Positions 1 through 64,000 of a stretch of 64,000 bases of DNA are shown piece by piece. Position numbers and translations under genes: made by a program. Within the stretch, counting starts at the first letter, position 1. Every line of letters starts with the position of its first letter. Under the pieces are notes generated by a model, which did no database searches, was not told where the DNA came from, and saw only the letters and a program-made list of their open reading frames with translations. Location of the stretch: assembly GCA_958295905.1 (NCBI GenBank), contig OY282382.1, positions 1,760,001 through 1,824,000 of the forward strand, read 5' to 3'. Source of the stretch: an uncultured Vicinamibacterales bacterium (GTDB lineage: Bacteria; Acidobacteriota; Vicinamibacteria; Vicinamibacterales; UBA8438).

Positions 1-903
1 CCCGCGCAGGGCGGGCAGTTGGTGCGCGAGCACAACGAGCGCGGCTACGACCTCGTGAAGATGCACGAGGGGCTGGCGCCCGACGTCTTCGACGCGGTGG
101 CGGCGACCGCCAACGAGGTCGGCCTGTCGTTCGGGGGCCACGTGCCCGACGCCGTCGGGCTGCGCCACGCCCTCGCGTCGGGACAGGTCTCGATCGACCA
201 CCTCGACAACTACGTCGAGGCCCTCGTGCCGGACGGGCAGCTTCCCGCGGCGGGAGGCGGGCTCTTCGGGGTCGGCGATCTGCTCGACCGGGTGGACATG
301 ACCCTGCTTCCGCCGCTCGTCGACGCCACCCGCGCGGCCGGGGCCTGGGTGGTGCCGACGATGGTGCTCTGGGAGACGGTGTTCTTCGGCGACCGGTCCG
401 CCGCCGAGCTCCGCGCCGCCCGCCCCGAGGTGCGCTACATGCCGCCGGAGACGGTCGAGCAGTGGGAGCGGGTGGTGGACGAGCGGGCCGCGGCGGCCGA
501 CCCCGAGACCAACCGGCGGGTCGCGGCGTTGCGCCGGCGCATTCTCCAGGCCCTGCACGAGGGCGGCGTCCCCATCGTGCTCGGGACCGACTCGCCGCAG
601 ATCTTCAGCGTGCCCGGCTTCTCGGTGCATCACGAGATGGCGCTGTGGGTCGAGGTCGGCATGACCCCCTACGAGGTGCTGGAAGCCGGGACCCGGCGGG
701 TCGCCGAGCACTTCGACGCGCTCAACGATTTCGGGACCATCGAGATCGGCCGGCGCGCGGATCTGCTGCTGCTGACCGCCAACCCCGTCGACGACGTCGC
801 CAACGTCGCGCGGCGCGCTGGCGTCATGGTGCACGGCAATTGGTGGTCCGAGGAACGGATTCAGGAACGGCTGGCGGGCATCGCCCAGTTCTACGGAAAC
901 TGA
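1..903 (+). CDS. Amidohydrolase family protein (5' end outside window)
   Basis: This is the C-terminal part of a metal-dependent amidohydrolase of the imidazolonepropionase/prolidase-like group; the frame is open to base 1, so the start lies outside the window. Visible family features in order are a lysine in VKMHEG (possible metal-bridging carbamyl-lysine), histidines in GGHVPD and IDHLDNY, the aspartate in VLGTDSPQ, and a C-terminal IEIGRRADLLLL strand typical of the composite beta domain. The substrate cannot be told from sequence. Any signal peptide would be upstream of the window. It is followed by 274 bp without a gene before the MmgE/PrpD gene, so a shared operon is possible but not shown. 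Confidence 0.85.
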   Translation, partial: PAQGGQLVREHNERGYDLVKMHEGLAPDVFDAVAATANEVGLSFGGHVPDAVGLRHALASGQVSIDHLDNYVEALVPDGQLPAAGGGLFGVGDLLDRVDMTLLPPLVDATRAAGAWVVPTMVLWETVFFGDRSAAELRAARPEVRYMPPETVEQWERVVDERAAAADPETNRRVAALRRRILQALHEGGVPIVLGTDSPQIFSVPGFSVHHEMALWVEVGMTPYEVLEAGTRRVAEHFDALNDFGTIEIGRRADLLLLTANPVDDVANVARRAGVMVHGNWWSEERIQERLAGIAQFYGN

Positions 904-1177
904 GGGAGCGTGGCGGCGACCAATCGGGCCGTGGAGGAGGGGGTGAGAGATGGCCTGTCGACGTTCCGCCTCAGACCGCCGAGACATGCTGGTCAGGCGT
1001 GATCGCCGCGCGCGCCCAATGGCCGTCGGGACGGGCAGCGGCGAAACGGTCGGAACCTGAACTTGACTCGACTCAGATGGCCCTGGCCGGGAAGGGGACT
1101 GGTCACGAAGCGGGTGATTCCGTCCACGCGAAAGGAGCCGGAAGAGCCGTCGGCACCGCCGGCCAACCGGAGACAGC

Positions 1178-2554
1178 ATGACTGACGAGACCTTGCCGGC
1201 GTTGACCCGGTTCGGCGAGTTCGTGGCCAACTGCGACGTACCGGCGGCGGCGCGCCGGGCCGCCCGCGACGCGGTTCTCGACACCGTAGGGGTCGCCCTC
1301 GCCGGATCCGTCGAGCCCGCGGCCCGCATGGTGCGCAGCCTTGCCGACGAGGAGGGCGGCGCGCCCCGGTGCAGCGTCCTCGGCGCGTCGGCGCGCACCG
1401 GCGCGGGGTGGGCCGCCCTCGCCAACGGCACCGCCGCCCACGCGCTGGACTTCGACGACATGTGCTTCGTGTCGATGGCGCACCCCAGCGCGCCCCTGGT
1501 GGCGGCGGGTCTCGCCGCGGCCGAGTTGGCCGACGCCGGCGGCGCGGCGCTGCTCGACGCCTACTGCGTCGGCTTCGAGGTCGAGGCGGTGCTGGGGCGG
1601 GTGATGAACCCCACCCACTACGAGCAGGGGTGGCACGCCACCTCGACCCTGGGCACCCTCGGCGCGGCCGCCGCCGCGGCGCGGCTGCTGGGGCAGGACG
1701 CCGCGACCACCGTCCGCGCCCTCGCCATCGCCGCCGCCGAAGCGTCCGGCTTGAAAGAGAGCTTCGGCACGATGGTCAAGCCGCTCCAAGCGGGGTTGGC
1801 GGGGCGGAACGGGGTGCTCGCGGCGATGCTCGCCCGCGCCGGGTTCACCGCCCCCGACCGCGCCGTCGACGGCGCGCAGGGCCTGTTCGTCGCCATGCAG
1901 GGACACGCGCGGGACCTCGGGGACGCCGCGGACGGGTTGGGGCGCGACTGGGAAATCGTCGACGGCGGCATCACCGTCAAGCTCTATCCGTCGTGCGCCG
2001 CCACCCACCCCACCATCGACACCCTGCTTGACCTGCGGGCCGAGCATCGGTTCACGGCCGACGACGTCGAGGCGGTGGAGATCGGCGTGGACGCGGTCAC
2101 CCCCACGGTGCTGATCCACGACCGGCCGCGGACCGGCCTCGAGGGCAAGTTCAGCATGCACTTCTGCGCCGCCTCGGCCGTCGCGCATGGCCGCGTCGAT
2201 CTGGCCACGTTCGAACCGGCCGGGGTGTCCGACGTCGTCACCCGCGATCTGCTGCCCCGGGTGGCGATGAGCGTCGACCCCTCGGTCGGCGTCGACCAGC
2301 CGCCGCTGACCGAGGCGGCGGTGACCGTGCATCTCGCGGACGGACGGCGCGGCGCGCGGCGCGTGCGCGGCGCGCGCGGCTACCCCAGCCAGCCGCCCTC
2401 GGCGGCGGAGCTCGACGCGAAGTTCCTGGCGTGCGCGGCGCGCGCGGTGTCCCCGCCGACCGCCGCCGCGGCGCTGGCGTGGCTGCGCGACGTCGAGCGG
2501 CAGCCGGCGGTGTCCGCGCTGCCGGAGCTGGTCCGTGAGCCCGTGCCGGCCTGA
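1178..2554 (+). CDS. MmgE/PrpD family protein
   Basis: A 458-residue member of the MmgE/PrpD family, which contains 2-methylcitrate dehydratase and cis-aconitate decarboxylase. Family features include the helical N-terminal domain with HALDFDDMCFVSMAHPS, the glycine/alanine-rich second helical block, KPLQAGLAGRNGVLAAMLA, and VKLYPSCAATHPTIDTLLDL before the smaller C-terminal domain. The ATG is preceded by GGAG at a normal distance. The gene downstream (3187) is a CoA-ester lyase, so a role in short-chain dicarboxylate or itaconate-type metabolism is an inference from context only. The last codons and stop lie inside the first unit of a repeat array that continues downstream. Confidence 0.85.
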   Translation: MTDETLPALTRFGEFVANCDVPAAARRAARDAVLDTVGVALAGSVEPAARMVRSLADEEGGAPRCSVLGASARTGAGWAALANGTAAHALDFDDMCFVSMAHPSAPLVAAGLAAAELADAGGAALLDAYCVGFEVEAVLGRVMNPTHYEQGWHATSTLGTLGAAAAAARLLGQDAATTVRALAIAAAEASGLKESFGTMVKPLQAGLAGRNGVLAAMLARAGFTAPDRAVDGAQGLFVAMQGHARDLGDAADGLGRDWEIVDGGITVKLYPSCAATHPTIDTLLDLRAEHRFTADDVEAVEIGVDAVTPTVLIHDRPRTGLEGKFSMHFCAASAVAHGRVDLATFEPAGVSDVVTRDLLPRVAMSVDPSVGVDQPPLTEAAVTVHLADGRRGARRVRGARGYPSQPPSAAELDAKFLACAARAVSPPTAAAALAWLRDVERQPAVSALPELVREPVPA

Positions 2555-3175
2555 CGGCGCCGGCGTGGCGCACGCGGATGCCAGGAGATGGCGGGCCGCC
2601 TGCGATGTCCGCCGGCGACGCGGGTGTCCGCGCCGCCCGTCCGCGAGCCCGTGCCGGCCTGCCGGCGCCGGCGTGGCGCACGCGGATACTAGGAGATGGC
2701 GGTGCCGCCTGCGGGTCCTCCGGCGCCGCGGGTGTTCGTGCCGCCTGTCCGCGAGCCGTGCCGGCCTGACGGTGCCGGCGTGGCGCACGCGGATACCAGG
2801 AGATGGCGGTGCCGCCTGCGGGTCCTCCGGCGCCGCGGGTGTCGTGCCGCCCGATGTCCGTCCGCGCCAGCCTGACTCCGGGGCCGGCCGCGCGCGCCGG
2901 TGCTGACACCGGGGCGGGAGGGGGTGCCGGCCCGCGCCGGCCTGACGGCGCCGGAGTCGCGCATGCGGATACCAGGACATCGCGGGCCGCCTGCGGTGTC
3001 CTCCGGCACCGCGGGTGTCCGTGCCGTCCGATGCCCTTCCGCGCCAGCCTGACTCCGGCGCCGGTGCTAACACTGGGGCGGGAGGGGTGCCGGCTCGCGC
3101 CAGCCTGACTCCGTAGGCGTTCGCGCCGGCCCTGACACCGGAGTGGAAGGGGCGCGCCGGCGCCGGTCGAGAGGA
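2541..3175. repeat. Tandem repeat array starting in the prpD-like 3' end
   Basis: Degenerate repeat units fill the whole gap between the MmgE/PrpD gene and the CoA-ester lyase. One unit type (GTGCCGGCCTGACGGCGCC followed by GGCGTGGCGCACGCGGAT and an AGGAGATGGCGG stretch) starts near 2543, 2651 and 2758, with a poorer copy near 2935; the first three are spaced 107-108 bp. A second type (CGCGCCAGCCTGACTCCG plus GCCGGTGCTGACACCGGGG-like sequence) occurs near 2866 and 3043. The first unit contains the stop codon of the upstream gene, so the array looks like amplified gene tail. No credible gene is seen in this stretch. Confidence 0.75.
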
Positions 3176-3186
3176 GACCCGAACCC

Positions 3187-4071
3187 ATGCCGACCACCAG
3201 CGATACGTCCCCGGCACGGCGCGTCCGCCGCTCCGTCCTCTTCGTCCCCGCGGTGCGGCCGGACCGTTTCGCGAAGGCCGTCGCCACCGGGGCCGACGCC
3301 GTCTGCCTCGATCTCGAGGACGGGGTCTCGTTCGCGCAGAAGGACGAGGCGCGCGACAAGGCGCTGGCGCTGCTCGCGGACCGCCCCGCGGTGCGCGCAG
3401 AGGTCGTCCTGCGCATCAACGAGCCGGAGTCCGATCCCGGCGAGCGGGACCTCGACGCCCTGCTCGCCTCGGGGGTTCGGCCCGACGCCCTGATGGTGCC
3501 CAAGGTCGGCGGGCCCGACACCCTGCGCGCGCTCGATCGCCGGCTCGCCGCCGCCCTCCCCCGCTTGCCCCTCGTCGTGCAGATCGAGACCGCGCGCGGG
3601 CTCGCCGCCGTCGAAGCCATCGCCGTCGCGTCGCCCGGCGTCGCCGTCCTCTTCTTCGGGGCCGTCGACCTGTCGGCCGAACTGGGCTGCGCCATCGAGT
3701 GGGACGCCCTGCTCTACGCCCGGTCCCGGGTGGTGGCGGCGGCCGCCCTGGCCGAGGTCGACGCGATGGACACCCCGTTCATGGACGTGGGTGCGCCGTC
3801 CCGCCTCGAGGAGGAAGCGCGCGCGACCCGGCGGCTGGGCTTCACCGGCAAGGCCGCGATTCATCCGACCCAGGTGCCGATCATCCAGGCCGCGTTCTCG
3901 CCGCCGCCCGACGCGGTGGCGTGGGCCCGGCGCATCGTCGCCGCCTACGACGCCAACGCGGGCGGGGTGCTGCTCGTCGACGGCAAGCTCATCGAACGTC
4001 CGGTCATCGCCTCGGCCCGACGCATTCTCGACGCCGCCGGGGCGGTCGACCGCGTCCGCAGAGAGGCATGA
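3187..4071 (+). CDS. HpcH/HpaI-family CoA-ester lyase (CitE-like)
   Basis: A 294-residue protein of the HpcH/HpaI aldolase/citrate lyase beta superfamily, the usual length for malyl-CoA or citramalyl-CoA lyase-like enzymes. Family motifs are visible: RSVLFVPAVRPDRF at the N-terminus, the metal/active-site segment CLDLEDGV, a substrate arginine in LRINEP, MVPKVGG, VQIETARGL, LFFGAVDLSAELG and the C-terminal GFTGKAAIHPTQV. It should cleave or form a C-C bond in a CoA thioester using Mg2+; the exact substrate is not resolvable. GAGGAG lies upstream of the ATG. With the MmgE/PrpD gene upstream, a branched or C5-dicarboxylate degradation route is a plausible inference. Confidence 0.85.
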   Translation: MPTTSDTSPARRVRRSVLFVPAVRPDRFAKAVATGADAVCLDLEDGVSFAQKDEARDKALALLADRPAVRAEVVLRINEPESDPGERDLDALLASGVRPDALMVPKVGGPDTLRALDRRLAAALPRLPLVVQIETARGLAAVEAIAVASPGVAVLFFGAVDLSAELGCAIEWDALLYARSRVVAAAALAEVDAMDTPFMDVGAPSRLEEEARATRRLGFTGKAAIHPTQVPIIQAAFSPPPDAVAWARRIVAAYDANAGGVLLVDGKLIERPVIASARRILDAAGAVDRVRREA

Positions 4072-4089
4072 CCGGCCGACTTCGACGCG

Positions 4090-4182
4090 TCACGGTTCTC
4101 CGGAACGCCACCGCCGCGCGGCGTCCTTCTTCGGCACATCCTCCACCAGATGCAGGTGGCGGATCTCGGCCCACTGGGACAC
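4090..4182 (-). pseudogene. Possible IS21-type transposase (IstA) N-terminal fragment
   Basis: Reading the minus strand from a GTG near 4182 gives a 30-residue stretch beginning VSQWAEIRHLHLVEDVPKKD and ending at a TGA at 4090. This resembles the N-terminal helix-turn-helix of IstA-type transposases (pattern W-x-E-I-R-x-L-H). The rest of the transposase is absent. It lies in the 325-bp gap before the helicase gene, and the remainder of that gap shows nothing recognisable. It could be a chance resemblance. Confidence 0.35.
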
Positions 4183-4396
4183 CTGATCACCTTCGCCTCC
4201 TCCTGGCTCGGTCTCCTCTCTTGCGCGGAGTGACCGCGCTACGCGGAGGTCGTCTGCAGGTGGGCGCGGTGTCGAGGCAGGTGAAGGGCTCCAAGCCGTG
4301 GGGAACGGGCGTGACACGGCGGGCGGACCCCGCTGGGAGCCGGTCCCCGGTCCTGCGCGCTGGCGCCAACGACGCGGTGGCGCGACAATCTCGGGC

Positions 4397-6946
4397 ATGA
4401 CCGCACCCCTGTTCGACCTGCTGCCGTCCGGCGAGGCGTCCAGCGACGATCTGCTGGACCGCTTTCTCGACTACGTCGACGGGCTGGGCCTGACCCTCTA
4501 TCCCGCTCAGGAGGAGGCGATTCTGGCCCTGCTCGAGGACCATCACGTCATCCTGAACACGCCGACCGGCTCGGGCAAGTCGCTGGCCGCGTTCGCGTTG
4601 CACTTCGCGTCGCTCGCCCGCGGGCGGCGCTCGGTCTACACCTGCCCCATCAAGGCGCTGGTCAACGAGAAGTGGATGGCCCTGTGCCGCGAGTTCGGAC
4701 CCGACAACGTGGGGCTCGCCACCGGCGACGCCACCGTCAACCGTGACGCCCCCCTGCTGTGCTGCACGGCCGAGATCCTCGCCAACATCGCGCTCCGCGA
4801 GGGGGAGGAGGCGCCGGTGGACGACGTGGTGATGGACGAGTTCCACTGGTACGCCGACCGGGACCGCGGCGTGGCTTGGCAGGCGCCGCTGTTGACCCTG
4901 CCGCGGACGCGCTTCCTGCTGATGTCGGCGACGCTCGGCGACGTGACGTTCTTCGAGCAGGCGCTCACGCGGCGCACCGGCCGGCCGACGGTGGCCGTCA
5001 CCTCGAGCGAGCGGCCGGTGCCGCTGGAGTACGCCTATTCCGAGGAGCCGCTCGCGCAGGCGGTGGAACGGTTGGTCGAGGCCGACCGGGTGCCGGTCTA
5101 CGTGGTCCACTTCACCCAGAAGGACGCCGCCACGAGCGCCCAGAGCTTCACCAGCCTGCGGATCGCGACGCGCCCCGAGAAGCAGGCGCTGGCCGCGGCC
5201 GTCGAGGACGTGCAGTTCTCGACGCCCTACGGTCCCCGCGTCCGCACTTGGCTGAAGCACGGCATCGGCATCCACCACGCGGGCCTGCTGCCCCGCTACC
5301 GGGTGCTCGCCGAACAACTCGCCCAGCGGGGCCTGCTCAAGGTCATCTGCGGCACCGACACGTTGGGGGTCGGCGTCAACGTGCCGATTCGCACCGTGCT
5401 CTTCAGCCGCCTCTCGAAGTACGACGGCGAGAAGACAGCCGTGCTCTCGGCCCGCGACTTCCACCAGATCGCCGGCCGCGCCGGGCGCAAGGGCTTCGAC
5501 GAGCGCGGCTACGTCGTCGCCCAGGCCCCCGAGCACGTCATCGAGAACCGGCGGCTGGCCGAAAAGGCGAAGGCCGGAAAGAAGGTGGTCCGGCGCCAGC
5601 CGCCGCGCGGCAACTTCGCGCCCTGGGACGGGCAGACGTTCGAGAGGCTCGTGCGCGCCCGCCCCGAGCGTCTCAAGTCGCGTTTCGCGGTGTCGCACGG
5701 CATGCTGCTCAACGTGCTGTCGCGCCGCGGCGACGGCTGCGGGGCGATGCGCCGGCTCGTGCGCGAGAGCCACGAACCGGACGCCGCGAAGCGGGCCCAC
5801 CGGCGCCGCGGGTGGCAGCTCTTCCGGGCGCTGGTGGCGCGCGGGGTCGTCGAGATCGTGCCCCGCACCCCCGACGGCTCGCGGGTGCGGGTGAACGTCG
5901 ATCTCCAGGACGACTTCTCGATGGACCAGGCGCTGTCGCTCTACCTCATCGAGGCGATCCCGGCGCTCGACCCCGACGCCGAGTCCCACGCGTTCGATCT
6001 GCTCACGCTCGTCGAGAGCATCCTGGAGAACCCGGACGCCATCCTGCGCCGGCAGCTCGCCAAGCTGAAGGCCGAGGCGGTGGCCGAGATGAAGGCGGCC
6101 GGCCTCGACTACGAGGAGCGCATGGCGGAGCTCGAGAAGCTCGAGCACCCCAAGCCGCTCGCCGACTTCGTCTACGCGACGTTCAACGACTTCGCCGACC
6201 GGCACCCGTGGGTCGGCGGGGAGAACGTGCGCCCCAAGTCGATCGCGCGGGAGATGTTCGAGACTTGGCTGTCGTTCGCCGACTACGTCCGGGAGTACGG
6301 TCTCGAACGCATGGAGGGGCTGCTGCTGCGCCACCTCGCGAGCGTCTACAAGGTGCTGCGGCAGACGGTGCCCGACGGCATGAAGACCGGCGAGGTGGTG
6401 GAGATGGAGCTCTATCTCCGCGACCTCGTGCGCGGGGTGGATTCGAGTCTGCTCGATGAATGGGAGCGGATGCGCGATCCCGACTTTCAGCCCCCGCCCG
6501 CGGGCGCGCCCGCACCGGCCGCGCCCGGCCGCGGCGAGCCGGTCGACGTGACGCGCGATGCGCGCGCCTTCACCGCCGCCATCCGCGCGCGCGTGTTCGC
6601 GCTGCTGCGCGCCTGGTCGACCGGCGACGACGCGGCCGCGCTCGAGGGCCTCGACACGGCCCTCGACGGGGCCGGCGGGGCCTGGACGGCCGAGCGGCTG
6701 GCGCGGGCGCGGGAGGCGTTCGCGGCGGCGAACGGCGGCCTGCGCCTCGATCCCGAAGGCCGCAACCGGCGGCACACCTGCACCCGGCCGTCGGACGACG
6801 GCGCGACGTGGCGCGTGGAACAGATGCTGGTGGACGCGGAGGGGCACAACGACTGGATGGCGGAGCTCGAGGTGGACTTGGCCGCCTCGCGCGCCGCCGA
6901 CGAGCCGGTCATCCGGTTGCTGCGCCTGGAGAGCCTGACGCCGTAG
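4397..6946 (+). CDS. Ski2-like DEAD/DEAH-box helicase with DUF3516 C-terminus
   Basis: An 849-residue superfamily 2 helicase. Motif I is TPTGSGKS near residues 56-62, motif II is MDEFH near 147, motif III is LMSATLG, and the RecA2 domain carries [27 protein letters not shown] and [12 protein letters not shown], as in Ski2-like enzymes. The C-terminal third ([28 protein letters not shown] and following) matches the DUF3516 region of bacterial helicases. I chose the ATG at 4397 because homology-like sequence begins a few residues later; an in-frame ATG at 4298 would add 33 unconserved residues. It probably remodels RNA or DNA; the substrate is unknown. It stands alone, with no obvious operon partner. 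Confidence 0.9.
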
Positions 6947-6982
6947 GACGCTGGGGCGATCGGCGTCCCCGACCATGACGGT

Positions 6983-7068
6983 TCGGGCATACGCCACCGA
7001 CGAACAACGCACTCAGGCGGGATGCATCGCCGCTCGAAGGCAGCGGGGACTTTCGTCGCGGGCTGTCA
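6983..7068 (+). repeat. Interspersed repeat family A, copy 1
   Basis: This stretch (core GCGGGATGCATCGC, then CTCGAAGGCAGCGG and CGCGGGC) is closely matched in reverse orientation by 59165-59250, and in a more diverged form by about 10037-10093. It lies downstream of the helicase. No coding capacity is apparent. Confidence 0.65.
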
Positions 7069-7196
7069 GCGGGCCGCTGAATGATATCGGCGGGGCAGGT
7101 GCCCGGGGACGGGGACATCGGCAGGAGACTGTCCCCCGAGCTGTCCCCCGCACCGTCCTGGTCAGGCGTGAGGATGGTGTCTCAATGTCAAGGGGG

Positions 7197-7412
7197 TCAA
7201 GAGATCGCGGCGGCGTGTGGTCGCCGGCGGACGGACTTCAGGTTTTCGATCTGCTGGTCGATGTCCAGGATCACCCGGATCTCCCGGACGTCTGTCTTCA
7301 AGGTTGAGACATCGGCTTCAATGCGATCCAGCCGCTGGTCGACGGCGTCGAACCGGCGGTTCATCTCGGACGCCAAGTGTTCGATCTTGCTGGCCAAGTC
7401 TTCCGTCGTCAT
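7197..7412 (-). CDS. Small coiled-coil protein
   Basis: A 71-residue product starting MTTEDLASKIEHLASEM. Residues about 5-50 form heptads (FDAVDQRLDRIEADVSTL) predicted to make a parallel coiled coil. There is no signal peptide or membrane segment. An upstream in-frame extension to 7472 adds 20 low-complexity residues and is less likely to be used. The product resembles the many short uncharacterised bacterial coiled-coil proteins; a membrane-anchored relative with similar heptads is encoded at 14975. Its function is unknown. It is divergent from the PQQ-cupredoxin gene at 7674. Confidence 0.6.
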   Translation of the reverse strand: MTTEDLASKIEHLASEMNRRFDAVDQRLDRIEADVSTLKTDVREIRVILDIDQQIENLKSVRRRPHAAAIS

Positions 7413-7524
7413 CGCGCCCCCCACCGCGCTTCCGCGGCACGCTTCGCAGGCTGCCCGCCCGCCGGTCGCCACCGTTACGGAACGTGCCGTAACGGTATCA
7501 AACCCGGCGAATACAAGACCCCCG

Positions 7525-7612
7525 TCTCACGCGGCGCCGGCCGGTCGGCAAGACGGTGGCGCCCCCTCGAATCGGGGGCGGGCCCGTCACGCGCAGTCGG
7601 CGTGGGATGCCC
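7525..7612 (-). repeat. Interspersed repeat family B, partial copy (reverse orientation)
   Basis: The reverse complement matches the first half of the repeat found at 48611-48779 and twice at 54229-54588 (CCGTCTTGCCGACCGG core, preceded by CCCGATTCGAGGGG). A small inverted repeat (GCCCCC/GGGGGC, 7-base loop) sits inside it at 7561-7579. It lies in the upstream region of the PQQ-cupredoxin gene. Confidence 0.7.
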
Positions 7613-7673
7613 CTGGTCAGGCGGGAGGCGTACCTTGACAAGGCCGGAAATCTTGAAGACAGTTCGGATCGAC

Positions 7674-9743
7674 ATGGACAGACTACAGCGTGGAGTCGTC
7701 GTCGCACTCGCCGCCGTCGCCGCGGCTCTGACCGGAGTCGCCCAGGGGCAGTCGCCCGAGCCCGGGAGTCGTTTCGCGGCCGAGGACTGGCCGCTGGCCG
7801 GAGGTGACTGGACGAGTTCGCGCTACTCGACGCTGGACCAGATTTCCACCGACACGATCGACAGGCTGGGCGGCGCCTGGGTCACCCGGCTCGACGGCGG
7901 CGGGTCGTCACGCTCGACGCCCGTGGTGAAGGATGGCGTGCTCTATCTGACGGCGGGCGCCAGCGTGCTGGCGGTCGACGGCGCCACCGGCGGGACGCGG
8001 TGGCGCTGGCAGGCCGAAGACGCCGAGTCGCGGATGGCGCCGTCGTGGCAGGGCGTCGGGCTGAACGACGACCTCGTGTTCGTCGGCCTGCGGAGTGTGC
8101 AGGTGGCGGCGCTCCGGCAGGACACCGGCGAGCTGGTCTGGGCGACGACGGTCGGGAGCACCCCGGCGGTGGCGGGTGAGACGGTCACCACGGCGCCCAT
8201 CCATGCCGCCGGCAAGGTGTTCGTGGGCGTGGCCAACGGCGACAGCGGGGGACAGGGGCGGATCGTGGCGGTCGACGCGGCGACCGGCGAGGTGGCCTGG
8301 ACCTTCTTCGTCATCCCGCGTCCCGGCGAGTTCGGCCACGACACCTGGCCGCAGGACTCTGACATCTGGGAGGTCGGGGGTGGCGGCGTCTGGCTGGTGG
8401 GGACGGTCGATCCGGCGCTGGGACTGGTCTACTTCGCGACCGGCAATCCGGTGCCGATGTTCGGCGGCGAGATCCGGGAAGGCGACAATCTCTTCACGGC
8501 CGCGGTGCTGGCGCTCGACATGGAAACCGGCGAGCGCCGCTGGCACTTCCAGGTGGTGCGGCACGACATCTGGGACGCCGACATCGCCACGCCGATGCTG
8601 CTCTACGACGTGGAGATGGACGGCCGGATGCGGAAGGGCGTGGCCGCCATCCGGGCCGACGGGTACCTGTTCCTGTTCGACCGGGAAACCGGCGAGCCGC
8701 TGATCCCGATCGAGCAGCGGCCGGTGCCGCAGGACGCGGGCCAGCGCACCGCCGAGACCCAGCCGTTCCCGGTGGGCGCCGAGCGGATCATTCCCGACTG
8801 CTCGTTCTGGCGCGATCGGGTGCCGCCGCCGTTCGAGCTGAGCTGCAGTTTCTTCACGCCGCCCTCCGTCGACCAGCCGCACGTGGTGGCGCTCGGCTCG
8901 CCGATTCCGATGGTGCGGGTGACGCCGATGTCGTTCAGCCCGCAGACCGGCCTGATCTACGCCCAGGGCCGTGGTCACGTAGGATTCGCCAAACGGTTCG
9001 AGGATCCGTGGATCTCGGACAACCGCCCGGGCGGCTATCTGCGGCTCGGTCTTCCCGAGTCGACCGGGGCGCTGGCCGCCGTCGACCCGCGCACCAACAC
9101 CGTGACCTGGAAACAGGCGCTGGCGGGCGGGCGGCTGGCCACGAGCGGTCCGATGTCAACCGCCGGCGGGCTGGTGTTCTGGGGCTCGGCCGACGGCCAG
9201 CTCGACGCCTATGACGCCGGCACCGGCGAGCGGCTGTGGGCGTTTCAGGCCGCCCCGACCGGGGTGCGGATGCGGCCTGGACCGGTGTCCACCTACGCGG
9301 TAGACGGGCGGCAATACGTGGCGCTGCCGCTGGCGGGCGAGCTCTGGGCGTTCGCGCTCGACGGTGAGATACCGCCGCGCGACGAACCAATGGCCGACCC
9401 GCCCGACCTGGTCCGGTGGACGGGCCCGGCGCCGACCGAGACCGATGAAATTCAGACCGGCGCCGTGCGCGGGAACCCGTCTTGGTCGCTGGGCGGCAGC
9501 CGGAGCGCGCTCGACGAGCATGCGTTCAACCCGCAACGGATCCAGGTGAGCGCCGGCACGCGGGTGCGGTTCGTCAACAACGGCACGGTGGAGCACACCA
9601 TCGAGGCGCAGGGCGGGAGCTGGACCACGGGCGGCATCGAACCGGGGCTGTTCGAATATGTCGCCTTCGATGCGCCCGGGACGTTCCGGTTCCACTGTGC
9701 TGACCACCCGTGGGCGCTGGGCGAGATCACGGTCGTGCCGTGA
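7674..9743 (+). CDS. Secreted PQQ-type quinoprotein fused to a C-terminal cupredoxin
   Basis: A 689-residue exported protein. Residues 1 to about 25 form a Sec signal peptide (MDRLQRGVVVALAAVAAALT). The following 550 residues are an eight-bladed PQQ propeller of the alcohol/glucose dehydrogenase type, with repeated A-x-D-x-x-T-G-x-x-x-W blade ends (VAVDAATGEVAWTF, LALDMETGERRWHF). The last ~100 residues form a plastocyanin-like domain with copper ligands in VEHTIEA and FHCADHPW. The position of the axial Met is Leu (HPWALG). No haem c motif (CxxCH) is present, so the copper domain may replace cytochrome c as electron acceptor; this is inference. The ATG at 7674 is chosen for the signal peptide. 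Confidence 0.88.
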   Translation: MDRLQRGVVVALAAVAAALTGVAQGQSPEPGSRFAAEDWPLAGGDWTSSRYSTLDQISTDTIDRLGGAWVTRLDGGGSSRSTPVVKDGVLYLTAGASVLAVDGATGGTRWRWQAEDAESRMAPSWQGVGLNDDLVFVGLRSVQVAALRQDTGELVWATTVGSTPAVAGETVTTAPIHAAGKVFVGVANGDSGGQGRIVAVDAATGEVAWTFFVIPRPGEFGHDTWPQDSDIWEVGGGGVWLVGTVDPALGLVYFATGNPVPMFGGEIREGDNLFTAAVLALDMETGERRWHFQVVRHDIWDADIATPMLLYDVEMDGRMRKGVAAIRADGYLFLFDRETGEPLIPIEQRPVPQDAGQRTAETQPFPVGAERIIPDCSFWRDRVPPPFELSCSFFTPPSVDQPHVVALGSPIPMVRVTPMSFSPQTGLIYAQGRGHVGFAKRFEDPWISDNRPGGYLRLGLPESTGALAAVDPRTNTVTWKQALAGGRLATSGPMSTAGGLVFWGSADGQLDAYDAGTGERLWAFQAAPTGVRMRPGPVSTYAVDGRQYVALPLAGELWAFALDGEIPPRDEPMADPPDLVRWTGPAPTETDEIQTGAVRGNPSWSLGGSRSALDEHAFNPQRIQVSAGTRVRFVNNGTVEHTIEAQGGSWTTGGIEPGLFEYVAFDAPGTFRFHCADHPWALGEITVVP

Positions 9744-9791
9744 GGCTTCCCCGTCATCGTCCACCCCCCTCCGGATACCCGATGGGGGCGC

Positions 9792-9945
9792 GGAGCACAC
9801 CATCGAGGCGCAGGGCGGGAACTGGACCACGGGCGGCATCGAACCGGGGCTGTTCGAGTACGTCGCCTTCGATGCGCCCGGGACGTTCCGGTTCCACTGT
9901 GCTGACCACCCGTGGGCGCTGGGCGGGATCACGGTCGTGCGGTGA
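9792..9945 (+). pseudogene. Duplicated 3' end of the PQQ-cupredoxin gene
   Basis: This is a second copy of 9590-9743, the last ~51 codons and stop of the preceding gene, lying 202 bp downstream with a 48-bp spacer. By eye the copies differ at only about five of 154 positions, and the copy still ends in an in-frame TGA. It retains both copper-ligand motifs but has no start codon or ribosome binding site of its own, so it is probably a non-coding gene tail. Confidence 0.85.
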
Positions 9946-10036
9946 GGCGGTCGTCGTTCACGCCGACACGAATACGGATGACGGCCCGATCCGCGCGCGG
10001 CTCCACGGCGGCCAGACCCTCGTCGACGCCCTGATC

Positions 10037-10093
10037 TGCGCGCCGGAGCGGGAGGCATCGCTCCCCGAATTGCAGCGGGGACTTCGCCGCGGG
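10037..10093 (+). repeat. Interspersed repeat family A, diverged copy
   Basis: The segment GCGGGAGGCATCGC followed by CAGCGGGGACTTCGCCGCGG parallels the family A core at 7016-7066 with several mismatches. It lies in the 200-bp gap between the duplicated gene tail and the stop of the radical SAM gene; nothing else is recognisable there. Confidence 0.45.
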
Positions 10094-10154
10094 CCGGCAA
10101 GCCCGGCTTCGCCGCCTTGCCGCTCCGCTCTGCGGCATCTGTTCCGGGGCGGTG

Positions 10155-11648
10155 TCAGGCGGGCGCCGGGACGTCTGCCGGCGCTTCGGCGGCCGGGGTC
10201 GGGGCGGCGCCGTCCGCCGACCGGTGCCGGCGCATCTCTTCGAGCCGGTCGTGGGCCAGCATGTTCTGAATCAGCGGCAGATAGAAGACGCCGTCGTCCT
10301 GCACCCGCAGGGCGTCGTCCGAGACCGTGACCCACCCGGTCTCTTCGAGCGCGCGCCACACCACCGCGTGCTCGTCGACGACGTCGCGGTCGAGCAGGTC
10401 CCGATAGGCGATCCGATCGACCGCGAGCCCCTGCATCTCCTGGAAGAGCAGGTGCAGGCGCAAGTCCTGGGGCGTGTAGTGGAACCCGCGCATCACCGGA
10501 TAGCGCCGCTCGCGGAGGCACCGGAAGTACTCGTCCACCCGCACCTGGTTCATGAATGCCCACCCCGGCGACCGCGGCGTGCCGAAGAAGAACGAGATGC
10601 CGGCGTAGCCCCAGCCCCACGCGTCGAAGCCGATGGGACCGGTCGCGCTCGACGCGAACGGCTTGCGGAACAGTTCTTCGTACAGGTACCCGCTCGGCAC
10701 CGCGGCGTCCCGCCGCTCGAAGTCGTAGGGCGTGACCTGCCGGTAGCCGCAGGCTTCGAGCACCGATTTGCCGACCCGGTACATCTCGAGGTTGCCTTCG
10801 ATCGAGGGCAGCTCGCCCCGGCGGTTCCGGGCGAAGTCGGTGCGCCCGGCAAGGTTGAGCTCGTAGTGGGTGATGTGCGCGACCCCCGTCGCGGCGACCG
10901 CCTCCAGGTCGCGCACCATCTGCTCGACGGTCTGGTTCGGCCAGCCGAAGATGAGATCAATGCTGATCGGCAGATCGAGCTGCTTGCAGGACTCCAGGGT
11001 CCGGAACACTTGGTCGGCCCGCTGCCGGCGGCCGCTCGCCTTGATCAGCTCTTCGTCCAGCTGCTGCACGCCCATGCTGATGCGGTTCATGCCGCACTGC
11101 TTCATCGCGAGCAGCTTGTCGTGGCTGAAGGTCTGCGGGATGCCCTCGAGGGTGATCTCGATGTCGGGGGGGATGTCGAAGACGCCGCCCACGATCTCCA
11201 TCAGCCGCGGGTACTGGTGAGGCTTGTAGAGGTTGGACGTCCCGCCGCCGAAGTAGATGCTGGCGAGCTCGGCCCCGGCGAAATGGTCCCGGAACAGGTC
11301 TCCCTCCCGCTCGAGATGCGTCAGATACTCTTCAAGCTGCTGCTGGCCGGTGTAGATCTCGGTGGGGAAGAGGCAGAAGCCGCACCGGTCGGGATCGGTG
11401 GGCAGGCAGTACGGGGTGCCGACGTAGAGATTGACCCGTTTGGGTATCTCCCGGTTCGTGCGCTCCCGAGCCAGCAGCAACGCGTCCATGGGGACGCTCT
11501 GCTCGACCCAGTGCACAGGAGACGGATGGCCGTGCAGCACCTTGTTGCTCTGGCGCCGCCGCCGGTGCTTGTCAACGAAGGCCTTGGCCGCCTGCACGTC
11601 ACGCACGATCCGAGCGATTGTCGGTCGGCCGCCCTCGGTTGTCAACAC
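10155..11648 (-). CDS. HemN-like radical SAM protein
   Basis: A 497-residue radical SAM protein resembling oxygen-independent coproporphyrinogen III oxidase. The 4Fe-4S/SAM motif near residue 80 reads CLPTDPDRCGFC, that is C-x7-C-x2-C rather than the usual C-x3-C-x2-C. It is followed by the HemN-like ASIYFGGGTSNLY, EITLEGIPQTF, GMNRISMGVQQLDEELIKASGR and ISIDLIFGWPNQT blocks. The C-terminal part corresponds to the HemN C-terminal domain. The altered cysteine spacing suggests a HemN-related subfamily, not a true coproporphyrinogen oxidase. The gene begins 35 bp after the TonB receptor stop on the same strand, so the two are likely co-transcribed, perhaps for haem or tetrapyrrole handling (inference). 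Confidence 0.85.
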   Translation of the reverse strand: MLTTEGGRPTIARIVRDVQAAKAFVDKHRRRRQSNKVLHGHPSPVHWVEQSVPMDALLLARERTNREIPKRVNLYVGTPYCLPTDPDRCGFCLFPTEIYTGQQQLEEYLTHLEREGDLFRDHFAGAELASIYFGGGTSNLYKPHQYPRLMEIVGGVFDIPPDIEITLEGIPQTFSHDKLLAMKQCGMNRISMGVQQLDEELIKASGRRQRADQVFRTLESCKQLDLPISIDLIFGWPNQTVEQMVRDLEAVAATGVAHITHYELNLAGRTDFARNRRGELPSIEGNLEMYRVGKSVLEACGYRQVTPYDFERRDAAVPSGYLYEELFRKPFASSATGPIGFDAWGWGYAGISFFFGTPRSPGWAFMNQVRVDEYFRCLRERRYPVMRGFHYTPQDLRLHLLFQEMQGLAVDRIAYRDLLDRDVVDEHAVVWRALEETGWVTVSDDALRVQDDGVFYLPLIQNMLAHDRLEEMRRHRSADGAAPTPAAEAPADVPAPA

Positions 11649-11682
11649 CGGGTCGCTTGCGAAGGCCGGTGGCCGCCCCCGG

Positions 11683-14439
11683 CTACTGCCCCCATCGGTA
11701 GTTCATGCGGGCATAGTAATAGCCGCCGCTGAAGCCCCATGGCGTGAATTGGCTGAAGGGCACGCCGAGCGCGCCGGCCAGCACGTCGTTCCGGTCCGAG
11801 AACGTATCGAGGGCGTTCTGGCCGCCGAACGCCAGCGTCACCTCCTCGGAGACCGGCACGCTCACCTCGAGGTCGATGATGGGCCGGCCGTTCAGGATCG
11901 GCGCCAGCGCTCCGCTGACGAACCTCGCATCGAAGAGGTCGACCCAATCTCCGTAGTAGCTCAGGCGGCCGAGCAGGCCCACGCGTCCCACGCGCTGGTT
12001 GACGGCGACGTTCCAGCGGGTCCGGGGTACGCCCCGCTCCAGGGCGAGCACGTCGCCGGGGCCGAGCAGGTCCGACTCCTCGGTCATTTTCGTGTCCGTG
12101 TGGTTCATCGCGAAGCTGAAGACCGTGGCGCCGGCCAGGGCCGGCGGCGTCCAGGTGGAAACGACGTCGACCCCTTGGGTGCGGGTCGAGAAATCGTTGA
12201 TGAAGAACCGGAAGAGGGTCAGCGACTCCGCGCTGGTGATGCCGTCGGCCAGCAGGAGCGCTCGATCCTCGGTGTCGGTGCTGATGAGCCCCGACAGCGT
12301 CAGGCGATCGGCGATGGCGACCGTGAAGTAGTCCGCCGTCAGCGTGAACGGGCCGTTGTCGATCACCAGCCCTGCCGTGATGTTGCGCGACGTCTCAGGC
12401 CGGAGCGGGACACCGCCGTGGCGTGCGGCCGCGGCGAACGTGGAGGGGACGGTGCCGCTGTCGGTGAGCTCCAGTTGCTCGTTGAGCGTCGTCTGGACGT
12501 TGATCGTGTTCTGCTGGCCGGGGGTCGGCGCGCGGAAACCGGTGCTCACGCCGCCGCGCAGCGACACGATGCCGCTCAGCCCGAGGCGGGCCGACAGCTT
12601 CCCGTTCGTCGTCGTGCCGAAGATGTCGAACCGTTCGACCCGGACGGCGCCGCCGGCCGACCAGCGGCCGTCGCGCCCGCGCAGCTCGAGGTCGCCGTAG
12701 AGAGCGACGTTGCTGCGGTCCCAGGTGCCCGCCGTGTAGTCCGCGAATCCCGGGAACCCGTTCGACGCCGGGACGAACCCCTGCGCCGCGTACGGTCCGA
12801 CCTCCCACGACGGTCGACCGCCCGCGCCCACCGTGAAGCTCTCGTTGCGCCATTCGCCGCCGGCCGCGACGTTGAGCCGATCGGAGACGGCGTGGGAGAC
12901 GTCGAGATTGAGGTTGATGTCCTCCTGCCGGTAGAGTCCGGGGTCGAAGTCGCGCGGAGTCTCCGGACCGAGCGACGCGTTGACGGTGTTCCTGAAGAAG
13001 AAGTCCGATTCGTGAGCCCCGTAACCGGCGCTGGTGTCCCAGGTCAGGCCGTTGGCCGCGATTCGGCGCACGCCGCCGAGCACCGACATGTCGGTGACCA
13101 CGCCGCCGAACTGCGGCGTGAAGCCGCCCGGCGCGATCTCCTGGAACGAGAAGCAATCGGGGTCGGCGAACACCTGGGCGAGGGCCGCGGGGTCGGGCAC
13201 GTTGTCGGTGATCCTGACCACGGGGCAGTTGGCGGAGCCCGCGCCTCGGGCCGCGGGCACGTCGCCGATGAGCAGGGTCTGACCGCTGTCGAGCGTGTAG
13301 ATGTTCTGCCGCGTGTTGGGGTTCCGGAAGTAGAAGCCCTCGGTCACGGTCTTGTCCGCGTAGTTGGCGTGGCCGTAGAACTCCACGCCGCCGGCGAACC
13401 GATTGCCGAAGTTCGCGAACAGCTTCAGATCGCCCTCGATCAACGGGTTCCCCCAGACCTGCGCCGGGTCGGCCACGGCGGTGTTGCCGGCGTCGATGAG
13501 CGCGGCGGCGTCGGCCCGCTGCACGCTGCGGTCGGTCGGATCGGCGTGTCCGTACTCGAAGCTGAGGTTGGCGAATCCGGTGTCGCCGAGCGGCAGCCCG
13601 GTGTTGCCGGCGACGGTGTGCGCGTCGCCGTCGCCGGCCCTGTAGGTGCCCGAGTTGACCGCCAGGGTGCCGCCGGAGCGGTCGTCCTTGAGCAGGAAGT
13701 TGAGCACCCCGGCGATCGCGTCCGAGCCGTACTGGGCCGACGCGCCGTCGCGGAGCACCTCCACTTGCCGCAGGGCGATCGACGGGATGGTCGAGATGTC
13801 CGGTCCCTGAGCCCCGTCCGTCACACCGGCGAACCAGGCGACGACCGACGAGCGGTGGCGCCGCTTGCCGTTCACCAGGACCAGCGTATGGTCGTGGGCG
13901 AGGTTGCGCAGGGTGGCCGGCCGAACGAGCGTGGCCGCGTCGCTGGTCGGATGCGTGGCGACGTTGAACGACGGAATCAGGGTCCGTAGCTGATAGTCGA
14001 GCGTGGTGGCGCCCTGGCTGATGACGTCCTGGAACGGGATGGCGTCGATCGGCACCGGCGACTCCGTGACCGACCGCGGTTGGGCGCGGCTGCCGACGAC
14101 GACCACCCGCTCCTCGAGCTGCACCGAGAGCTCCACGTCGAGCGTCGTCGTCGCCGCGGAGCCGACCACCACGTCGTAGCGGATCACCGTCGCGAACCCG
14201 GACAGCGTGAACGTCGCGGTGTAGGAGCCGGGCGGCAGATCCAGGATCGCGAAAGTACCGGTGTCGCCGGTGACGGCTCCGTGGGCCTCACCGCCCGCCG
14301 TGCCGCGAACCTCCACGGTAACGCCGGGGAGCAGGAGGCCGGTCGTGTCGGTCACCCTCCCGGACAGCACCGCGTCCTGGGCCCCGGCGATCGTCGGGGC
14401 GAACAGCGCCAACAGCAGAAAGCCCGACGATCGTCTCAT
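11683..14439 (-). CDS. TonB-dependent receptor with carboxypeptidase-regulatory-like N-domain
   Basis: A 918-residue outer-membrane receptor. The signal peptide is MRRSSGFLLLALFAPTIAGA, followed by a CarboxypepD_reg-like beta domain (VLSGRVTDTTGLLLPGVTVE...LPPGSYTATFTLSGF). Next come the plug (IPSIALRQVEVLRDGASAQY, GSDAIAGVLNFLL) and a long 22-stranded barrel region ending YYYARMNYRWGQ. I chose the ATG at 14439 because GAGGGG lies 8 nt upstream and the signal peptide starts there; the frame stays open further upstream without protein-like sequence. The ligand is unknown. The HemN-like gene immediately downstream hints at a porphyrin-type ligand, which is only an inference. Confidence 0.9.
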   Translation of the reverse strand: MRRSSGFLLLALFAPTIAGAQDAVLSGRVTDTTGLLLPGVTVEVRGTAGGEAHGAVTGDTGTFAILDLPPGSYTATFTLSGFATVIRYDVVVGSAATTTLDVELSVQLEERVVVVGSRAQPRSVTESPVPIDAIPFQDVISQGATTLDYQLRTLIPSFNVATHPTSDAATLVRPATLRNLAHDHTLVLVNGKRRHRSSVVAWFAGVTDGAQGPDISTIPSIALRQVEVLRDGASAQYGSDAIAGVLNFLLKDDRSGGTLAVNSGTYRAGDGDAHTVAGNTGLPLGDTGFANLSFEYGHADPTDRSVQRADAAALIDAGNTAVADPAQVWGNPLIEGDLKLFANFGNRFAGGVEFYGHANYADKTVTEGFYFRNPNTRQNIYTLDSGQTLLIGDVPAARGAGSANCPVVRITDNVPDPAALAQVFADPDCFSFQEIAPGGFTPQFGGVVTDMSVLGGVRRIAANGLTWDTSAGYGAHESDFFFRNTVNASLGPETPRDFDPGLYRQEDINLNLDVSHAVSDRLNVAAGGEWRNESFTVGAGGRPSWEVGPYAAQGFVPASNGFPGFADYTAGTWDRSNVALYGDLELRGRDGRWSAGGAVRVERFDIFGTTTNGKLSARLGLSGIVSLRGGVSTGFRAPTPGQQNTINVQTTLNEQLELTDSGTVPSTFAAAARHGGVPLRPETSRNITAGLVIDNGPFTLTADYFTVAIADRLTLSGLISTDTEDRALLLADGITSAESLTLFRFFINDFSTRTQGVDVVSTWTPPALAGATVFSFAMNHTDTKMTEESDLLGPGDVLALERGVPRTRWNVAVNQRVGRVGLLGRLSYYGDWVDLFDARFVSGALAPILNGRPIIDLEVSVPVSEEVTLAFGGQNALDTFSDRNDVLAGALGVPFSQFTPWGFSGGYYYARMNYRWGQ

Positions 14440-14974
14440 CGTGATTGCCCCTCGGTTGACAGTCCCGCTCGGGCGGACCGCCGACCGATCCGTGGTGGAG
14501 ATGTCCACCCGTCCGCCGGACGGGCAGTGAGAACCGTGGTCCTCGGGGAAGGCCGCCTGGGAGTCTGCGTCGCAGGAAATTAACCCCCCACATTCATAGT
14601 GGAGTTGAAAGTCTGCGACTACTATATACGGGGGTCTGATCGTGCCTAAATCGTTCCACGGCGCGGACTCCAGCCCGGAAATCGTCGCCTGCGGCTCCGA
14701 TTGCCGCCCCTCCGGGAGCCCGCGCCGTTCTGCGGCGCAGCCTCCTGTCCCAAGTTTACCCAGTCGACCGGTCATTTTTGCCGGTCTTGTCCGCATTTTC
14801 GGGGTCCTCCATGTGGTAATTTCTGCCACGGTCTGTCAGGCGTGAGAATCGGTGGCGGACGACCTTGCCGCTTGGCTGAAGGGATGTCCTATAATCGACC
14901 TCACGGGGGGGCTGCCTGGGGCCGCGGAACATCCTGCGAACGGACCCGGGACGCCGGGTGACGTCCTGACCGCG
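14440..14974. other. Divergent intergenic region
   Basis: This 535-bp region lies between the minus-strand TonB receptor and the plus-strand coiled-coil membrane protein. It holds an A+T-richer stretch (CTACTATATACGGGGG near 14617-14632) that could contain receptor promoter elements, and a 6-bp-arm hairpin (GACCGG/CCGGTC, 14766-14786). No convincing gene is seen. Confidence 0.4.
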
Positions 14975-15292
14975 ATGAACAGCGACACGAAGTGGATCAT
15001 CGGCACGGTCGTCGTGCTCGCCGGTCTGTTGTCGGCGCAGATCGCCGGCGTGCACGCCCGCATCGACGATGTGCACGCCCGCATCGACGACGTGCACGCC
15101 CGCATCGACGACGTGCACGCCGACCTGACCGCCCGGATGGACCGTCTCGACGCCCGGATGGACCGTATCGAGACACGCCTCGACGGCTTCGACGAGCGGC
15201 TGCGCAACGTCGAGGTCGCCTTCGGCAAGGTCGACCAGAGACTCCTCACCCTCGAGCGCGTCATCCTGCCCCCGCCGGCGCCCGGCCAGTGA
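14975..15292 (+). CDS. Membrane-anchored coiled-coil protein with VHARIDD repeats
   Basis: A 105-residue product starting MNSDTKWIIGTVVVLAGLLS, which gives one N-terminal membrane helix. It is followed by three tandem copies of a seven-residue unit (VHARIDD) and a continuing heptad coiled coil (ADLTARMDRLDARMDRIETR, LRNVEVAFGKVDQRLLTLER). The three units are encoded by nearly identical 21-bp direct repeats at about 15049-15111. An upstream in-frame start (14852) would bury the membrane helix, so 14975 is preferred. Function is unknown; the architecture suggests an oligomeric membrane tether. The C-terminus is similar in style to the small coiled-coil protein at 7197-7412. Confidence 0.65.
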   Translation: MNSDTKWIIGTVVVLAGLLSAQIAGVHARIDDVHARIDDVHARIDDVHADLTARMDRLDARMDRIETRLDGFDERLRNVEVAFGKVDQRLLTLERVILPPPAPGQ

Positions 15293-15669
15293 CCGGCGGG
15301 CTGCTGCGGCCCCCGTCGGCCGGCGCCTTCACTTCGCCTCGGCGGGTCCGTGCGGGGCCGTTCAGCGGACGTGAACCATTGTGCCCCGCCGTTCTTCAAC
15401 GGCTTACAGCGTCCGTGGGTGACCGATCGGCGGTCGGATCGAGGGTTTGGCGTCTCAGGGTGAGAACGCGCGGCCTGCGGCCGGAGAGCCGGTCGGAAGG
15501 GCGTCCTGTGGACGTGCCCGACTCGCGCAGACGGGCTCCGACGATGTTGTCAAGCGCAAATGCCCGGCCGGCAAGGAAAAACGCACTCGTCGGCACCGTG
15601 CTCTTCGACCCGCGGGCGCCCGCGGCACGTGCCGTCACGGTCCGGCGCGTCGACGGTCGCCGGGCGCCT
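15293..15669. other. Intergenic, nothing recognised
   Basis: This stretch lies between two convergent genes. Open frames here lack start context and protein-like composition. GC-rich short inverted repeats just after the upstream stop could contribute to termination, but there is no T-tract. Confidence 0.3.
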
Positions 15670-16062
15670 TCAGACGAACGGATTGACGATGGTCATTCCG
15701 GCGATACGCCGTCCCGCCTGAAGGTCCTCCGTCAGCAGAGTGTCGCAGCCGGCCGCGATCGCCGACGCCACGATCAGGGCGTCGTAGAAGCTGAAGTCAT
15801 GCGACCGGGCGAGGGCCACCGCACGCAAGTGGATCTCGACATCGACAGGATGCGCGGGGCCGAGCGCCGCGCGGACATCGGCGAGAACGTCGGCGATCGC
15901 GTCCCACTCCAGGCGGAACTTGCGGCGAAGGACGGCCGCGAGCTCGTTCAGCACCTGCACGCTGATGATCCCGCCGGCCAGGATCACCTGCCGCGCCGTC
16001 TCGCTCTTCGCGCCGGCCCCCTGGGCGTAGACCAGCACGTTGGTGTCGATGAATGCGCTCAT
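15670..16062 (-). CDS. PIN-domain toxin (VapC-like)
   Basis: A 130-residue PIN-domain protein starting MSAFIDTNVLVYAQGAGAKS. The acidic residues expected of PIN RNases are visible: Asp in FIDTNVLVY, Glu in VLNELAAVL, and Asp in SFYDALIVASA and LLTEDLQAG. It should cleave RNA when freed from its antitoxin. Its ATG overlaps the stop of the AbrB-like gene upstream by four bases (ATGA), the typical translational coupling of toxin-antitoxin operons. Confidence 0.88.
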   Translation of the reverse strand: MSAFIDTNVLVYAQGAGAKSETARQVILAGGIISVQVLNELAAVLRRKFRLEWDAIADVLADVRAALGPAHPVDVEIHLRAVALARSHDFSFYDALIVASAIAAGCDTLLTEDLQAGRRIAGMTIVNPFV

Positions 16063-16286
16063 CGGGCGTTGGCTTCGTCGCGGTCGAAGGCATAGCTCTC
16101 GGGAAAACGCAATCTGCGGGCGCGCATGCGGTCGACCGCCTGCGCCCGGCGTACGTCCTTCATCACTTCGATGCGGGTCGACGTGGCCGCCACGACCGCC
16201 AGCTCGTCGCCGGGCTTCAGACCAAGGTCGTCGACCAGCGCCCGCGGCAGCCGCACACCGAGGCTGTTGCCCCATCTGGAAACCAT
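16059..16286 (-). CDS. AbrB/MazE-type antitoxin
   Basis: A 75-residue protein with an N-terminal SpoVT/AbrB swapped-hairpin DNA-binding domain (MVSRWGNSLGVRLPRALVDD...GDELAVVA) and a charged C-terminal tail (RMRARRLRFPESYAFDRDEA) that would wrap the PIN toxin. The ATG at 16286 is preceded by AGGAGG at an 8-nt spacing, which decides the start over a TTG one codon upstream. It is expected to neutralise the toxin and repress its own operon through the palindrome just upstream. Confidence 0.88.
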   Translation of the reverse strand: MVSRWGNSLGVRLPRALVDDLGLKPGDELAVVAATSTRIEVMKDVRRAQAVDRMRARRLRFPESYAFDRDEANAR

Positions 16287-16300
16287 CAAGCCAGCCTCCT

Positions 16301-16328
16301 TGATATCCTCTTTGAAAGCAGGATATCA
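16301..16328. promoter_or_regulatory. Perfect inverted repeat, likely AbrB-like autoregulatory operator
   Basis: TGATATCCT at 16301-16309 and its exact reverse complement AGGATATCA at 16320-16328 are separated by 10 bp. The element lies immediately upstream of the antitoxin ribosome binding site and is A+T-richer than its surroundings, as expected of a promoter/operator. Binding by the AbrB-like protein is inferred from position. Confidence 0.65.
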
Positions 16329-16338
16329 TGCCTCACGC

Positions 16339-16494
16339 TCAATCACCGGTCTCCCTGCCGCCGGGGGACATCCCGATTTCCAGGAACGCGGACACCGGGC
16401 GCACGACCATCAACGCGCGCCCGCCTCGGTTCATGACCCGGTATTCCTCTCGCAGCGGCTTGAGCGCCCGCTCGAACCGGTGACGGGGCGACAT
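16339..16494 (-). CDS. Small hypothetical protein (51 aa)
   Basis: A minus-strand frame from ATG at 16494 to TGA at 16339 encodes MSPRHRFERALKPLREEYRV and a further 31 residues. Third codon positions are mostly G or C, as in real genes of this window, and it ends 10 bp before the operator palindrome of the downstream toxin-antitoxin pair on the same strand. I do not recognise a family. It may be a real small basic protein or a gene remnant; there is no strong ribosome binding site. Confidence 0.35.
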   Translation of the reverse strand: MSPRHRFERALKPLREEYRVMNRGGRALMVVRPVSAFLEIGMSPGGRETGD

Positions 16495-16585
16495 CGCTGG
16501 AACCGCGCGACTAGCCCGACGCGGGGGTGCGCGTCAGGAAAGTGAGACGCTGCCGCCGGAGGCATTCGGCTCGGCTGCCCCCGAG

Positions 16586-16696
16586 GCGCCCTTGGCGCCA
16601 AAGCCCCGAAGGCCCGTGATACCGGCGCGTTGCGGCTGCTCGGCACAGTCTCGGCGCTGACGCCCTTGGTGCCAAAGCTCCGAAGGCCCGTGATAC
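16586..16696. repeat. Pair of 36-bp direct repeats
   Basis: CGCCCTTGGCGCCAAAGCCC with GAAGGCCCGTGATAC (16586-16621) recurs with two substitutions at 16661-16696, 75 bp apart, upstream of the SpeD-like gene. A neighbouring stretch (about 16525-16562, GGGTGCGCGTCAGGAAAGTG) resembles 30833-30868. The 307 bp between the small frame and SpeD holds nothing else recognisable. Confidence 0.7.
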
Positions 16697-16801
16697 ACTA
16701 TCGACTTTGCCGTGCCGGCCGATAACCCGGTCGGTGCATCGACCCTGCGGACGGGAAGGACCCGCCCCCCCGCGGGACAGGTTGTCGGCGAGGAACAACG
16801 C

Positions 16802-17176
16802 GTGACTGCACACCACTTCGTGGGCGAGGGCGGCTACTCGGAGGGCCTGCTGGCCGCGGGCGGGGCCGAAGGCCTGCTGGCGAAGGTCTCGGCCCTGGTG
16901 GACGCGGTCGGCCTGCAGGTGATGGCCGAGCAGGCGGTGCCGTTCCCCGGCGGAGGCGCCACCCTGGTTTGGGTGCTCGCCGAGTCGCACTTGGTGCTGC
17001 ACCTGTGGCCCGAGGAGGACCACGTCACCATCGACCTGCACATCTGCGACTATCGCACCGAGAACGAGGCGCGGGCGCGGCGGCTGCGCGACGCCCTCGA
17101 CCGCTTCTGCTTCGCGCCGGGGTCCTCGGGCTGGACCGAGCTCATGGTCGGCGGACGGCAGTTGGTCAGTGCCTAG
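16802..17176 (+). CDS. speD: S-adenosylmethionine decarboxylase-like proenzyme (SpeD family)
   Basis: A 124-residue protein matching the short bacterial SpeD class. The self-cleavage site is conserved as AESHLVLHLWPEE, with Glu61-Ser62-His63; Ser62 would become the pyruvoyl cofactor. A second cysteine-containing motif, DLHICD (Cys82), matches the family's FTCG region. The N-terminus HHFVGEGGYSEGLL corresponds to the family's HxxVDLYGC segment, which is why I place the start at the GTG 16802 (GAGG upstream) and not at the ATG 16712. The expected reaction gives decarboxylated SAM, the aminopropyl donor. No spermidine synthase is nearby; instead a methyltransferase overlaps its 3' end. Confidence 0.82.
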   Translation: MTAHHFVGEGGYSEGLLAAGGAEGLLAKVSALVDAVGLQVMAEQAVPFPGGGATLVWVLAESHLVLHLWPEEDHVTIDLHICDYRTENEARARRLRDALDRFCFAPGSSGWTELMVGGRQLVSA

Positions 17177-18077
17177 CACGGCGCAGACTCCGGGAGAGCC
17201 GGTCGGGCAGGAAGCCGAGCCGCGGGACGGCGGTCTCCCCGCCGGATCCGCCGCCGACGACGAGCAGTCGCGCTACAAGGGCTTCTGGGCCGACGTCGGC
17301 GAGAACTTTCCCGATCTGGGCCGCGCCCGGTCGACCGCGCAGTACCGCACCGACGAGCGCTGGCTGCTGCGCACCTTTCTGCCCGCTCTCGCCGGGCAGC
17401 GCATCTTCAAGACCGATCTCTGGGACGAGGCCAAGAACACCCGCATCCTGCGCTGGGCCGCTGGCGAAGGGGCGCACGCGTTCGGCGTCGACATCTCGCC
17501 GGCCATCGTGGCCGCCGCCCGCCGGGGTTTCACCGACGCCGGCCTCGATCTGCACGGCGTGCAGGGCGATGTGCGCACCCTGCCGTTCCGCGACGGCAGC
17601 TTCGACGCCATCTACTCGATGGGCACCGTCGAGCACTTCGACGACACCGACGGCGCGCTGCGCGAGATCTTCCGGGTGACGCGCCCCGGCGGCACCGCGG
17701 TCATCGGCGTGCCCAACCGCCGCGACCCCTTCCTGCGCCCCCTGCTCGTCGCCCTGCTCTACCGCATCGGGCTCTACGGCTACGGCTTCGAGAAGTCCTA
17801 CTCCCGGCCCGTGTTCCGGCGCATGCTCGAACGGGCCGGCTTCGAGGTGACCGCGGAGACCGGCATCCTGTTCATTCCGGGGTGGCTGCGCATGGCCGAC
17901 CTCGCCTGCCACACCTCGACGCTGCCGCCCCTGCGCTGGTGCGCCCGGCTCACCGGCGCCCTCTGCGCCCCCTTCGACTGGGCGTCGCGGCGCTGGCCCC
18001 GCCTGCGCCGCCACGGTTACCTCCTCGCCTCGGTGGCGGTGCGGCCGAAGACCGGCGGCGGGACCGCCGGCCGGTGA
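17169..18077 (+). CDS. Class I SAM-dependent methyltransferase
   Basis: A 302-residue Methyltransf_11-type protein. A variant motif I region (FKTDLWDEAKNTRILRWAAG...AFGVDISPAIV) is followed by VQGDVRTLPFRDGSFDAIYS, MGTVEHFDD and VTRPGGTAVIGVPN. The usual GxGxG loop is replaced by a DLWDEAKNT segment. The GTG start at 17169 overlaps the SpeD-like stop by 8 bp, implying coupled translation. The substrate is unknown. Its C-terminal tail runs into a 33-bp GC-rich direct repeat (18054-18086). Confidence 0.82.
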   Translation: MPSTAQTPGEPVGQEAEPRDGGLPAGSAADDEQSRYKGFWADVGENFPDLGRARSTAQYRTDERWLLRTFLPALAGQRIFKTDLWDEAKNTRILRWAAGEGAHAFGVDISPAIVAAARRGFTDAGLDLHGVQGDVRTLPFRDGSFDAIYSMGTVEHFDDTDGALREIFRVTRPGGTAVIGVPNRRDPFLRPLLVALLYRIGLYGYGFEKSYSRPVFRRMLERAGFEVTAETGILFIPGWLRMADLACHTSTLPPLRWCARLTGALCAPFDWASRRWPRLRRHGYLLASVAVRPKTGGGTAGR

Positions 18078-18158
18078 CGGCTCTGCGACTCCCGAGCCGC
18101 CGCCGAAGCCGGTCGCCCACCGTGGGGCGGCGGGACCGCCGGCCGGCGACGGCTCCGC
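18054..18158. repeat. Direct repeat of the methyltransferase gene tail
   Basis: The 33 bp at 18054-18086, which span the methyltransferase stop codon, are repeated at 18126-18158 with about two differences (unit starts GGCGGCGGGACCGCCGGCCG). No gene lies between here and the convergent SRPBCC gene. Confidence 0.75.
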
Positions 18159-18266
18159 CGCCGTACATTTCCCGTTTCGTCGATCGGCGGCTCGACTGAC
18201 TTGTCGAGTCGTTCAAGGATGTGCGCAGCGCCGGGGGAGGCGCCGCGGTTTCGCTTGGTCCCGCGA

Positions 18267-18908
18267 TCAGGCAGGGTCGGCCGGTTCACCGGTATAGGCC
18301 GCGGTGGTGCGCCGGGCTGCGGCCCGCGCGGCGTCGGGGTCGGCGCCGGCCGCGACCGCCGCGCGCTCCCACCCTGCGCTGCTGCCGGCGACGAACGCCC
18401 GGCCGTCCCGCGAGGCGAGAAAGGCGGCTTCGTCCGACTTCGGCGCGGCCGGTTGCGCGAGATGGAGCGCGAGCCCCAGGAGACCCGTCTCCCAGCCGAC
18501 GCCGACCGCGCCCGGCCCGTACTCGTCCCAGTGGTACGAGCGGTGGGCGGTGTGGGTGAGCGCAAACCGTGCGCGGCCTGCCCCCTCGTCCGAGAGACGC
18601 AGCTCCACCCAGCTCACGTCGCCGCCGAACTCCCAGGTGAGCGCGAGATGCGACGGTCGATCGCACGCCGTGATCACGCCGCCGGCGTTGCCCTCCAACT
18701 GAAAGCGGCCGCCCCGCTCGAGCTCGCCGCTGATCGGCAGGAACCAGCGCGGAATGCGCTCGCGGTTCGTCGCCGCGTCCCACAGGTCCTCGACCGACGT
18801 GGCGTAACTGCGGGCGAGCGTGACCGCGCGGGCGGGCTTTCCATCGCGCTCCGGCGCGGATACGGAGCGCTCCGCGGCGCTCAGGTGGCTCTCGACATCG
18901 AAGTCCAT
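18267..18908 (-). CDS. SRPBCC/AHSA1-type protein
   Basis: A 213-residue protein with an Aha1/START-like (AHSA1) fold signature: LARSYATSVEDLWDAATNRE, RWFLPISGELERGGRFQLEG and LALTWEFGGDVSWVELRLSD. The C-terminal part, LHLAQPAAPKSDEAAFLASR and following, is an extension often seen in stand-alone SRPBCC proteins. There is no signal peptide, so it is cytoplasmic. The family binds hydrophobic ligands; a specific function cannot be assigned. It is convergent with the methyltransferase gene. Confidence 0.8.
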   Translation of the reverse strand: MDFDVESHLSAAERSVSAPERDGKPARAVTLARSYATSVEDLWDAATNRERIPRWFLPISGELERGGRFQLEGNAGGVITACDRPSHLALTWEFGGDVSWVELRLSDEGAGRARFALTHTAHRSYHWDEYGPGAVGVGWETGLLGLALHLAQPAAPKSDEAAFLASRDGRAFVAGSSAGWERAAVAAGADPDAARAAARRTTAAYTGEPADPA

Positions 18909-19115
18909 GGTTCTCCCCGTTCCTTGGCCGGCGCCCGCGGGCCTGCAGGCGCCATCACGCCCGTATTATCCGCCGATACGTGCCGCCGCCGCGAGGAAGT
19001 CGTCAGTGTCTTTGACGATGCCGTACCGGAGCGCTTTCCGGCCATCCCGGCGACCATCTGCGCGCCGGTGCGGGACAGGGGCGCGGGATGCCGCTCGGAA
19101 GCTCGGACAAGCGGC

Positions 19116-19303
19116 GCGCAAAACACAAGACGCGGTCGCTGCGCTTGCTGCATCACGGTGGTCTCACCGTGCCGATCGTCGGCTGGCGCAAACACAAGAA
19201 CACGAGACGCTGCCGTTGCGCTTGCTGCCTGATCTGCGGCAAGGCGATGAACGAGGCGCAGATGGCGGCGCAAAAACACAAGACGCTGTCGCTGCGCTTG
19301 CTG
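19116..19303. repeat. Three ~36-bp repeats upstream of the exosortase gene
   Basis: Copies of GCGCAAAACACAAGACGC followed by GTCGCTGCGCTTGCTGC lie at 19116-19151, 19187-19228 and 19267-19303; the middle copy carries a short insertion. A perfect 7-bp hairpin (CACGGTG-GTCT-CACCGTG, 19155-19172) sits between the first two. The whole 656 bp from the SRPBCC start to the exosortase start has no credible gene. Confidence 0.7.
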
Positions 19304-19375
19304 CGGCTCGCGCAGTCGCCACCTGCCGATACTCGACAGACCCGCTGCGTCCGTGGGTGGGCGTCGGGCCTCTCC

Positions 19376-19475
19376 AGCACGCGGCCGCGACCGGGCGCCG
19401 CGTCTCCAGGAACCGGACCCCGGACGTCGTCGACGACCAGCACGCGGCCGCGACCGGGTATCACGTCTCCAGGGC
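19376..19475. repeat. Pair of ~37-bp direct repeats
   Basis: CAGCACGCGGCCGCGACCGG followed by a short variable stretch and CGTCTCCAGG occurs at about 19376-19412 and 19439-19475. Both lie in the upstream region of the exosortase gene, next to the three-copy repeat. Confidence 0.65.
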
Positions 19476-19564
19476 GGTTCCGGCGATTTCGTGCAGAAAC
19501 CGAATGGGGTGGTGAGCGGTCGCCGCGCAACGGTATACTGAAGGGCAGGAAAGGGAACCGACTG

Positions 19565-21031
19565 ATGGATACGACTCGGCCCGATGCCGCCGGCCGCGAG
19601 TCTGCGGCCGAATCCGGCGGCTCGTTGCGGTTCGCGCTGACCATCGGCGCGTGGTTCGTCGGGCTGTTCGGCCTGATGCGGCTCGGGTGGGTCGAGCACA
19701 CCCTGCTGACGCCGTTCGCGCAGCTCCAGCAGCGGGTGGCGGAGCAGCTCACCGGGGTGACGTCGGGCCTGCTCTACGCCGACGCGAGCTGCAGCGGGGG
19801 CGACCCCATGGCCCTGTGCATGGGCGCCATCTTCGCATACCCCGCCGCGTGGGGGTCGCGGCTGCGCGGCGCCGCGGTGGGGCTGATCGCGATCACCGCG
19901 CTGAACGTCGTGCGGCTGGGCTCGCTGTCGATGGTGGCCGAGAACCGGGGTCTGCTCGACGTGCTGCATTTGTACGTGTGGCCCGCCATCCTGATTCTCG
20001 TCGCCGCCGCCTACGTCTACGGCTGGATGGACCGGCAGGGGAGCCGCGGCGGCGGCCGTCCCCCCGCCGCCGGCGCGCCCGCTGGCGAGCTGTTCGGCAC
20101 GGTGCCCGTGCTCGGCGGGGCGACCCGCCGGTTCCTGGTGCTGACCGCGGCGCTCGTCGCCGCCTACTTCGCGGCCGCGCCCTTCTTCTACCAGAGCAGC
20201 CTCGTGCGGGTGCTCGCGGGCTGGGTCGCGCTGAGCGGCGGCACCATACTGACCGCCGCGGGCACCGAGACCACCGTCATGGGCGCCGGTCTCCACACCG
20301 CGCACGGCGGCTTCCTCGTCACCCAGGAGTGCGTGTTCACGCCGCTCATCCCGGTGTATCTTGCCGGCGTGCTGGCCGCGCCCCTCGCCCCGTGGCGCCG
20401 CGCCCTGGCCCTCGCCGCCGCCCCCGTCATCTTCTTCGCCATCGGCGTCGCCCGCGTCCTCGTGCTCGCGGTCCCCGCCGCCGTCGTCGGCAACTACGAG
20501 GTGGCCATTCACGGCTTCTCGCAGACCCTCGTCGCCGTCCTCCTCGTCGCCGCCGCCGCCGTCTGGACCACCGGCGACGGCCGGCGGGGCGCCGCCCGCG
20601 CCGTCATGGCGGTCGGCGCGGGGCTCGCCGCGGGCTTCGCCGCCGCCCCCGTGCTGGGCGCCCTGCTCGGCGGCGGCGCAGCCGCGCTGCAGGCCCTCGC
20701 CGGCCACGGCCACGCGTTCGTCGACGAGCAGGGCGCCGCCGCGGTGCTGCCCGCGTTCCAGGTCGGCCTGTTCGCCGCCCTCTGGACCGTCGTCGCCGGC
20801 CGCGCCGCGTGGCGCCGGGCCCTGCTCGGCCTCGGGGTCCTCTCCGCCAGCCAGGCCGCCCTCGCCCTGGCCGTCGGCGAGCTGGCCTTCCACATCGGCT
20901 TCGACCCCCACGTCGCGCTGATCCGCGCGTGGACCGTCGTCGTCCCCCTCGCCCTCGTCTGGGCTCTCGCCCGCCCCGAAGGCGCCCCCGTCTGGCGCGC
21001 CCCCGCCGCGCCGGTGTCCGTGTCGGGGTGA
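19565..21031 (+). CDS. Tandem-domain exosortase/archaeosortase family protein
   Basis: A 488-residue polytopic membrane protein. The first half has the exosortase triad: Cys76 in DASCSGGDPMALC, Arg117 in ALNVVRLGSL and His135 in LDVLHLYVWP. A linker rich in Gly/Pro (about 155-185) leads to a second half with the same layout: Cys256 in VTQECVFTPLIPVYLAGV, Arg297 in IGVARVLVLA and His316 in VAIHGFSQTLVAV. The Cys-to-Arg spacing is 41 residues in both halves. Exosortases are transpeptidase-like enzymes that process C-terminal sorting signals of exported proteins. The ATG at 19565 follows AGGAAAGGGAACCG. About 170 further residues form extra membrane helices. No obvious substrate gene lies in the window. 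Confidence 0.8.
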   Translation: MDTTRPDAAGRESAAESGGSLRFALTIGAWFVGLFGLMRLGWVEHTLLTPFAQLQQRVAEQLTGVTSGLLYADASCSGGDPMALCMGAIFAYPAAWGSRLRGAAVGLIAITALNVVRLGSLSMVAENRGLLDVLHLYVWPAILILVAAAYVYGWMDRQGSRGGGRPPAAGAPAGELFGTVPVLGGATRRFLVLTAALVAAYFAAAPFFYQSSLVRVLAGWVALSGGTILTAAGTETTVMGAGLHTAHGGFLVTQECVFTPLIPVYLAGVLAAPLAPWRRALALAAAPVIFFAIGVARVLVLAVPAAVVGNYEVAIHGFSQTLVAVLLVAAAAVWTTGDGRRGAARAVMAVGAGLAAGFAAAPVLGALLGGGAAALQALAGHGHAFVDEQGAAAVLPAFQVGLFAALWTVVAGRAAWRRALLGLGVLSASQAALALAVGELAFHIGFDPHVALIRAWTVVVPLALVWALARPEGAPVWRAPAAPVSVSG

Positions 21032-21068
21032 CACGCGCCGGGTCGGCTTCCGTCTGTCGCGAGCCGCA

Positions 21069-21320
21069 CGTCCTCGGGCGTCACGTCGCCGTCGTTCGAG
21101 GCCGCGCTCGGAGACGAGATCCGCAGAGGGCTGGTTGGCGCGGCCGGCGTCGGCCTCTCGTCGCGGTTGACGCAGGCCGCGGCCACCAAGCTCCGCCCGG
21201 CGCGTTGCGCGAGTTCCTCGAGACGTGGGAGACCGGGGGCGAGCTGATTCCCGACGAGCTGGCCCGGGCCGAGGCCGAGGCCGAGCTCGGTCTTCGCGCG
21301 GGCGAGCCGGCAGCATGCCG
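21069..21320 (+). pseudogene. Frameshifted antitoxin-like remnant
   Basis: One frame reads SFEAALGDEIRRGLVGAAGV followed by GLSSRLTQAAATKLR (from about 21092). The protein-like sequence then continues in another frame as ALREFLETWETGGELIPDEL and ARAEAEAEL. Together they resemble a small ribbon-helix-helix-type antitoxin with a central frameshift and no start codon. No toxin gene remains next to it. It occupies most of the gap between the exosortase gene and the end of the NACHT gene. Confidence 0.4.
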
Positions 21321-21407
21321 TTCGGAGTTGCCGGACAAGAACTCAACCGGGGCCGCAATGGCCGCCGGATGCGCTGTTCGCAGTGCTCCGCGAGGGCCGT
21401 TGAGATC

Positions 21408-23666
21408 TCACGCCGGCCGGTCGTGGCCGCGGATCTTCTGGACCAGGGACGAGTAGAGGTTCCGAATCTGAGGGTCCTCGGGATCGGCGGTCAGGATATC
21501 CGTTCGGCGCCTGACATGGACGAACATGTTCGTGCGTCCTGACGAGGACAGCCGCGCTTCGCGAACCAGGTCGTGTTCTCTCAGCAAGTCGAGCACTTCG
21601 CCCCAACGCGGATTGCTGACGAACTTGGCGAATGGGCCGTCGTTATTTCTGTCCCTGGGAATCCAGTACGCCCGGCTGCGGCAAGCGCGTTCGAGCAGCA
21701 TCACCAACTCGTCGTCGCGCAGATCGCCGGGCACGAGGTGGGTTTCGTTTTGCCCCGCGGGTTGGATCCGTTCGTGTCCGCCGAGCCAGTCGTTGATTGC
21801 TTGGGGCGCTACGAACACCAAGTCGTCCTTGGCGCCGACACCCTGATGCCGTATGCGGTCGGGAACCGGACAGGAGGGCGACACCCGCGTAACTTCGTCC
21901 ACGATGAGTGTCCCAATCCAGCAGTTCTCGAACGTCACGGCCCGCAGATCCGCGCCCTGGACATCGAGCTGGTTGATTGCCGCGTTCGATATCGCGGCCT
22001 CCGGTGCGGTGCCCTGGATCAGCGATTCGTCCGTCTCGATTCCCTCGATCCGCAGGTCGGGTCCGCCGTTCATTGCGGGGAGCACTGTCAGGAGCAGCGC
22101 GCCGAGATTCCGAGCTCCTCGATCGACGCTCAGATAGGTTCGCGCCGTTCGGGACGCGGCCTGGAAGAACTCGTGAATGCGTTGTGGCTCCGACATCGCT
22201 GCAAGATCGCTGAACGCGGCGAGGAAGTCCGCGCCCAGGATGTTGCGCCTGATGAACTTCGGTATTTCGTCGTTCGAGACCGCGTCGATGGCCAACTCGG
22301 CGAGGAAGTAATTGAACAGTTGCGTATGCGCGAACCGACGATAGCGCGGCGCATCGTCATTCTCGAGAAAGGCGACGACGGCGGACCGGTTCTTGAGAAC
22401 TGCGAGAGACTCCGGATCCAGATCTTGCGGCGCGGCGAACTCGACGAGCCACGCGATCGACACCTCGTCGATGGCCTCTGTCTGATCGTCGGCCATATGG
22501 CGGGCGATCTCCCGAAAAAGACTCCGCAGGAAGTTCCGGCGTTGCTCGATGGACAGTCTCCGGTCGAGCGCGGCGCCGAACTTGCCGACTTCGCGTTCTG
22601 TCATCATCTCGACGAGGAACGCCAGCGGATGACCGGCCGCGCTCTCGCGAATCGTCGAAACCACTTCGCGGTCGGCGAGTTGGACCAGAAAAAACGGCCG
22701 CAACGCATAGGAGCCGCGGTCGAAGAGCGCGTCGGCGGACGCAATGTCGTCATCCGACCAGTGTCTGGCTCGCAGCCAGTCCTTGGCGTGATTCGGATCG
22801 GGCGGCTGCAGGGACAATGCTTCGAGCAAGTCGTGTTGCCCCAGAGACGTGATCTTCCTCGATACGCGCTCGCGCCCGATGAACGTCTCTCGACCGGCGA
22901 GAATGAGGGTGCCCTTGCCACGAATCTGAGTGACGATCTCGTTCACCTGACCCCACGCGAGGTCGTATCCATTCGGATCCCCGAGCTCGTCGAAACCATC
23001 GATGGCAAGCGTTACGAGGCCATGGCGCACCAGCACGGGAAGTTGATCGAAAGTCACGGTCAGCCGCAACCGTTGCAGGCTGAACGCGATGAGATCCTGG
23101 AGGAACGTGAGTACGCGTCCCCGGCTCTGCACGTGTAGGACAAGGGGGCGGCGCGAAGCGAGGAATCTGCTGGCGCGCGAGGCGGCAAGGAATTCGATGA
23201 ACTTGGTCTTTCCGATGCCGGCAGGACCGTCTATCAACATGATCCGGATTGACGGCGCATTACAGTCAGTGGGCAGGAGACGGGCGTTGAGTGCGTCGAT
23301 ATCGAGGGTATCTGCCGTTCCGGACAGTACTCCTTCAACATGAATACGATCGTCAACACCCGTCAACGCATCCCGCAGGACGGTCTTCTGGTGGTCGGCC
23401 CAGAGCCGGAGGTCACTGAACGTCTCCGACGCCAGCAGGGCCTTGTACGATGCATGGGAACGAGATCCGGCGCCGTTGGGCGGATGCTCGATGACCTTAC
23501 CGTCGGGTCCATTGAGGAACTCGAGCCGCAACTCGTCGCCGCCTCGAATCATCAGCACGATCAGGCGACCGCCGTGACGCATCGCCCGTGGTGGGTCCGT
23601 GCCGAGATCGGAGAAGACGGCGAGCTCGTCACAAAGCCGAGATGTAGAGTCGATAGAGTCGATCAT
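21408..23666 (-). CDS. NACHT-type STAND NTPase, probable defence sensor
   Basis: A 752-residue protein. After a ~100-residue N-terminal region comes a NACHT NTPase: Walker A GPAGIGKTK at 147-155 and Walker B VTLAIDGFDELGD near 218-230, with the NACHT-type D-G-F-D-E. The middle is helical (SLFREIARHMADDQTEAIDE, RFAHTQLFNYFLAELAI), as in STAND proteins. A short pentapeptide-like stretch (AAINQLDVQGADLRAVTFEN) and a possible winged-helix C-terminus (WGEVLDLLREHDLVREARLS) follow. Its ATG overlaps the stop of the NYN gene (ATGA), so the two are translationally coupled. Base composition is visibly less GC-rich than the neighbouring genes, suggesting transfer. Bacterial NACHT proteins are known antiphage sensors; this role is inferred. 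Confidence 0.82.
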   Translation of the reverse strand: MIDSIDSTSRLCDELAVFSDLGTDPPRAMRHGGRLIVLMIRGGDELRLEFLNGPDGKVIEHPPNGAGSRSHASYKALLASETFSDLRLWADHQKTVLRDALTGVDDRIHVEGVLSGTADTLDIDALNARLLPTDCNAPSIRIMLIDGPAGIGKTKFIEFLAASRASRFLASRRPLVLHVQSRGRVLTFLQDLIAFSLQRLRLTVTFDQLPVLVRHGLVTLAIDGFDELGDPNGYDLAWGQVNEIVTQIRGKGTLILAGRETFIGRERVSRKITSLGQHDLLEALSLQPPDPNHAKDWLRARHWSDDDIASADALFDRGSYALRPFFLVQLADREVVSTIRESAAGHPLAFLVEMMTEREVGKFGAALDRRLSIEQRRNFLRSLFREIARHMADDQTEAIDEVSIAWLVEFAAPQDLDPESLAVLKNRSAVVAFLENDDAPRYRRFAHTQLFNYFLAELAIDAVSNDEIPKFIRRNILGADFLAAFSDLAAMSEPQRIHEFFQAASRTARTYLSVDRGARNLGALLLTVLPAMNGGPDLRIEGIETDESLIQGTAPEAAISNAAINQLDVQGADLRAVTFENCWIGTLIVDEVTRVSPSCPVPDRIRHQGVGAKDDLVFVAPQAINDWLGGHERIQPAGQNETHLVPGDLRDDELVMLLERACRSRAYWIPRDRNNDGPFAKFVSNPRWGEVLDLLREHDLVREARLSSSGRTNMFVHVRRRTDILTADPEDPQIRNLYSSLVQKIRGHDRPA

Positions 23667-24325
23667 CCGTTCATGTCCATCAAGAGGCCATCCAGCTTGA
23701 GAAAGCCGTCCGGCCGGGAAGCTCTCACGATGAACGCGCGACCTCCATGGGGCCGGATCCAGGCTTCGGCGGTGAAGAGTGGGGGAACGACGTCGTCGTC
23801 CTCGGAGAGAACGAGCGCCCACTCGTTCGGACCGCGCCTTGCCCATTCCAGGAGATCGGCAGCGAGTGCCGTATCGACCATCTTCTCGGTCCGTGGTGCG
23901 TTCTTGGCTTGGCGCCGCAGCGTGTTCGGCAGATGGATGGGAGGACGGGTGTGTGTCCTTTCTGGGAGAGCGGAAAGCAGTGTGTGTCCGTACTGTACCT
24001 CTGGTGAGCAGACGACGTTTGGTGTCTGCGCCAGGACCGAGAAGTCGGTTTCCGAAGCGGTCGAAATCATGGCACGGAAGTTCTCGGTACGCTCCCAACC
24101 CTTGTACCAGCCGTGATAGAGGCGCAAGCCGACGTGGAATCTATCGGGTGCATGTCGCGCCAAGGACCTGCCTATGACCCGAGCCGTTTTCTCCAATGTG
24201 CGCTTCGCTCTCGTGCGCGGATCGGCGTCAAAAGCGCGTGCGTTGTGCAGTTGCGCGTTCCAATCGACGAAAGCCGTTACCTGGATCGGTCTGGCGGTCA
24301 CGGGTTGGGTCGGGTCGTTGCGCAT
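23663..24325 (-). CDS. NYN/PIN-like nuclease partner of the NACHT protein
   Basis: A 220-residue protein with NYN-domain (LabA-like, PIN fold) acidic motifs: VTAFVDWNAQ (Asp21), EKMVDTALAADLLEWA (Asp151, Asp157) and LVLSEDDDVVPPLFTAEAW (residues 175-178). These match the three acidic positions of metal-dependent NYN RNases. The start at 24325 (MRNDPTQPVTARPIQ) is chosen because upstream frame sequence is not protein-like and GGTGAG lies about 10 nt before it. The downstream NACHT gene overlaps it by four bases, so the nuclease is the likely effector of a two-gene system. No signal peptide is present. Confidence 0.78.
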   Translation of the reverse strand: MRNDPTQPVTARPIQVTAFVDWNAQLHNARAFDADPRTRAKRTLEKTARVIGRSLARHAPDRFHVGLRLYHGWYKGWERTENFRAMISTASETDFSVLAQTPNVVCSPEVQYGHTLLSALPERTHTRPPIHLPNTLRRQAKNAPRTEKMVDTALAADLLEWARRGPNEWALVLSEDDDVVPPLFTAEAWIRPHGGRAFIVRASRPDGFLKLDGLLMDMNG

Positions 24326-24867
24326 CGCTGTCGATCTCACCACGTGTGCAGCCACCGTAGGGAAATCGTGGAATCGTGGAGCGCATCCTGCTCTCTGATG
24401 ACCACCAGTGTTCAAGGCGGGGAGACTGGGGTGCGGCAGCTCTACTGTCCCGGAACGAACCTTCCCGTCCGGCTGCCGACGTGCACCCGGCAATCGTCGA
24501 GGAACGGGGCAGAGCGCGGCAGTGCCGGCACGGGCGCTGTCGTTCCTGGGCTTCGGCTTCACGGGCGGTTCCCGACCTAAGCGGCGTTTGGCCGCCTTGA
24601 CGGTGCTCCGATTTTGGAAACAGACCCGGGTACTGACCCGGCGGGTCCGCGGTGAGAGCCTGCGCCAGATGGTGCGGGAAGCTGTCCGCATACCTGCTGG
24701 CTGGCGGCGCGTACTTCGCCTCGCTCGGATTGCCGCATCTTGAGCGGCCCTGACTGCTCACCCGGCCGAACCGTCGCGGCCCGGACCCGTATGCCCGTTG
24801 GTGGGGGGAGGGGCGGTGCCGCGAGGCACCCCCCCTGTCCCGATCTCGAGCCGGCTGACCGCTCCGC
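24326..24867. other. Intergenic region upstream of the NYN-NACHT pair
   Basis: This 542-bp region separates the end of the DUF1501 gene from the NYN gene on the same strand. It should hold the promoter of the NYN-NACHT pair and the terminator of the upstream operon. I see no credible gene. Confidence 0.4.
24810..24835 (-). terminator. Strong GC hairpin after the DUF1501 gene
   Basis: An 11-bp stem with one mismatch (GGGGCGGTGCC at 24810-24820; GGCACCCCCCC at 24825-24835) closes a GCGA tetraloop, 33 bp past the DUF1501 stop. There is no T-tract, so intrinsic termination is uncertain; it may protect the mRNA 3' end. Confidence 0.45.
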
Positions 24868-26310
24868 CTAGGCGAGGACGCCGTTCACGATTTCGCCGTG
24901 GACGTCGGTCAGGCGGAAGTCGCGGCCCTGGAACTGATAGGTGAGCCGCGTGTGGTCGATGCCCAGCAGGTGCAGCATCGTCGCGTGCAGGTCGTGGATG
25001 TGCACCGGGTCCTTGGTGATGTTGAACGCGAAGTCGTCGGTCTCGCCGTAGACGGTGCCGGGCTTGACGCCGCCGCCGGCCATCCAGATGGTGAACGACC
25101 GCGGATGGTGGTCGCGGCCGTAGGTCTCCTCGGTCAGCCGGCCCTGGCAGAAGATGGTGCGGCCGAATTCGCCGCCCCAGATGACCAGGGTGTCGTCGAG
25201 CATGCCGCGCTCCTTCAGCTCCATCACCAAGGCCGCCTGCGGCTGGTCGACATCCTTGGCCTGGGTCTGGATGCGCCGCGGCAGTTGGGTGTGCATGTCC
25301 CATCCGCGGTGGAAGAGCTGGACGAAGCGCACGTCGCGCTCGGCCAAGCGCCGCGCGAGCAGGCAGTTGGCGGCGAAGGTGCCGGGGGTGCGCGCGTCGG
25401 GCCCGTAGCGATCGAAGACGCTGTCGGGCTCGTCCGACAGGTCGGTCAGCTCGGGCACCGACGCCTGCATGCGGTAGGCCATCTCGTACTGGGCGATGCG
25501 CGTGGTGGTCTCGGGGTCGCCGAACTCCTGGCCGTCGAGCCGGTTCAGCTTGCCGAGGTCGTCGAGGAAGCGGCGCCGGAGGCCGCGGTCGACGCCCGGC
25601 GGGTTCGACAGGTAGAGGACGGGGTCGCCGGTCGAGAGGAACTTGACGCCCTGGTACTCCGAGGGGAGGAACCCGCTGCCCCACAGCCGGTCGTAGATGG
25701 GGTTGCCGCCGCGGTTCGTGACCATCGCGACGAAGGTCGGCAGGTCGCTGTTCATGCTGCCGAGGCCGTAGGACAGCCACGCCCCCACGCTGGGCCGCCC
25801 CGCGAGCTGGGCCCCGGTCTGGAAGAACGTGACCCCGGGGTCGTGGTTGATCGCCTCGGTGTGCATGGTCTTGATGAAGCACAGCTCGTCGGCGATCTTG
25901 GCGGTGTGGGGCATCAGCTCGCTGATCCACGCCCCCGACTGGCCGTGCTGCTTGAACTCGAACACCGACGGAACGACGGGGAAGCCCGCCTGGCCCGAGG
26001 TCATCGGGGTCAGGCGCTGTCCCTGCCGGACCGAGTCGGGCAGGTCGGTGCCGCGCAGCTTGGCGAGCTGTGGCTTGTGCTCCCACAGGTCGTGCTGCGA
26101 CGGGGCGCCCCCCTGGAACAGGTAGATGACCCGCTTCGCCTTCGGGGCGAAGTGGGGCAGCCCCGGCAGGTTGCCGACCGTCCCCGGCGCCTGGGCCAGC
26201 AGGTCCTGGCCGAACAGCGTCGCCAGCGCGGCGGTGCCGATGCCGGTGCCCGCGAGCTCGAGAAACCGCCGCCGCGTGAGCGCCTGCTGCAGTTCGGATT
26301 GCGGTGCCAT
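24868..26310 (-). CDS. DUF1501 protein with Tat signal
   Basis: A 480-residue DUF1501 (sulfatase-like, alkaline-phosphatase superfamily) protein. A twin-arginine signal is clear: LTRRRFLELAGTGIGTAALA. Family blocks include KAKRVIYLFQGGAPSQHDLW, FIKTMHTEAINHDPG, GAWLSYGLGS, LFHRGWDMH, VIWGGEFGRT and GRDHHPRSFTIWMAGGGVKPG, and GIDHTRLTYQFQGRDFRLTD near the end. It begins 2 bp after the stop of the PSD1 gene, the standard partner in Planctomycetes and Acidobacteria. The pair is exported; a catabolic role on complex organic matter is the usual inference. The ATG at 26310 gives the Tat signal. Confidence 0.92.
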   Translation of the reverse strand: MAPQSELQQALTRRRFLELAGTGIGTAALATLFGQDLLAQAPGTVGNLPGLPHFAPKAKRVIYLFQGGAPSQHDLWEHKPQLAKLRGTDLPDSVRQGQRLTPMTSGQAGFPVVPSVFEFKQHGQSGAWISELMPHTAKIADELCFIKTMHTEAINHDPGVTFFQTGAQLAGRPSVGAWLSYGLGSMNSDLPTFVAMVTNRGGNPIYDRLWGSGFLPSEYQGVKFLSTGDPVLYLSNPPGVDRGLRRRFLDDLGKLNRLDGQEFGDPETTTRIAQYEMAYRMQASVPELTDLSDEPDSVFDRYGPDARTPGTFAANCLLARRLAERDVRFVQLFHRGWDMHTQLPRRIQTQAKDVDQPQAALVMELKERGMLDDTLVIWGGEFGRTIFCQGRLTEETYGRDHHPRSFTIWMAGGGVKPGTVYGETDDFAFNITKDPVHIHDLHATMLHLLGIDHTRLTYQFQGRDFRLTDVHGEIVNGVLA

Positions 26311-26312
26311 GG

Positions 26313-29300
26313 TCAGTCCTTTGTGATGGTGCGGTCGAGGTTCATGATCATGCTGGCGACCATGGTGTAGGAGGCCAGCTCCGCGATGTCGAGGGTCTCG
26401 TCGCGCGGCGAGTCGCCGACGTTGACGAGCTCGAGCGCCGCCGCCCGGTCGGCCCGGTAGCGGTCGAAGTAGTCGCGGAAGCTGCCGGTCAGCACCTCCT
26501 CGACCTCGGGCCGCGGGCGGTGCTGGGTGGCGAGACGGTAGGCGTAGGCCACCTTGTCCCCGGGCGTCCCGCCCCCCTCGCGGATCATGCGCTGGGCCAG
26601 GTGCCGCGACGCCTCGACGTAGGTCACGTCGTTCATCAGGTTCAGGGCCTGCAGCGGCGTGTTGGTGCGGTCGGTCCGCACGATGCACGTCTCGCGCGTC
26701 GGCGAGTCGAACGCGAGCATCGACGGCGGGGCCAGGGTGCGCTTCCAGTAGGTGTAGAGGCTGCGCCGGTAGAGGTCGTCGCCCTCCGACTGGATGTAGG
26801 TCTGGCTGGCCCCCGCCTCCCACAGGCCCTCGGGCTGGTAGGGCTTGACCGACGGCCCGCCGAGTCCGGGGACGAGGAGGCCGGACACGGCCAGGGCCTG
26901 GTCGCGGATGAGCTGCGCCGGCAGCCGCATGCGCGGTCCCCGCGCCAGCCGCCGGTTCTCGGGGTCGGCCTCGAGTGCCTCGGGGGTGATGGTCGAGTCC
27001 TGCCGGTAGGCGGCGCTGGTGACGATGGTCCGCATCAGCGCCTTGACGTCCCAGCCCGAGTCGACGAACGTCGTCGCCAGCCAGTCGAGCAGCTCGGGAT
27101 GGCTGGGGAACTCGCCCTGCAGGCCGAAGTTCTCGCTCGTCTTGACGATGCCGGTGCCGAAGAGCATCTGCCACAGCCGGTTCACGGTGACCCGGGCGGT
27201 CAGCGGGTGCTCGGGGGCGACGAGCCACTTCGCGAACGCGAGCCGGTTGGGCTCGGCCCCCTCGGGCAGCGGCGGGAGAATCGCCGGCACGTTCGGGTCG
27301 ACCCGCTCGCCGGGCACGTCGTAGGCCCCGCGGATGAGCCGGAACGTCTCGCGCCGCGGGCTCAACTCGTCCATGACCATGACCGTCGGGAAGCTCTCCC
27401 ACATGGCCGCCCGCTGGTCCTCGAGGTCGTTGAGGTGGCGCCACGCGTCCTGCACCTCCTCGGCCGCGTACTGGTCGAGGAACGCGAGGCGGAGCTTCTC
27501 GGCCTGCCCCGGCGTCCGGTCGGCGGGGGCGAGGCGGGCGATGTCGGACAGCGGCTCGGCCGTCGCCACCACCGCCGCGCGCTCGGGGGTCAGGGCCTCC
27601 ATGTAGATGCGGACGTCGTCGATCCAGCCCCGGAACCGCGGCCGCGAGTCGGTGCCGCCGGAGCCCTCGGGGGGCGGGCCGCTGGCCCCGATGCGCAGCG
27701 GCTCGGCGCGCGCCCGCATGGGGTTGTTGATGCCGTCGAGCAGGTGCGTCACCGCCTGCGCCTCGCCGTTGACGTAGATGCGGAAGCTGTCGGGGACCCG
27801 CTTGCCGGTGTAGGTCACCAGCACGTGCTGCCACTCGTTCAGGGGCAGATCGTCGACGGTCTCGACCCGCACCCCGTCGTCGGCCCAGCGCTGCGACAGG
27901 TTGATGCGCACCTTGCCGTCGACGAGATACAGCCCCCAGCCCCGCTCGCCCTGGTCGTCGGCCAGCGCGCGCGACACGATGACCCCGTCGGGGGCGGTGG
28001 AGTGGACCCACGCCGACAGCGTGAACGGATCGTCGTAGGTGAAGTTGGCGATGTCGCCGGCGTCGATGAACCGCCGGCCGTCGAAGCCGTGCGCCTCGCC
28101 GACCCGGCCCGGCACGAAGCGCGGCGTGCCGTCGACGAGCTTGACGTTCACCGGGAACTCGACCAACTGGGGCTCGGGCTCGCCGCGCAGCCCCGCCGTC
28201 ACGTTCGGGGAGACGTAGACCGGCTCGGACGTGTAGATGCCCGCGAAGTCGCCGTCGAGTGGGTAGTGCACGAGGAGCTTGTCGCGCAGCACCCAGTCGA
28301 CCCGCCCCGCGTCGGCGAGCGAGCCCTCCCAAGCGCGCCGCGCCTCGGCCGCGCCGGCCTCGAGGTCCGCGAACGTCCCGCGCGCCTCGGCGATCTCGGC
28401 GTCGAGCCAGTCGAGCTCGGCGAACTGGTCGTCGGTGGGGGCGGTGATCATCGGCGGCGAGTTGCCGTACTTGAACGCCTTGCCCCGCTCGGGCACGTTG
28501 TTGAAGTAGGCGAAGACCTCGTAGAACTCCTGCTGCGAGACGGGGTCGAACTTGTGGTCGTGGCAGCGGGCGCAGCCCAGGGTCAGGCCCATCCACACCG
28601 TTCCCGTCGTCGACACCCGGTCGACCACGTTCTCGACCAGGAACTCCTCGGGGATGATGCCGCCCTCGCCGTTCTGGCTGTGGTTCCGGTTGAACGCGGT
28701 GGCGATGCGCTGCTCGAGGGTCGCGTCGGGCAGCAGGTCGCCCGCGATCTGCTCGATCGTGAACTGGTCGAACGGCATGTTCGCGTTGTAGGCGTCGATG
28801 ACCCAGTCGCGGTAGCGCCACATCGACCGCTCGGCGTCGGTCTGATAGCCGCTCGAGTCGGCGTAGCGGGCCGCGTCGAGCCAGTCGACGGCCATCCGCT
28901 CGCCGTACGCGGCCGACCCCAGCATGCGGTCGACGGCGTTCTCGAAGGCGTCGGGCGAGTCGTCGTTGAGGAACGCGGCCATGTCGGCCTCGAGCGGCGG
29001 CAGGCCCGTCAGGTCGAAGCTCGCCCGGCGCAGCAGCGTCGCCCGGTCGGCCTCGCCCGCGGGGGACAGCCCGTCGGCCTCGAGGCCGGCCAGCACGAAG
29101 TTGTCGATGGGGTTGCGCGGCCACCCGGTGTCCGCCACCGGGGGCGCCGCCGGCCGCTCGGGCGGGGTGAACGCCCAGTGCGACTGCCACTCGGCCCCCT
29201 GGTCGATCCACAGCCGCAGGGTCTCGATCTCGTCCGCGCTCAGCGCGTCCTCGTCGGCGCCCGGCATGACCGGGGTGTTCAGGCCGAGCCGGTAGGGCAT

Positions 29301-29951
29301 CCGCACCCGGGCGTCTTCGGCGCTCACCCGGTGGATGAGCAGGCTCTCGTCGGCGTCGCCGGGCACGATGACCGGACCGCCGAACCGGCCGCGGTCCGCA
29401 AAGGGCCCCTCCGCGACGTCGAGCCGCAGGCCGCGCTGGCGCCCCTGCTCGTCGGGCCCGTGGCACGTGAAGCAGTTCTGGGACAGGATCGGCCGGACCT
29501 CGCGGGCGAAGTCGACGACCCGCACGGGCATCGCCGGCGCGTCGGCCGCGGCGTCGGCGAGCGCGCCGCCCCACGCCGCGCCGCCGTCGATCCACCGGCG
29601 CACGAGGTCGATCTGGTCGTCGGTCAGCGACCGCCCCGACGACACCGGCGGCATCTTCGCCACTTGGTCGCCGGTGGTCAGCCGCTGGAACAGCGGGCTC
29701 GCCTCGGCGTCGCCGGGCACGATGACCCGGTCGATGAACGCGTCGGTGTCGAGCCGCAGGTCGGCCTGGCGCGTGCCCTCGCTCGGGCCGTGACAGGCGA
29801 GGCACGCCCGGGCCAGCACCGGCCGGACGTCCCGGTTGTACTCGATCGGCTCGTGCGCGGGCTCCTGCGCCGAGGCGGCGCCGACAGACCCGCCGAACAA
29901 CACCGCAACAACGGCCAACGGAATCAGGACACGAGGTACGGTCATCTTCAT
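26313..29951 (-). CDS. PSD1 protein: two cytochrome c motifs, DUF1549, LamG and DUF1553
   Basis: A 1212-residue secreted protein. Signal peptide: MTVPRVLIPLAVVAVLFGGS. Two planctomycete-type haem c motifs follow (CLACHGPSEG near residue 50 and CFTCHGPDEQG near 160). Next is DUF1549 (NPIDNFVLAGLEADGLSPAG...FDLTGLPPLEAD), then a LamG-like concanavalin fold (FDGRRFIDAGDIANFTYDDP...GWIDDVRIYMEALTPE) and the DUF1553 domain (VTVNRLWQMLFGTGIVKTSE, TPLQALNLMNDVTYVE). GAGGGG lies 8 nt before the ATG at 29951. It is co-transcribed with the DUF1501 gene. Haem-dependent electron transfer coupled to substrate binding by LamG is likely; the substrate is unknown. Confidence 0.92.
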   Translation of the reverse strand: MKMTVPRVLIPLAVVAVLFGGSVGAASAQEPAHEPIEYNRDVRPVLARACLACHGPSEGTRQADLRLDTDAFIDRVIVPGDAEASPLFQRLTTGDQVAKMPPVSSGRSLTDDQIDLVRRWIDGGAAWGGALADAAADAPAMPVRVVDFAREVRPILSQNCFTCHGPDEQGRQRGLRLDVAEGPFADRGRFGGPVIVPGDADESLLIHRVSAEDARVRMPYRLGLNTPVMPGADEDALSADEIETLRLWIDQGAEWQSHWAFTPPERPAAPPVADTGWPRNPIDNFVLAGLEADGLSPAGEADRATLLRRASFDLTGLPPLEADMAAFLNDDSPDAFENAVDRMLGSAAYGERMAVDWLDAARYADSSGYQTDAERSMWRYRDWVIDAYNANMPFDQFTIEQIAGDLLPDATLEQRIATAFNRNHSQNGEGGIIPEEFLVENVVDRVSTTGTVWMGLTLGCARCHDHKFDPVSQQEFYEVFAYFNNVPERGKAFKYGNSPPMITAPTDDQFAELDWLDAEIAEARGTFADLEAGAAEARRAWEGSLADAGRVDWVLRDKLLVHYPLDGDFAGIYTSEPVYVSPNVTAGLRGEPEPQLVEFPVNVKLVDGTPRFVPGRVGEAHGFDGRRFIDAGDIANFTYDDPFTLSAWVHSTAPDGVIVSRALADDQGERGWGLYLVDGKVRINLSQRWADDGVRVETVDDLPLNEWQHVLVTYTGKRVPDSFRIYVNGEAQAVTHLLDGINNPMRARAEPLRIGASGPPPEGSGGTDSRPRFRGWIDDVRIYMEALTPERAAVVATAEPLSDIARLAPADRTPGQAEKLRLAFLDQYAAEEVQDAWRHLNDLEDQRAAMWESFPTVMVMDELSPRRETFRLIRGAYDVPGERVDPNVPAILPPLPEGAEPNRLAFAKWLVAPEHPLTARVTVNRLWQMLFGTGIVKTSENFGLQGEFPSHPELLDWLATTFVDSGWDVKALMRTIVTSAAYRQDSTITPEALEADPENRRLARGPRMRLPAQLIRDQALAVSGLLVPGLGGPSVKPYQPEGLWEAGASQTYIQSEGDDLYRRSLYTYWKRTLAPPSMLAFDSPTRETCIVRTDRTNTPLQALNLMNDVTYVEASRHLAQRMIREGGGTPGDKVAYAYRLATQHRPRPEVEEVLTGSFRDYFDRYRADRAAALELVNVGDSPRDETLDIAELASYTMVASMIMNLDRTITKD

Positions 29952-29965
29952 ATGGGCATCCCCTC

Positions 29966-30008
29966 AAGGGTTGCATGGTAGGACTCCGGCCCTTGACATG
30001 CAACCCTT
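29966..30008. promoter_or_regulatory. 12-bp perfect inverted repeat upstream of the PSD1/DUF1501 operon
   Basis: AAGGGTTGCATG (29966-29977) and CATGCAACCCTT (29997-30008) are exact reverse complements, 19 bp apart. The element sits 15 bp before the PSD1 start and after the stop of the PIN toxin gene. It could be an operator, a 5'-UTR hairpin or a terminator for the upstream gene; the low GC of the arms fits an operator. Confidence 0.55.
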
Positions 30009-30051
30009 TATTGGTGCACGCCGGATTTCCGAACGACGGCCCCTGACCGGT

Positions 30052-30501
30052 CTACAGGGGGTTGGGCGGGTTCGCTGAAGCGCGCGCCACATGCACGATC
30101 CGGTCGGAGAGGTAGGGATGCCCGCGCACCCGGTCGTGGAACCGGACATCCGCCGTGATGACCGGATACTGCTCTTGGAGCGCGAGCGCCAAATAGTAGC
30201 AGTCGTAGGCAGGATGGCCCAGATCGACCGCCAACCGCGCGGCGCCGGCGGCCAGTCGACGCATGGAGACGGGAACCGAGACCGGCGCCGACTTCAGCAG
30301 GTCGGTGGCATCCGCCACGTCATCCCGGGTGAGGTCGCCGCGCCGGTGCATGGCCCACAAGGCGTTGGATGCCTCGGCGAAGACCAGCTCGGGCGCAATC
30401 AGCGTCACGCCGGTTTCCAGCAGTCTCGATGACTCGTCCGACCACTCCTCCGCCACCAGCCACTTCACGACGACGCTCGCATCGACGACGTAGCCCGTCA
30501 C
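30052..30501 (-). CDS. PIN-domain toxin (VapC/FitB-like)
   Basis: A 149-residue PIN protein starting with GTG (VTGYVVDASVVVKWLVAEEW). Acidic positions Asp in VVDASVVVK, Glu in VFAEASNALW, Asp in HPAYDCYYLALA and VITADVRFHD fit the PIN RNase site. The GTG overlaps the antitoxin stop by four bases (GTGA), which decides the start. It is a probable tRNA- or mRNA-cleaving toxin. Confidence 0.88.
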   Translation of the reverse strand: MTGYVVDASVVVKWLVAEEWSDESSRLLETGVTLIAPELVFAEASNALWAMHRRGDLTRDDVADATDLLKSAPVSVPVSMRRLAAGAARLAVDLGHPAYDCYYLALALQEQYPVITADVRFHDRVRGHPYLSDRIVHVARASANPPNPL

Positions 30502-30734
30502 GACGGCGCGTCCCGATCCCGGTCGGCGCGTATCAAGACGCTGCTGTCGACGGAAGAGCGCAGACGTTGGCGCAGCGCCCCCGCCTGGGAGATGAAGCTC
30601 TCCTGCCCGGGCAGGAGAGCGTTCCGCAGCAGCTCGCGGTGCTCGGCTTCCGCGGACCGTCCGTGCGCGGCCGCTCTCTGCTTGAGGGCGCGGACCACTT
30701 GGTCGTTCACGTTGCGAACCGTCAACTGTGCCAT
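30498..30734 (-). CDS. FitA/VapB-like ribbon-helix-helix antitoxin
   Basis: A 78-residue protein with an N-terminal ribbon-helix-helix domain (MAQLTVRNVNDQVVRALKQR, then AAAHGRSAEAEHRELL), typical of FitA-type antitoxins. The C-terminal tail should bind the PIN toxin. It is the first gene of the pair and likely autoregulates; a small inverted repeat lies just upstream. Confidence 0.88.
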   Translation of the reverse strand: MAQLTVRNVNDQVVRALKQRAAAHGRSAEAEHRELLRNALLPGQESFISQAGALRQRLRSSVDSSVLIRADRDRDAPS

Positions 30735-30744
30735 GTCTGGTCTT

Positions 30745-30763
30745 CAATGAAGTGATGTCATTG
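30745..30763. promoter_or_regulatory. Inverted repeat upstream of FitA-like gene
   Basis: CAATGA (30745-30750) and TCATTG (30758-30763) form a 6-bp inverted repeat with a 7-bp spacer, 11 bp before the antitoxin start. Position and size fit a ribbon-helix-helix operator; this is inference. Confidence 0.4.
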
Positions 30764-31186
30764 CAGTCGTCATCAAGCGTGCGCCCCATGCCGGCTCTTG
30801 TCAAGACTCTCGAAGTCGGGGGACCGGCCGGTGGGTGCGCGTCAAAAGTGAGGCGCGCCGCCGCCGGAACCGGCCTCCGAGGGATCCCAGGCGCCAAACC
30901 CAAGATAAAGCCCCGTTCGGGAGGGTCTCGATGCCGAGAACGGTACGGAAATCGCCAACTTGACGGCGCCGGGGGCAGTCATTCGCAAATCTGAGGTGCG
31001 CCCCCGGTGCGGTGATTGCGTTTCGGGGGTTCCCGCGTTATGTTCCTTCTTCAGGGCGGATTGCCGTCACGGCCCAGGTTCGTGACGAGGTTCCGGCTGG
31101 CGGCGACCGGCCCGGTGCATTGGAGTTGGCCTATGCGGTTCGAGACGGGTGGGTCGGGGTCGAACAAGTGCCGGCCGACGCGGGAC
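30764..31186. other. Intergenic, contains a short dispersed repeat
   Basis: This stretch separates the antitoxin gene from the VanX-like gene. A segment at about 30833-30868 (GGGTGCGCGTCAAAAGTGAG) resembles 16525-16562. Nothing else is recognisable. The VanX-like frame stays open upstream, but the sequence before 31187 is not protein-like. Confidence 0.35.
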
Positions 31187-31879
31187 ATGACCGCGTTCGC
31201 ACGAGTCGTGCCGGTGCTCGCGGTTCTCGCGGCCGCGGCCACGGCCGTCCAGGCGCAGGACGGCGAGGCCCCGCCCGCCGGGTTCGTCCGCCTCGGCGAG
31301 GCGGTTCCCGGCATCGTGCTCGACGTTCGCTACCATGGTGCGGACAACTTCGTCGGCGCGCCGGTGGACGGCTACGAGGCGCCGGCGGCGATCCTGACGC
31401 GGCCGGCCGCGGACGCGCTGCGGCAGGTGCAGGAGCGGCTGCGGGCGCGCGGGTTCGGCCTGAAGGTCTTCGACGCCTACCGCCCCCAGACCGCCGTCGA
31501 TCACTTCGTCCGCTGGGCCGCCGACCCGGCCGACCGCCGCACCAAGGCCGAGTACTACCCCGGCGTGCCCAAGTCCGAGCTGTTCTCGCGCGGCTACATC
31601 GCCGAGGCGTCGGGCCACTCGCGGGGCAGCACCGTGGACCTGACCGTCGTCCGGCTGTCGGACGGCGCCGAGCTCGACATGGGGACGCCGTTCGACTTCT
31701 TCGGCGCCGAATCGGCGGTGGACTACCCGGGCCTCACCGGCGGGCAGCGCGCCAACCGCCGCCTGCTCGCCGACGCCATGCAGGCGCACGGCTTCCAGCC
31801 CTACGCGGAAGAGTGGTGGCACTACACCCTCGACGACGAGCCGTACCCCGAGACCTACTTCGACTTTCCGGTGCGGTGA
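31187..31879 (+). CDS. M15D D-alanyl-D-alanine dipeptidase (VanX/DdpX-like)
   Basis: A 230-residue exported zinc dipeptidase. A signal peptide (MTAFARVVPVLAVLAAAATA) is followed by the M15D core: RYHGADNFVGAPVDGY, LKVFDAYRPQTAVDHFVRWA, the zinc motif SGHSRGSTVDLTVV (His and Asp ligands), GTPFDFF and EEWWHYTL (catalytic Glu and zinc His). It would hydrolyse D-Ala-D-Ala, probably for peptidoglycan recycling or as a nutrient enzyme; there is no vanH/vanA partner, so a resistance role is unlikely. The ATG at 31187 is chosen for the signal peptide. Confidence 0.9.
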   Translation: MTAFARVVPVLAVLAAAATAVQAQDGEAPPAGFVRLGEAVPGIVLDVRYHGADNFVGAPVDGYEAPAAILTRPAADALRQVQERLRARGFGLKVFDAYRPQTAVDHFVRWAADPADRRTKAEYYPGVPKSELFSRGYIAEASGHSRGSTVDLTVVRLSDGAELDMGTPFDFFGAESAVDYPGLTGGQRANRRLLADAMQAHGFQPYAEEWWHYTLDDEPYPETYFDFPVR

Positions 31880-32172
31880 TTGCGGGGGCGTTAACCGGGG
31901 TCGGCCGTCTCGGATGCGGGTGCTTGAGCTTCCCGCTCTCGATCTCGGCACCGCGGGCGTCCACCGACCGGCCACCTCGTCTCGGATGCGGGCCTCCTGC
32001 CGGACGACCTCCGCGGGCATGACGTCGCCGAAGTCGGGCGCCTTGAACACGGGTAGAATTCTCGATCTCGTTGGGCCGGACATCGGGTTGGAGCGGCGCT
32101 TCACCCACACCCCGCCTCGGCCTCGTGTTCCATGTCCGTAGGTCCGTCACACGGGATAAGGTGCCGCAAGGC

Positions 32173-35100
32173 TCATTCCAGCAGGCCGGCCAGGGCCGAT
32201 GCGGCCTCGAGACCGGTGTCCGACTCGGAGAGCCGCTCGCGTTGCCGGCTCGTGAGCCACTCGGCGCGGGTGCCGGTGGCCCCGCGGGTGACCGCGAGCA
32301 CGTGCTCGATCTGCTCGGCCACCGCGCGGACGTGGGAGATGACGCCGACCATGCGCCCGGCGGCGGCGACGGTCCCCAGGGCCTGCACGGCGGCGTCGAG
32401 GTTGTTGCGGTCGAGCGAGCCGAAGCCCTCGTCGAGGAAGAGGGACTCGAGCCGGCCCCCGCCGCGGGCCATCATCTCGACCATGCCGAGGGCGAGCGAA
32501 AGCGACGCGATGAACTGCTCGCCGCCGGAGAGGCTGGCGGGGGAGCGGGCCCGGCCGGAGTCGGCGTCGAGAACCTGCCACTGCTCTTCGGCGTCGCCGG
32601 GGTCCACGAACGCGTACTTGCCGCCGCTGATCTCGCCGAGCATCCGGGAGGCGTGAACGAGGAGACGCCGGGAGCGCCGCAGCGTCAGCCACTTGAGGAA
32701 CGCGCCGGGCTTGAGGGCGTCCTCGAGGTCGTCCAGCGCCCGCTCTTTCTCTTCGACCTCGGCGAGGAGGGTCCGGAGGCGCTGTACGTCCTCGATGATC
32801 GCGGCGAAGTCGTCCGCCGCCCGCCGGGCGCGCCGCTCGTCGAAGCGGGCCTCCTCGGCCTTCGCGCGCACGCCGTCGACGATCGCGTCGAGGTCTCGGA
32901 CGTCGATGTCCGGGTCGAGCCGTTCTCCGAGCGCCGCGAGTTGCCGGCGGGCGGCGTCCGCGCGGCCGGCGGCGTCGCGCGCGTGCCCGTCCGCGGCGCT
33001 CGACAGCGCCGCGGTGGCGGCCTCGAGGGCGCCGATGTGAGACTGCAGCGCGGCGGCGTCGCGGACCGAGACCGCCGCGGGGACGTCGGCGTCGAGCTGC
33101 AGCCGGCGGATCGCGTCGACGGCGGCCGACCCATCGACCCCGACTTCGTAATTCGCGTCGGCGTCGAGCTGCAGCCGGCGGATTGCGTCGACGAGGACGT
33201 CGCGGTGGGCGTTGAGCTGGCCGGCGAGCCCCTCGAGGGGCGCGTCGACCTCGTCGGCCCGCCGTTTCGCCAGGGCCGACTGCGCGGCCCGCGCTTCGTC
33301 GATCCTGCGCCCCAGGCGGTCTCGTTCGGCCGTGCGCGCCTCGAGGACCTGCGCGCGCTCGCGTGCGGCCGTCGTCCGCGCGCCGACCGAGCGGGTGTCC
33401 ACCGCGTGCAGCTCCGCGACGTCGGCCGGGAGCTCCAAGCTCGGCCGGAAAGGGTGGGGAATCGCACGTATCGCCGCCTGCAGCCGCTCCAGGGCCTGGA
33501 CGGCGTTCCGGCGGGACTGATCGGCGAGCACGCCGGCGTTCGCGGCGGCTTCCCGCGCCACCCCGGCCGCGGTGTCCTGCCGGGCCGCCTCGCGTCGCAG
33601 TCCGTCGGCGGCGCGATCGTGCCCGGCGAGGCGTTCCGCCGTCTCGGTGCAGGCTGCCTCCAGGGGATCGAGCAGGGCGTCGGAGTCGGGGAGGGCCGCA
33701 TCTGCGCCGATCCCGGCCCGCCGCGCGAGGTCGCGGCGCGCCTCGCGCAGTCGGGTCTCGAGCCGGGCGACGCGGGTCGCGGCTTTGGCCGCCTGACGTT
33801 CGAGGCCCTCCCGCTCCGCGGCGAAGGCGCTGGCCCGCCGGCCCGCTTCCTGCGCCGCCTCGCGCGCCGCCGTCGCGGCCTGCTCGGCGTCGGCGAGTCC
33901 GGCTCCCTCGGGCGCTTCCCAGCCGGCGGGGAGGTCGCGGCGGCAGATCGGACAGGCGTCGCCGGCGTGGAGGTGGCGGGCGGCGGACGCCGCCGACGCG
34001 GAACGCCGCGCCGCGGCCAGGTGCGCGTCGGCGCCGGCCGCCCCGCGGGCCGCGCGGCGTTCCGTCTCCTGGGCCGATGCCACGCGCAGCGCGCACGCGG
34101 ACTCTTCGGCCCGGAGCCTTTCGGTCCGCTTCCGCGCCTCGTCGCACTCGGCCGCGCGTTCCGCGCACCGGCCGTGCTGTTGCTCGACCGCGTTCTGGTC
34201 CTCCCGCGTCGTCCTCGCGGCTTCTTCCAGCGGGGGCCGCCGGGCGGCGTGGGCGTCGGCCTGCTGCCGGGCGGCGGCGGCACCGCCGGCCAGACGCCAC
34301 GCTTCCGCCTGCTTCGCGGCCGCGTCCCCCACGGTGCCGCGGAGGGCGGCGGCCGCTTCCTCCGCCGCCGCCGTGAGGTCGCCGAGGGTCTCCAGCGTCG
34401 TCCGGGCCGCCGCGACCTCTTCACGGGTGGGGCCGTCGTCGGCGGGGATGCGCGCCAGCTCGGCCTCCAGGCCGGCCTGCCGCTCGGTCAGGCTCACGGC
34501 CTCTTCCCGCAGCCGCCGGTCGAGCGCGGCGACGGGCTGCAGGCTGGCCGCCGCGCCCCCGCCGTCGAGCGCATGTAGCCGGTCGATGACGGTCCGGGCC
34601 GTCCGCCGCGCCGTCTCCGCCGCGCGCACCGCCTTGCGGGCGGTGGATGCGGCGCGTTCATCCTCGGAAGCGTCGGCCGCGTGCCGGCCCGCCCTCTCGA
34701 GGTCCTCCACCAGGCGGGCGCGATGCGCGGCGGGGTCTTCCGGATAGGCGGAAGCGGCCTGCTCAAGCCGGACCCGCAGCTTCTCGGCTTCCTGGCGGGC
34801 CGCACCGGCCAGCGCTCCCGCCGCCTCCAGCTCGTCGGTGCGCCAGACTTGGCGCAGGATCCGGCCGCGGTCGGTCGGCCTGTCCTCCACGAGCAGCCGG
34901 GCGAAACGGCCCTGCGGGAGGACGACGGTGCGCAGGAACGCGTCGCTGTCGAGCCCGAGCAGGGCTTTGATGCGGTCGTTGACGGGCTTGACCTGTTCGA
35001 CCTGCTCGGCCGCGGCGCCGCCGGCGTCGACGCGGCGCAGTTGCGCGGTGGCCGGCCCGACCCTGCCCTGCCCGCCGCGGCGCAGGGTGCGGGCGACCTC

Positions 35101-35352
35101 CCAAGTCTCGCCGGACAGGCGGAACCGGAGCACGACCCGGAGGTGCATGGACGTGTCGTTCATCAGCTCCTGGTTCGCCTGGGCGGTGAAGGTCGTCTGT
35201 CCGTAGAGGGCGTAGGTGATCGCCTCCAGGATGGAGGACTTCCCGGCCCCGGTGTCGCCGACGATGGCCACGTGGCCGCGGCCGGTGAAGTCGATGGACA
35301 CGCGCGCCCGGAACGATCGCAGCCCTTCGATGGTGAGGTGGAGGGGGCGCAT
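32173..35352 (-). CDS. sbcC: SbcC/Rad50-type SMC ATPase
   Basis: A 1059-residue SbcC/Rad50 homologue. Walker A is VGDTGAGKSSILEAITYALY near residue 32. Long Ala/Arg/Glu-rich coiled-coil arms surround the zinc hook GDACPICRRDLP (about residue 465). The C-terminus has the signature LSGGEQFIASLSLALGMVEM and Walker B ESLFLDEGFGSLDRNNLD. It forms the ATPase of the Mre11-Rad50 (SbcCD) nuclease complex. An exact-frame 72-bp duplication repeats AVDAIRRLQLDAD in the second arm. It is the last gene of a four-gene operon with nurA, herA and sbcD, separated from sbcD by one base. Confidence 0.93.
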   Translation of the reverse strand: MRPLHLTIEGLRSFRARVSIDFTGRGHVAIVGDTGAGKSSILEAITYALYGQTTFTAQANQELMNDTSMHLRVVLRFRLSGETWEVARTLRRGGQGRVGPATAQLRRVDAGGAAAEQVEQVKPVNDRIKALLGLDSDAFLRTVVLPQGRFARLLVEDRPTDRGRILRQVWRTDELEAAGALAGAARQEAEKLRVRLEQAASAYPEDPAAHRARLVEDLERAGRHAADASEDERAASTARKAVRAAETARRTARTVIDRLHALDGGGAAASLQPVAALDRRLREEAVSLTERQAGLEAELARIPADDGPTREEVAAARTTLETLGDLTAAAEEAAAALRGTVGDAAAKQAEAWRLAGGAAAARQQADAHAARRPPLEEAARTTREDQNAVEQQHGRCAERAAECDEARKRTERLRAEESACALRVASAQETERRAARGAAGADAHLAAARRSASAASAARHLHAGDACPICRRDLPAGWEAPEGAGLADAEQAATAAREAAQEAGRRASAFAAEREGLERQAAKAATRVARLETRLREARRDLARRAGIGADAALPDSDALLDPLEAACTETAERLAGHDRAADGLRREAARQDTAAGVAREAAANAGVLADQSRRNAVQALERLQAAIRAIPHPFRPSLELPADVAELHAVDTRSVGARTTAARERAQVLEARTAERDRLGRRIDEARAAQSALAKRRADEVDAPLEGLAGQLNAHRDVLVDAIRRLQLDADANYEVGVDGSAAVDAIRRLQLDADVPAAVSVRDAAALQSHIGALEAATAALSSAADGHARDAAGRADAARRQLAALGERLDPDIDVRDLDAIVDGVRAKAEEARFDERRARRAADDFAAIIEDVQRLRTLLAEVEEKERALDDLEDALKPGAFLKWLTLRRSRRLLVHASRMLGEISGGKYAFVDPGDAEEQWQVLDADSGRARSPASLSGGEQFIASLSLALGMVEMMARGGGRLESLFLDEGFGSLDRNNLDAAVQALGTVAAAGRMVGVISHVRAVAEQIEHVLAVTRGATGTRAEWLTSRQRERLSESDTGLEAASALAGLLE

Positions 35353-35353
35353 G

Positions 35354-36610
35354 TCAGCTCCGGTCCCCGTTCGCCTTCGCGGCGAGGTTGTTGAGCGTCT
35401 CCTGCGCGCGCAGGGCGAGCGGGGTCAGGCCGAAGTCGGCGGCGGCCGCCTGCCCGGCGCTGCCCAGGGCCTGCGAGAAGAGCGCGCCGACCGCTTCGTG
35501 GGGCGCCTTGACGCCGCGCGCGGCGGTGGTGCGCCATTCTGCGAACAGGTCGTCGAGGGCCGGTTCGGCGTCGTCTCCGCGGGACGGGTCGATGGCCTTC
35601 ACGGGCTGGTTCTCGAGGGTGTTGACGAGCTCGAACACGGCGCAGCCGGGCGACCACTCGGCGAGACGGTCGGCGAGGTCGGGGAGGGGATCGCGGGACA
35701 CGACGCGCGCTTTCAGGATGCAGCCGTCGAGGCCCCCGTCGGCGGCGCGGCGCTCCAGCTCGACCAGCGTGCCCGCGAGCTCGACGAGGGGCCGGCCGGC
35801 CGGCAGCTCGTGCGGGTTCGCCCGGACGTCGTCCGCGATGGTCACCACGACCGCCTGTTTCACCTGCTGCTGCTCGCCGTAGTCGAGCGGAATGAGGGAG
35901 CCGGCGTAGCGGCCCTGCGCGGCGCCGGAGGGCAGGCGTTGGGGGTCGTGGATGTGCCCGAAGGCGCAATAGAGGGCGCGCTGGAGACCCTCGACGTGGG
36001 TGGCGTAGTCCTCGCCGACGGTGATGCGCCGTTCCGACCGGCCCGGCCGCGCACCCTGCACGTGGAGGTGGGCGGCGTAGAGGACGATGCCGCGCGCGCC
36101 CGCCCCGCGGTGCGCCTCGTCAAGGAGGCGCTGGTTCAGGGCCCGGACCCCGTCCGCGTAGTCGCCCTCGAAGCGGGTGGGGTCGCCGGTGGCGTAGTCG
36201 GCGATGGCGCTCGGTGCGATGAACGGCACGCACGCCACCGCGACCGGTTCCTTCGCGATGTCCGGATACGCGACCACGCGCGGCTCGGTGACCAGCCTTA
36301 GCCGGCGCGGCTCGGCCGCGCCGGCCAGATCGTCGATGATGCGCAGCAGCACCGGCGAGTCGTGGTTGCCGGACAGCACCAGTGTCGGCGCGATCGCGGA
36401 CAGGCGCTTCAGCGCCTGCACGCCGAGCTCCAGCGCCTCGTAAGGCGGGCGCGCGGCGTCGAAGAGGTCGCCGGTATGCACGATGAGGTCGGGGCGGGTC
36501 GATTCGGCGAGCTTCAGCAACCCGCGCAGCGCCGCCACGTGGTCGGGGGTGCGATCGTGCCGGCCGAGCTTGGCGCCGAGATGCCAGTCGGAGGTGTGGA
36601 GCAGCTTCAC
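35354..36610 (-). CDS. sbcD: SbcD/Mre11-type nuclease
   Basis: A 418-residue metallophosphoesterase of the SbcD/Mre11 family. Metal-ligand motifs are in order: LLHTSDWHLGAK, LIVHTGDLFDAARPP, LVLSGNHDSP, YAAHLHVQG and AFGHIHDPQ. The C-terminal capping region (FAEWRTTAARGVKAPHEAVG) follows. A GTG start at 36610 overlaps the herA stop by four bases (GTGA). It would process DNA ends with the SbcC ATPase. Confidence 0.93.
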   Translation of the reverse strand: MKLLHTSDWHLGAKLGRHDRTPDHVAALRGLLKLAESTRPDLIVHTGDLFDAARPPYEALELGVQALKRLSAIAPTLVLSGNHDSPVLLRIIDDLAGAAEPRRLRLVTEPRVVAYPDIAKEPVAVACVPFIAPSAIADYATGDPTRFEGDYADGVRALNQRLLDEAHRGAGARGIVLYAAHLHVQGARPGRSERRITVGEDYATHVEGLQRALYCAFGHIHDPQRLPSGAAQGRYAGSLIPLDYGEQQQVKQAVVVTIADDVRANPHELPAGRPLVELAGTLVELERRAADGGLDGCILKARVVSRDPLPDLADRLAEWSPGCAVFELVNTLENQPVKAIDPSRGDDAEPALDDLFAEWRTTAARGVKAPHEAVGALFSQALGSAGQAAAADFGLTPLALRAQETLNNLAAKANGDRS

Positions 36611-38436
36611 AGGTCCACCCTGGGGCCGGCGAGGGCGCCGACGTTGCGGACGATGGCGGCGGCCCGGGTCTCGTCCGCCTTCTCGTCCGCCGCCGCCTCG
36701 TCGGGGTTGGTCGCGAACGGCGGGAACGGGAAGCGGACGGGGATCGGTTCGGGCACGATGGGCTGGGAGACGACCATGGTGCCGGGCATGAAGCGGGTTG
36801 CGCGCTCGCGCAGGGCCGGAGTCAGGAAGCGGTAGGCGTCGGACTCGCTGGCGTCGAGCCGCCCCGCCACCTTGAGCGACGCGTTGCGGGGCAGGGCCTG
36901 GGCTACCGCCGAGGCCGCCTGCTGCGCGCCGATCAGCAGCACGCCGAGCGACCGGCCGCGCTCGGCGATGTCCACCAGGAGGTCGCGGAGCGGCGAGAAG
37001 CCGTGGGCGGGGGCGTACTTGTTCAACTCGTCGAGCACCACGAAGCGCAGCGGGGTCCGGCCCGTGCCCTGCTTTTCGCGCCAGACGCGGTCGAGGAGGG
37101 CGCCGACCACGAACCGCTGCGCGTCGTCGTGCAGGGTCGAGATGTCGACGACGTGGACCTTCGCGTTCTCGGACGAGACGGGCTCGAGGCGGCAGCCGAT
37201 CAGGGGGGCGATGTGGCGGCGCAGTTTCAGCAGCCGCCGCAGGAAGGCTTGCCGCGTGCCCGCCTGCGCGCGGCCGAACCACGCGTTCATCAGGCTCTCG
37301 TCGTCGGTGGCGACGACGCCCTCGAGGAGGTCGATGAGGTCGCCGAAGTCGCGCACGACGTGCCCCGCCCCGGCCGGCGCCGCGTCAGGCTCGCGCTCGG
37401 CCAGCCGGTCGGGATTGAAGCCGGTGTTCGGGGAGACGACGTCGACGATGACCACCGCCCCCGACGGGTCGCCCTCCAGCCGCCGCAGCCGCCGCAGGAG
37501 CTGGATGCGGACCTGCTGCTCGACGAAGCCGACCTGGGTCGAGCGTTCGTCGTCGGTCGTGAAGCAGAACTGCAGGAGCTGCTCGCGGATGAACTGCTCG
37601 GGCGTCCAGCCGTAGGCGTTGACGTCGGCCGTCTTGCGCGTCTGCACGTCGGCCACGGTGGTGAGCGACGTGCCGGACCGGCGCGGCGCGTAGAGCCGGA
37701 CGGAGCGGAACGGCCCCGGATCGTCGACGCCGAGGGCGCGCCACTTCTCGATCTCCTGGGGCCGGCCGGCGAACTCCGCGTTGGGGCGGTCGACGTGCAG
37801 CAGGTCCTCGCCCTTGGTGTTGAAGACCAGGGCCCGCACGTTCTCGCGCCCGGCCCGACCGCCGAGCAGGTCCATGCCCTGCTCCGTCTCGAGGAGCTGG
37901 TAGAGCAGGAACAGGGCGTAGGAGGTCTTGGTGGCGACGCCGGAAATGCCCGAGATGGAGACGTGGCCGCCGGAGCGGCCGTCGACGAAGCGCATGTCCG
38001 CGTAGACCGGGGCGCCGCCGAGGTCGAGGCCCACGGGCAGCTTGCCGCGGATCATCTCGTCCTCGAAGAGGGCGATCGCGCGGTGCCGGCCGGCGGCGCG
38101 GGCGGCAGGGGCGCCGGCGTGCGGCGCGATGAAAAGCTCGGGCACCACCCGCAGGACGCGGACCTCGGCCCGGCGCACGTGCTCCGCGGGCAGCGTCCGG
38201 CCGACCACCCGGCCGGTGTCCGAAGGCAGGTCCGCGCCCTCGAAACGGGACCGCAGCTCGGTCACGATGCCGTAGTGGGTGACCTGCCGGCCGTCGGGCA
38301 GATCGGTGGCGATGGCGACCAGTTCGTCGAGCTGGATGACCACGTCGGGGTCGAGCACGACCTGGAAGGTGCGCGAGTCGCTCTCCACCGACCCGTCGAC
38401 GAGCCCGATGCGTCCGCCGCCGTCGCCGCCGCTCAT
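36607..38436 (-). CDS. HerA-like hexameric ATPase
   Basis: A 609-residue HerA/FtsK-superfamily ATPase. An N-terminal HAS-barrel-like region (VVIQLDELVAIATDLPDGRQ, VTHYGIVTELRSRFEG) is followed by a variant P-loop ISGISGVATKTSYALFLLYQ (163-172), where the usual GSGK is GVATK. Walker B is LRFVVLDELNKYAP, followed by SLGVLLIGAQQAASAV and GRLDASESDAYRFL. HerA works with NurA to unwind and resect DNA ends. The ATG at 38436 (MSGGDGGGRIG) matches ghost start sequences in the upstream repeats; an ATG at 38466 is possible. The stop overlaps the sbcD start. Confidence 0.88.
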   Translation of the reverse strand: MSGGDGGGRIGLVDGSVESDSRTFQVVLDPDVVIQLDELVAIATDLPDGRQVTHYGIVTELRSRFEGADLPSDTGRVVGRTLPAEHVRRAEVRVLRVVPELFIAPHAGAPAARAAGRHRAIALFEDEMIRGKLPVGLDLGGAPVYADMRFVDGRSGGHVSISGISGVATKTSYALFLLYQLLETEQGMDLLGGRAGRENVRALVFNTKGEDLLHVDRPNAEFAGRPQEIEKWRALGVDDPGPFRSVRLYAPRRSGTSLTTVADVQTRKTADVNAYGWTPEQFIREQLLQFCFTTDDERSTQVGFVEQQVRIQLLRRLRRLEGDPSGAVVIVDVVSPNTGFNPDRLAEREPDAAPAGAGHVVRDFGDLIDLLEGVVATDDESLMNAWFGRAQAGTRQAFLRRLLKLRRHIAPLIGCRLEPVSSENAKVHVVDISTLHDDAQRFVVGALLDRVWREKQGTGRTPLRFVVLDELNKYAPAHGFSPLRDLLVDIAERGRSLGVLLIGAQQAASAVAQALPRNASLKVAGRLDASESDAYRFLTPALRERATRFMPGTMVVSQPIVPEPIPVRFPFPPFATNPDEAAADEKADETRAAAIVRNVGALAGPRVDL

Positions 38437-38690
38437 GCCGTCGCCTTCCCCGCCCACGCCGTCCATCCTCCGCGGCTGCGTTCGAGCGATGCGCCCGCCG
38501 TCGTCGCCGGCCGCTCGATACCACCCGCTGGGCTCGCCGGTGGCGGCTGCGTTCGAGCGATGCGCCCGCCGTCGTCGCTCATGCCGTCGCTCTCCCCGCC
38601 CACGCCGTCCGTCCCCGCGGTTGCGTTCGAACACTCGGCCCGCCGCCGCTCATGCCGTCCGTCCCCCGCGGTTGCGTTCGAGCACCGCCT
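38410..38690. repeat. Tandem duplications at the nurA-herA junction
   Basis: Two copies of GCGGCTGCGTTCGAGCGATG plus CGCCCGCCGTCGTCG (38469-38503 and 38545-38579), and further copies of GCTCATGCCGTC with CCCCGCGG and TTGCGTTCGA, fill the junction. Each unit repeats the end of nurA and the start of herA on the minus strand, including ATGAGCG ghost starts near 38580 and 38652. The ancestral arrangement was probably a direct ATGA stop/start overlap. Confidence 0.65.
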
Positions 38691-39654
38691 CTCGAACCGC
38701 GCGCAGGGCGAGGCGCGCGTCGCCCTGCAGGTGGTGCAGGTGCCGCTCCAGGCCCGCGATCGGCGTCAGGTTCACCGGGGCCCGCGCGTCCCGGTGGAGG
38801 GCCGACGCGAAGCCCGGCAGCCAGCCCGCCGCCTGGTCGGCCGCCTCGACGGCCGCGTTCCGGCCGATGCCCGACGGCATCTCGACGCGGGCGATACCCG
38901 CCCACGGGCCCGCCCACGGGCCCGGATCGCCCACCCGCAGGTAGCAGCCGTACAGCGCGTCGTCCATCGCGAAGAGGCCGGACCGCTCGCCGGCCGCCAG
39001 CGCCGGCACGCGGACCCACTGGTCAGGGGCAAGCATCCGCCGGTGGTGCGTCTTCACGTAGCCGATGACGGGCAGGCCGCGGCGGTGCCGGACGCCGTGC
39101 AGGGGGCCGTCGAGCACCGTCAGCCACCCCTCGTTCGACAGCGCCTCGGCGATGCCCGCCTCGGCGTCGCGCATCAGGCGCTGGAGCTGCTGCCGCGCCG
39201 CCTCGACGTCGGCCCCGTCCACCGCGTACGGTTCCCAACGCCAGCCGCCCCGGTGATCGGGCAGGGGGACGGGGTGTCCGCCCGTGAAGATCGCGGCGCG
39301 TCCCACCACCACCCGGTCGAAGCGGGCCGGCGCGTCCTCGGTGACGAGCACCGCCCCCGCCGCCCAGCTTCCCGCCAGCCCCGTGCCGACGTCGCCGTCG
39401 GGGCCGGTGCGGGTCAACCGCGCCTCGGTGCGCAGGGTCCCGTCCACGAACGCGATGCGGCGGGGGCGGCTTTCGTCGGGCGGGCGGTGCGCCGCGAACG
39501 CCCCGCCGTCCTCGATCAGCTCGCACTCGACGGCGTGCGGCGAGTCGTCCGCCGCCTGGAATCCGGCGCCGTAGGCGGCGTCGAAGGCCTCGACGCCGAT
39601 CGTGCCGTTCCCGTCCGCCGGGTCGATGGGGCTCTGCATCCGCCTCGGGGTCAT
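38650..39654 (-). CDS. NurA-like nuclease
   Basis: A 334-residue NurA-type nuclease. The N-terminal metal motif is RIAFVDGTLRTEAR (Asp71), followed by LTVLDGPLHG (Asp182), VIGYVKTHHRRML (Lys201) and the C-terminal VNLTPIAGLERHLHHLQGDA helix typical of the family. NurA digests DNA ends with HerA. The start at 39654 is chosen over an ATG 33 bp upstream because only it has a GAGCAGG sequence before it. It is the first gene of a NurA-HerA-SbcD-SbcC operon. Its last codons are duplicated downstream. Confidence 0.78.
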   Translation of the reverse strand: MTPRRMQSPIDPADGNGTIGVEAFDAAYGAGFQAADDSPHAVECELIEDGGAFAAHRPPDESRPRRIAFVDGTLRTEARLTRTGPDGDVGTGLAGSWAAGAVLVTEDAPARFDRVVVGRAAIFTGGHPVPLPDHRGGWRWEPYAVDGADVEAARQQLQRLMRDAEAGIAEALSNEGWLTVLDGPLHGVRHRRGLPVIGYVKTHHRRMLAPDQWVRVPALAAGERSGLFAMDDALYGCYLRVGDPGPWAGPWAGIARVEMPSGIGRNAAVEAADQAAGWLPGFASALHRDARAPVNLTPIAGLERHLHHLQGDARLALRAVREAVLERNRGGRTA

Positions 39655-39948
39655 GCGCCTGCTCACGGTTTCGACGTCTGCGAGCATACGACGACACCGT
39701 GACAGATCATGACACTGCGTGGGGCGACGTCGCCGTTGATCTTTACAGTTGAGTCAAGTTTTGATCGTGTTTTGTTCGCGGCCATGGGAGCGACCTCAGG
39801 CATCGGCGACTGCGCAGACCCACCGGCCTCGCCGGTCTGAGGCGGAGCCTCGCTGGTTGCTGCGCGTGGTCGCGATCCGCGGCGGTACGCCGCTGGAATG
39901 GCAGACGGGACCGGGAAGCCGGTCACGGAGCCGGCGGCGCGGCCGGCT

Positions 39949-40338
39949 TCAGACGGCTGGCACGACGTCGGTGCGCGGGAAGTCACCTCCCTTGAACAGC
40001 AACGGCTCCCCGGCGTGGCGGGAGAGCGCGTACGCGCAGCAGTCTCCGAGGTTCAAGCCCGCGGGATGACGCCCCTTGCCGTAGCGTTCGTACGCCTCGC
40101 GGGCAAGCCTCAGGTGGTCGGAGGTGAACGGAACTACCTCGAACTCGGCGCGATGGAGCAGCAGGTCGAACTCGCGTGCGCCGTAGGGGCCCTTGCGAGA
40201 CGATACGACCACCGCGGTTTCCAGCGCGTTGACGGTGCTCATCAGCCGGACGCCGGCCGCGGCCAGCGCATCGGAGAAGCTGTCGCGCTCCGGCTCGTCG
40301 AAGAGGATGGCGAGCACCGCGGACGAATCGACGACCAT
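39949..40338 (-). CDS. vapC: VapC-type PIN toxin
   Basis: A 129-residue VapC (MVVDSSAVLAILFDEPERDS). Acidic residues in VVDSSAV, NALETAVVV and NLGDCCAYALS fit the PIN RNase centre. Its ATG overlaps the antitoxin stop by one base (TGATG). It is probably a tRNA- or rRNA-targeting toxin. Confidence 0.92.
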   Translation of the reverse strand: MVVDSSAVLAILFDEPERDSFSDALAAAGVRLMSTVNALETAVVVSSRKGPYGAREFDLLLHRAEFEVVPFTSDHLRLAREAYERYGKGRHPAGLNLGDCCAYALSRHAGEPLLFKGGDFPRTDVVPAV

Positions 40339-40592
40339 CAGCGGAAGCCCCCGCGTTCGTCGTATCCGAGGATCTCGTCCGCCGGTCTCGTGTCGAGGTC
40401 GGGCAGCGCCGCGCAGCGCTCGGAGATCTCGATGATCGCGTCCCGTATCGACGGCGCGACCTTCCGGCCGCGCGTGCGCCGGAGCGCCTCCTCGAGGGCG
40501 GCGATGACCGCACGCGTCACGGTGGTGCCGCGTTCCCTCGCGAGCGCCCTGGCAAGCCGCTCTGCCTCGACGTTCTTGATGCTGAGCGGCAT
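40338..40592 (-). CDS. vapB: VapB antitoxin (Rv0623-like)
   Basis: An 84-residue antitoxin with the family's N-terminus MPLSIKNVEAERLARALARE and a RERGTTVTRAVIAALEEALR helix (ribbon-helix-helix DNA binding). The C-terminal LPDLDTRPADEILGYDERGG segment is the canonical toxin-binding tail of Rv0623-type VapB. It precedes vapC with overlapping stop and start. Confidence 0.93.
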   Translation of the reverse strand: MPLSIKNVEAERLARALARERGTTVTRAVIAALEEALRRTRGRKVAPSIRDAIIEISERCAALPDLDTRPADEILGYDERGGFR

Positions 40593-40722
40593 GAATGCAA
40601 CCTGCTACCAGAACAGGCGAATTCTACCATGGCGTGAGCGGAGCTGCCGCACCGCCCCCGCACCGCCCTCGAAACGTCGAGTCGGGCGGCGGCCGGCCGG
40701 CGGCTCGGCTCCGACCCGCGAT

Positions 40723-41044
40723 GACTCACTTGGGGTACGAGCTTTCTGATTCGGGCCCTGCAACCGGTGACGCCGAAAGAGGCGAAGCTCCGGAAGTGGG
40801 TCGGGCAGCGAAAACCGCTGATCATGAGTTCGGCGCGTGGGCGGAATTCGACCTCGCGACCAGCCCGCGCTGAGGACGTTGACTCACCTGGATACGAGCT
40901 TCTGATTCGGGCCCTGCGCAACCAGGGACGCCGGAAGAGGCGAAGCTCCGGAAGTGGGTCGGGCAGCGAAAACCGCTGATCATGCGCTCGGTCGCGTGGG
41001 CGGAGTGCAACCCCGCGACCGTCCGGGCAGCCCGCGCTGAGGAC
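40723..41044. repeat. Tandem pair of ~158-bp repeats
   Basis: Two units, starting at 40723 and 40881 (GACTCAC, then TACGAGCTT, CTGATTCGGGCCCTG and GAAGCTCCGGAAGTGGGTCG), are largely identical, ending CGCTGAGGAC. They fill the region between vapB and the PQQ dehydrogenase. No gene is credible here; the other ~130 bp of the 519-bp gap show nothing. Confidence 0.8.
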
Positions 41045-41111
41045 ATTGTGCCATGTCGGCGCTCCCGCTGATGGCATAATCGGACGGAATCCCGAACCCA
41101 GAGGAGGCGTC

Positions 41112-42893
41112 ATGCCCGCATCCGGCTACCCGTCGCGCCCGTTCCGCCCGTCGTTCGTCGCGTGCGTCGTCCTCGCCGCCGCCGTCGCGGCGGTCACCGC
41201 GTCCCCGGTCGCCGCGCAGCCGGACCGCATCCGGCCCGTCACCGACGCCGAGCTCGCGAACCCGAGCCCCGACGAGTGGCTGATGTGGCGCCGCACCCTG
41301 AACGGGTGGGGCTACAGCCCCCTCGACCAGATCGACCGCGGCAACGTCGGCGACCTCCGCATGGTGTGGAGCCGGGCCCTGGCCAGCGAGGGGCGCCAGC
41401 AGGGGACGCCGCTGGTGCGCGGCGGGGTGATGTTCATGCCGAACCCGCAGGACGTCATCCAGGCCATCGACGCGGTGACCGGCGACCTGATCTGGGAGTA
41501 CCGCCGCGACCGGCCCGACGATCTGGGCGACTACATGATCGGCAGCCTCATCGACACCAACCGCAACATCGCCATCCACGGCGAGCTGATCATCGACACC
41601 ACCATGGACGACCACATCGTCGCCCTCGACGCCGAGACCGGCGACGTGGTGTGGGACACCGAGATCCTCGACTACACCGTGAACCCCGCCAACCAGACCT
41701 CGGGGCCGATCACGGCGGGCGGGAAGGCGTACTCGGGGCGGAGCTGCGACCCGCGGGGCGGGCCGAACACCTGCGTCATCACCGCCCACGATGCCGCCAC
41801 CGGCGAGGAGCTGTGGCGGCGGCGGCTCATCCCGGGGCCGGGCGAGCCGGGCGACGAGACGTGGGGCGCGGTGCCGTTCGAGGAGCGCGGGCACGTCGGC
41901 TCGTGGATGGCGCCGAGCTACGACCCCGAGCTGAACCTCGTCTACGTCGGCACGTCGGTCACCTCGCCGGCGCCGAAGTTCATGCTCGGCGGCGCCGACC
42001 TGACCCACCTCTACCACAACTCGACGCTCGCCCTCGACGGCGACACCGGCGAGATCGTCTGGCACTACCAGCACATGAACGACCACTGGGACCTCGACCA
42101 CCCGTTCGAGCGTCTGCTCGTCGACACCGCGGTGCGGCCCGACCCCGCCGCGGTGGCCTGGATCAACCCGCGCATCCAGCCCGGCGAGGAGCGGCGGGTG
42201 GTGACCGGCATCCCCGGCAAGACCGGCATCGTCTATACGCTCGACCGCGAGACCGGCGAGTTCCTGTGGGCCACCCCGACCATCACCCAGAACGTCGTCA
42301 GCGGCATCGACGGGGCGACCGGGGCGGTGACCGAGAACGCCGAGCTCATCTTCACCGCCGTCGGCCAGCAGGTGCTCGCCTGCCCCCACGCGAGCGGCGG
42401 CAAGGACTGGGAGGCGGGCGCCTACTCGCCGCGGACCAACACGATGTACATGCCGCTGCGCAACGTCTGCGCCCGGATGATGGCCGAGGACCCGGAGACC
42501 CGGACGAACCGGCTCTACGCCATCGCGTGGCGGCCCCAGTTGGCCCCCGGCTACGACGACGTGGGGAGCGTGCAGGCGATCTCGGCCGAGACCGGGCAGG
42601 TGGTGTGGAACTACCAGCAGCGGGCCGCCACCATGGCCCTGGCCGCCACCGGGGGCGGGCTCGTCTTCGGCGGCGACGTGAACGGGCGCTTCCGGGCCTT
42701 CGACGACCGCACGGGGGACATCCTCTGGGAGATCAACCTCGGCTCGCCGGTCTCCGGCTTCCCAATCACCTTCGCGGTCGACGGCCGGCAGTACGTGGCG
42801 GTCAGCACCGGCACCGGGCGGTTCCTCGACCTGACCCCGGAACTGCGCCCGAGCAGCGGCAACAACCTGTTCGTGTTCGCCCTGCCGGAGTAG
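41112..42893 (+). CDS. PQQ-dependent alcohol dehydrogenase-like protein
   Basis: A 593-residue secreted quinoprotein. A signal peptide (SFVACVVLAAAVAAVTASPV) precedes an eight-bladed PQQ propeller with tryptophan-docking blade ends (VTGDLIWEYRRD, AETGDVVWDTEI, ATGEELWRRRL). The catalytic-region motif is HMNDHWDLDHPFERL, and a disulfide pair may come from SCDPRGGPNTC. There is no cytochrome domain, so a separate electron acceptor is needed. AGAGGAGG precedes the ATG by 5 nt. It is oriented against the minus-strand cytochromes at 43282-45217. Confidence 0.9.
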   Translation: MPASGYPSRPFRPSFVACVVLAAAVAAVTASPVAAQPDRIRPVTDAELANPSPDEWLMWRRTLNGWGYSPLDQIDRGNVGDLRMVWSRALASEGRQQGTPLVRGGVMFMPNPQDVIQAIDAVTGDLIWEYRRDRPDDLGDYMIGSLIDTNRNIAIHGELIIDTTMDDHIVALDAETGDVVWDTEILDYTVNPANQTSGPITAGGKAYSGRSCDPRGGPNTCVITAHDAATGEELWRRRLIPGPGEPGDETWGAVPFEERGHVGSWMAPSYDPELNLVYVGTSVTSPAPKFMLGGADLTHLYHNSTLALDGDTGEIVWHYQHMNDHWDLDHPFERLLVDTAVRPDPAAVAWINPRIQPGEERRVVTGIPGKTGIVYTLDRETGEFLWATPTITQNVVSGIDGATGAVTENAELIFTAVGQQVLACPHASGGKDWEAGAYSPRTNTMYMPLRNVCARMMAEDPETRTNRLYAIAWRPQLAPGYDDVGSVQAISAETGQVVWNYQQRAATMALAATGGGLVFGGDVNGRFRAFDDRTGDILWEINLGSPVSGFPITFAVDGRQYVAVSTGTGRFLDLTPELRPSSGNNLFVFALPE

Positions 42894-43072
42894 GGGCGGC
42901 CGCAGCCGAACCGCCGCGCACCGGCCGGCGCCTGTGGCCCGCATTACCGTCGTGCCGCCGTTCGGCGGGCCGCTGAGCAGCGCACTCGATCGGGACGGCC
43001 ACGCACTGCGGTTGCGCGACCCTGAAGCGGGTCGCGACCCATGGCCGGCGTTCTCAGCGGGCTCGCACCGGA

Positions 43073-43285
43073 TCACTCGCTGCCGGCCACCACGGACCAG
43101 AGGTACAGCAACATGCCGGCGCTCATGAGTCCGGCGCCCGGAACGAGAAACAGGAAGAACGAGACCGGGTGGTTCCAGAACAACGTGGCCAGCTCCACGC
43201 CGAGCCCCGACGCGATCAACACGCCGGACACCTGCAGCCGACCGGCCGGTCCGTCCCGCAGCCCCGGCACGCGTACCCGGCTCAT
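43073..43285 (-). CDS. Small two-helix membrane protein
   Basis: A 70-residue product (MSRVRVPGLRDGPAGRLQVS...) with two predicted membrane helices (VSGVLIASGLGVELATLFW and VSFFLFLVPGAGLMSAGMLL). Its ATG overlaps the stop of the NapC-like cytochrome by four bases, so it belongs to the same operon. It may assist assembly or anchor the cytochrome complex. No family is recognised. Confidence 0.65.
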   Translation of the reverse strand: MSRVRVPGLRDGPAGRLQVSGVLIASGLGVELATLFWNHPVSFFLFLVPGAGLMSAGMLLYLWSVVAGSE

Positions 43286-43899
43286 TGTGGTTCCCCGGGG
43301 TTCCAGCGCGGGAACCGGTCGAGTTGCGCCACTTCATGCGCCAGGTTGTGGCACATGACGCAGGACCTCGTCCCTTCGCGCAGGTCGGCCAAGTAGCGGG
43401 CGTGGGCGGCCTGCTCCTCGTAGGAACGGCCGCCTTGGTGGCAGGTCAGACAGGCGCGGTTCTCGAACGGCTCGTACAGCTCGACGGGATCGGAGACCGT
43501 CCCCCACACGGTGTGCCACACATGCCGGACGCCCCGCACCTTGTCGTCGACGCCGCCGAACATCGTGTAGTTCGTATGGCAGGTGTAGCAGGCGCGGTCT
43601 ACCGGAACCCGCCGGTTCTGATAGTGCGCCGCCGGCAGGAACCGCGGATCGTCGATGCGCAGGCTCTCCCGGTAGGGCTCCATCAGATGGCAGGAAAGGC
43701 AGAACGTCGTGGTCTGGGCCTGCTCGTAGTGTCGGACCGCGCCCCCCAGCATCACGAGCCCCGGCATCGCGAAGAGGGCCGCGAACGCGGCGATCCTGCC
43801 CCCGGGCGTGGCCGCCGCCTCGGGGCGACGGACCACGACCCCGATGAGCGCAAGGGCCGCGACGGCCAAGACCCCCAGGCTGAAGTCGGCGCCCGTCAT
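43282..43899 (-). CDS. NapC/NirT-like tetraheme cytochrome c
   Basis: A 205-residue membrane-anchored tetraheme cytochrome. Two hydrophobic N-terminal helices (FSLGVLAVAALALIGVVV and IAAFAALFAMPGLVMLGGAV) precede four haem motifs: CLSCH, CYTCH, CLTCH and CVMCH. This fits NapC/NirT-type quinol dehydrogenases, which pass electrons from the quinone pool to periplasmic cytochromes. It lies 22 bp after the octaheme gene, on the same strand. Confidence 0.9.
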   Translation of the reverse strand: MTGADFSLGVLAVAALALIGVVVRRPEAAATPGGRIAAFAALFAMPGLVMLGGAVRHYEQAQTTTFCLSCHLMEPYRESLRIDDPRFLPAAHYQNRRVPVDRACYTCHTNYTMFGGVDDKVRGVRHVWHTVWGTVSDPVELYEPFENRACLTCHQGGRSYEEQAAHARYLADLREGTRSCVMCHNLAHEVAQLDRFPRWNPGEPQ

Positions 43900-43921
43900 C
43901 GGCGACGCTCCGTGCCGCCGG

Positions 43922-45217
43922 CTAGCGGCGCTCGCGCAACTCCTGCGCCAGCGTCCTGATTTCGGTCAGATCCTGCACCATCTCGCTCCAGCCGTACCAC
44001 AGGGAGTAGTCGGGGTTGTTGTGAAAGGCGCCCTGGAAGGTCCGCATCCGGTGTTCCAGGTGCATCCTGAACAGGCGCTGTTCGATCACCGACGGCGCGT
44101 CGTGGAACGCCAGCAGGTCCGGATAGTCGTACGCGTAGTGGTCCGGCTTGCGCAAGACGCCGTCGGTGTAGAGAGCGGCGACGATGCGGATCGCTTCCGC
44201 CAGCAGGCGGTCCGCCTCCTTGATCATGTCGTCGCCCTTCTCGAGTTCCGCGCGCACCAGGTTGCCCGAGTGGCACTCTTCACAAACCGCGATCATGCGG
44301 TCCCGTTCCCGCTGCCAGTCGTCCTGCGTCAGCCGGGCGACGTCGGCCTGCCGCACGATCTCCAGGCGCGGCGTCGGGTTGCCCTGGGGGTCCAGGACCC
44401 CGAGGGCCTGCAGAATGGTCGTCTGGTCGGCGGCCCACGCCGGATCTTCCGGCAGGGGCAGGCGCACGCCCAGGAACCCCCAGGCGGTCCGGACCTCGTG
44501 GTCTCCCTGCGGCATGTGGCAGGTCTGGCAGGTGGGCGCCGCGGCTTCGTCCGGCAGCGTGCCGTTCTGCTTCAGGAGGTGCCGCACGCCGTGCTTGGAC
44601 GACGAGTACATCTCCCATTGCGGGTGGTCGATCCCCATGTGGCACGTCCGGCACGCCTGCGGTTCCCGCGCCTCCGCGATCGAGAACAGGTGGCGCGTAT
44701 GGCAGGCGTCGCACGACGCCAAACCGGACATGACGCCGTCGGCCCGCAACTGTCGCATGTCGTCCTCGGTCTTGATCCCGAGGCGGTGACACCCGCCGCA
44801 ACCCTTCATGCCCTCGGTGAGCGCCATCGGCAGCCAGTGCGTCGTCGGCATCGCGTTCATGCCGGCCCACGCCAGGGCATGCTTGCCGCCTGTGAACTGC
44901 TCGGCCTGGATCGGATGGCAGTCCGCGCACACCTCCACGGTCGCCATCTTGACGAGGGCGACATCGTCCGCGGTGCGGTGCCCGTCGCCGTGACACAGGG
45001 TGCAATCGACTCCCGCCGCACTGTGCCGGCTCAACGTCCAGTCCGTGACGATACTGGGCGTCTCCGCGCGATGACACCCGATGCAGGATGAAGCCTCGGA
45101 AGCTTCCGGTGGAGCGTCCCCGCCGCCGCAGGCGGCAAGGGCCGGCACGAGGAACGCGAGACAGCACGCCGCGACAGAGCGACCACCGCGGTGAGGAAGA
45201 AGCGCCATCGGTCCCAT
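43922..45217 (-). CDS. Octaheme HAO-like cytochrome c lipoprotein
   Basis: A 431-residue lipoprotein with eight CxxCH motifs in order: CIGCH, CTLCH, CADCH, CGGCH, CDACH, CRTCH, CQTCH and CEECH. This matches octaheme cytochromes of the hydroxylamine oxidoreductase type. The lipobox is VPALAAC. The C-terminus (GAFHNNPDYSLWYGWSEM) resembles HAO-type sequence. Paired with a NapC-like quinol dehydrogenase it may act reductively (nitrite or hydroxylamine) rather than in ammonia oxidation; this is inference. The ATG at 45217 is favoured; a second in-frame ATG lies at 45208. Confidence 0.85.
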   Translation of the reverse strand: MGPMALLPHRGGRSVAACCLAFLVPALAACGGGDAPPEASEASSCIGCHRAETPSIVTDWTLSRHSAAGVDCTLCHGDGHRTADDVALVKMATVEVCADCHPIQAEQFTGGKHALAWAGMNAMPTTHWLPMALTEGMKGCGGCHRLGIKTEDDMRQLRADGVMSGLASCDACHTRHLFSIAEAREPQACRTCHMGIDHPQWEMYSSSKHGVRHLLKQNGTLPDEAAAPTCQTCHMPQGDHEVRTAWGFLGVRLPLPEDPAWAADQTTILQALGVLDPQGNPTPRLEIVRQADVARLTQDDWQRERDRMIAVCEECHSGNLVRAELEKGDDMIKEADRLLAEAIRIVAALYTDGVLRKPDHYAYDYPDLLAFHDAPSVIEQRLFRMHLEHRMRTFQGAFHNNPDYSLWYGWSEMVQDLTEIRTLAQELRERR

Positions 45218-45389
45218 TATAGGTTTTCCGCCCGGCACCGTGGCCGCTGCCGGACCCGCGTGGCCTGAAGTCGCCGCCGGCTGAGGTGGACTCCATCCCC
45301 TCCGGCGGCGCGACTACATTGCGCATTCATGCATTGTTGTGCTATGTATTGTGTGGAGTCACGTTCCGGTCGACGCAGGGCAGGAAGGG
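45218..45389. promoter_or_regulatory. Divergent promoter region, HAO operon and padR operon
   Basis: A 172-bp region between divergent operons. On the minus strand a TATAAT sequence overlaps the octaheme start (AACCTATAATGGG). Towards padR, a lower-GC stretch (ATTCATGCATTGTTGTGC, about 45325-45350) may hold its promoter and PadR binding site. Confidence 0.35.
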
Positions 45390-45776
45390 ATGAACATCAG
45401 CAAGGACCTCGTCGCCGCCTCGGCCGCGCCGCTCGTGCTGGCGATTCTCGCCGAGGGCGACAGCTACGGCTACGCCATCATCAAGCGGGTCGGCGAGCTG
45501 TCGGCCGGGCATCTCCAGTGGACGGACGGCATGCTCTATCCGGTGCTGCACCGTCTCGAGCGGCTCGGCTACGTCGAGGCGCGCTGGGCCACCGCGGAGA
45601 GCGGCCGGCGGCGCCGGTACTACCGCATCACCGGGGCGGGGCGGGCGCATCTGAAGACACAGAGGCGGCAATGGCAGGTGGTGGACGCCACGCTGCGCGG
45701 AATCTGGATGAAGTTTTCCCCGGCGCCCCAGGCAGGGCGGGCGCCGGCGCGATGGGGGCTCGAACCGACATGGTGA
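45390..45776 (+). CDS. PadR family transcriptional regulator
   Basis: A 128-residue PadR-type winged-helix regulator (MNISKDLVAASAAPLVLAIL). The helix-turn-helix and wing are visible as DSYGYAIIKRVGELSAG, WTDGMLYPVLHRLERLGYVE and RRRRYYRITGAG. CAGGAAGG precedes the ATG. The next gene starts within its last codons, a common layout in Acidobacteria, where PadR controls a membrane-protein gene. Confidence 0.9.
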   Translation: MNISKDLVAASAAPLVLAILAEGDSYGYAIIKRVGELSAGHLQWTDGMLYPVLHRLERLGYVEARWATAESGRRRRYYRITGAGRAHLKTQRRQWQVVDATLRGIWMKFSPAPQAGRAPARWGLEPTW

Positions 45777-47197
45777 AGCACGACGACGCGCTCGAAGCGC
45801 AGTTCGCCCACATGGTGGAGCACGACGACGCGCTCGAAGCGCAGTTCGCCCAGTGGCGGACCTGGCTGAGACGGCGCCCGGCGATCCGCGATTCCGACGT
45901 GGAGGAGCTCGAAGGCCACCTGCGCGATGTGGTCGAGGCCCTCCGCGCTACCGGGCTCGACGCCGACGAGGCGTTCCTGGTCGCCGTCAAGCGGATGGGC
46001 AACCTCGACGCGGTGTCGCGCGAGTTCGCGCGCGAGCACTCCGAACGGCTGTGGAAGCAGCTCGTGACGCCCGCGGACGCCGAGGGCGCCCCGACCCGGA
46101 TCGCGATGCGCGAGACCATCGTCGTGATGGCCCTGGCCGTCGCCGCGGCGGCCGCGATCAAGCTGCCCGAGCTGTTCGGCTACCCGCATATCGGAGCGGG
46201 GGACGGCCTGTTCGAGGGCGGGAACGTCTACTTCCCCAACCTCAGCTTCTTCGTGCTGCCGTTCCTCGCCGGCTACTTCGCCTGGAAACGCGGGTTGGAC
46301 TGGGCGGGGTGGGTCCGGCTGGGGCTGGCGTTCGCGGCGGCCGCGTTCGTCGTCAACGCCTTCCCGTTCGCGCCGGCGGGTCACACGTGGACGCTCGCGG
46401 CGCTGCACCTGCCGATCGCGCTGTGGCTCGCGGTGGGCATCGCCTACGCCGGGGGCCGCTGGCGCGACGGCGGCGGGCGGATGGACTTCGTGCGCTTCTC
46501 CGGCGAGCTGTTCATCTACTACGTGCTCATGGCCCTGGGCGGCGGCGCGCTCACGGGGTTCACGGCCGGCATGTTCGCGACCATCGGCATGGACGTCGAG
46601 CCGCTGGTGGTGCGGTGGATGCTCCCGTGCGGCGCCATGGGGGCGGTCATCGTCGGCGCGTGGCTCGTGGAAGCCAAGCAGAGCGTCATCGAGAACATGG
46701 CGCCGGTGCTGACGCGCCTGTTCACGCCCCTGTTCGCAGCGGTGCTGCTCGTCTTTCTCGGAACCATGGTGTGGACGGGCGCCGGCATCGACGTCGAGCG
46801 GGAGGTGCTCATCGGCTTCGACCTGCTCCTGGCCGTCGTTCTCGGCCTGCTGCTCTACGCCGTCTCGGCGCGCGACGCCGAGGCCCCGCCGGACGCCTTC
46901 GACGCGCTGCAGCTTCTGCTCGTGTTCTGCGCGCTGGTCGTCGACGCGGTGGCCCTCGCCGCCATCGCGGGGCGGATCTCCGAGTTCGGCCTCAGCCCGA
47001 ACCGGGTGGCGGCGCTCGGCGAGAACCTCGTTCTGCTGGTCAACTTGGCGTGGTCGGCGTGGCTGTACGCCCGCTTCATCGCCGGCCGCGGCCCGTTCTC
47101 GGCCCTCGAACGCTGGCAGACGGCCTACCTGCCGGTCTACGCGGTGTGGGCGGCCTTCGTCGTCGTCGCCTTCCCGCCGCTGTTCGGCTTCCTGTGA
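45770..47197 (+). CDS. Permease-prefix membrane protein, DUF4153-like
   Basis: A 475-residue membrane protein. The N-terminal cytoplasmic part has the permease-prefix signature (WLRRRPAIRDSDVEELEGHL...TGLDADEAFLVAVKRMG); about ten membrane helices follow, ending in ALERWQTAYLPVYAVWAAFV, reminiscent of DUF4153. A perfect-frame 42-bp tandem duplication repeats HDDALEAQFA in the first 28 residues. Its ATG lies inside the last codons of padR, so the pair is coupled. The transport or signalling role is unknown. Confidence 0.8.
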   Translation: MVKHDDALEAQFAHMVEHDDALEAQFAQWRTWLRRRPAIRDSDVEELEGHLRDVVEALRATGLDADEAFLVAVKRMGNLDAVSREFAREHSERLWKQLVTPADAEGAPTRIAMRETIVVMALAVAAAAAIKLPELFGYPHIGAGDGLFEGGNVYFPNLSFFVLPFLAGYFAWKRGLDWAGWVRLGLAFAAAAFVVNAFPFAPAGHTWTLAALHLPIALWLAVGIAYAGGRWRDGGGRMDFVRFSGELFIYYVLMALGGGALTGFTAGMFATIGMDVEPLVVRWMLPCGAMGAVIVGAWLVEAKQSVIENMAPVLTRLFTPLFAAVLLVFLGTMVWTGAGIDVEREVLIGFDLLLAVVLGLLLYAVSARDAEAPPDAFDALQLLLVFCALVVDAVALAAIAGRISEFGLSPNRVAALGENLVLLVNLAWSAWLYARFIAGRGPFSALERWQTAYLPVYAVWAAFVVVAFPPLFGFL

Positions 47198-47573
47198 AGG
47201 CCGCGCCATCCCGCGGTCGCCCGGATTCGACAGATCCACTTCCGTATGGATCAACCCTCTGAACACCATCCGACGCCCGCATCGTGGCCTTGGACGCGCG
47301 CGCTCCTCAAGACGGGCGGCGGCGTCTGCACGCGCACGACGCGCAAGAACAACTTCCTTCAGAGGCCGCAATCACGCCGTACCAGCCCGTGGCGAAAGTC
47401 GCCGCCGCATTCGAGCGGCGCGGGTTCACCACGGGCTGGTGATGGGATCGACGCCGAATCCCACAGATGCGCGGCATGGATGCGGCCGAAGTGAAACTGC
47501 GCCACGAAACCGATGCGGCGACACCGGGAGTTATTCCTGCGCCGATCCTTGCGCGGTGGCCGGGCGGCAGACT
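47198..47573. other. Intergenic, possible gene remnant
   Basis: A plus-strand frame from about 47269 reads DARIVALDARAPQDGRR...EAAITPYQPVAKVAAAFERR and ends at a TGA near 47442. It looks protein-like but has no start and no recognised family. The rest of this gap, between convergent genes, shows nothing. Confidence 0.25.
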
Positions 47574-48350
47574 TCAGGGTCGCGCCGCCTCCAACAGCGC
47601 CTGGCGGGTCTGCAGCTCGTTGCGCACCCGGATCACCCCGGTGGTCTGGCGGGCGATGCTCTCCGCGAGAATCCGGTCGGCCTGGTCGAACACGACGCCC
47701 TTCAACGTCACATAGCCGTTCCGGACGATGATCGAGAACCGGGGCGCCAGCCCGAGGTAGCGGTCGAACTGCGAACGGCCGAATATCTGCCGGGCGAGAA
47801 GGTTGCGCAGCCGCTCGTCGCCGATGCCCGGCGGCAGGACCTCAAGCTCGTTGACGATCGCCTGCACGCCCCGCACCTTCGAGATCCGCTCGTAGAGGTC
47901 GGCCGGCTTGTCCGGGCGCGGGGTCACGTCGCCGCGCAGGGTCACCGAGCCGTTCTCGACCGTCACGTCCACGTAGTCGAACACCGAGTAGTAGGGGTAG
48001 CGCACGATGGCCTGCCCCACCGCGTTGCCGAGCTCCGGGTCGGTCTCCGGATTCGCGATGACGAGATCGTTGACGACGGTGCGGACCCCGTCGGTCTCCC
48101 GCGCCCGGTCGAGCGCCCACTCCTGGTCCCACAGCGTCGCCAGGGTGCCGGCGAGGGAGACCTCGCCGTCGCGCGCGGCGACCTCGATCCGGTTCGCGAC
48201 CGCGGCCTTTTCCGCCAGCCGGCGCTCCACCGCCTGCCGCAGCGCCTCGTCCGCCCCGTTCGCGGCGGCGCCCGCCGCGGCCAGCACCAGCGCCAGCATC
48301 CCCGCCGTCATCCCCGCGGTACCCGTTCGCCTGCCAACCGTCGTTCTCAT
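47574..48350 (-). CDS. Exported BON-domain protein
   Basis: A 258-residue protein with an N-terminal signal (MTAGMLALVLAAAGAAANGA) and three BON-like repeats (LRQAVERRLAEKAAVANRIE..., NAVGQAIVRYPYYSVFDYVD..., LRNLLARQIFGRSQFDRYLG...), each with a GxVxLxG strand (GEVSLAG, GSVTLRG, GYVTLKG). BON domains bind membranes or peptidoglycan; a periplasmic stabilising role is likely. The ATG at 48350 is chosen over an open upstream extension. Confidence 0.85.
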   Translation of the reverse strand: MRTTVGRRTGTAGMTAGMLALVLAAAGAAANGADEALRQAVERRLAEKAAVANRIEVAARDGEVSLAGTLATLWDQEWALDRARETDGVRTVVNDLVIANPETDPELGNAVGQAIVRYPYYSVFDYVDVTVENGSVTLRGDVTPRPDKPADLYERISKVRGVQAIVNELEVLPPGIGDERLRNLLARQIFGRSQFDRYLGLAPRFSIIVRNGYVTLKGVVFDQADRILAESIARQTTGVIRVRNELQTRQALLEAARP

Positions 48351-48610
48351 CCCCGCCCTCCGATTCTTGTGAACAAGGCCGTAACCGCTGCGCCCGACCG
48401 GCCAGCCAAGGCCCCGGACCCGCGGCGGCGTTCCTGACTGCACGTATATAGAGCATGAAGCATGCCAACTCTACCGCGTGGACGCGGGCCTCCGTATCCT
48501 GCTGCAACCAGGGGAGTTCATCGGATACCGCCGCCGCTTCGGACCATCGACCGTCCTCAAGAGTGGACGTATCGCGAAACGCCCGGAGGCCGCACCGTCA
48601 CGGCCAGGAG

Positions 48611-48779
48611 CATCCCACGCTGACCTGCGCGTGGCGGCTCGCCCCCGATTCGAAGGGTCGCCCACCGTCTTGCCGACCGGCCGGTGCCGCGTCAGACCCA
48701 CGATTCCGCACGTCCGGAGGCCCAGGACCCGCCACGATTCTGCCTGCGCACGGCGGTGGCGGAGCGTGGGATGGTCCTG
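48611..48779 (+). repeat. Interspersed repeat family B, full copy
   Basis: This copy (CATCCCACGCTGACC, GATTCGAAGGGTCGCC, CCGTCTTGCCGACCGG, ACCCACGATTCCGCACGTCC, then CGCCACGATTCTGCCTGCGC and GGAGCGTGGGATGGTC) matches the two units at 54229-54588. It lies upstream of the secreted protein gene. The whole 502-bp gap holds no credible gene. Confidence 0.8.
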
Positions 48780-48852
48780 CCGCCCCGGCGCGCGGGACTT
48801 GTCATGGGGCTGGTATGATGGAGGCGCATCCAAATCACGCAAGGAGGCCGAC

Positions 48853-49830
48853 ATGAGTCATCGCTGTCGCCTGTCCGTCGGCGTCGCGGCACTGCTGTTC
48901 GCGATCGGGTCGCCCGCGCCCGCGCAGGCTCAGGACGACGCTCCGCGGACGGCCTGGGGGCGGCCGGACCTCCAGGGCGTGTGGGACTTCCGCAGCATCA
49001 CCCCGCTGCAACGGCCCGAGGACCTGGCCGACCGGGAGTTCCTCACCGAGGAAGAAGCGGCGCAGATCGAACAGGGCGCGGTCGACCGGGACGTCCGCCT
49101 GTGGGAGGCGGCCCCGCGCCGGACCGAGGCCGGCGGGAACGTCGGCGGCTACAACAACTTCTGGCTCGACCGGGGGCTGCGGGCGGTCGAGACCCGGCGC
49201 ACCTCGCTCATCACCTATCCGCCGAACGGCCGGATGCCGGCCGTGACCCCCGACGCGCAACGGCGCGCGGACGAGCGCCGCGACCGTCTGCGCGAGAGCC
49301 CCGCCGGCTCCTGGGAGGACTTCAGCGCGGGCGTGCGGTGCATCCTCGGCTTCAACGCCGGGCCCCCGTTCACGCCGAGCGCCTACAACAACAACATGCA
49401 GCTCTTCCAGACGCCGGACCACGTCGTCATCGTCACCGAGATGGTGCATACCGCGCGCATCGTCCCCCTCGACGGACGGCCGCGGCTCGACCCCGACGTC
49501 CAGCAGTGGTCGGGCGACTCGCGCGGCCGCTGGGAGGGCGACACCCTCGTCATCGAGACCCGCAACTTCGACGCCAAGCGACGCTGGCGGAACACCACCG
49601 CGAACGCGCGGCTGGTCGAGCGGCTGACCCGCGTCGACGCCGACACCCTGAACTACGAGTTCACGGTCACCGATCCCGAGACCTGGACGAGCGCGTGGAC
49701 CGCCTCGGTTCCCCTGGCCCTGAACCCGGAGCCGATGTACGAGTACGCCTGCCACGAGGGCAACTACTCGATGCCCCTGATGCTCGGGGGACAGCGGAAC
49801 ATCGAGCTGGACGCCTCGAACGAGCCGTAG
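48853..49830 (+). CDS. Secreted protein of unknown function
   Basis: A 325-residue exported protein. It has a signal peptide (CRLSVGVAALLFAIGSPAPA) and conserved-looking blocks (WGRPDLQGVWDFRSITPLQR, GRWEGDTLVIETRNFDAKRR, LVERLTRVDADTLNYEFTVT) seen in an uncharacterised family common in Acidobacteria. AAGGAGG precedes the ATG. No enzyme motif is recognised. Confidence 0.8.
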   Translation: MSHRCRLSVGVAALLFAIGSPAPAQAQDDAPRTAWGRPDLQGVWDFRSITPLQRPEDLADREFLTEEEAAQIEQGAVDRDVRLWEAAPRRTEAGGNVGGYNNFWLDRGLRAVETRRTSLITYPPNGRMPAVTPDAQRRADERRDRLRESPAGSWEDFSAGVRCILGFNAGPPFTPSAYNNNMQLFQTPDHVVIVTEMVHTARIVPLDGRPRLDPDVQQWSGDSRGRWEGDTLVIETRNFDAKRRWRNTTANARLVERLTRVDADTLNYEFTVTDPETWTSAWTASVPLALNPEPMYEYACHEGNYSMPLMLGGQRNIELDASNEP

Positions 49831-49920
49831 TAGAGGGGGGCTTGCGCCGTAGAAGGTTCCGCGTCCGCGAAACTTCCAACGTTCGCCGGACCCGTGGCGG
49901 CAATCCCGCCATCGTCGAAG

Positions 49921-49948
49921 CGGCGGCCACCGTCACCGGTGGCCGCCG
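49921..49948 (+). terminator. Strong hairpin after the secreted protein gene
   Basis: CGGCGGCCACC (49921-49931) and GGTGGCCGCCG (49938-49948) pair perfectly over 11 bp with a 6-base loop, 90 bp past the stop. There is no T-tract. It may act as a terminator for the plus-strand gene. Confidence 0.45.
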
Positions 49949-49999
49949 GGCCGTCTCGGCCCGTCTGTGCCGGCGGCGCGAACCCGCGGGTCGGAATGG

Positions 50000-50108
50000 T
50001 CACGCCGACGCGGTGATCATGGCGCGCAACTCGTCCACGATCCACTGATTCAGGCTCTTGCCGTCGGCGGCGGCCGCGGCGCTCACGTCTTCGATGGACG
50101 GTGGCGGC
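50000..50108 (-). pseudogene. HicB/Arc-like antitoxin C-terminal fragment
   Basis: A short minus-strand frame ends DVSAAAAADGKSLNQWIVDE plus LRAMITASA and a TGA at 50000. This matches the second helix and tail of HicB- or Arc-type antitoxins (ADGKSLNQWIV). The N-terminus and any toxin are missing. The rest of the 391-bp gap holds only the hairpin at 49921. Confidence 0.4.
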
Positions 50109-50221
50109 GTTCCCGGTCACGCGGGCATGCCGAAGACGGTCGAAGCCGGCACCCCCCGCTTCGACCCCCGGGCCGCCGACATCGACCCCGCAGCCAGCCG
50201 CGCTCACGCCGTGAAGGGCAA

Positions 50222-51607
50222 TCAGCCGTCCGAGGTGAGCGACAGCGGCTCGAGGTCGACGCGGCCGGTGCTGTCGCCGAAGCGGTCGGCCGGCACCCCC
50301 GCCTTGTCGAGCAGGCCCAGAAGCAGGTTGGCCATGGGGGTCAGCTCGGGGAACTTGATGTGGCGTCCCCCGCGCAGACGGCCCGCCCCGCCGCCGACGA
50401 GGACCAGCGGCAGGTTCTTGTGGTCGTGGAGGTTGCCGTTGCTCATGCCGCTGCCGTGCAGCACCATCGAGTGGTCGAGCAGCGACCCCTCGCCGTCGGG
50501 GCTCGCGGCCAGCTTCTCGACGAAGTAGGAGAGGAGCTGGACGTGATAGGCGTTGATCTTGCCGATGGCGGCGATTTTCTCGGGATTGTCCTGGTGGTGG
50601 GAGACCGCGTGGTGCCCCTCGTTGACGCCGATCCACGGGAACGTCCGCGCGCTCTGCTCGCGCCCGAGCTGCAGGCTGAAGACCCGGGTGATGTCCGCCT
50701 GCCAAGTCAGGAGCAGCAGATCGAACAGCAGCCGGGCGTGCTCGTCGTAGGTCTCGGGAATGCCGACGGGCCGGTCCGGCAGGGCCAGCGCGGAGTCGCC
50801 GGCCTGGACCTCGGCCCGCTGGATGCGGCGCTCGACCTCGCGCACCGCGTCCACGTACTGGTCGACCCGCGCGCGGTCGCCGGGGCCGAGGGTGCGCACG
50901 AGCCGCGCCATGTCCTCCCCGACCGAGTCCAGGATGCTCCGGTCGCGCCGCATCTCGGCCCGCCGCTCGTCCACCGTGCCGCCGTCCCCGAACAGCCGCT
51001 CGAAGACCATGCGGGGGTTGTTCTCCATCGGCAGCGGGGTGGTCGGCGACGACCACGACAGGGTGTTTACGTAGACGCAGTTGTAGCCGTTGTCGCAGTT
51101 GCCGACGAGGAAGCTGTTCTCCAGGGTCAGCTCGAGCGACGGCAGCCGGGTGTCGCGGCACAGCTCGCGCGCCGCAATCTGGTCGACGGTGGTCGCGAGC
51201 CGCACGTCGGCGCCCTCGGTCATCTTGGGCCGCGCCGCGCTCAGCCAGCTCGCGTTCGAGCGCGTATGCTCGGCGTTGCCGTCGGTGCCGTTGCCCTGCG
51301 CGTTCTTGTGCTCCATGTTGGTGAGCACGAGCATCTGGCGCTTGACCGGCGCGAGCGCCTGCAGGATCGGCGACAGCTCGAGGGCGCCGCCTTCGCCGGG
51401 CGGCGTCCACTGGTTCTGGCCCTCGGGCGCCCACGTCACCGACCCGTGCGGGAAGTAGATGAAACCGAGCCGGCGCACCGGGTTGGCGGAGGTCTTGGCG
51501 GCGGCGGTCAGGGCCGGCACCATCGCGTCCAGCAGCGGCAGGGCGAGGGTGGCCCCCATCCCGCGGATGAACGTCCGTCGAGGCAGATGCGTCTTGGTGA
51601 TGATCAT
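50222..51607 (-). CDS. DUF1552 protein with Tat signal
   Basis: A 461-residue DUF1552 protein. Its Tat signal is LPRRTFIRGMGATLALPLLD, followed by DUF1552 blocks (RLGFIYFPHGSVTWAPEGQN, GCDNGYNCVYVNTLSWSSPT-like NGYNCVYVNTLSW, FPWIGVNEGHHAVSHHQDNP, VLHGSGMSNGNLHDHKNLPL). It is the standard partner of the DUF1592-type cytochrome protein upstream, whose stop overlaps its start by four bases. It is probably exported with it. Confidence 0.9.
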   Translation of the reverse strand: MIITKTHLPRRTFIRGMGATLALPLLDAMVPALTAAAKTSANPVRRLGFIYFPHGSVTWAPEGQNQWTPPGEGGALELSPILQALAPVKRQMLVLTNMEHKNAQGNGTDGNAEHTRSNASWLSAARPKMTEGADVRLATTVDQIAARELCRDTRLPSLELTLENSFLVGNCDNGYNCVYVNTLSWSSPTTPLPMENNPRMVFERLFGDGGTVDERRAEMRRDRSILDSVGEDMARLVRTLGPGDRARVDQYVDAVREVERRIQRAEVQAGDSALALPDRPVGIPETYDEHARLLFDLLLLTWQADITRVFSLQLGREQSARTFPWIGVNEGHHAVSHHQDNPEKIAAIGKINAYHVQLLSYFVEKLAASPDGEGSLLDHSMVLHGSGMSNGNLHDHKNLPLVLVGGGAGRLRGGRHIKFPELTPMANLLLGLLDKAGVPADRFGDSTGRVDLEPLSLTSDG

Positions 51608-54069
51608 GGGATTGGTCTCGGTTGGTGGACGGCCGCCCCCGGCACCGGTGGCGGGGCAGCCGCGCCGGCCGGGGCCGCCGGCCCGATGGAGGCTGGCGGC
51701 CCGGCGGCGTCGGGCCGCCGCATCTGGAACGGGATGCTGTTGACGATGCCGAGGACGAGATCGGAGAACCGGTAGCCGCCGATTGCCGCGGCGCGCTCGA
51801 CGGCGCGGACCGCCGGCGCGTCGTAGTGCTCGGTCGCCCGGCCGAGGGCATAGGTCAGCAGCTTGTCCACGAGGGTGCGCACGAACTGGTCGGAGCGGTC
51901 GAGGACGGCCTGCCGCAGCCCCGCCACCCCGTCGAAGGCCGTCCCGTCGGGCAGCCCGCCCGATGCATCGATGGGGGCCAGCCCCGCCGTCAGGGTGCGC
52001 CAGCGGCCGATGGCGTCGAAGTTCTCCAGCGACAGCCCCACCGGGTCCATCAGCGCGTGGCAGGCGGCGCAGACGGGATTGCGGCGGTGCTCCTCCATCC
52101 GCTCGCGCATCGAGAGGGCCGCCGCCGACTTCGCTTCGTCGAGCGGCGGCACGTTCGGGGGCGGGGGCGGGGGCGGGGTGCCGAGCAGGTTCTCGAGCAC
52201 CCACTTGCCCCGCACCACCGGCGAGGTCCGGGTCGCGTAGCCGGTCACCGCGAGGATGCTGCCGTGCCCGAGCAGGCCGCCGCGCGGGCCGCCCGGCGGC
52301 AACGGCACCCGCCGGAAGTGGCTCCCCGCCACCCCGGGCATGCCGTAGTGCCGGGCCAGACGCTCGTTCACGAACGTGTAGTCGGCGGCGATCAGGTCGA
52401 GGACGCTGCGGTCCTCGCGCACGACGCTCTCGAAGAAGAGCTCGGTCTCGCGGCGGAGGGCGCGGCGCAGGGTCTCGTCGAAGTCGGGGAACACGATGAA
52501 GTCGGGGGAGACCGCGGGGAGATTGCGCAGATACAGCCACTGGGCCGCGAAGTTCGTCACCAGCGACGCCGACCGCTCGTCGGCGAGCATGCGCCGGACC
52601 TGCGCCTCGAGCGCCGCGGGGTCCCGGAGGGCGCCGCGGGACGCCGTCTCGATCAACTCGTCGTCGGGAAGGCTGCTCCAGAGGAAGAACGACAGCCGCG
52701 ACGCCAGCTCCAGATCGCTCACCCGGTACGGCGCGTCGGCGCCGGCGGGGTCGCGCTCGACGCGGAGCAGGAACTCGGGGCTGACGAGCAGCCGCCGCAG
52801 GGCCATCTCGATGCCCCGCTCGAAGCCGCCGTCGGCCCGGCCGTCCTCGTAGAACCCGAGCAGCAGATCGACGTCGGCGCCGGTGGCCGGCCGGCGGTAG
52901 GCGCGGCGGGCCAGCGTCCCGAGGATCTCGGCCGCGCACGCCCGTTCGGCCGCCGGCGCCGCGTCCGCGGGCCGGCACGTGAAGATGCGGCGGCGGCTCG
53001 GGGTGTCGCCGGGGCCGGTCGCGTCGAACGGCCCCGTCACCGTGATCGCGTACACGTTGGGCTGCGTGCGCTGGTCGCCGCCGACGGTGATGTGCACCTT
53101 CAGGAACGGCTGCCGGTGGCGCTCCACGAGCTCGGCCCCCTGGCTGACGAACGCGGCGCCGACGGTGTGCGGACCCGCCGCGACCGGCGCCCGCACGACC
53201 AGGTCGGCGTCCGCGGGCCGGTCGTCCCGCTGATAGAGGCTCTGCGTCGCGGCCGGCCGCCGCACCGCCGGCGCCACCGTCAGCACCTCGACCGGGGCGC
53301 CGTCGAGCAGGATCGCGACGTCGTGCGGCTCGCGCAGGCCGCCGATGCGGTTGGTGTTCCAGCTCTTGCCCAGCTCGACGCGCAGCTCGTACTCGGCGTC
53401 GACCGGGAAGTTGTAGTCGAACCGGGCGCCGCCGCGGGTGCCGAACGGCATCCCGTCGACGTGGCCGGTCTGGTTCAGGTCCGACGGCACGATGAACGTG
53501 TCGGCGACCGGCGACCGTACCGGGGCGCCGACGGCGAGACGGGAGATCTTCCGCGCCGCCGCGAGATAGCGCTCGAGCCGTCCGGGGTCGAGCCCTCCCA
53601 GGCTGACGTTGTCGAAGCCGGCGCTGGAGTCGTCGGCCGGCAGCAGCGCCGCCACGTCGACATCGAGGTCGAGCAGATCGCGGATGGCGTTCCGGTACTC
53701 GGTGGCGTTGAGCCGCCGCAGGGCGGCGCTCCGCCCGGGGTCGGGGTTCGCGGCGGCGGCCCGGTCGAGTTCGGTCTCGATATACGCGACGAGCCGGTCC
53801 GACGCCGCGCGGTCGGGCCGCGGCCGTCCGGCCGGCGGCATCATGCCCGCCCGCAGCTTGCCGACGACCTTCTCCCAGACCCCGGGGTGGTCGCCCACCC
53901 GCGCGGGATCAAGGGTGTCGAGGGCGAGCGCCGCCGTGCGCAGCGAGTCGTTGTGGCAGGTCACGCAGTAGCGGTCGAGCAGCGCGCGCTCCGGCGTGCC
54001 GGCCGGTTGGCCGGCGGCGGGCCACGCGAGCAGCAGGACGGCGGCGACCGGGGCAGAGAGTTGCTTCAC
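51604..54069 (-). CDS. DUF1592/DUF1588-type planctomycete cytochrome protein
   Basis: An 821-residue secreted multidomain protein: signal peptide (VAAVLLLAWPAAGQPAG), cytochrome-like LLDRYCVTCHNDSLRT, DUF1587 (ATEYRNAIRDLLDLDVDVAA), a carbohydrate-binding-like region, DUF1595 (AAEILGTLARRAYRRPATGA), DUF1592 (ASRLSFFLWSSLPDDELIET), DUF1588 (VCAACHALMDPVGLSLENFD) and DUF1585 (LVDKLLTYALGRATEHYDAP). I place the start at GTG 54069, which has GGAGGG at 9 nt; an in-frame GTG at 54078 overlaps that site. It is co-transcribed with the DUF1552 gene. Confidence 0.9.
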   Translation of the reverse strand: MKQLSAPVAAVLLLAWPAAGQPAGTPERALLDRYCVTCHNDSLRTAALALDTLDPARVGDHPGVWEKVVGKLRAGMMPPAGRPRPDRAASDRLVAYIETELDRAAAANPDPGRSAALRRLNATEYRNAIRDLLDLDVDVAALLPADDSSAGFDNVSLGGLDPGRLERYLAAARKISRLAVGAPVRSPVADTFIVPSDLNQTGHVDGMPFGTRGGARFDYNFPVDAEYELRVELGKSWNTNRIGGLREPHDVAILLDGAPVEVLTVAPAVRRPAATQSLYQRDDRPADADLVVRAPVAAGPHTVGAAFVSQGAELVERHRQPFLKVHITVGGDQRTQPNVYAITVTGPFDATGPGDTPSRRRIFTCRPADAAPAAERACAAEILGTLARRAYRRPATGADVDLLLGFYEDGRADGGFERGIEMALRRLLVSPEFLLRVERDPAGADAPYRVSDLELASRLSFFLWSSLPDDELIETASRGALRDPAALEAQVRRMLADERSASLVTNFAAQWLYLRNLPAVSPDFIVFPDFDETLRRALRRETELFFESVVREDRSVLDLIAADYTFVNERLARHYGMPGVAGSHFRRVPLPPGGPRGGLLGHGSILAVTGYATRTSPVVRGKWVLENLLGTPPPPPPPNVPPLDEAKSAAALSMRERMEEHRRNPVCAACHALMDPVGLSLENFDAIGRWRTLTAGLAPIDASGGLPDGTAFDGVAGLRQAVLDRSDQFVRTLVDKLLTYALGRATEHYDAPAVRAVERAAAIGGYRFSDLVLGIVNSIPFQMRRPDAAGPPASIGPAAPAGAAAPPPVPGAAVHQPRPIP

Positions 54070-54228
54070 GAGCGGCACCCCTCCAGGTGCTGAGGCGGGA
54101 TCCTGCGGACTCCGGTAGGAGAGCAGGCTGCCGGCGTCGCCGAACCGGCCCGTTCAGAACCGGCTTCGGCCCGCCCCCGCCACTTCGCTACGCCCACCAC
54201 TGTAGTGCATTTCGACCACCACGGCCAA

Positions 54229-54588
54229 GACGAGTATCAGGGGCGTCCCACGCTGACTGCGCGTGACGGCCCGCCCCGATTCGAGGGGTCGCCACCGTCT
54301 TGCCGACCGGTCGGCGCCGCGTGAGACCCACGATTCCGCACGTCCGGAGCCCCAGGACCCGCCACGATTCCGCCTGCGCGGCGGTGGCGGAGCGTGGGAT
54401 GGTCTTGGACGAGTATCCAGGGCGCCCACGCTGACTGCGCGTGACCGCCCGCCCCGATTCGAGGGGTCGCCACCGTCTTGCCGACCGGCCGGTGCCGCGC
54501 GAGACCCACGATTCCGCACGTCCGGAGCCCCAGGACCCGCCACGATTCCGCCTGCGCACGGCGGTGGCGGAGCGTGGGATGGTCTTGG
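54229..54588 (+). repeat. Interspersed repeat family B, two tandem copies
   Basis: Two ~180-bp units start GACGAGTAT at 54229 and 54408; a third start at 54588 breaks off after about 20 bp. Each carries CCCACGCTGACTGCGCGTGA, GATTCGAGGGGTCGCC, CCGTCTTGCCGACCGG, CACGATTCCGCACGTCC and GGCGGAGCGTGGGATGGTC. They fill the gap between the DUF1592 gene start and the IS element. Confidence 0.9.
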
Positions 54589-54627
54589 ACGAGTATAGAC
54601 GAGTATGCGGGTCCGGCACCGGCGCGT

Positions 54628-57049
54628 CTAGCACTCAATCACAGTTGACACCGGCAGAGGTTCCGTGTAGAACGGATGCATGCGAATTGGTCTGCGGGTT
54701 TTGCAGCCGGAGACGGTGGAGTGGTTGCGCGGGGCGTTGGGGGACGGGGAACTGTCGCGGTCTGCGCTGGGGCGTGAGCTGTGCGAGCGGGACGGGTGGC
54801 GCAACCCGCGGGGGGCGTTGTGCACGGCCTCGGCGCGCAAGGCGCTGCCGGAGCTGGCGGCGGGGTTGGGGTTGGGGCTGCCGCCCGCGCAATCGGGTCC
54901 GCCGCGTCGTGGTTGCGATCCGTCGGCGTGCGGGTCGCGGTTGCCGCTGACGGAATTCTGCGGCAGCTTGTCGTCGTTGGGGGCGGTCGATGTTCGGGTG
55001 GCGGAAACGGCGGCGGAGGGCCGGTTGTGCGGTCATCTGCTGGCGGCGTGCCATCCGCGGGGTCGTGGGCGGGCGCCGGGGTGCCGTCTGACGTATGTGC
55101 TGGAAGCGTCGTCGGGGGTGCTGGGCGTTCTGAGCTTCGTGTCGGCGCCGATGCGGTTGGGGCCCCGCGACGCGCATCTGGGTTGGGACGACCGCACGCG
55201 GGGGTTTCACATCGGGGAGGTGGTTTCCAACGACCGTTTTCTGCTGTTGCCCGGGGTTCGGGTGCCGCACTTGGCCTCGCACGTGTTGGGGCGGGCGGTG
55301 AGTTGTCTGGCGTCGGACTGGGAAGCGCGGCACGGGGTTCGGCCGGTGTTGGTGGAGACGTGCGTGGAGGCGTCCCGTCCGGCGACGAGCTACCGGGCGG
55401 CGGGCTGGCGGTGCGTGGGCCGGACGTCGGGTTTGCCGCCGGGGGCGTCGGCGCCGGTGGCGCCGAAGGGGGTGTGGCTTCGGGGTCTGGCCTCGGATTG
55501 GGCGGAGACGTTGCGTCGGCCGCCGTCGCGGGCGCCGGGGTCGTTTCCGGCGCTTGATGCGGCAGACGAGTCGGGTTGGGCGTGGCGCGAGTTCGGGCGG
55601 TCGGACATGGCCGACGGGCGTTTGCGGTCGCGTCTGGTGCGGTTGGGGTCGGCGTGGGCGCGGCATCCGGGGGAGCCGCTGCCGGCGGTTTTCCCGGGCA
55701 GTGCCGAGCAACAGGCGGTGTATCGTTTCCTGCACAATAAGAAGGTGGCCGGCGAGGACATCCTGCAACCGCATCGGGAGGCGCTGGTGGAGCGCTGCCG
55801 GCCGGAGTCGGCGGTACTGCTGGTGCAGGACACGACGACGTTGAACTACACCGGTCTGCGGGAGAGCACGGCGGGGTTGGGACCGCTTCGGGAGCGGACG
55901 GGCAGCGCGCGGGGTCTGTTCGTGCATGCGGCGGTGGTGTTCACCGAGGGGCGGCGGGCGTTGGGGGTGAGCGGGCTGGAGACGTGGGCGCGGCCGGAAG
56001 CGGAACCGGCGGCGGAACTTGAGAAGGAGAGTCGGCGCTGGTTCCGGGGCTTCGATCAGGGCCGGGCGTTGGGGCGGGCGAGTCCCGGGACGCGGGTGGT
56101 GGTGGTCGGGGACCGGGAGAGCGACATTTACGGGCTGTTGAAGTGGCAGGCGGCGCATGCGGACGAGGCGGGGCTGGTGGTGCGGGCGAACGCGGGCCGG
56201 CGGCGGCGGGTGGAGGTGTGGGACCCGGAGTTGCGGGCGACGATGCTGCGGACGCTGGCGTCGCAGCCGGACTTCGAGACGCCGGTCAAGACGGGTCGGG
56301 CGGTACGGATCGGCGCGCAGGGCGGGAAGCGGGCGCGGTCACAACGGACGGCGGAGACCGAGCTGAGCATCGGGCGGGTGGAACTGCAGCCGCCGCAGGA
56401 CCGACTCGGGGACGGTCCGGTGGCGGCGTGGCTGGTGCGCGTTCTGGAGACCGAGCCGCCGGCGGGGAAGGAACCGTTGGAGTGGCTGCTGTTGTCGAGC
56501 GAGGGGGGGCCGACGGCGGAATGGGCGGAACGTATCGTGGGCTGGTATGAGGCCCGCTGGGGGATCGAAGAGTATTTCCGGGTCCTCAAGAGCGGGACGC
56601 GGATCGAAGACCGGCGGCTGCAGGATGCCGACGCGCTGGTCAAGTGCCTGGCGTTCGACGCCGTCACGGCATGGCGGGTGTGCAACCTGGACCGCTACGC
56701 GCGGGACGCGCCGGAAACACCGGCCGGGGAGGTGCTGACCGAGGACGAGCGGCAGGTGATCGGCGCCGTGGTGCGGGCCGAACGGCTGCAGCCGCCGTCC
56801 GAGCGTGGGAAGCCGTTTCCGCCCGACATCCGCGGTTGGGTGGTGCTGCTGGCGCGCATGGCCGGCTGGCACCCCTCGAAACGAAGCCCGTTGCCCGGCA
56901 ACCAAGTCATGTGGCGGGCATGCGTCCAGTTGCAGACGATGGTGCGCGCCATCCAAGCCGCGCGCGCACCGTAGCCCCCTGGACAGTCGCTTGGTGTTGG
57001 CTGGGCAGCCCGCATGCCGGAACCTGTGTCAACTGTGACCCCATGCTAG
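54628..57049 (+). mobile_element. Complete IS4-like insertion sequence with 9-bp target duplication
   Basis: The 24-bp terminal inverted repeats share CTAGCA and TCACAGTTGACAC around five variable bases: left 54628-54651, right (reverse complement) 57026-57049. A perfect 9-bp direct repeat, CCGGCGCGT, flanks both ends (54619-54627 and 57050-57058). The element holds a single transposase gene at 54680-56974. An intact duplication and matching ends suggest a fairly recent insertion, just upstream of the ankyrin gene. Confidence 0.93.
54680..56974 (+). CDS. IS4-type DDE transposase with N-terminal DruA-like (DUF4338) domain
   Basis: A 764-residue transposase. Residues about 110-275 match the DUF4338/DruA pattern: GVLGVLSFVSAPMRLGPRDA, LGWDDRTRGFHIGEVVSNDR, FLLLPGVRVPHLASHVLGRA, VLVETCVEASRPATSYRAAG, WRCVGRTSG. 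The C-terminal half is an IS4 DDE domain: Asp384 in LLVQDTTTLNYTGL, Asp478 in VVVGDRESDIYGLL, and Glu630 in WYEARWGIEEYFRVLK, which fits the IS4 Y-(2)-R-(3)-E-(6)-K signature exactly. The ATG at 54680 sits 28 bp inside the left inverted repeat. DruA is known from the Druantia defence system; in this protein it may serve DNA recognition (inference). Confidence 0.88.
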   Translation: MRIGLRVLQPETVEWLRGALGDGELSRSALGRELCERDGWRNPRGALCTASARKALPELAAGLGLGLPPAQSGPPRRGCDPSACGSRLPLTEFCGSLSSLGAVDVRVAETAAEGRLCGHLLAACHPRGRGRAPGCRLTYVLEASSGVLGVLSFVSAPMRLGPRDAHLGWDDRTRGFHIGEVVSNDRFLLLPGVRVPHLASHVLGRAVSCLASDWEARHGVRPVLVETCVEASRPATSYRAAGWRCVGRTSGLPPGASAPVAPKGVWLRGLASDWAETLRRPPSRAPGSFPALDAADESGWAWREFGRSDMADGRLRSRLVRLGSAWARHPGEPLPAVFPGSAEQQAVYRFLHNKKVAGEDILQPHREALVERCRPESAVLLVQDTTTLNYTGLRESTAGLGPLRERTGSARGLFVHAAVVFTEGRRALGVSGLETWARPEAEPAAELEKESRRWFRGFDQGRALGRASPGTRVVVVGDRESDIYGLLKWQAAHADEAGLVVRANAGRRRRVEVWDPELRATMLRTLASQPDFETPVKTGRAVRIGAQGGKRARSQRTAETELSIGRVELQPPQDRLGDGPVAAWLVRVLETEPPAGKEPLEWLLLSSEGGPTAEWAERIVGWYEARWGIEEYFRVLKSGTRIEDRRLQDADALVKCLAFDAVTAWRVCNLDRYARDAPETPAGEVLTEDERQVIGAVVRAERLQPPSERGKPFPPDIRGWVVLLARMAGWHPSKRSPLPGNQVMWRACVQLQTMVRAIQAARAP

Positions 57050-57095
57050 CCGGCGCGTTCGCGGTAGGATAGGCGCATCCGACAAGGAGCACGCC

Positions 57096-58586
57096 ATGCC
57101 GCTGCCGTCTCGATCTCGACGCCCTCGTCCGACCGGAGCCAGCCTGATCGCCGCCGCCTGCCTCTTCGCGGCGCTCCCCGCGCCGGCGGGTCCGGCCGCC
57201 GGCGCCGTCGGCGGCCCGCCGCTGCCGGCCGCGGTGATGGACGGGGACGCGGCGGCGGTGCGGGCGGCGCTCGCGGCCGGCGCAGACGTGAACCAGCCGG
57301 CCGCGGCCGGCGCGACGGCGCTCCACTGGGCGGCGCGACTCGATCTGCCGCGCCTCGCCGATCTCTTGCTCGACGCGGGCGCCGAAGCCGACGCCGCCAA
57401 CGCCTTCGGGGTCACCCCCCTCGCCATCGCCGCCGTCAACGGTTCGGCGGCGATGCTCGACACGCTGCTCCGGGCGGGGGCCGACCTGAACGCAGCGGGG
57501 GCCGGCGGGGAGACCGCGCTGCTGACGGCGGCGCGGACGGGGCGGGCCGACGCCGTGCGCATCCTCGTCGCCCACGGCGCCGACGTGAACGCGGCCCAGC
57601 GGGCCGGCCAGACCGCTCTGATGTGGGCGGCGGCGGAAGGCCACCCGGAGGTCCTGCAGGCGCTGATCGACGCGGGGGCGGACGTCCACGCCCGCACCGC
57701 GGTCCCGGAGGTCCCCCTCCGCACCGGGCTCGAAGGCCCCGCCCCCCACGGCTTCACGGCCCTGCTCTTCGCGGTGCGGGCGGGCCGCATCGAGGCGGCG
57801 CGCCGGCTCATCGCGGCCGGCGCCGATCCCGACGACCGGCTGCCCGACGGCATGAACACGGTGGTGCTGGCCGCGACCAACGCCCACTGGGAGCTCGGGG
57901 TGTTCCTCGTCGACCAGGGCGCCGACCCCAACGGGGCCGGGCAGGGATGGGCCGCCCTGCACGCGATGACCTGGGTGCGGATGCCCAATTTCGGCTTCAA
58001 CCCGCCGGGGCCGGTCACCACCGGCACGATGGACAGCCTGACCTTCGCCCGCGCCCTCGTCGAGCGCGGGGCCGACGTCGACGCCCGCATGACCGCCGAG
58101 CCCCGCAACGGCTACCGCAACGCCCTCAACCGCATCGGGGCCACCCCCCTGCTGATGGCGGCGCGGCTCGCCGACGCGCCTCTGATGCGGGTCCTCGTGG
58201 AGCTCGGGGCCGACCCGGCCCTGACCAACGAGGACGGCACCACCCTCCTCATGGTCGCCTCCGGCGTCGGCATCCACTCGCCGGGCGAGGATCCCGGCAC
58301 CGAGGCCGAGGCGCTGGCCTGCGTCGAGTTCGCCCTCGAACTCGGCGGCGACCCCAACGCGGTCGACGAGCGCGGCGAGACCGCCCTGCACGGCGCCGCC
58401 TACCGGGGCGCGAACTCCATCGTGGACCTGCTCGTCGCCCACGGCGCCGACACCTTCGACCAGAGGAACGCCGACGGCTGGACCCCCCTGCGCATCGCCC
58501 GGGGCGTCTTCCGCACCGCCACCTTCAAGGAAGCCCCGCACACCGCGGCCCTGCTCGCCGACCTGATGGCCTCGCGGCGACCGTAG
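57096..58586 (+). CDS. Exported ankyrin-repeat protein
   Basis: A 496-residue protein with a signal peptide (GASLIAAACLFAALPAPAGP) and about ten ankyrin repeats (AAVRAALAAGADVNQPAAAG, ATALHWAARLDLPRLADLLL, RADAVRILVAHGADVNAAQR, ADGWTPLRIARG). AAGGAGCACGCC precedes the ATG. It is probably a periplasmic protein-binding scaffold; the partner is unknown. The IS element ends 47 bp upstream, so the original promoter may have been separated from the gene. Confidence 0.9.
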   Translation: MPLPSRSRRPRPTGASLIAAACLFAALPAPAGPAAGAVGGPPLPAAVMDGDAAAVRAALAAGADVNQPAAAGATALHWAARLDLPRLADLLLDAGAEADAANAFGVTPLAIAAVNGSAAMLDTLLRAGADLNAAGAGGETALLTAARTGRADAVRILVAHGADVNAAQRAGQTALMWAAAEGHPEVLQALIDAGADVHARTAVPEVPLRTGLEGPAPHGFTALLFAVRAGRIEAARRLIAAGADPDDRLPDGMNTVVLAATNAHWELGVFLVDQGADPNGAGQGWAALHAMTWVRMPNFGFNPPGPVTTGTMDSLTFARALVERGADVDARMTAEPRNGYRNALNRIGATPLLMAARLADAPLMRVLVELGADPALTNEDGTTLLMVASGVGIHSPGEDPGTEAEALACVEFALELGGDPNAVDERGETALHGAAYRGANSIVDLLVAHGADTFDQRNADGWTPLRIARGVFRTATFKEAPHTAALLADLMASRRP

Positions 58587-59090
58587 GTCTGTCGTCGTCT
58601 GTCCTATACGACGCCCGACGGGCGTCAGTCACCCACCGGTGTTCCGGCGCCCGGCCCCAGCTCCACTTCCACGTCTCGGCGCGCCGCCGGTCCTCCAAGG
58701 CCGGCATCCATCGGCGAACCAGGGCGAACGGGTGTCTCCAGGAGAATTGAGGACTGCGCCGAGCGGCCGGCCCGGGCGGTTCGCAAGCGGCTCGGTAGAT
58801 GCCCCGGGCGACGGCGGTGCGCCCGGATTTCAAGATTCGTCAGGAAGTCTTCAGGCCCGGGCGGGAGCGCCCGCCGCGGGTCTGCGCCCCAGTTACGGTT
58901 GGGTCCAATCTGATACGATATGTAGTGGTAAATATTGGCATTAGCGCAACATATGGTAGTCTTAATGTTGCGGGCGCAGACTCCCATAGTCGTTCTTCGG
59001 TCGCTCGTCGAGCTTTCCGCGCATGACTCGACGGCACCCGTCGCCCGCATGCGACAGCCCTTGTCGTCGAAACGGAAAGGAACAGACACC
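58587..59090. other. Intergenic, A+T-richer promoter region
   Basis: The 504 bp before the TonB receptor gene contain a lower-GC stretch (about 58905-58970, with GATACGATATGTAGTGGT and CAACATATGGTAGTC) likely to hold the receptor promoter. Weak inverted repeats (ATATGT/ACATAT) occur there. No gene is credible. Confidence 0.4.
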
Positions 59091-61658
59091 ATGACGCGGC
59101 GTCACCCGCTGCCCGTAATTCTGCTTGGCTCTCTGGTCGCCGCGCCCGCCGCCGCCCGGCCGCCCGCGGCGAAAGCCGCCGCTGCCTTCGAGGGGCGATG
59201 CATCCCGCCGGACGGTGTTGTTCGCCGGTTGCCCATGCCCGATCGGCGCCCTCCTCACGCCTTGCCGGGCGCGGGGGTTTCATGGCCCGCGAATGCGCTT
59301 CAGCCCGCCGGCGCCCCCGCCGCTCCCGGTGCGGCGCGGGGTTCCGCCGCGGGCGGCCAGGCGCCGGTGGCGGTGACCGGCGGCGCCACCGATGCGTCCG
59401 GCGGCGTGCTGCCGGGCGTGACCATCGAGGCGCTGCGCGGCCTCCGCGTAGTGTCGGCCGCGACCACCGGGGACGACGGGCGGTACCGCCTGGACCTGCC
59501 CGGGGAGGGGCGCTATCGGGTGACGGCCCGACTCGACGGATTCGCCGCCGCCGCGACCGATCTGACCGCGGACGCGGGGGCCGGGGCGACCGCCGACTTC
59601 CGGCTCGACGTCGCCCCGCTGAGGGACACCGTGGTCGTCACCGCGTCACGCACCGCCGAGAGCCGCGCATCGGTCATGGCGTCGCACTCGATCTTCACCG
59701 CGGAGGACATCGAAACGCTCGGAAGCCATTCGGTCGCCGACGTCCTGCGCTACGTGCCCGGCCTGAACGTCGAGTCGACCGGCCGGGAGGGCGAGGTCGC
59801 GTCGGTCTTCGCGCGCGGCGGCGAATCCGACTACAACCACGTGCTGATCGACGGCGTGCGCGTGAACGCCGACGGCGGCGGCTACGACTTCGGCCGCGTC
59901 TCGGCCGCCGAGATCGAACGGGTCGAGGTGGTGCGGGGCGCCCAGTCCGCGCTCTACGGCTCGGACGCGATCGGCGCCGTCATCCAGATCTTCACCAGGC
60001 GGGGAACCCCCGACCGCGGCCCCAGGATGTCGGGGGCCTTCGAGGGCGGCTCGTTCGGCGCCACCCGAGGAGACCTGCGCTTGCTCGGCGGGGCCGGCGG
60101 GCGCGTCGACTACCAGCTCGGCGTCGCCCACCGCGGGACCGACGGCGCGTTCGGGAACCGCCTGCCCGAGCCCGACCGCTTCGACCAGCGGTCGATCAAC
60201 GGCAACGTCGGCGCCATCCTCGGCGACAGCACCCGGCTGCGCACCGGTTTCCGCTACAGCGACGCCCGCGGCAACTCGGTCGGTCCGATTACCTACGCGC
60301 CGGGCGACACCGGCACCGGCTACGACACCGACGACCTGACCTGGCACGTCGATTTCGACCAGAGCCTCTCCCCGCGCGTCGACCATTCGGCGACGGTCAG
60401 CTACTTCCGGTCCGGACGCGAGTCCGCGGACACCGTCGGCGATCCCCGGTACCGCATCTTCGCGCTTCTCGAAGGCGAGCCCGGCGCCCTCTATCCGGCC
60501 GGTCCGCGGCTCGTGCGGCTACTCGACGAACCGGCCTTCGACGCCCTGATGGCCGACCCCGCGGGTCTCGGCGCCGGTCAGTTCCTCGCGCGCACCGGCC
60601 CCTACGGCGGGTTCGACCATCCCTTCGAGCACGAGGCGCGGCTGCGGCGGCCCGCGGTGCGCTACCAGCTCAACGCGGCCTGGCTCGACGACCAGGTGCT
60701 GAGCGCCGGCTACGGCTACTACCGCGAGACCAACGCCCTCGACGCGCGGCAGACGGTGGAGAACCACGCTTATTTCCTGCAGCAGCAGTTCAACGTCGCC
60801 GACGCGTGGTTCGTCACCGGGGGGGCGCGGGTCGACGACAACGCCCACTACGGCGCCGCGATCAATCCGAAGCTGTCCGCGGGCGGCTATCCCCTGCCGT
60901 TCCGGGAGGGCGCGCTCTCGTCGATCAAGGTGTCGGCCAACGTCGGGCGCGGCATCAAGAACCCCAACTTCCCGCAGCTCTACGGTTCGGCGTGGGAAGA
61001 CGGCGACCTGTCCCTGCTGCCCGAGCAGGCGCTCACCGTCGACGCGGGGGCCGAGCTGACCTTCGACGACCAGCGTTGGCTCGCGCGTTTCACTTGGTTC
61101 AGCAACGACTACGAGAACCAGATCGCCTGGTCGCCCTCGCCCGGCTACGGGGGCGACGGCGTCGCCGACTACGTCAACATCGACGGGTCGCGGGCGGACG
61201 GCATCGAACTCGAGCTCGGCATGCAGCGGCCGGCCGGCGGGCTGACCGCGGGCGCCTCCTACGCCCTGGTGGACACCGAGGTGGTGACCAGCGCGAGCGC
61301 CGGCGAGCACTTCCGGCCCGGCCAGCCGCTCCTGCGCCGGCCGCGGCACTCGGGCAACGTGCGCGTCGGCTATGCGCGGGGGCGCGGCAGCCTGCACGTG
61401 GCCATGCGGGTCACCGGCGACCGGCACGACAGCGCATTCCTCGGGCTGCAGCGCGCCTCGGACGGCCGCGGGGTGGACATCACCGTCAACCCCGGCTACA
61501 CGCTGGTCACGGCCGGCGGGCAGTTCCGGGTCCGGCCCGAGCTGACGCTGTTCCTGCGGATCGACAACCTGACGGACGCGGTGTACGACAGCGCGCTCGG
61601 GTATCCGGGCCTGCCGCGCGCGTTCGCCGCCGGCGGACGCTTCAACTTCGGCGGCTGA
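59091..61658 (+). CDS. TonB-dependent receptor, BtuB-like
   Basis: An 855-residue outer-membrane receptor. A signal peptide (HPLPVILLGSLVAAPAAA) is followed by an unusual ~50-residue low-complexity insert, then a CarboxypepD_reg-like domain (GGVLPGVTIEALRGLRVVSA), the plug (VADVLRYVPGLNVESTGREG, VASVFARGGESDYNHVLIDG, YGSDAIGAVIQIF) and a barrel ending RAFAAGGRFNFGG. The plug resembles BtuB-type receptors. AACGGAAAGGAACAG precedes the ATG. The insert is encoded by interspersed repeat family A. It is followed by a PQQ dehydrogenase. Confidence 0.9.
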   Translation: MTRRHPLPVILLGSLVAAPAAARPPAAKAAAAFEGRCIPPDGVVRRLPMPDRRPPHALPGAGVSWPANALQPAGAPAAPGAARGSAAGGQAPVAVTGGATDASGGVLPGVTIEALRGLRVVSAATTGDDGRYRLDLPGEGRYRVTARLDGFAAAATDLTADAGAGATADFRLDVAPLRDTVVVTASRTAESRASVMASHSIFTAEDIETLGSHSVADVLRYVPGLNVESTGREGEVASVFARGGESDYNHVLIDGVRVNADGGGYDFGRVSAAEIERVEVVRGAQSALYGSDAIGAVIQIFTRRGTPDRGPRMSGAFEGGSFGATRGDLRLLGGAGGRVDYQLGVAHRGTDGAFGNRLPEPDRFDQRSINGNVGAILGDSTRLRTGFRYSDARGNSVGPITYAPGDTGTGYDTDDLTWHVDFDQSLSPRVDHSATVSYFRSGRESADTVGDPRYRIFALLEGEPGALYPAGPRLVRLLDEPAFDALMADPAGLGAGQFLARTGPYGGFDHPFEHEARLRRPAVRYQLNAAWLDDQVLSAGYGYYRETNALDARQTVENHAYFLQQQFNVADAWFVTGGARVDDNAHYGAAINPKLSAGGYPLPFREGALSSIKVSANVGRGIKNPNFPQLYGSAWEDGDLSLLPEQALTVDAGAELTFDDQRWLARFTWFSNDYENQIAWSPSPGYGGDGVADYVNIDGSRADGIELELGMQRPAGGLTAGASYALVDTEVVTSASAGEHFRPGQPLLRRPRHSGNVRVGYARGRGSLHVAMRVTGDRHDSAFLGLQRASDGRGVDITVNPGYTLVTAGGQFRVRPELTLFLRIDNLTDAVYDSALGYPGLPRAFAAGGRFNFGG
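59165..59250 (-). repeat. Interspersed repeat family A inside the TonB receptor gene
   Basis: The reverse complement of this segment matches 6983-7068 closely (GGCGGGATGCATCGC, CTCGAAGGCAGCGG, GAACAAC). It lies within the receptor reading frame just after the signal peptide and adds residues about 25-55 (AAKAAAAFEGRCIPPDG...) without breaking the frame. Confidence 0.75.
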
Positions 61659-61834
61659 GCGCACGCGCGGCGGGCGCGGCTCCCGCCGGGCGTGTCCGCC
61701 CCGACGCGCTGCGCGGCGCCGGTCTTGACGCGGCGGTGGCTGCCGCGTACGGTTGGTCGGGGGACATCTCCGACGACGGGGTTCTTTCGCGGGTTGCCGG
61801 CGCTGAACGGCGGCGGGCGGTGAAGGAGGCGGTG

Positions 61835-63910
61835 ATGCGGTGCGGTCCGTTGACGGCTGAAGGGCGCCCGTGCCTGACAAGGCGCGGGGAGGGCGCATAT
61901 TCGGCATACGCGACCGACCTGCGCCGCCGCGGGGCCGCCCTCATGGTCGGGCTGGCCCTTGCCGCCGCGCCTTCGGCGGGGCAGGAATCCGTCCCCCTGA
62001 CCACGGCGGACGGCGAGTGGCCGAGCTACGGCGGCGACGCCGGGCACACGCGGTACTCGCCGCTCGACCGCATCGACGCGGCGAACTTCGGAGACCTGGA
62101 GATCGCGTGGCGGTTCCGCACCGACAACCTCGGGCCGGGGCCGGAGTTCAAGCTCGAGGGCACCCCCCTGATGGCGGGGGGGCGGCTGTACGCCACCGCG
62201 GGCACGCGGCGTGCGGTGGTGGCCCTCGACCCCGTCACCGGCGAGCTGCTGTGGATGCACGCCGAGCGCGAGGGGGCGCGGGGGGACGCGGCGCCCCGCC
62301 GGCTGTCGGGCCGGGGCCTCGCGTACTGGACCGACGGGACCGAGGCGCGCGTCCTCTACGTGACTCTCGGCTTCCGCCTCGTGGCCCTCGACGCGGCGAC
62401 CGGCCGCCCCGTCCCCGGCTTCGGCGACGGCGGCCGGGTGGACCTGAAGGCGGCCGCGGTGGTCGGCGAAGGCCGGCGCATCGACCCCGTCACCGGCGGG
62501 ATCGGGCTGCACGCCACCCCGACGGTGGCCCGCGACGTGGTCGTCGTGGGCGGCACTTTCGCCGACGCCCCCGCCCCCCGGACCCACAACAACACCAAGG
62601 GACTGGTGCAGGCGTTCGACGTCCGGACCGGCCGGCGCCTGTGGACGTTCGACACCATCCCCGGCCCCGGCGAGCCCGGGGTCGAGACGTGGCTGAACGA
62701 TTCGTGGGGCGTCAACGGGAACAACGGCGTGTGGACCCAGATCTCCGCCGACCCCGAGCTGGGCATCGCCTACCTGCCGGTGGAGACGCCGTCGGGCGAC
62801 TACTACGGCGGCCATCGGCCGGGGGACAACCTGTTCGGCGAGAGCCTCGTCGCCGTCGACCTGCTGACGGGCGGGCGGCTCTGGCACTTCCAGCTCGTGC
62901 ACCACCCGATCTGGGGCTTCGACATGGCCAGCCCCCCGATTCTCGCCGACATCACGGTGGACGGGCGGCCGGTCAAGGCGATCGCGCAGCCGGGCAAGCA
63001 GGCGTTCCTCTACCTTTTTGACCGGGTGACGGGCGAGCCGGTGTGGCCGATCGAGGAGCGGCCGGTGCCCGCGGGCGACGTGCCCGGCGAGTGGTACGCG
63101 CCGACCCAGCCGTTCCCGACGAAGCCGCCCCCCTACGACCGCCAGGGCTCGTCCATCGACGACCTCATCGATTTCACCCCCGAGCTGCGGGCCGAGGCGG
63201 TGGAGCTGGTGTCGCGCTACCGGCTGGGGCCCCTCTTCACGCCGCCCGTCGTCAGCCGCCCGGACGGCCCCATCGCCACCCTCGGGCTGGGCGCGGGAAG
63301 CGGCGGCACGAACTGGCCGGGCGGCGGCTACGACCCCGAGACCCACGTGCTCTACGTGCCGTCGCGCACCGCGTTCTACTCGTGGGAGCTGATTCCGACC
63401 CCCGGCCCCGCAGTGTCGGACATGCGCTACGTCAAGGGGACCGCGAAGTACGGCGTGGGGCACGGCGGGCTGCGCGACCTGCACGTGCGCGGCCTGCCCC
63501 TGGCGAAGCCGCCCTGGGGCCGACTGTCGGCGATAGACCTCGACCGGGGCGACATCCGGTGGCAGGTCCCGCACGGGGAGACGCCGGAACGGGTGACGAA
63601 CCACCCCGCCCTCGCCGGCCTGGACCTCCCGCCGACCGGCGAGTCTTGCATCCACCTCATCGGCCCCCTCGTCACGAAGACCTTGGTGGTGATGGGCGAG
63701 TGCGGCTATCACCCCACCCCCGGGGGACGCGGGGCGCGCCTGCGGGCCTACGACAAGGCGACCGGCCGCGAGGCCGGCGCCGTCGTCATGCCCGCCCCCC
63801 AGTCGGGGTCGCCGATGACCTACCTCGCCGGCGGCCGGCAGTACATCGTCCTCGCCGTCAGCGGGCGCACCCACCCCGGCGAGTACCTGGCCTTCCGCCT
63901 GCCGGAGTGA
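61835..63910 (+). CDS. Secreted PQQ-dependent dehydrogenase, glucose dehydrogenase-like
   Basis: A 691-residue quinoprotein. The N-terminus contains a charged n-region and signal (DLRRRGAALMVGLALAAAPS), followed by PQQ-propeller blades (WPSYGGDAGHTRYSPLDRID, VVALDPVTGELLWMH, LVALDAATGRPVPGFGDGGR, QAFDVRTGRRLWTFDTIPGP, AFLYLFDRVTGEPVWPIEER). These features fit the membrane-free PQQ glucose dehydrogenase-like group. AAGGAGG precedes the ATG at 61835; an ATG at 61943 would keep a shorter signal. There is no haem motif. It follows the BtuB-like receptor by 176 bp, and the two may be co-expressed. Confidence 0.9.
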   Translation: MRCGPLTAEGRPCLTRRGEGAYSAYATDLRRRGAALMVGLALAAAPSAGQESVPLTTADGEWPSYGGDAGHTRYSPLDRIDAANFGDLEIAWRFRTDNLGPGPEFKLEGTPLMAGGRLYATAGTRRAVVALDPVTGELLWMHAEREGARGDAAPRRLSGRGLAYWTDGTEARVLYVTLGFRLVALDAATGRPVPGFGDGGRVDLKAAAVVGEGRRIDPVTGGIGLHATPTVARDVVVVGGTFADAPAPRTHNNTKGLVQAFDVRTGRRLWTFDTIPGPGEPGVETWLNDSWGVNGNNGVWTQISADPELGIAYLPVETPSGDYYGGHRPGDNLFGESLVAVDLLTGGRLWHFQLVHHPIWGFDMASPPILADITVDGRPVKAIAQPGKQAFLYLFDRVTGEPVWPIEERPVPAGDVPGEWYAPTQPFPTKPPPYDRQGSSIDDLIDFTPELRAEAVELVSRYRLGPLFTPPVVSRPDGPIATLGLGAGSGGTNWPGGGYDPETHVLYVPSRTAFYSWELIPTPGPAVSDMRYVKGTAKYGVGHGGLRDLHVRGLPLAKPPWGRLSAIDLDRGDIRWQVPHGETPERVTNHPALAGLDLPPTGESCIHLIGPLVTKTLVVMGECGYHPTPGGRGARLRAYDKATGREAGAVVMPAPQSGSPMTYLAGGRQYIVLAVSGRTHPGEYLAFRLPE

Positions 63911-64000
63911 GCCGTCCTGGTCGATACGGCTGGAGTTGAGGTCGGGCGAAGCGCCGCGCGGAAGCGGAGGCCGCGGTCGAGCCCTGCCCGCCCGGGGCGC

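Follow-up and report, generated by a model that had tools for sequence, protein, structure and literature searches.

Sequence analysis of a tandem exosortase-like protein with two conserved Cys-Arg-His triads from Vicinamibacterales

Exosortases are normally single copies that anchor proteins on the bacterial surface. One open reading frame of an uncultured Vicinamibacterales bacterium carries two complete Cys-Arg-His triads, which raises the question of whether both halves of its product are exosortases and, if so, what a single polypeptide could do with two of them. Archaeosortases and exosortases perform Cys-based C-terminal sorting (PMC11980579), and no description of a tandem form was found in the open-access papers searched. 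The analyzed stretch of 64,000 nucleotides is referred to below as the window; the features discussed are listed in Table 1.

Table 1. Position of the tandem gene, its modules and triad codons, and two neighboring genes in the window
Feature	Position	Strand	Basis
SpeD-like gene (AdoMet decarboxylase family)	16712..17176	+	PF02675, 51.5 bits (cut-off 25)
Class I SAM-dependent methyltransferase gene	17169..18077	+	PF08241, 2e-21
Tandem exosortase CDS	19565..21031	+	Single ORF, ATG start, 488 aa
Exosortase module D1, residues 22-158; motifs CSG...N-x-x-R...H	19628..20038	+	Profile scores, alignment
Codon of Cys76, putative D1 nucleophile	19790..19792	+	Invariant, 18/18
Codon of Arg117, D1	19913..19915	+	Invariant, 18/18
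Codon of His135, D1	19967..19969	+	Invariant, 18/18
Module D2, residues 188-340, diverged second exosortase with VTQECxxTPLIP and pre-Cys loop	20126..20584	+	Profile comparisons
Codon of Cys256, putative D2 nucleophile	20330..20332	+	Invariant, 18/18
Codon of Arg297, D2	20453..20455	+	Invariant, 18/18
Codon of His316, D2	20510..20512	+	Invariant, 18/18
Module D3, residues 345-473, membrane module without a triad	20597..20983	+	Conservation, predicted helices

Two exosortase modules and a third membrane module

The translation confirmed the predicted positions of both triads, C76/R117/H135 and C256/R297/H316, and when the protein was shuffled 20,000 times, two triads with the spacing C-41-R-59/60-H never arose. 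The distance from Cys to Arg is 41 in both halves and that from Cys to His is 59 in the first half and 60 in the second. The equal distance of 41, emphasized in the original prediction, is real but an ordinary trait of the family, since the single-domain XrtH of locus L081 (C73-R114-H133) has spacings of 41 and 60. A repeat-rich stretch lies in frame upstream of the ATG of the tandem gene. Just 5' of the gene a 32-nt repeat occurs three times at a spacing of 76-77 bases (window 19120-19304), and a 37-nt repeat pair is found upstream at window 19374-19473.

The whole protein matches the NCBIfam XrtH profile TIGR04177 at 7.7e-17 and 61.7 bits, below the cut-off of 86 bits. XrtH is also the best-scoring family for the N-terminal half with D1 (58 bits when taken alone), where the membership cut-off is not reached either. 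The exosortase/archaeosortase signature TIGR04178, with a cut-off of 23 bits, is passed by both the whole protein (36.6 bits) and the N-terminal half (40.2 bits). The second half is far more diverged: D2 alone has 7.7 bits against the same signature, under the cut-off, and the matches of the second half to XrtH (4.6e-4) and to Pfam Exosortase_EpsH (1e-3) are also under their cut-offs. Alignment of D1 with D2 by hhalign (E 1.1e-5) is gap-free and places Cys76 on Cys256 and Arg117 on Arg297, and among 201 offsets of the ungapped D1-D2 register the one that puts Cys on Cys ranks first (z 7.6). The D2 HMM matches single-domain exosortases of other Acidobacteriota from end to end, the best at 3.7e-11. 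Given the family profiles, the alignment of D1 with D2 and the matches of the D2 HMM, both D1 and D2 belong to the exosortase/archaeosortase superfamily.

The modules differ in the surroundings of their triads. The motifs of D1 are canonical (CSG, N-x-x-R and H-x-Y-x-W), and the beta-hairpin loop before the Cys is missing; D2 keeps this loop, with predicted beta strands within residues 236-251, as single-domain exosortases do, and has the altered motifs ECxxTPLIP and GxxR without the CNG/CSG and N-x-x-R contexts.

An AlphaFold2 model based on an alignment of 18 sequences is of moderate confidence (pLDDT 78.8, pTM 0.63). After C76 it predicts helices at 79-91, 96-123 and 128-161 in D1, and after C256 helices at 261-271, 276-308 and 311-336 in D2; the control, a single-domain XrtH, has predicted helices at 75-88, 93-121 and 126-167 after C73, at low confidence. 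Counting the predicted helices from the Cys onward, helix two holds the Arg and helix three the His in D1 and D2 alike. The models thus agree with a polytopic membrane protein having predicted exosortase core helices after each Cys, and the loop charges mostly follow the positive-inside rule for a topology with both triads on the periplasmic side. Sequence and fold searches of the PDB gave no meaningful match to the protein or its model. The claim of a tandem exosortase stands as to sequence, invariant triads and predicted helix pattern; a second half without the exosortase fold, which would have counted against it, did not appear in these models of moderate to low confidence.

The two-part anatomy of the original prediction is correct for the triad modules but overlooks a third, triad-less module at about residues 339-473. 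This module, D3, has the conserved pattern DxQGA..LPAFQxGL...R454...P461, within which D387, Q389, P396, F398, Q399, R454 and P461 are invariant in the 18-sequence alignment. Its predicted three-helix core (391-410, 416-444, 450-468) resembles the exosortase core. A reading of D3 as one more exosortase, in which Q389-Q430-H449 would repeat the 41/60 spacing, was rejected: its register, with z 2.2 and rank 3 of 151, does not reach significance, and a different register results when the WRR motif or the predicted helices serve as the anchor. Another candidate identity is a fused form of the XrtH-associated membrane protein XrtH_assoc. The D3 HMM matches local loci, and hhalign of D3 with XrtH_assoc gives P 2e-4 and a probability of 45%; the reciprocal search was negative, and the sole exosortase-adjacent match in the whole-genome search had an E of 0.25. 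As the reciprocal test is negative and the whole-genome test nearly so, we did not adopt this identity. D3 occupies the place that a fused XrtH_assoc-like partner would take, and homology between the two is hinted at, being weakly favored by the forward sequence comparisons.

Distribution and divergence of the tandem family

Full-length matches with 39-72% identity were found in relatives. A collection with one genome per species contained 17 further full-length records, along with one frameshifted record and one fragment; all 17 are labelled as Acidobacteria/Vicinamibacteria MAGs, except one titled only "bacterium". Among 396 Acidobacteriota genomes, seven encode the full-length tandem protein; six of these belong to Vicinamibacterales (including the genome of the window) and the seventh to another part of the class. 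The remaining matching genomes of the phylum have D1-only matches, which are single-domain exosortases, except the Vicinamibacterales genome G148 with one short C-terminal match only. An apparent tandem outside the phylum, in a Hydrogenedentota locus (L083), proved to consist of two genes, one for a single exosortase and after it one resembling XrtH_assoc, and the viral contigs searched contained no relative of the tandem protein. The tandem family was found only in Acidobacteriota, namely in Vicinamibacterales and, in a single genome, in another part of the class.

The alignment comprises the window protein and 17 homologs that are 36-69% identical to it, and all six triad residues are identical in every sequence. 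Cys256 lies within VTQECxxTPLIP, a segment that ranks among the best conserved in the protein. D1 forms one clade (support 100/100) and so does D2 (100/99), the stem branch of the latter being very long (2.25 changes per column). A single clade of D1 and D2 has p-AU 0.478, which is compatible both with and without an internal duplication.

That the gene arose from a fused frame or an assembly artefact joining two adjacent exosortase genes is scarcely credible: the parts lie in different frames in G016, but there is one intact ORF in the three-contig genome of the window and in 17 other aligned records, and each module forms its own clade. Two records depart from the common arrangement. In G026 (L016, 1501-2757) an in-frame deletion has brought VTQECVSTPLIPV right next to HAFYQ, so that the D2 Arg segment is gone, the Cys and His stay, and D1 and D3 are kept; this may be an assembly error. 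In G016 (L078 / L014+L018) D1 is read in another frame than D2-D3, through a frameshift or a natural split. The deletion and the frameshift might stem from faulty assembly or might indicate that D2 is dispensable.

The divergence of the second module bears on its function. D2 might be catalytically dead and serve a structural or regulatory role, its triad being kept for folding or substrate binding, with D1 alone cleaving. The far greater divergence of D2 with its stem of 2.25, the replacement of CNG/CSG by ECxxTPLIP and the retention of D1 and D3 in G026 without the D2 Arg segment are in line with such a role; on the other hand, Cys256, Arg297 and His316 are invariant in 18 of 18 sequences, and the location of Cys256 in the highly conserved VTQECxxTPLIP would be unusual for a dead site. 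We regard a dead D2 as a serious possibility, though not the one we would choose. D1 is likely the main cleaving site, and the chances that D2 is itself catalytic appear evenly balanced.

Candidate substrates and conserved neighbors

The genome of the window has three C-terminal tails that exceed the cut-off of IPTL-CTERM (TIGR04174). A clade-specific tail profile (A2), built partly from this genome's own tails, finds five, four with E < 1e-21 (1e-22 to 1e-25) and one at 7e-4; one A2 match (1440395) is neither an IPTL match nor part of the profile. The consensus of the tails is WDxAVPALPxIAQLLLAAFLAxGGYRRYRRR (local form VPALPxIAQLLL...RRYRRR). Two belong to large repeat-rich proteins of ~1000 aa whose N-termini are signal-like, one to a Cache-domain protein and two to apparent gene fragments. 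At two loci of this genome (L114, C1:1380000-1394000; L115, C1:1427000-1446000) large VPALP-CTERM repeat proteins have near-identical N-terminal leaders, and tail fragments without a full gene are also present, a picture that would suit recombination or decay within the family.

No exosortase other than the tandem enzyme was found in the genome of the window. In three other genomes a tail gene lies near the tandem gene: directly upstream in G002, directly downstream (an IPTL gene) in G028, and ~1.2 kb away on the same contig and the opposite strand in G258. An enzyme adjoining a single target is a known mark of dedicated systems, as in the case of rhombosortase (PMC3237569). In the whole phylum, IPTL-CTERM occurs in 40 of 53 genomes with exosortase-profile matches vs 12 of 343 others (Fisher 9e-33), an association that mostly reflects single-domain enzymes, only three of the seven tandem genomes carrying IPTL tails (E <= 0.003), and whose P value, like the other Fisher P value given below, overstates independent evidence because the genomes share ancestry. 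No tail matches were found in the tandem genomes G012, G020 and G032. The tandem enzyme probably handles the surface proteins with IPTL-type tails in the genome of the window.

Only two tail types, IPTL-CTERM and PEP-CTERM, were searched. Sorting-signal proteins were found in the same genome as the tandem gene, as had been anticipated, in the form of IPTL-type tails, the search for PEP-CTERM tails there being empty. This result bears on the suggestion that each site handles a sorting signal of its own. Such a division of labor would suit two triads differing in local motifs and loop lengths, but the tails found in this genome are of the IPTL type alone, and the PEP-CTERM-rich Vicinamibacterales genomes G027, G030 and G039 have other exosortases and not the tandem; we consider two signals very unlikely, and the suggestion is left without support.

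At 17 of 25 tandem loci (duplicate records merged) a SpeD-like gene precedes the tandem gene in the same orientation, often with a gap of 50-150 bases, compared with 1842 in the window; it occurs at 0 of 27 single-domain loci, for which the flank is mostly only 1.5 kb. PF02675 is present in 12 of 13 tandem genomes vs 6 of 28 others (Fisher 2.5e-5; related genomes, not independent), and the window's gene is the only SpeD match found in its genome. The score with TIGR03330 (46 bits) is under cut-off, and the alignment shows that the protein retains ESH and C motifs, which we take to be those of autoprocessing decarboxylases. Roughly half of the tandem loci have a close homolog of the methyltransferase on one side of the tandem gene or the other. 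A role of these two enzymes in the sorting reaction is a guess; no open-access paper containing both "exosortase" and "adenosylmethionine decarboxylase" was found. In G007, G012 and G023 (L024, 2327-4870, minus strand; L026; L022) a polytopic membrane protein of 815-848 aa adjoins the tandem enzyme; it looks glycosyltransferase-like by eye, and the G007 copy has no Pfam match.

These neighbors bring up the suggested combination of a protease and a ligase. One site would cleave and form the acyl-enzyme and the other would activate it or transfer it to an amine, so that both triads would be catalytic in successive steps, and the SpeD-like enzyme and the methyltransferase would provide or complete the acceptor. 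The operon-like placement of the SpeD-like gene at 17 of 25 loci, its enrichment in tandem genomes and the nearby methyltransferase are what such a pathway might leave, but its acceptor would be purely hypothetical, the genomes counted are related, and SpeD may just serve polyamine synthesis, a spermine/spermidine-synthase-family gene being present elsewhere in the genome. We think a two-step reaction of this kind improbable. If true, it would mean a sorting system that adds an amine-type group to the new C-terminus.

A possible mode of action and comparison with known systems

The two triad modules and the triad-less membrane module are conserved as a unit, and IPTL-type tails co-occur with them. 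The evidence leans towards the tandem protein being a naturally fused, pseudo-heterodimeric sorting enzyme of the XrtH/IPTL-CTERM type. Each module would span the membrane, with both triads facing the periplasm. Substrates exported by Sec would be retained via their C-terminal helix, and the VPALP/IPTL motif would bind at the interface of the modules. A Cys would then attack the peptide bond near the motif, releasing the basic tail, and the acyl-enzyme would be handed to an acceptor located on the membrane's outer side. Joined in one chain, the modules may form an obligate pseudo-heterodimer, D1 having canonical motifs without the loop and D2 the loop and a triad with a rewritten motif; D2 could perform a second turnover or transfer, or shape the site through its retained triad. 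The proposed role as an internal dimer would fit this scheme.

We know of no solved structure for the exosortase reaction and of no identified acceptor. The conservation of both triads in a natural fusion suggests that two exosortase units are able to function as neighbors, and the fusion offers separable active sites for mutagenesis along with a small set of likely substrates. The conserved SpeD-like neighbor may point to the missing exosortase chemistry.

Among known systems, Archaeosortase A and the classic PEP-CTERM exosortase EpsH/XrtA share the superfamily signature TIGR04178 with the tandem protein; each is a single enzyme domain without an internal repeat and has other targets. XrtH (TIGR04177) with IPTL-CTERM (TIGR04174) is closer: D1 scores best with XrtH, the triad is the same with spacings of 41 and 59-60, and tails in the genome of the window pass the IPTL-CTERM cut-off. 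The tandem protein differs in having two exosortase modules and a third module in one chain, in scoring below the XrtH cut-off and in a D1 without the pre-Cys loop.

In other bacteria a membrane protein of ~200 aa follows the single-domain XrtH, the Pseudomonas and Haliea copies being XrtH_assoc (NF041730) over the cut-off, and similar membrane proteins follow single-domain exosortases in Acidobacteriota. NF041730 has no match in the genome of the window and none above cut-off in its relatives. In Pseudomonas sp. MRCP1333 (L081, 7300-9038) a repeat protein with the tail APTLSQGALLML...RARRRA, XrtH and XrtH_assoc stand in a row, an arrangement that is a compact conventional XrtH system. Where other bacteria have the XrtH-associated protein directly after a single-domain XrtH, the tandem protein has D3 at the corresponding position. 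Since the XrtH cut-off is not reached and there is no separate XrtH_assoc gene, we do not call the tandem protein XrtH; judging from sequence, it is fair to say that it may work like XrtH, not that it is XrtH.
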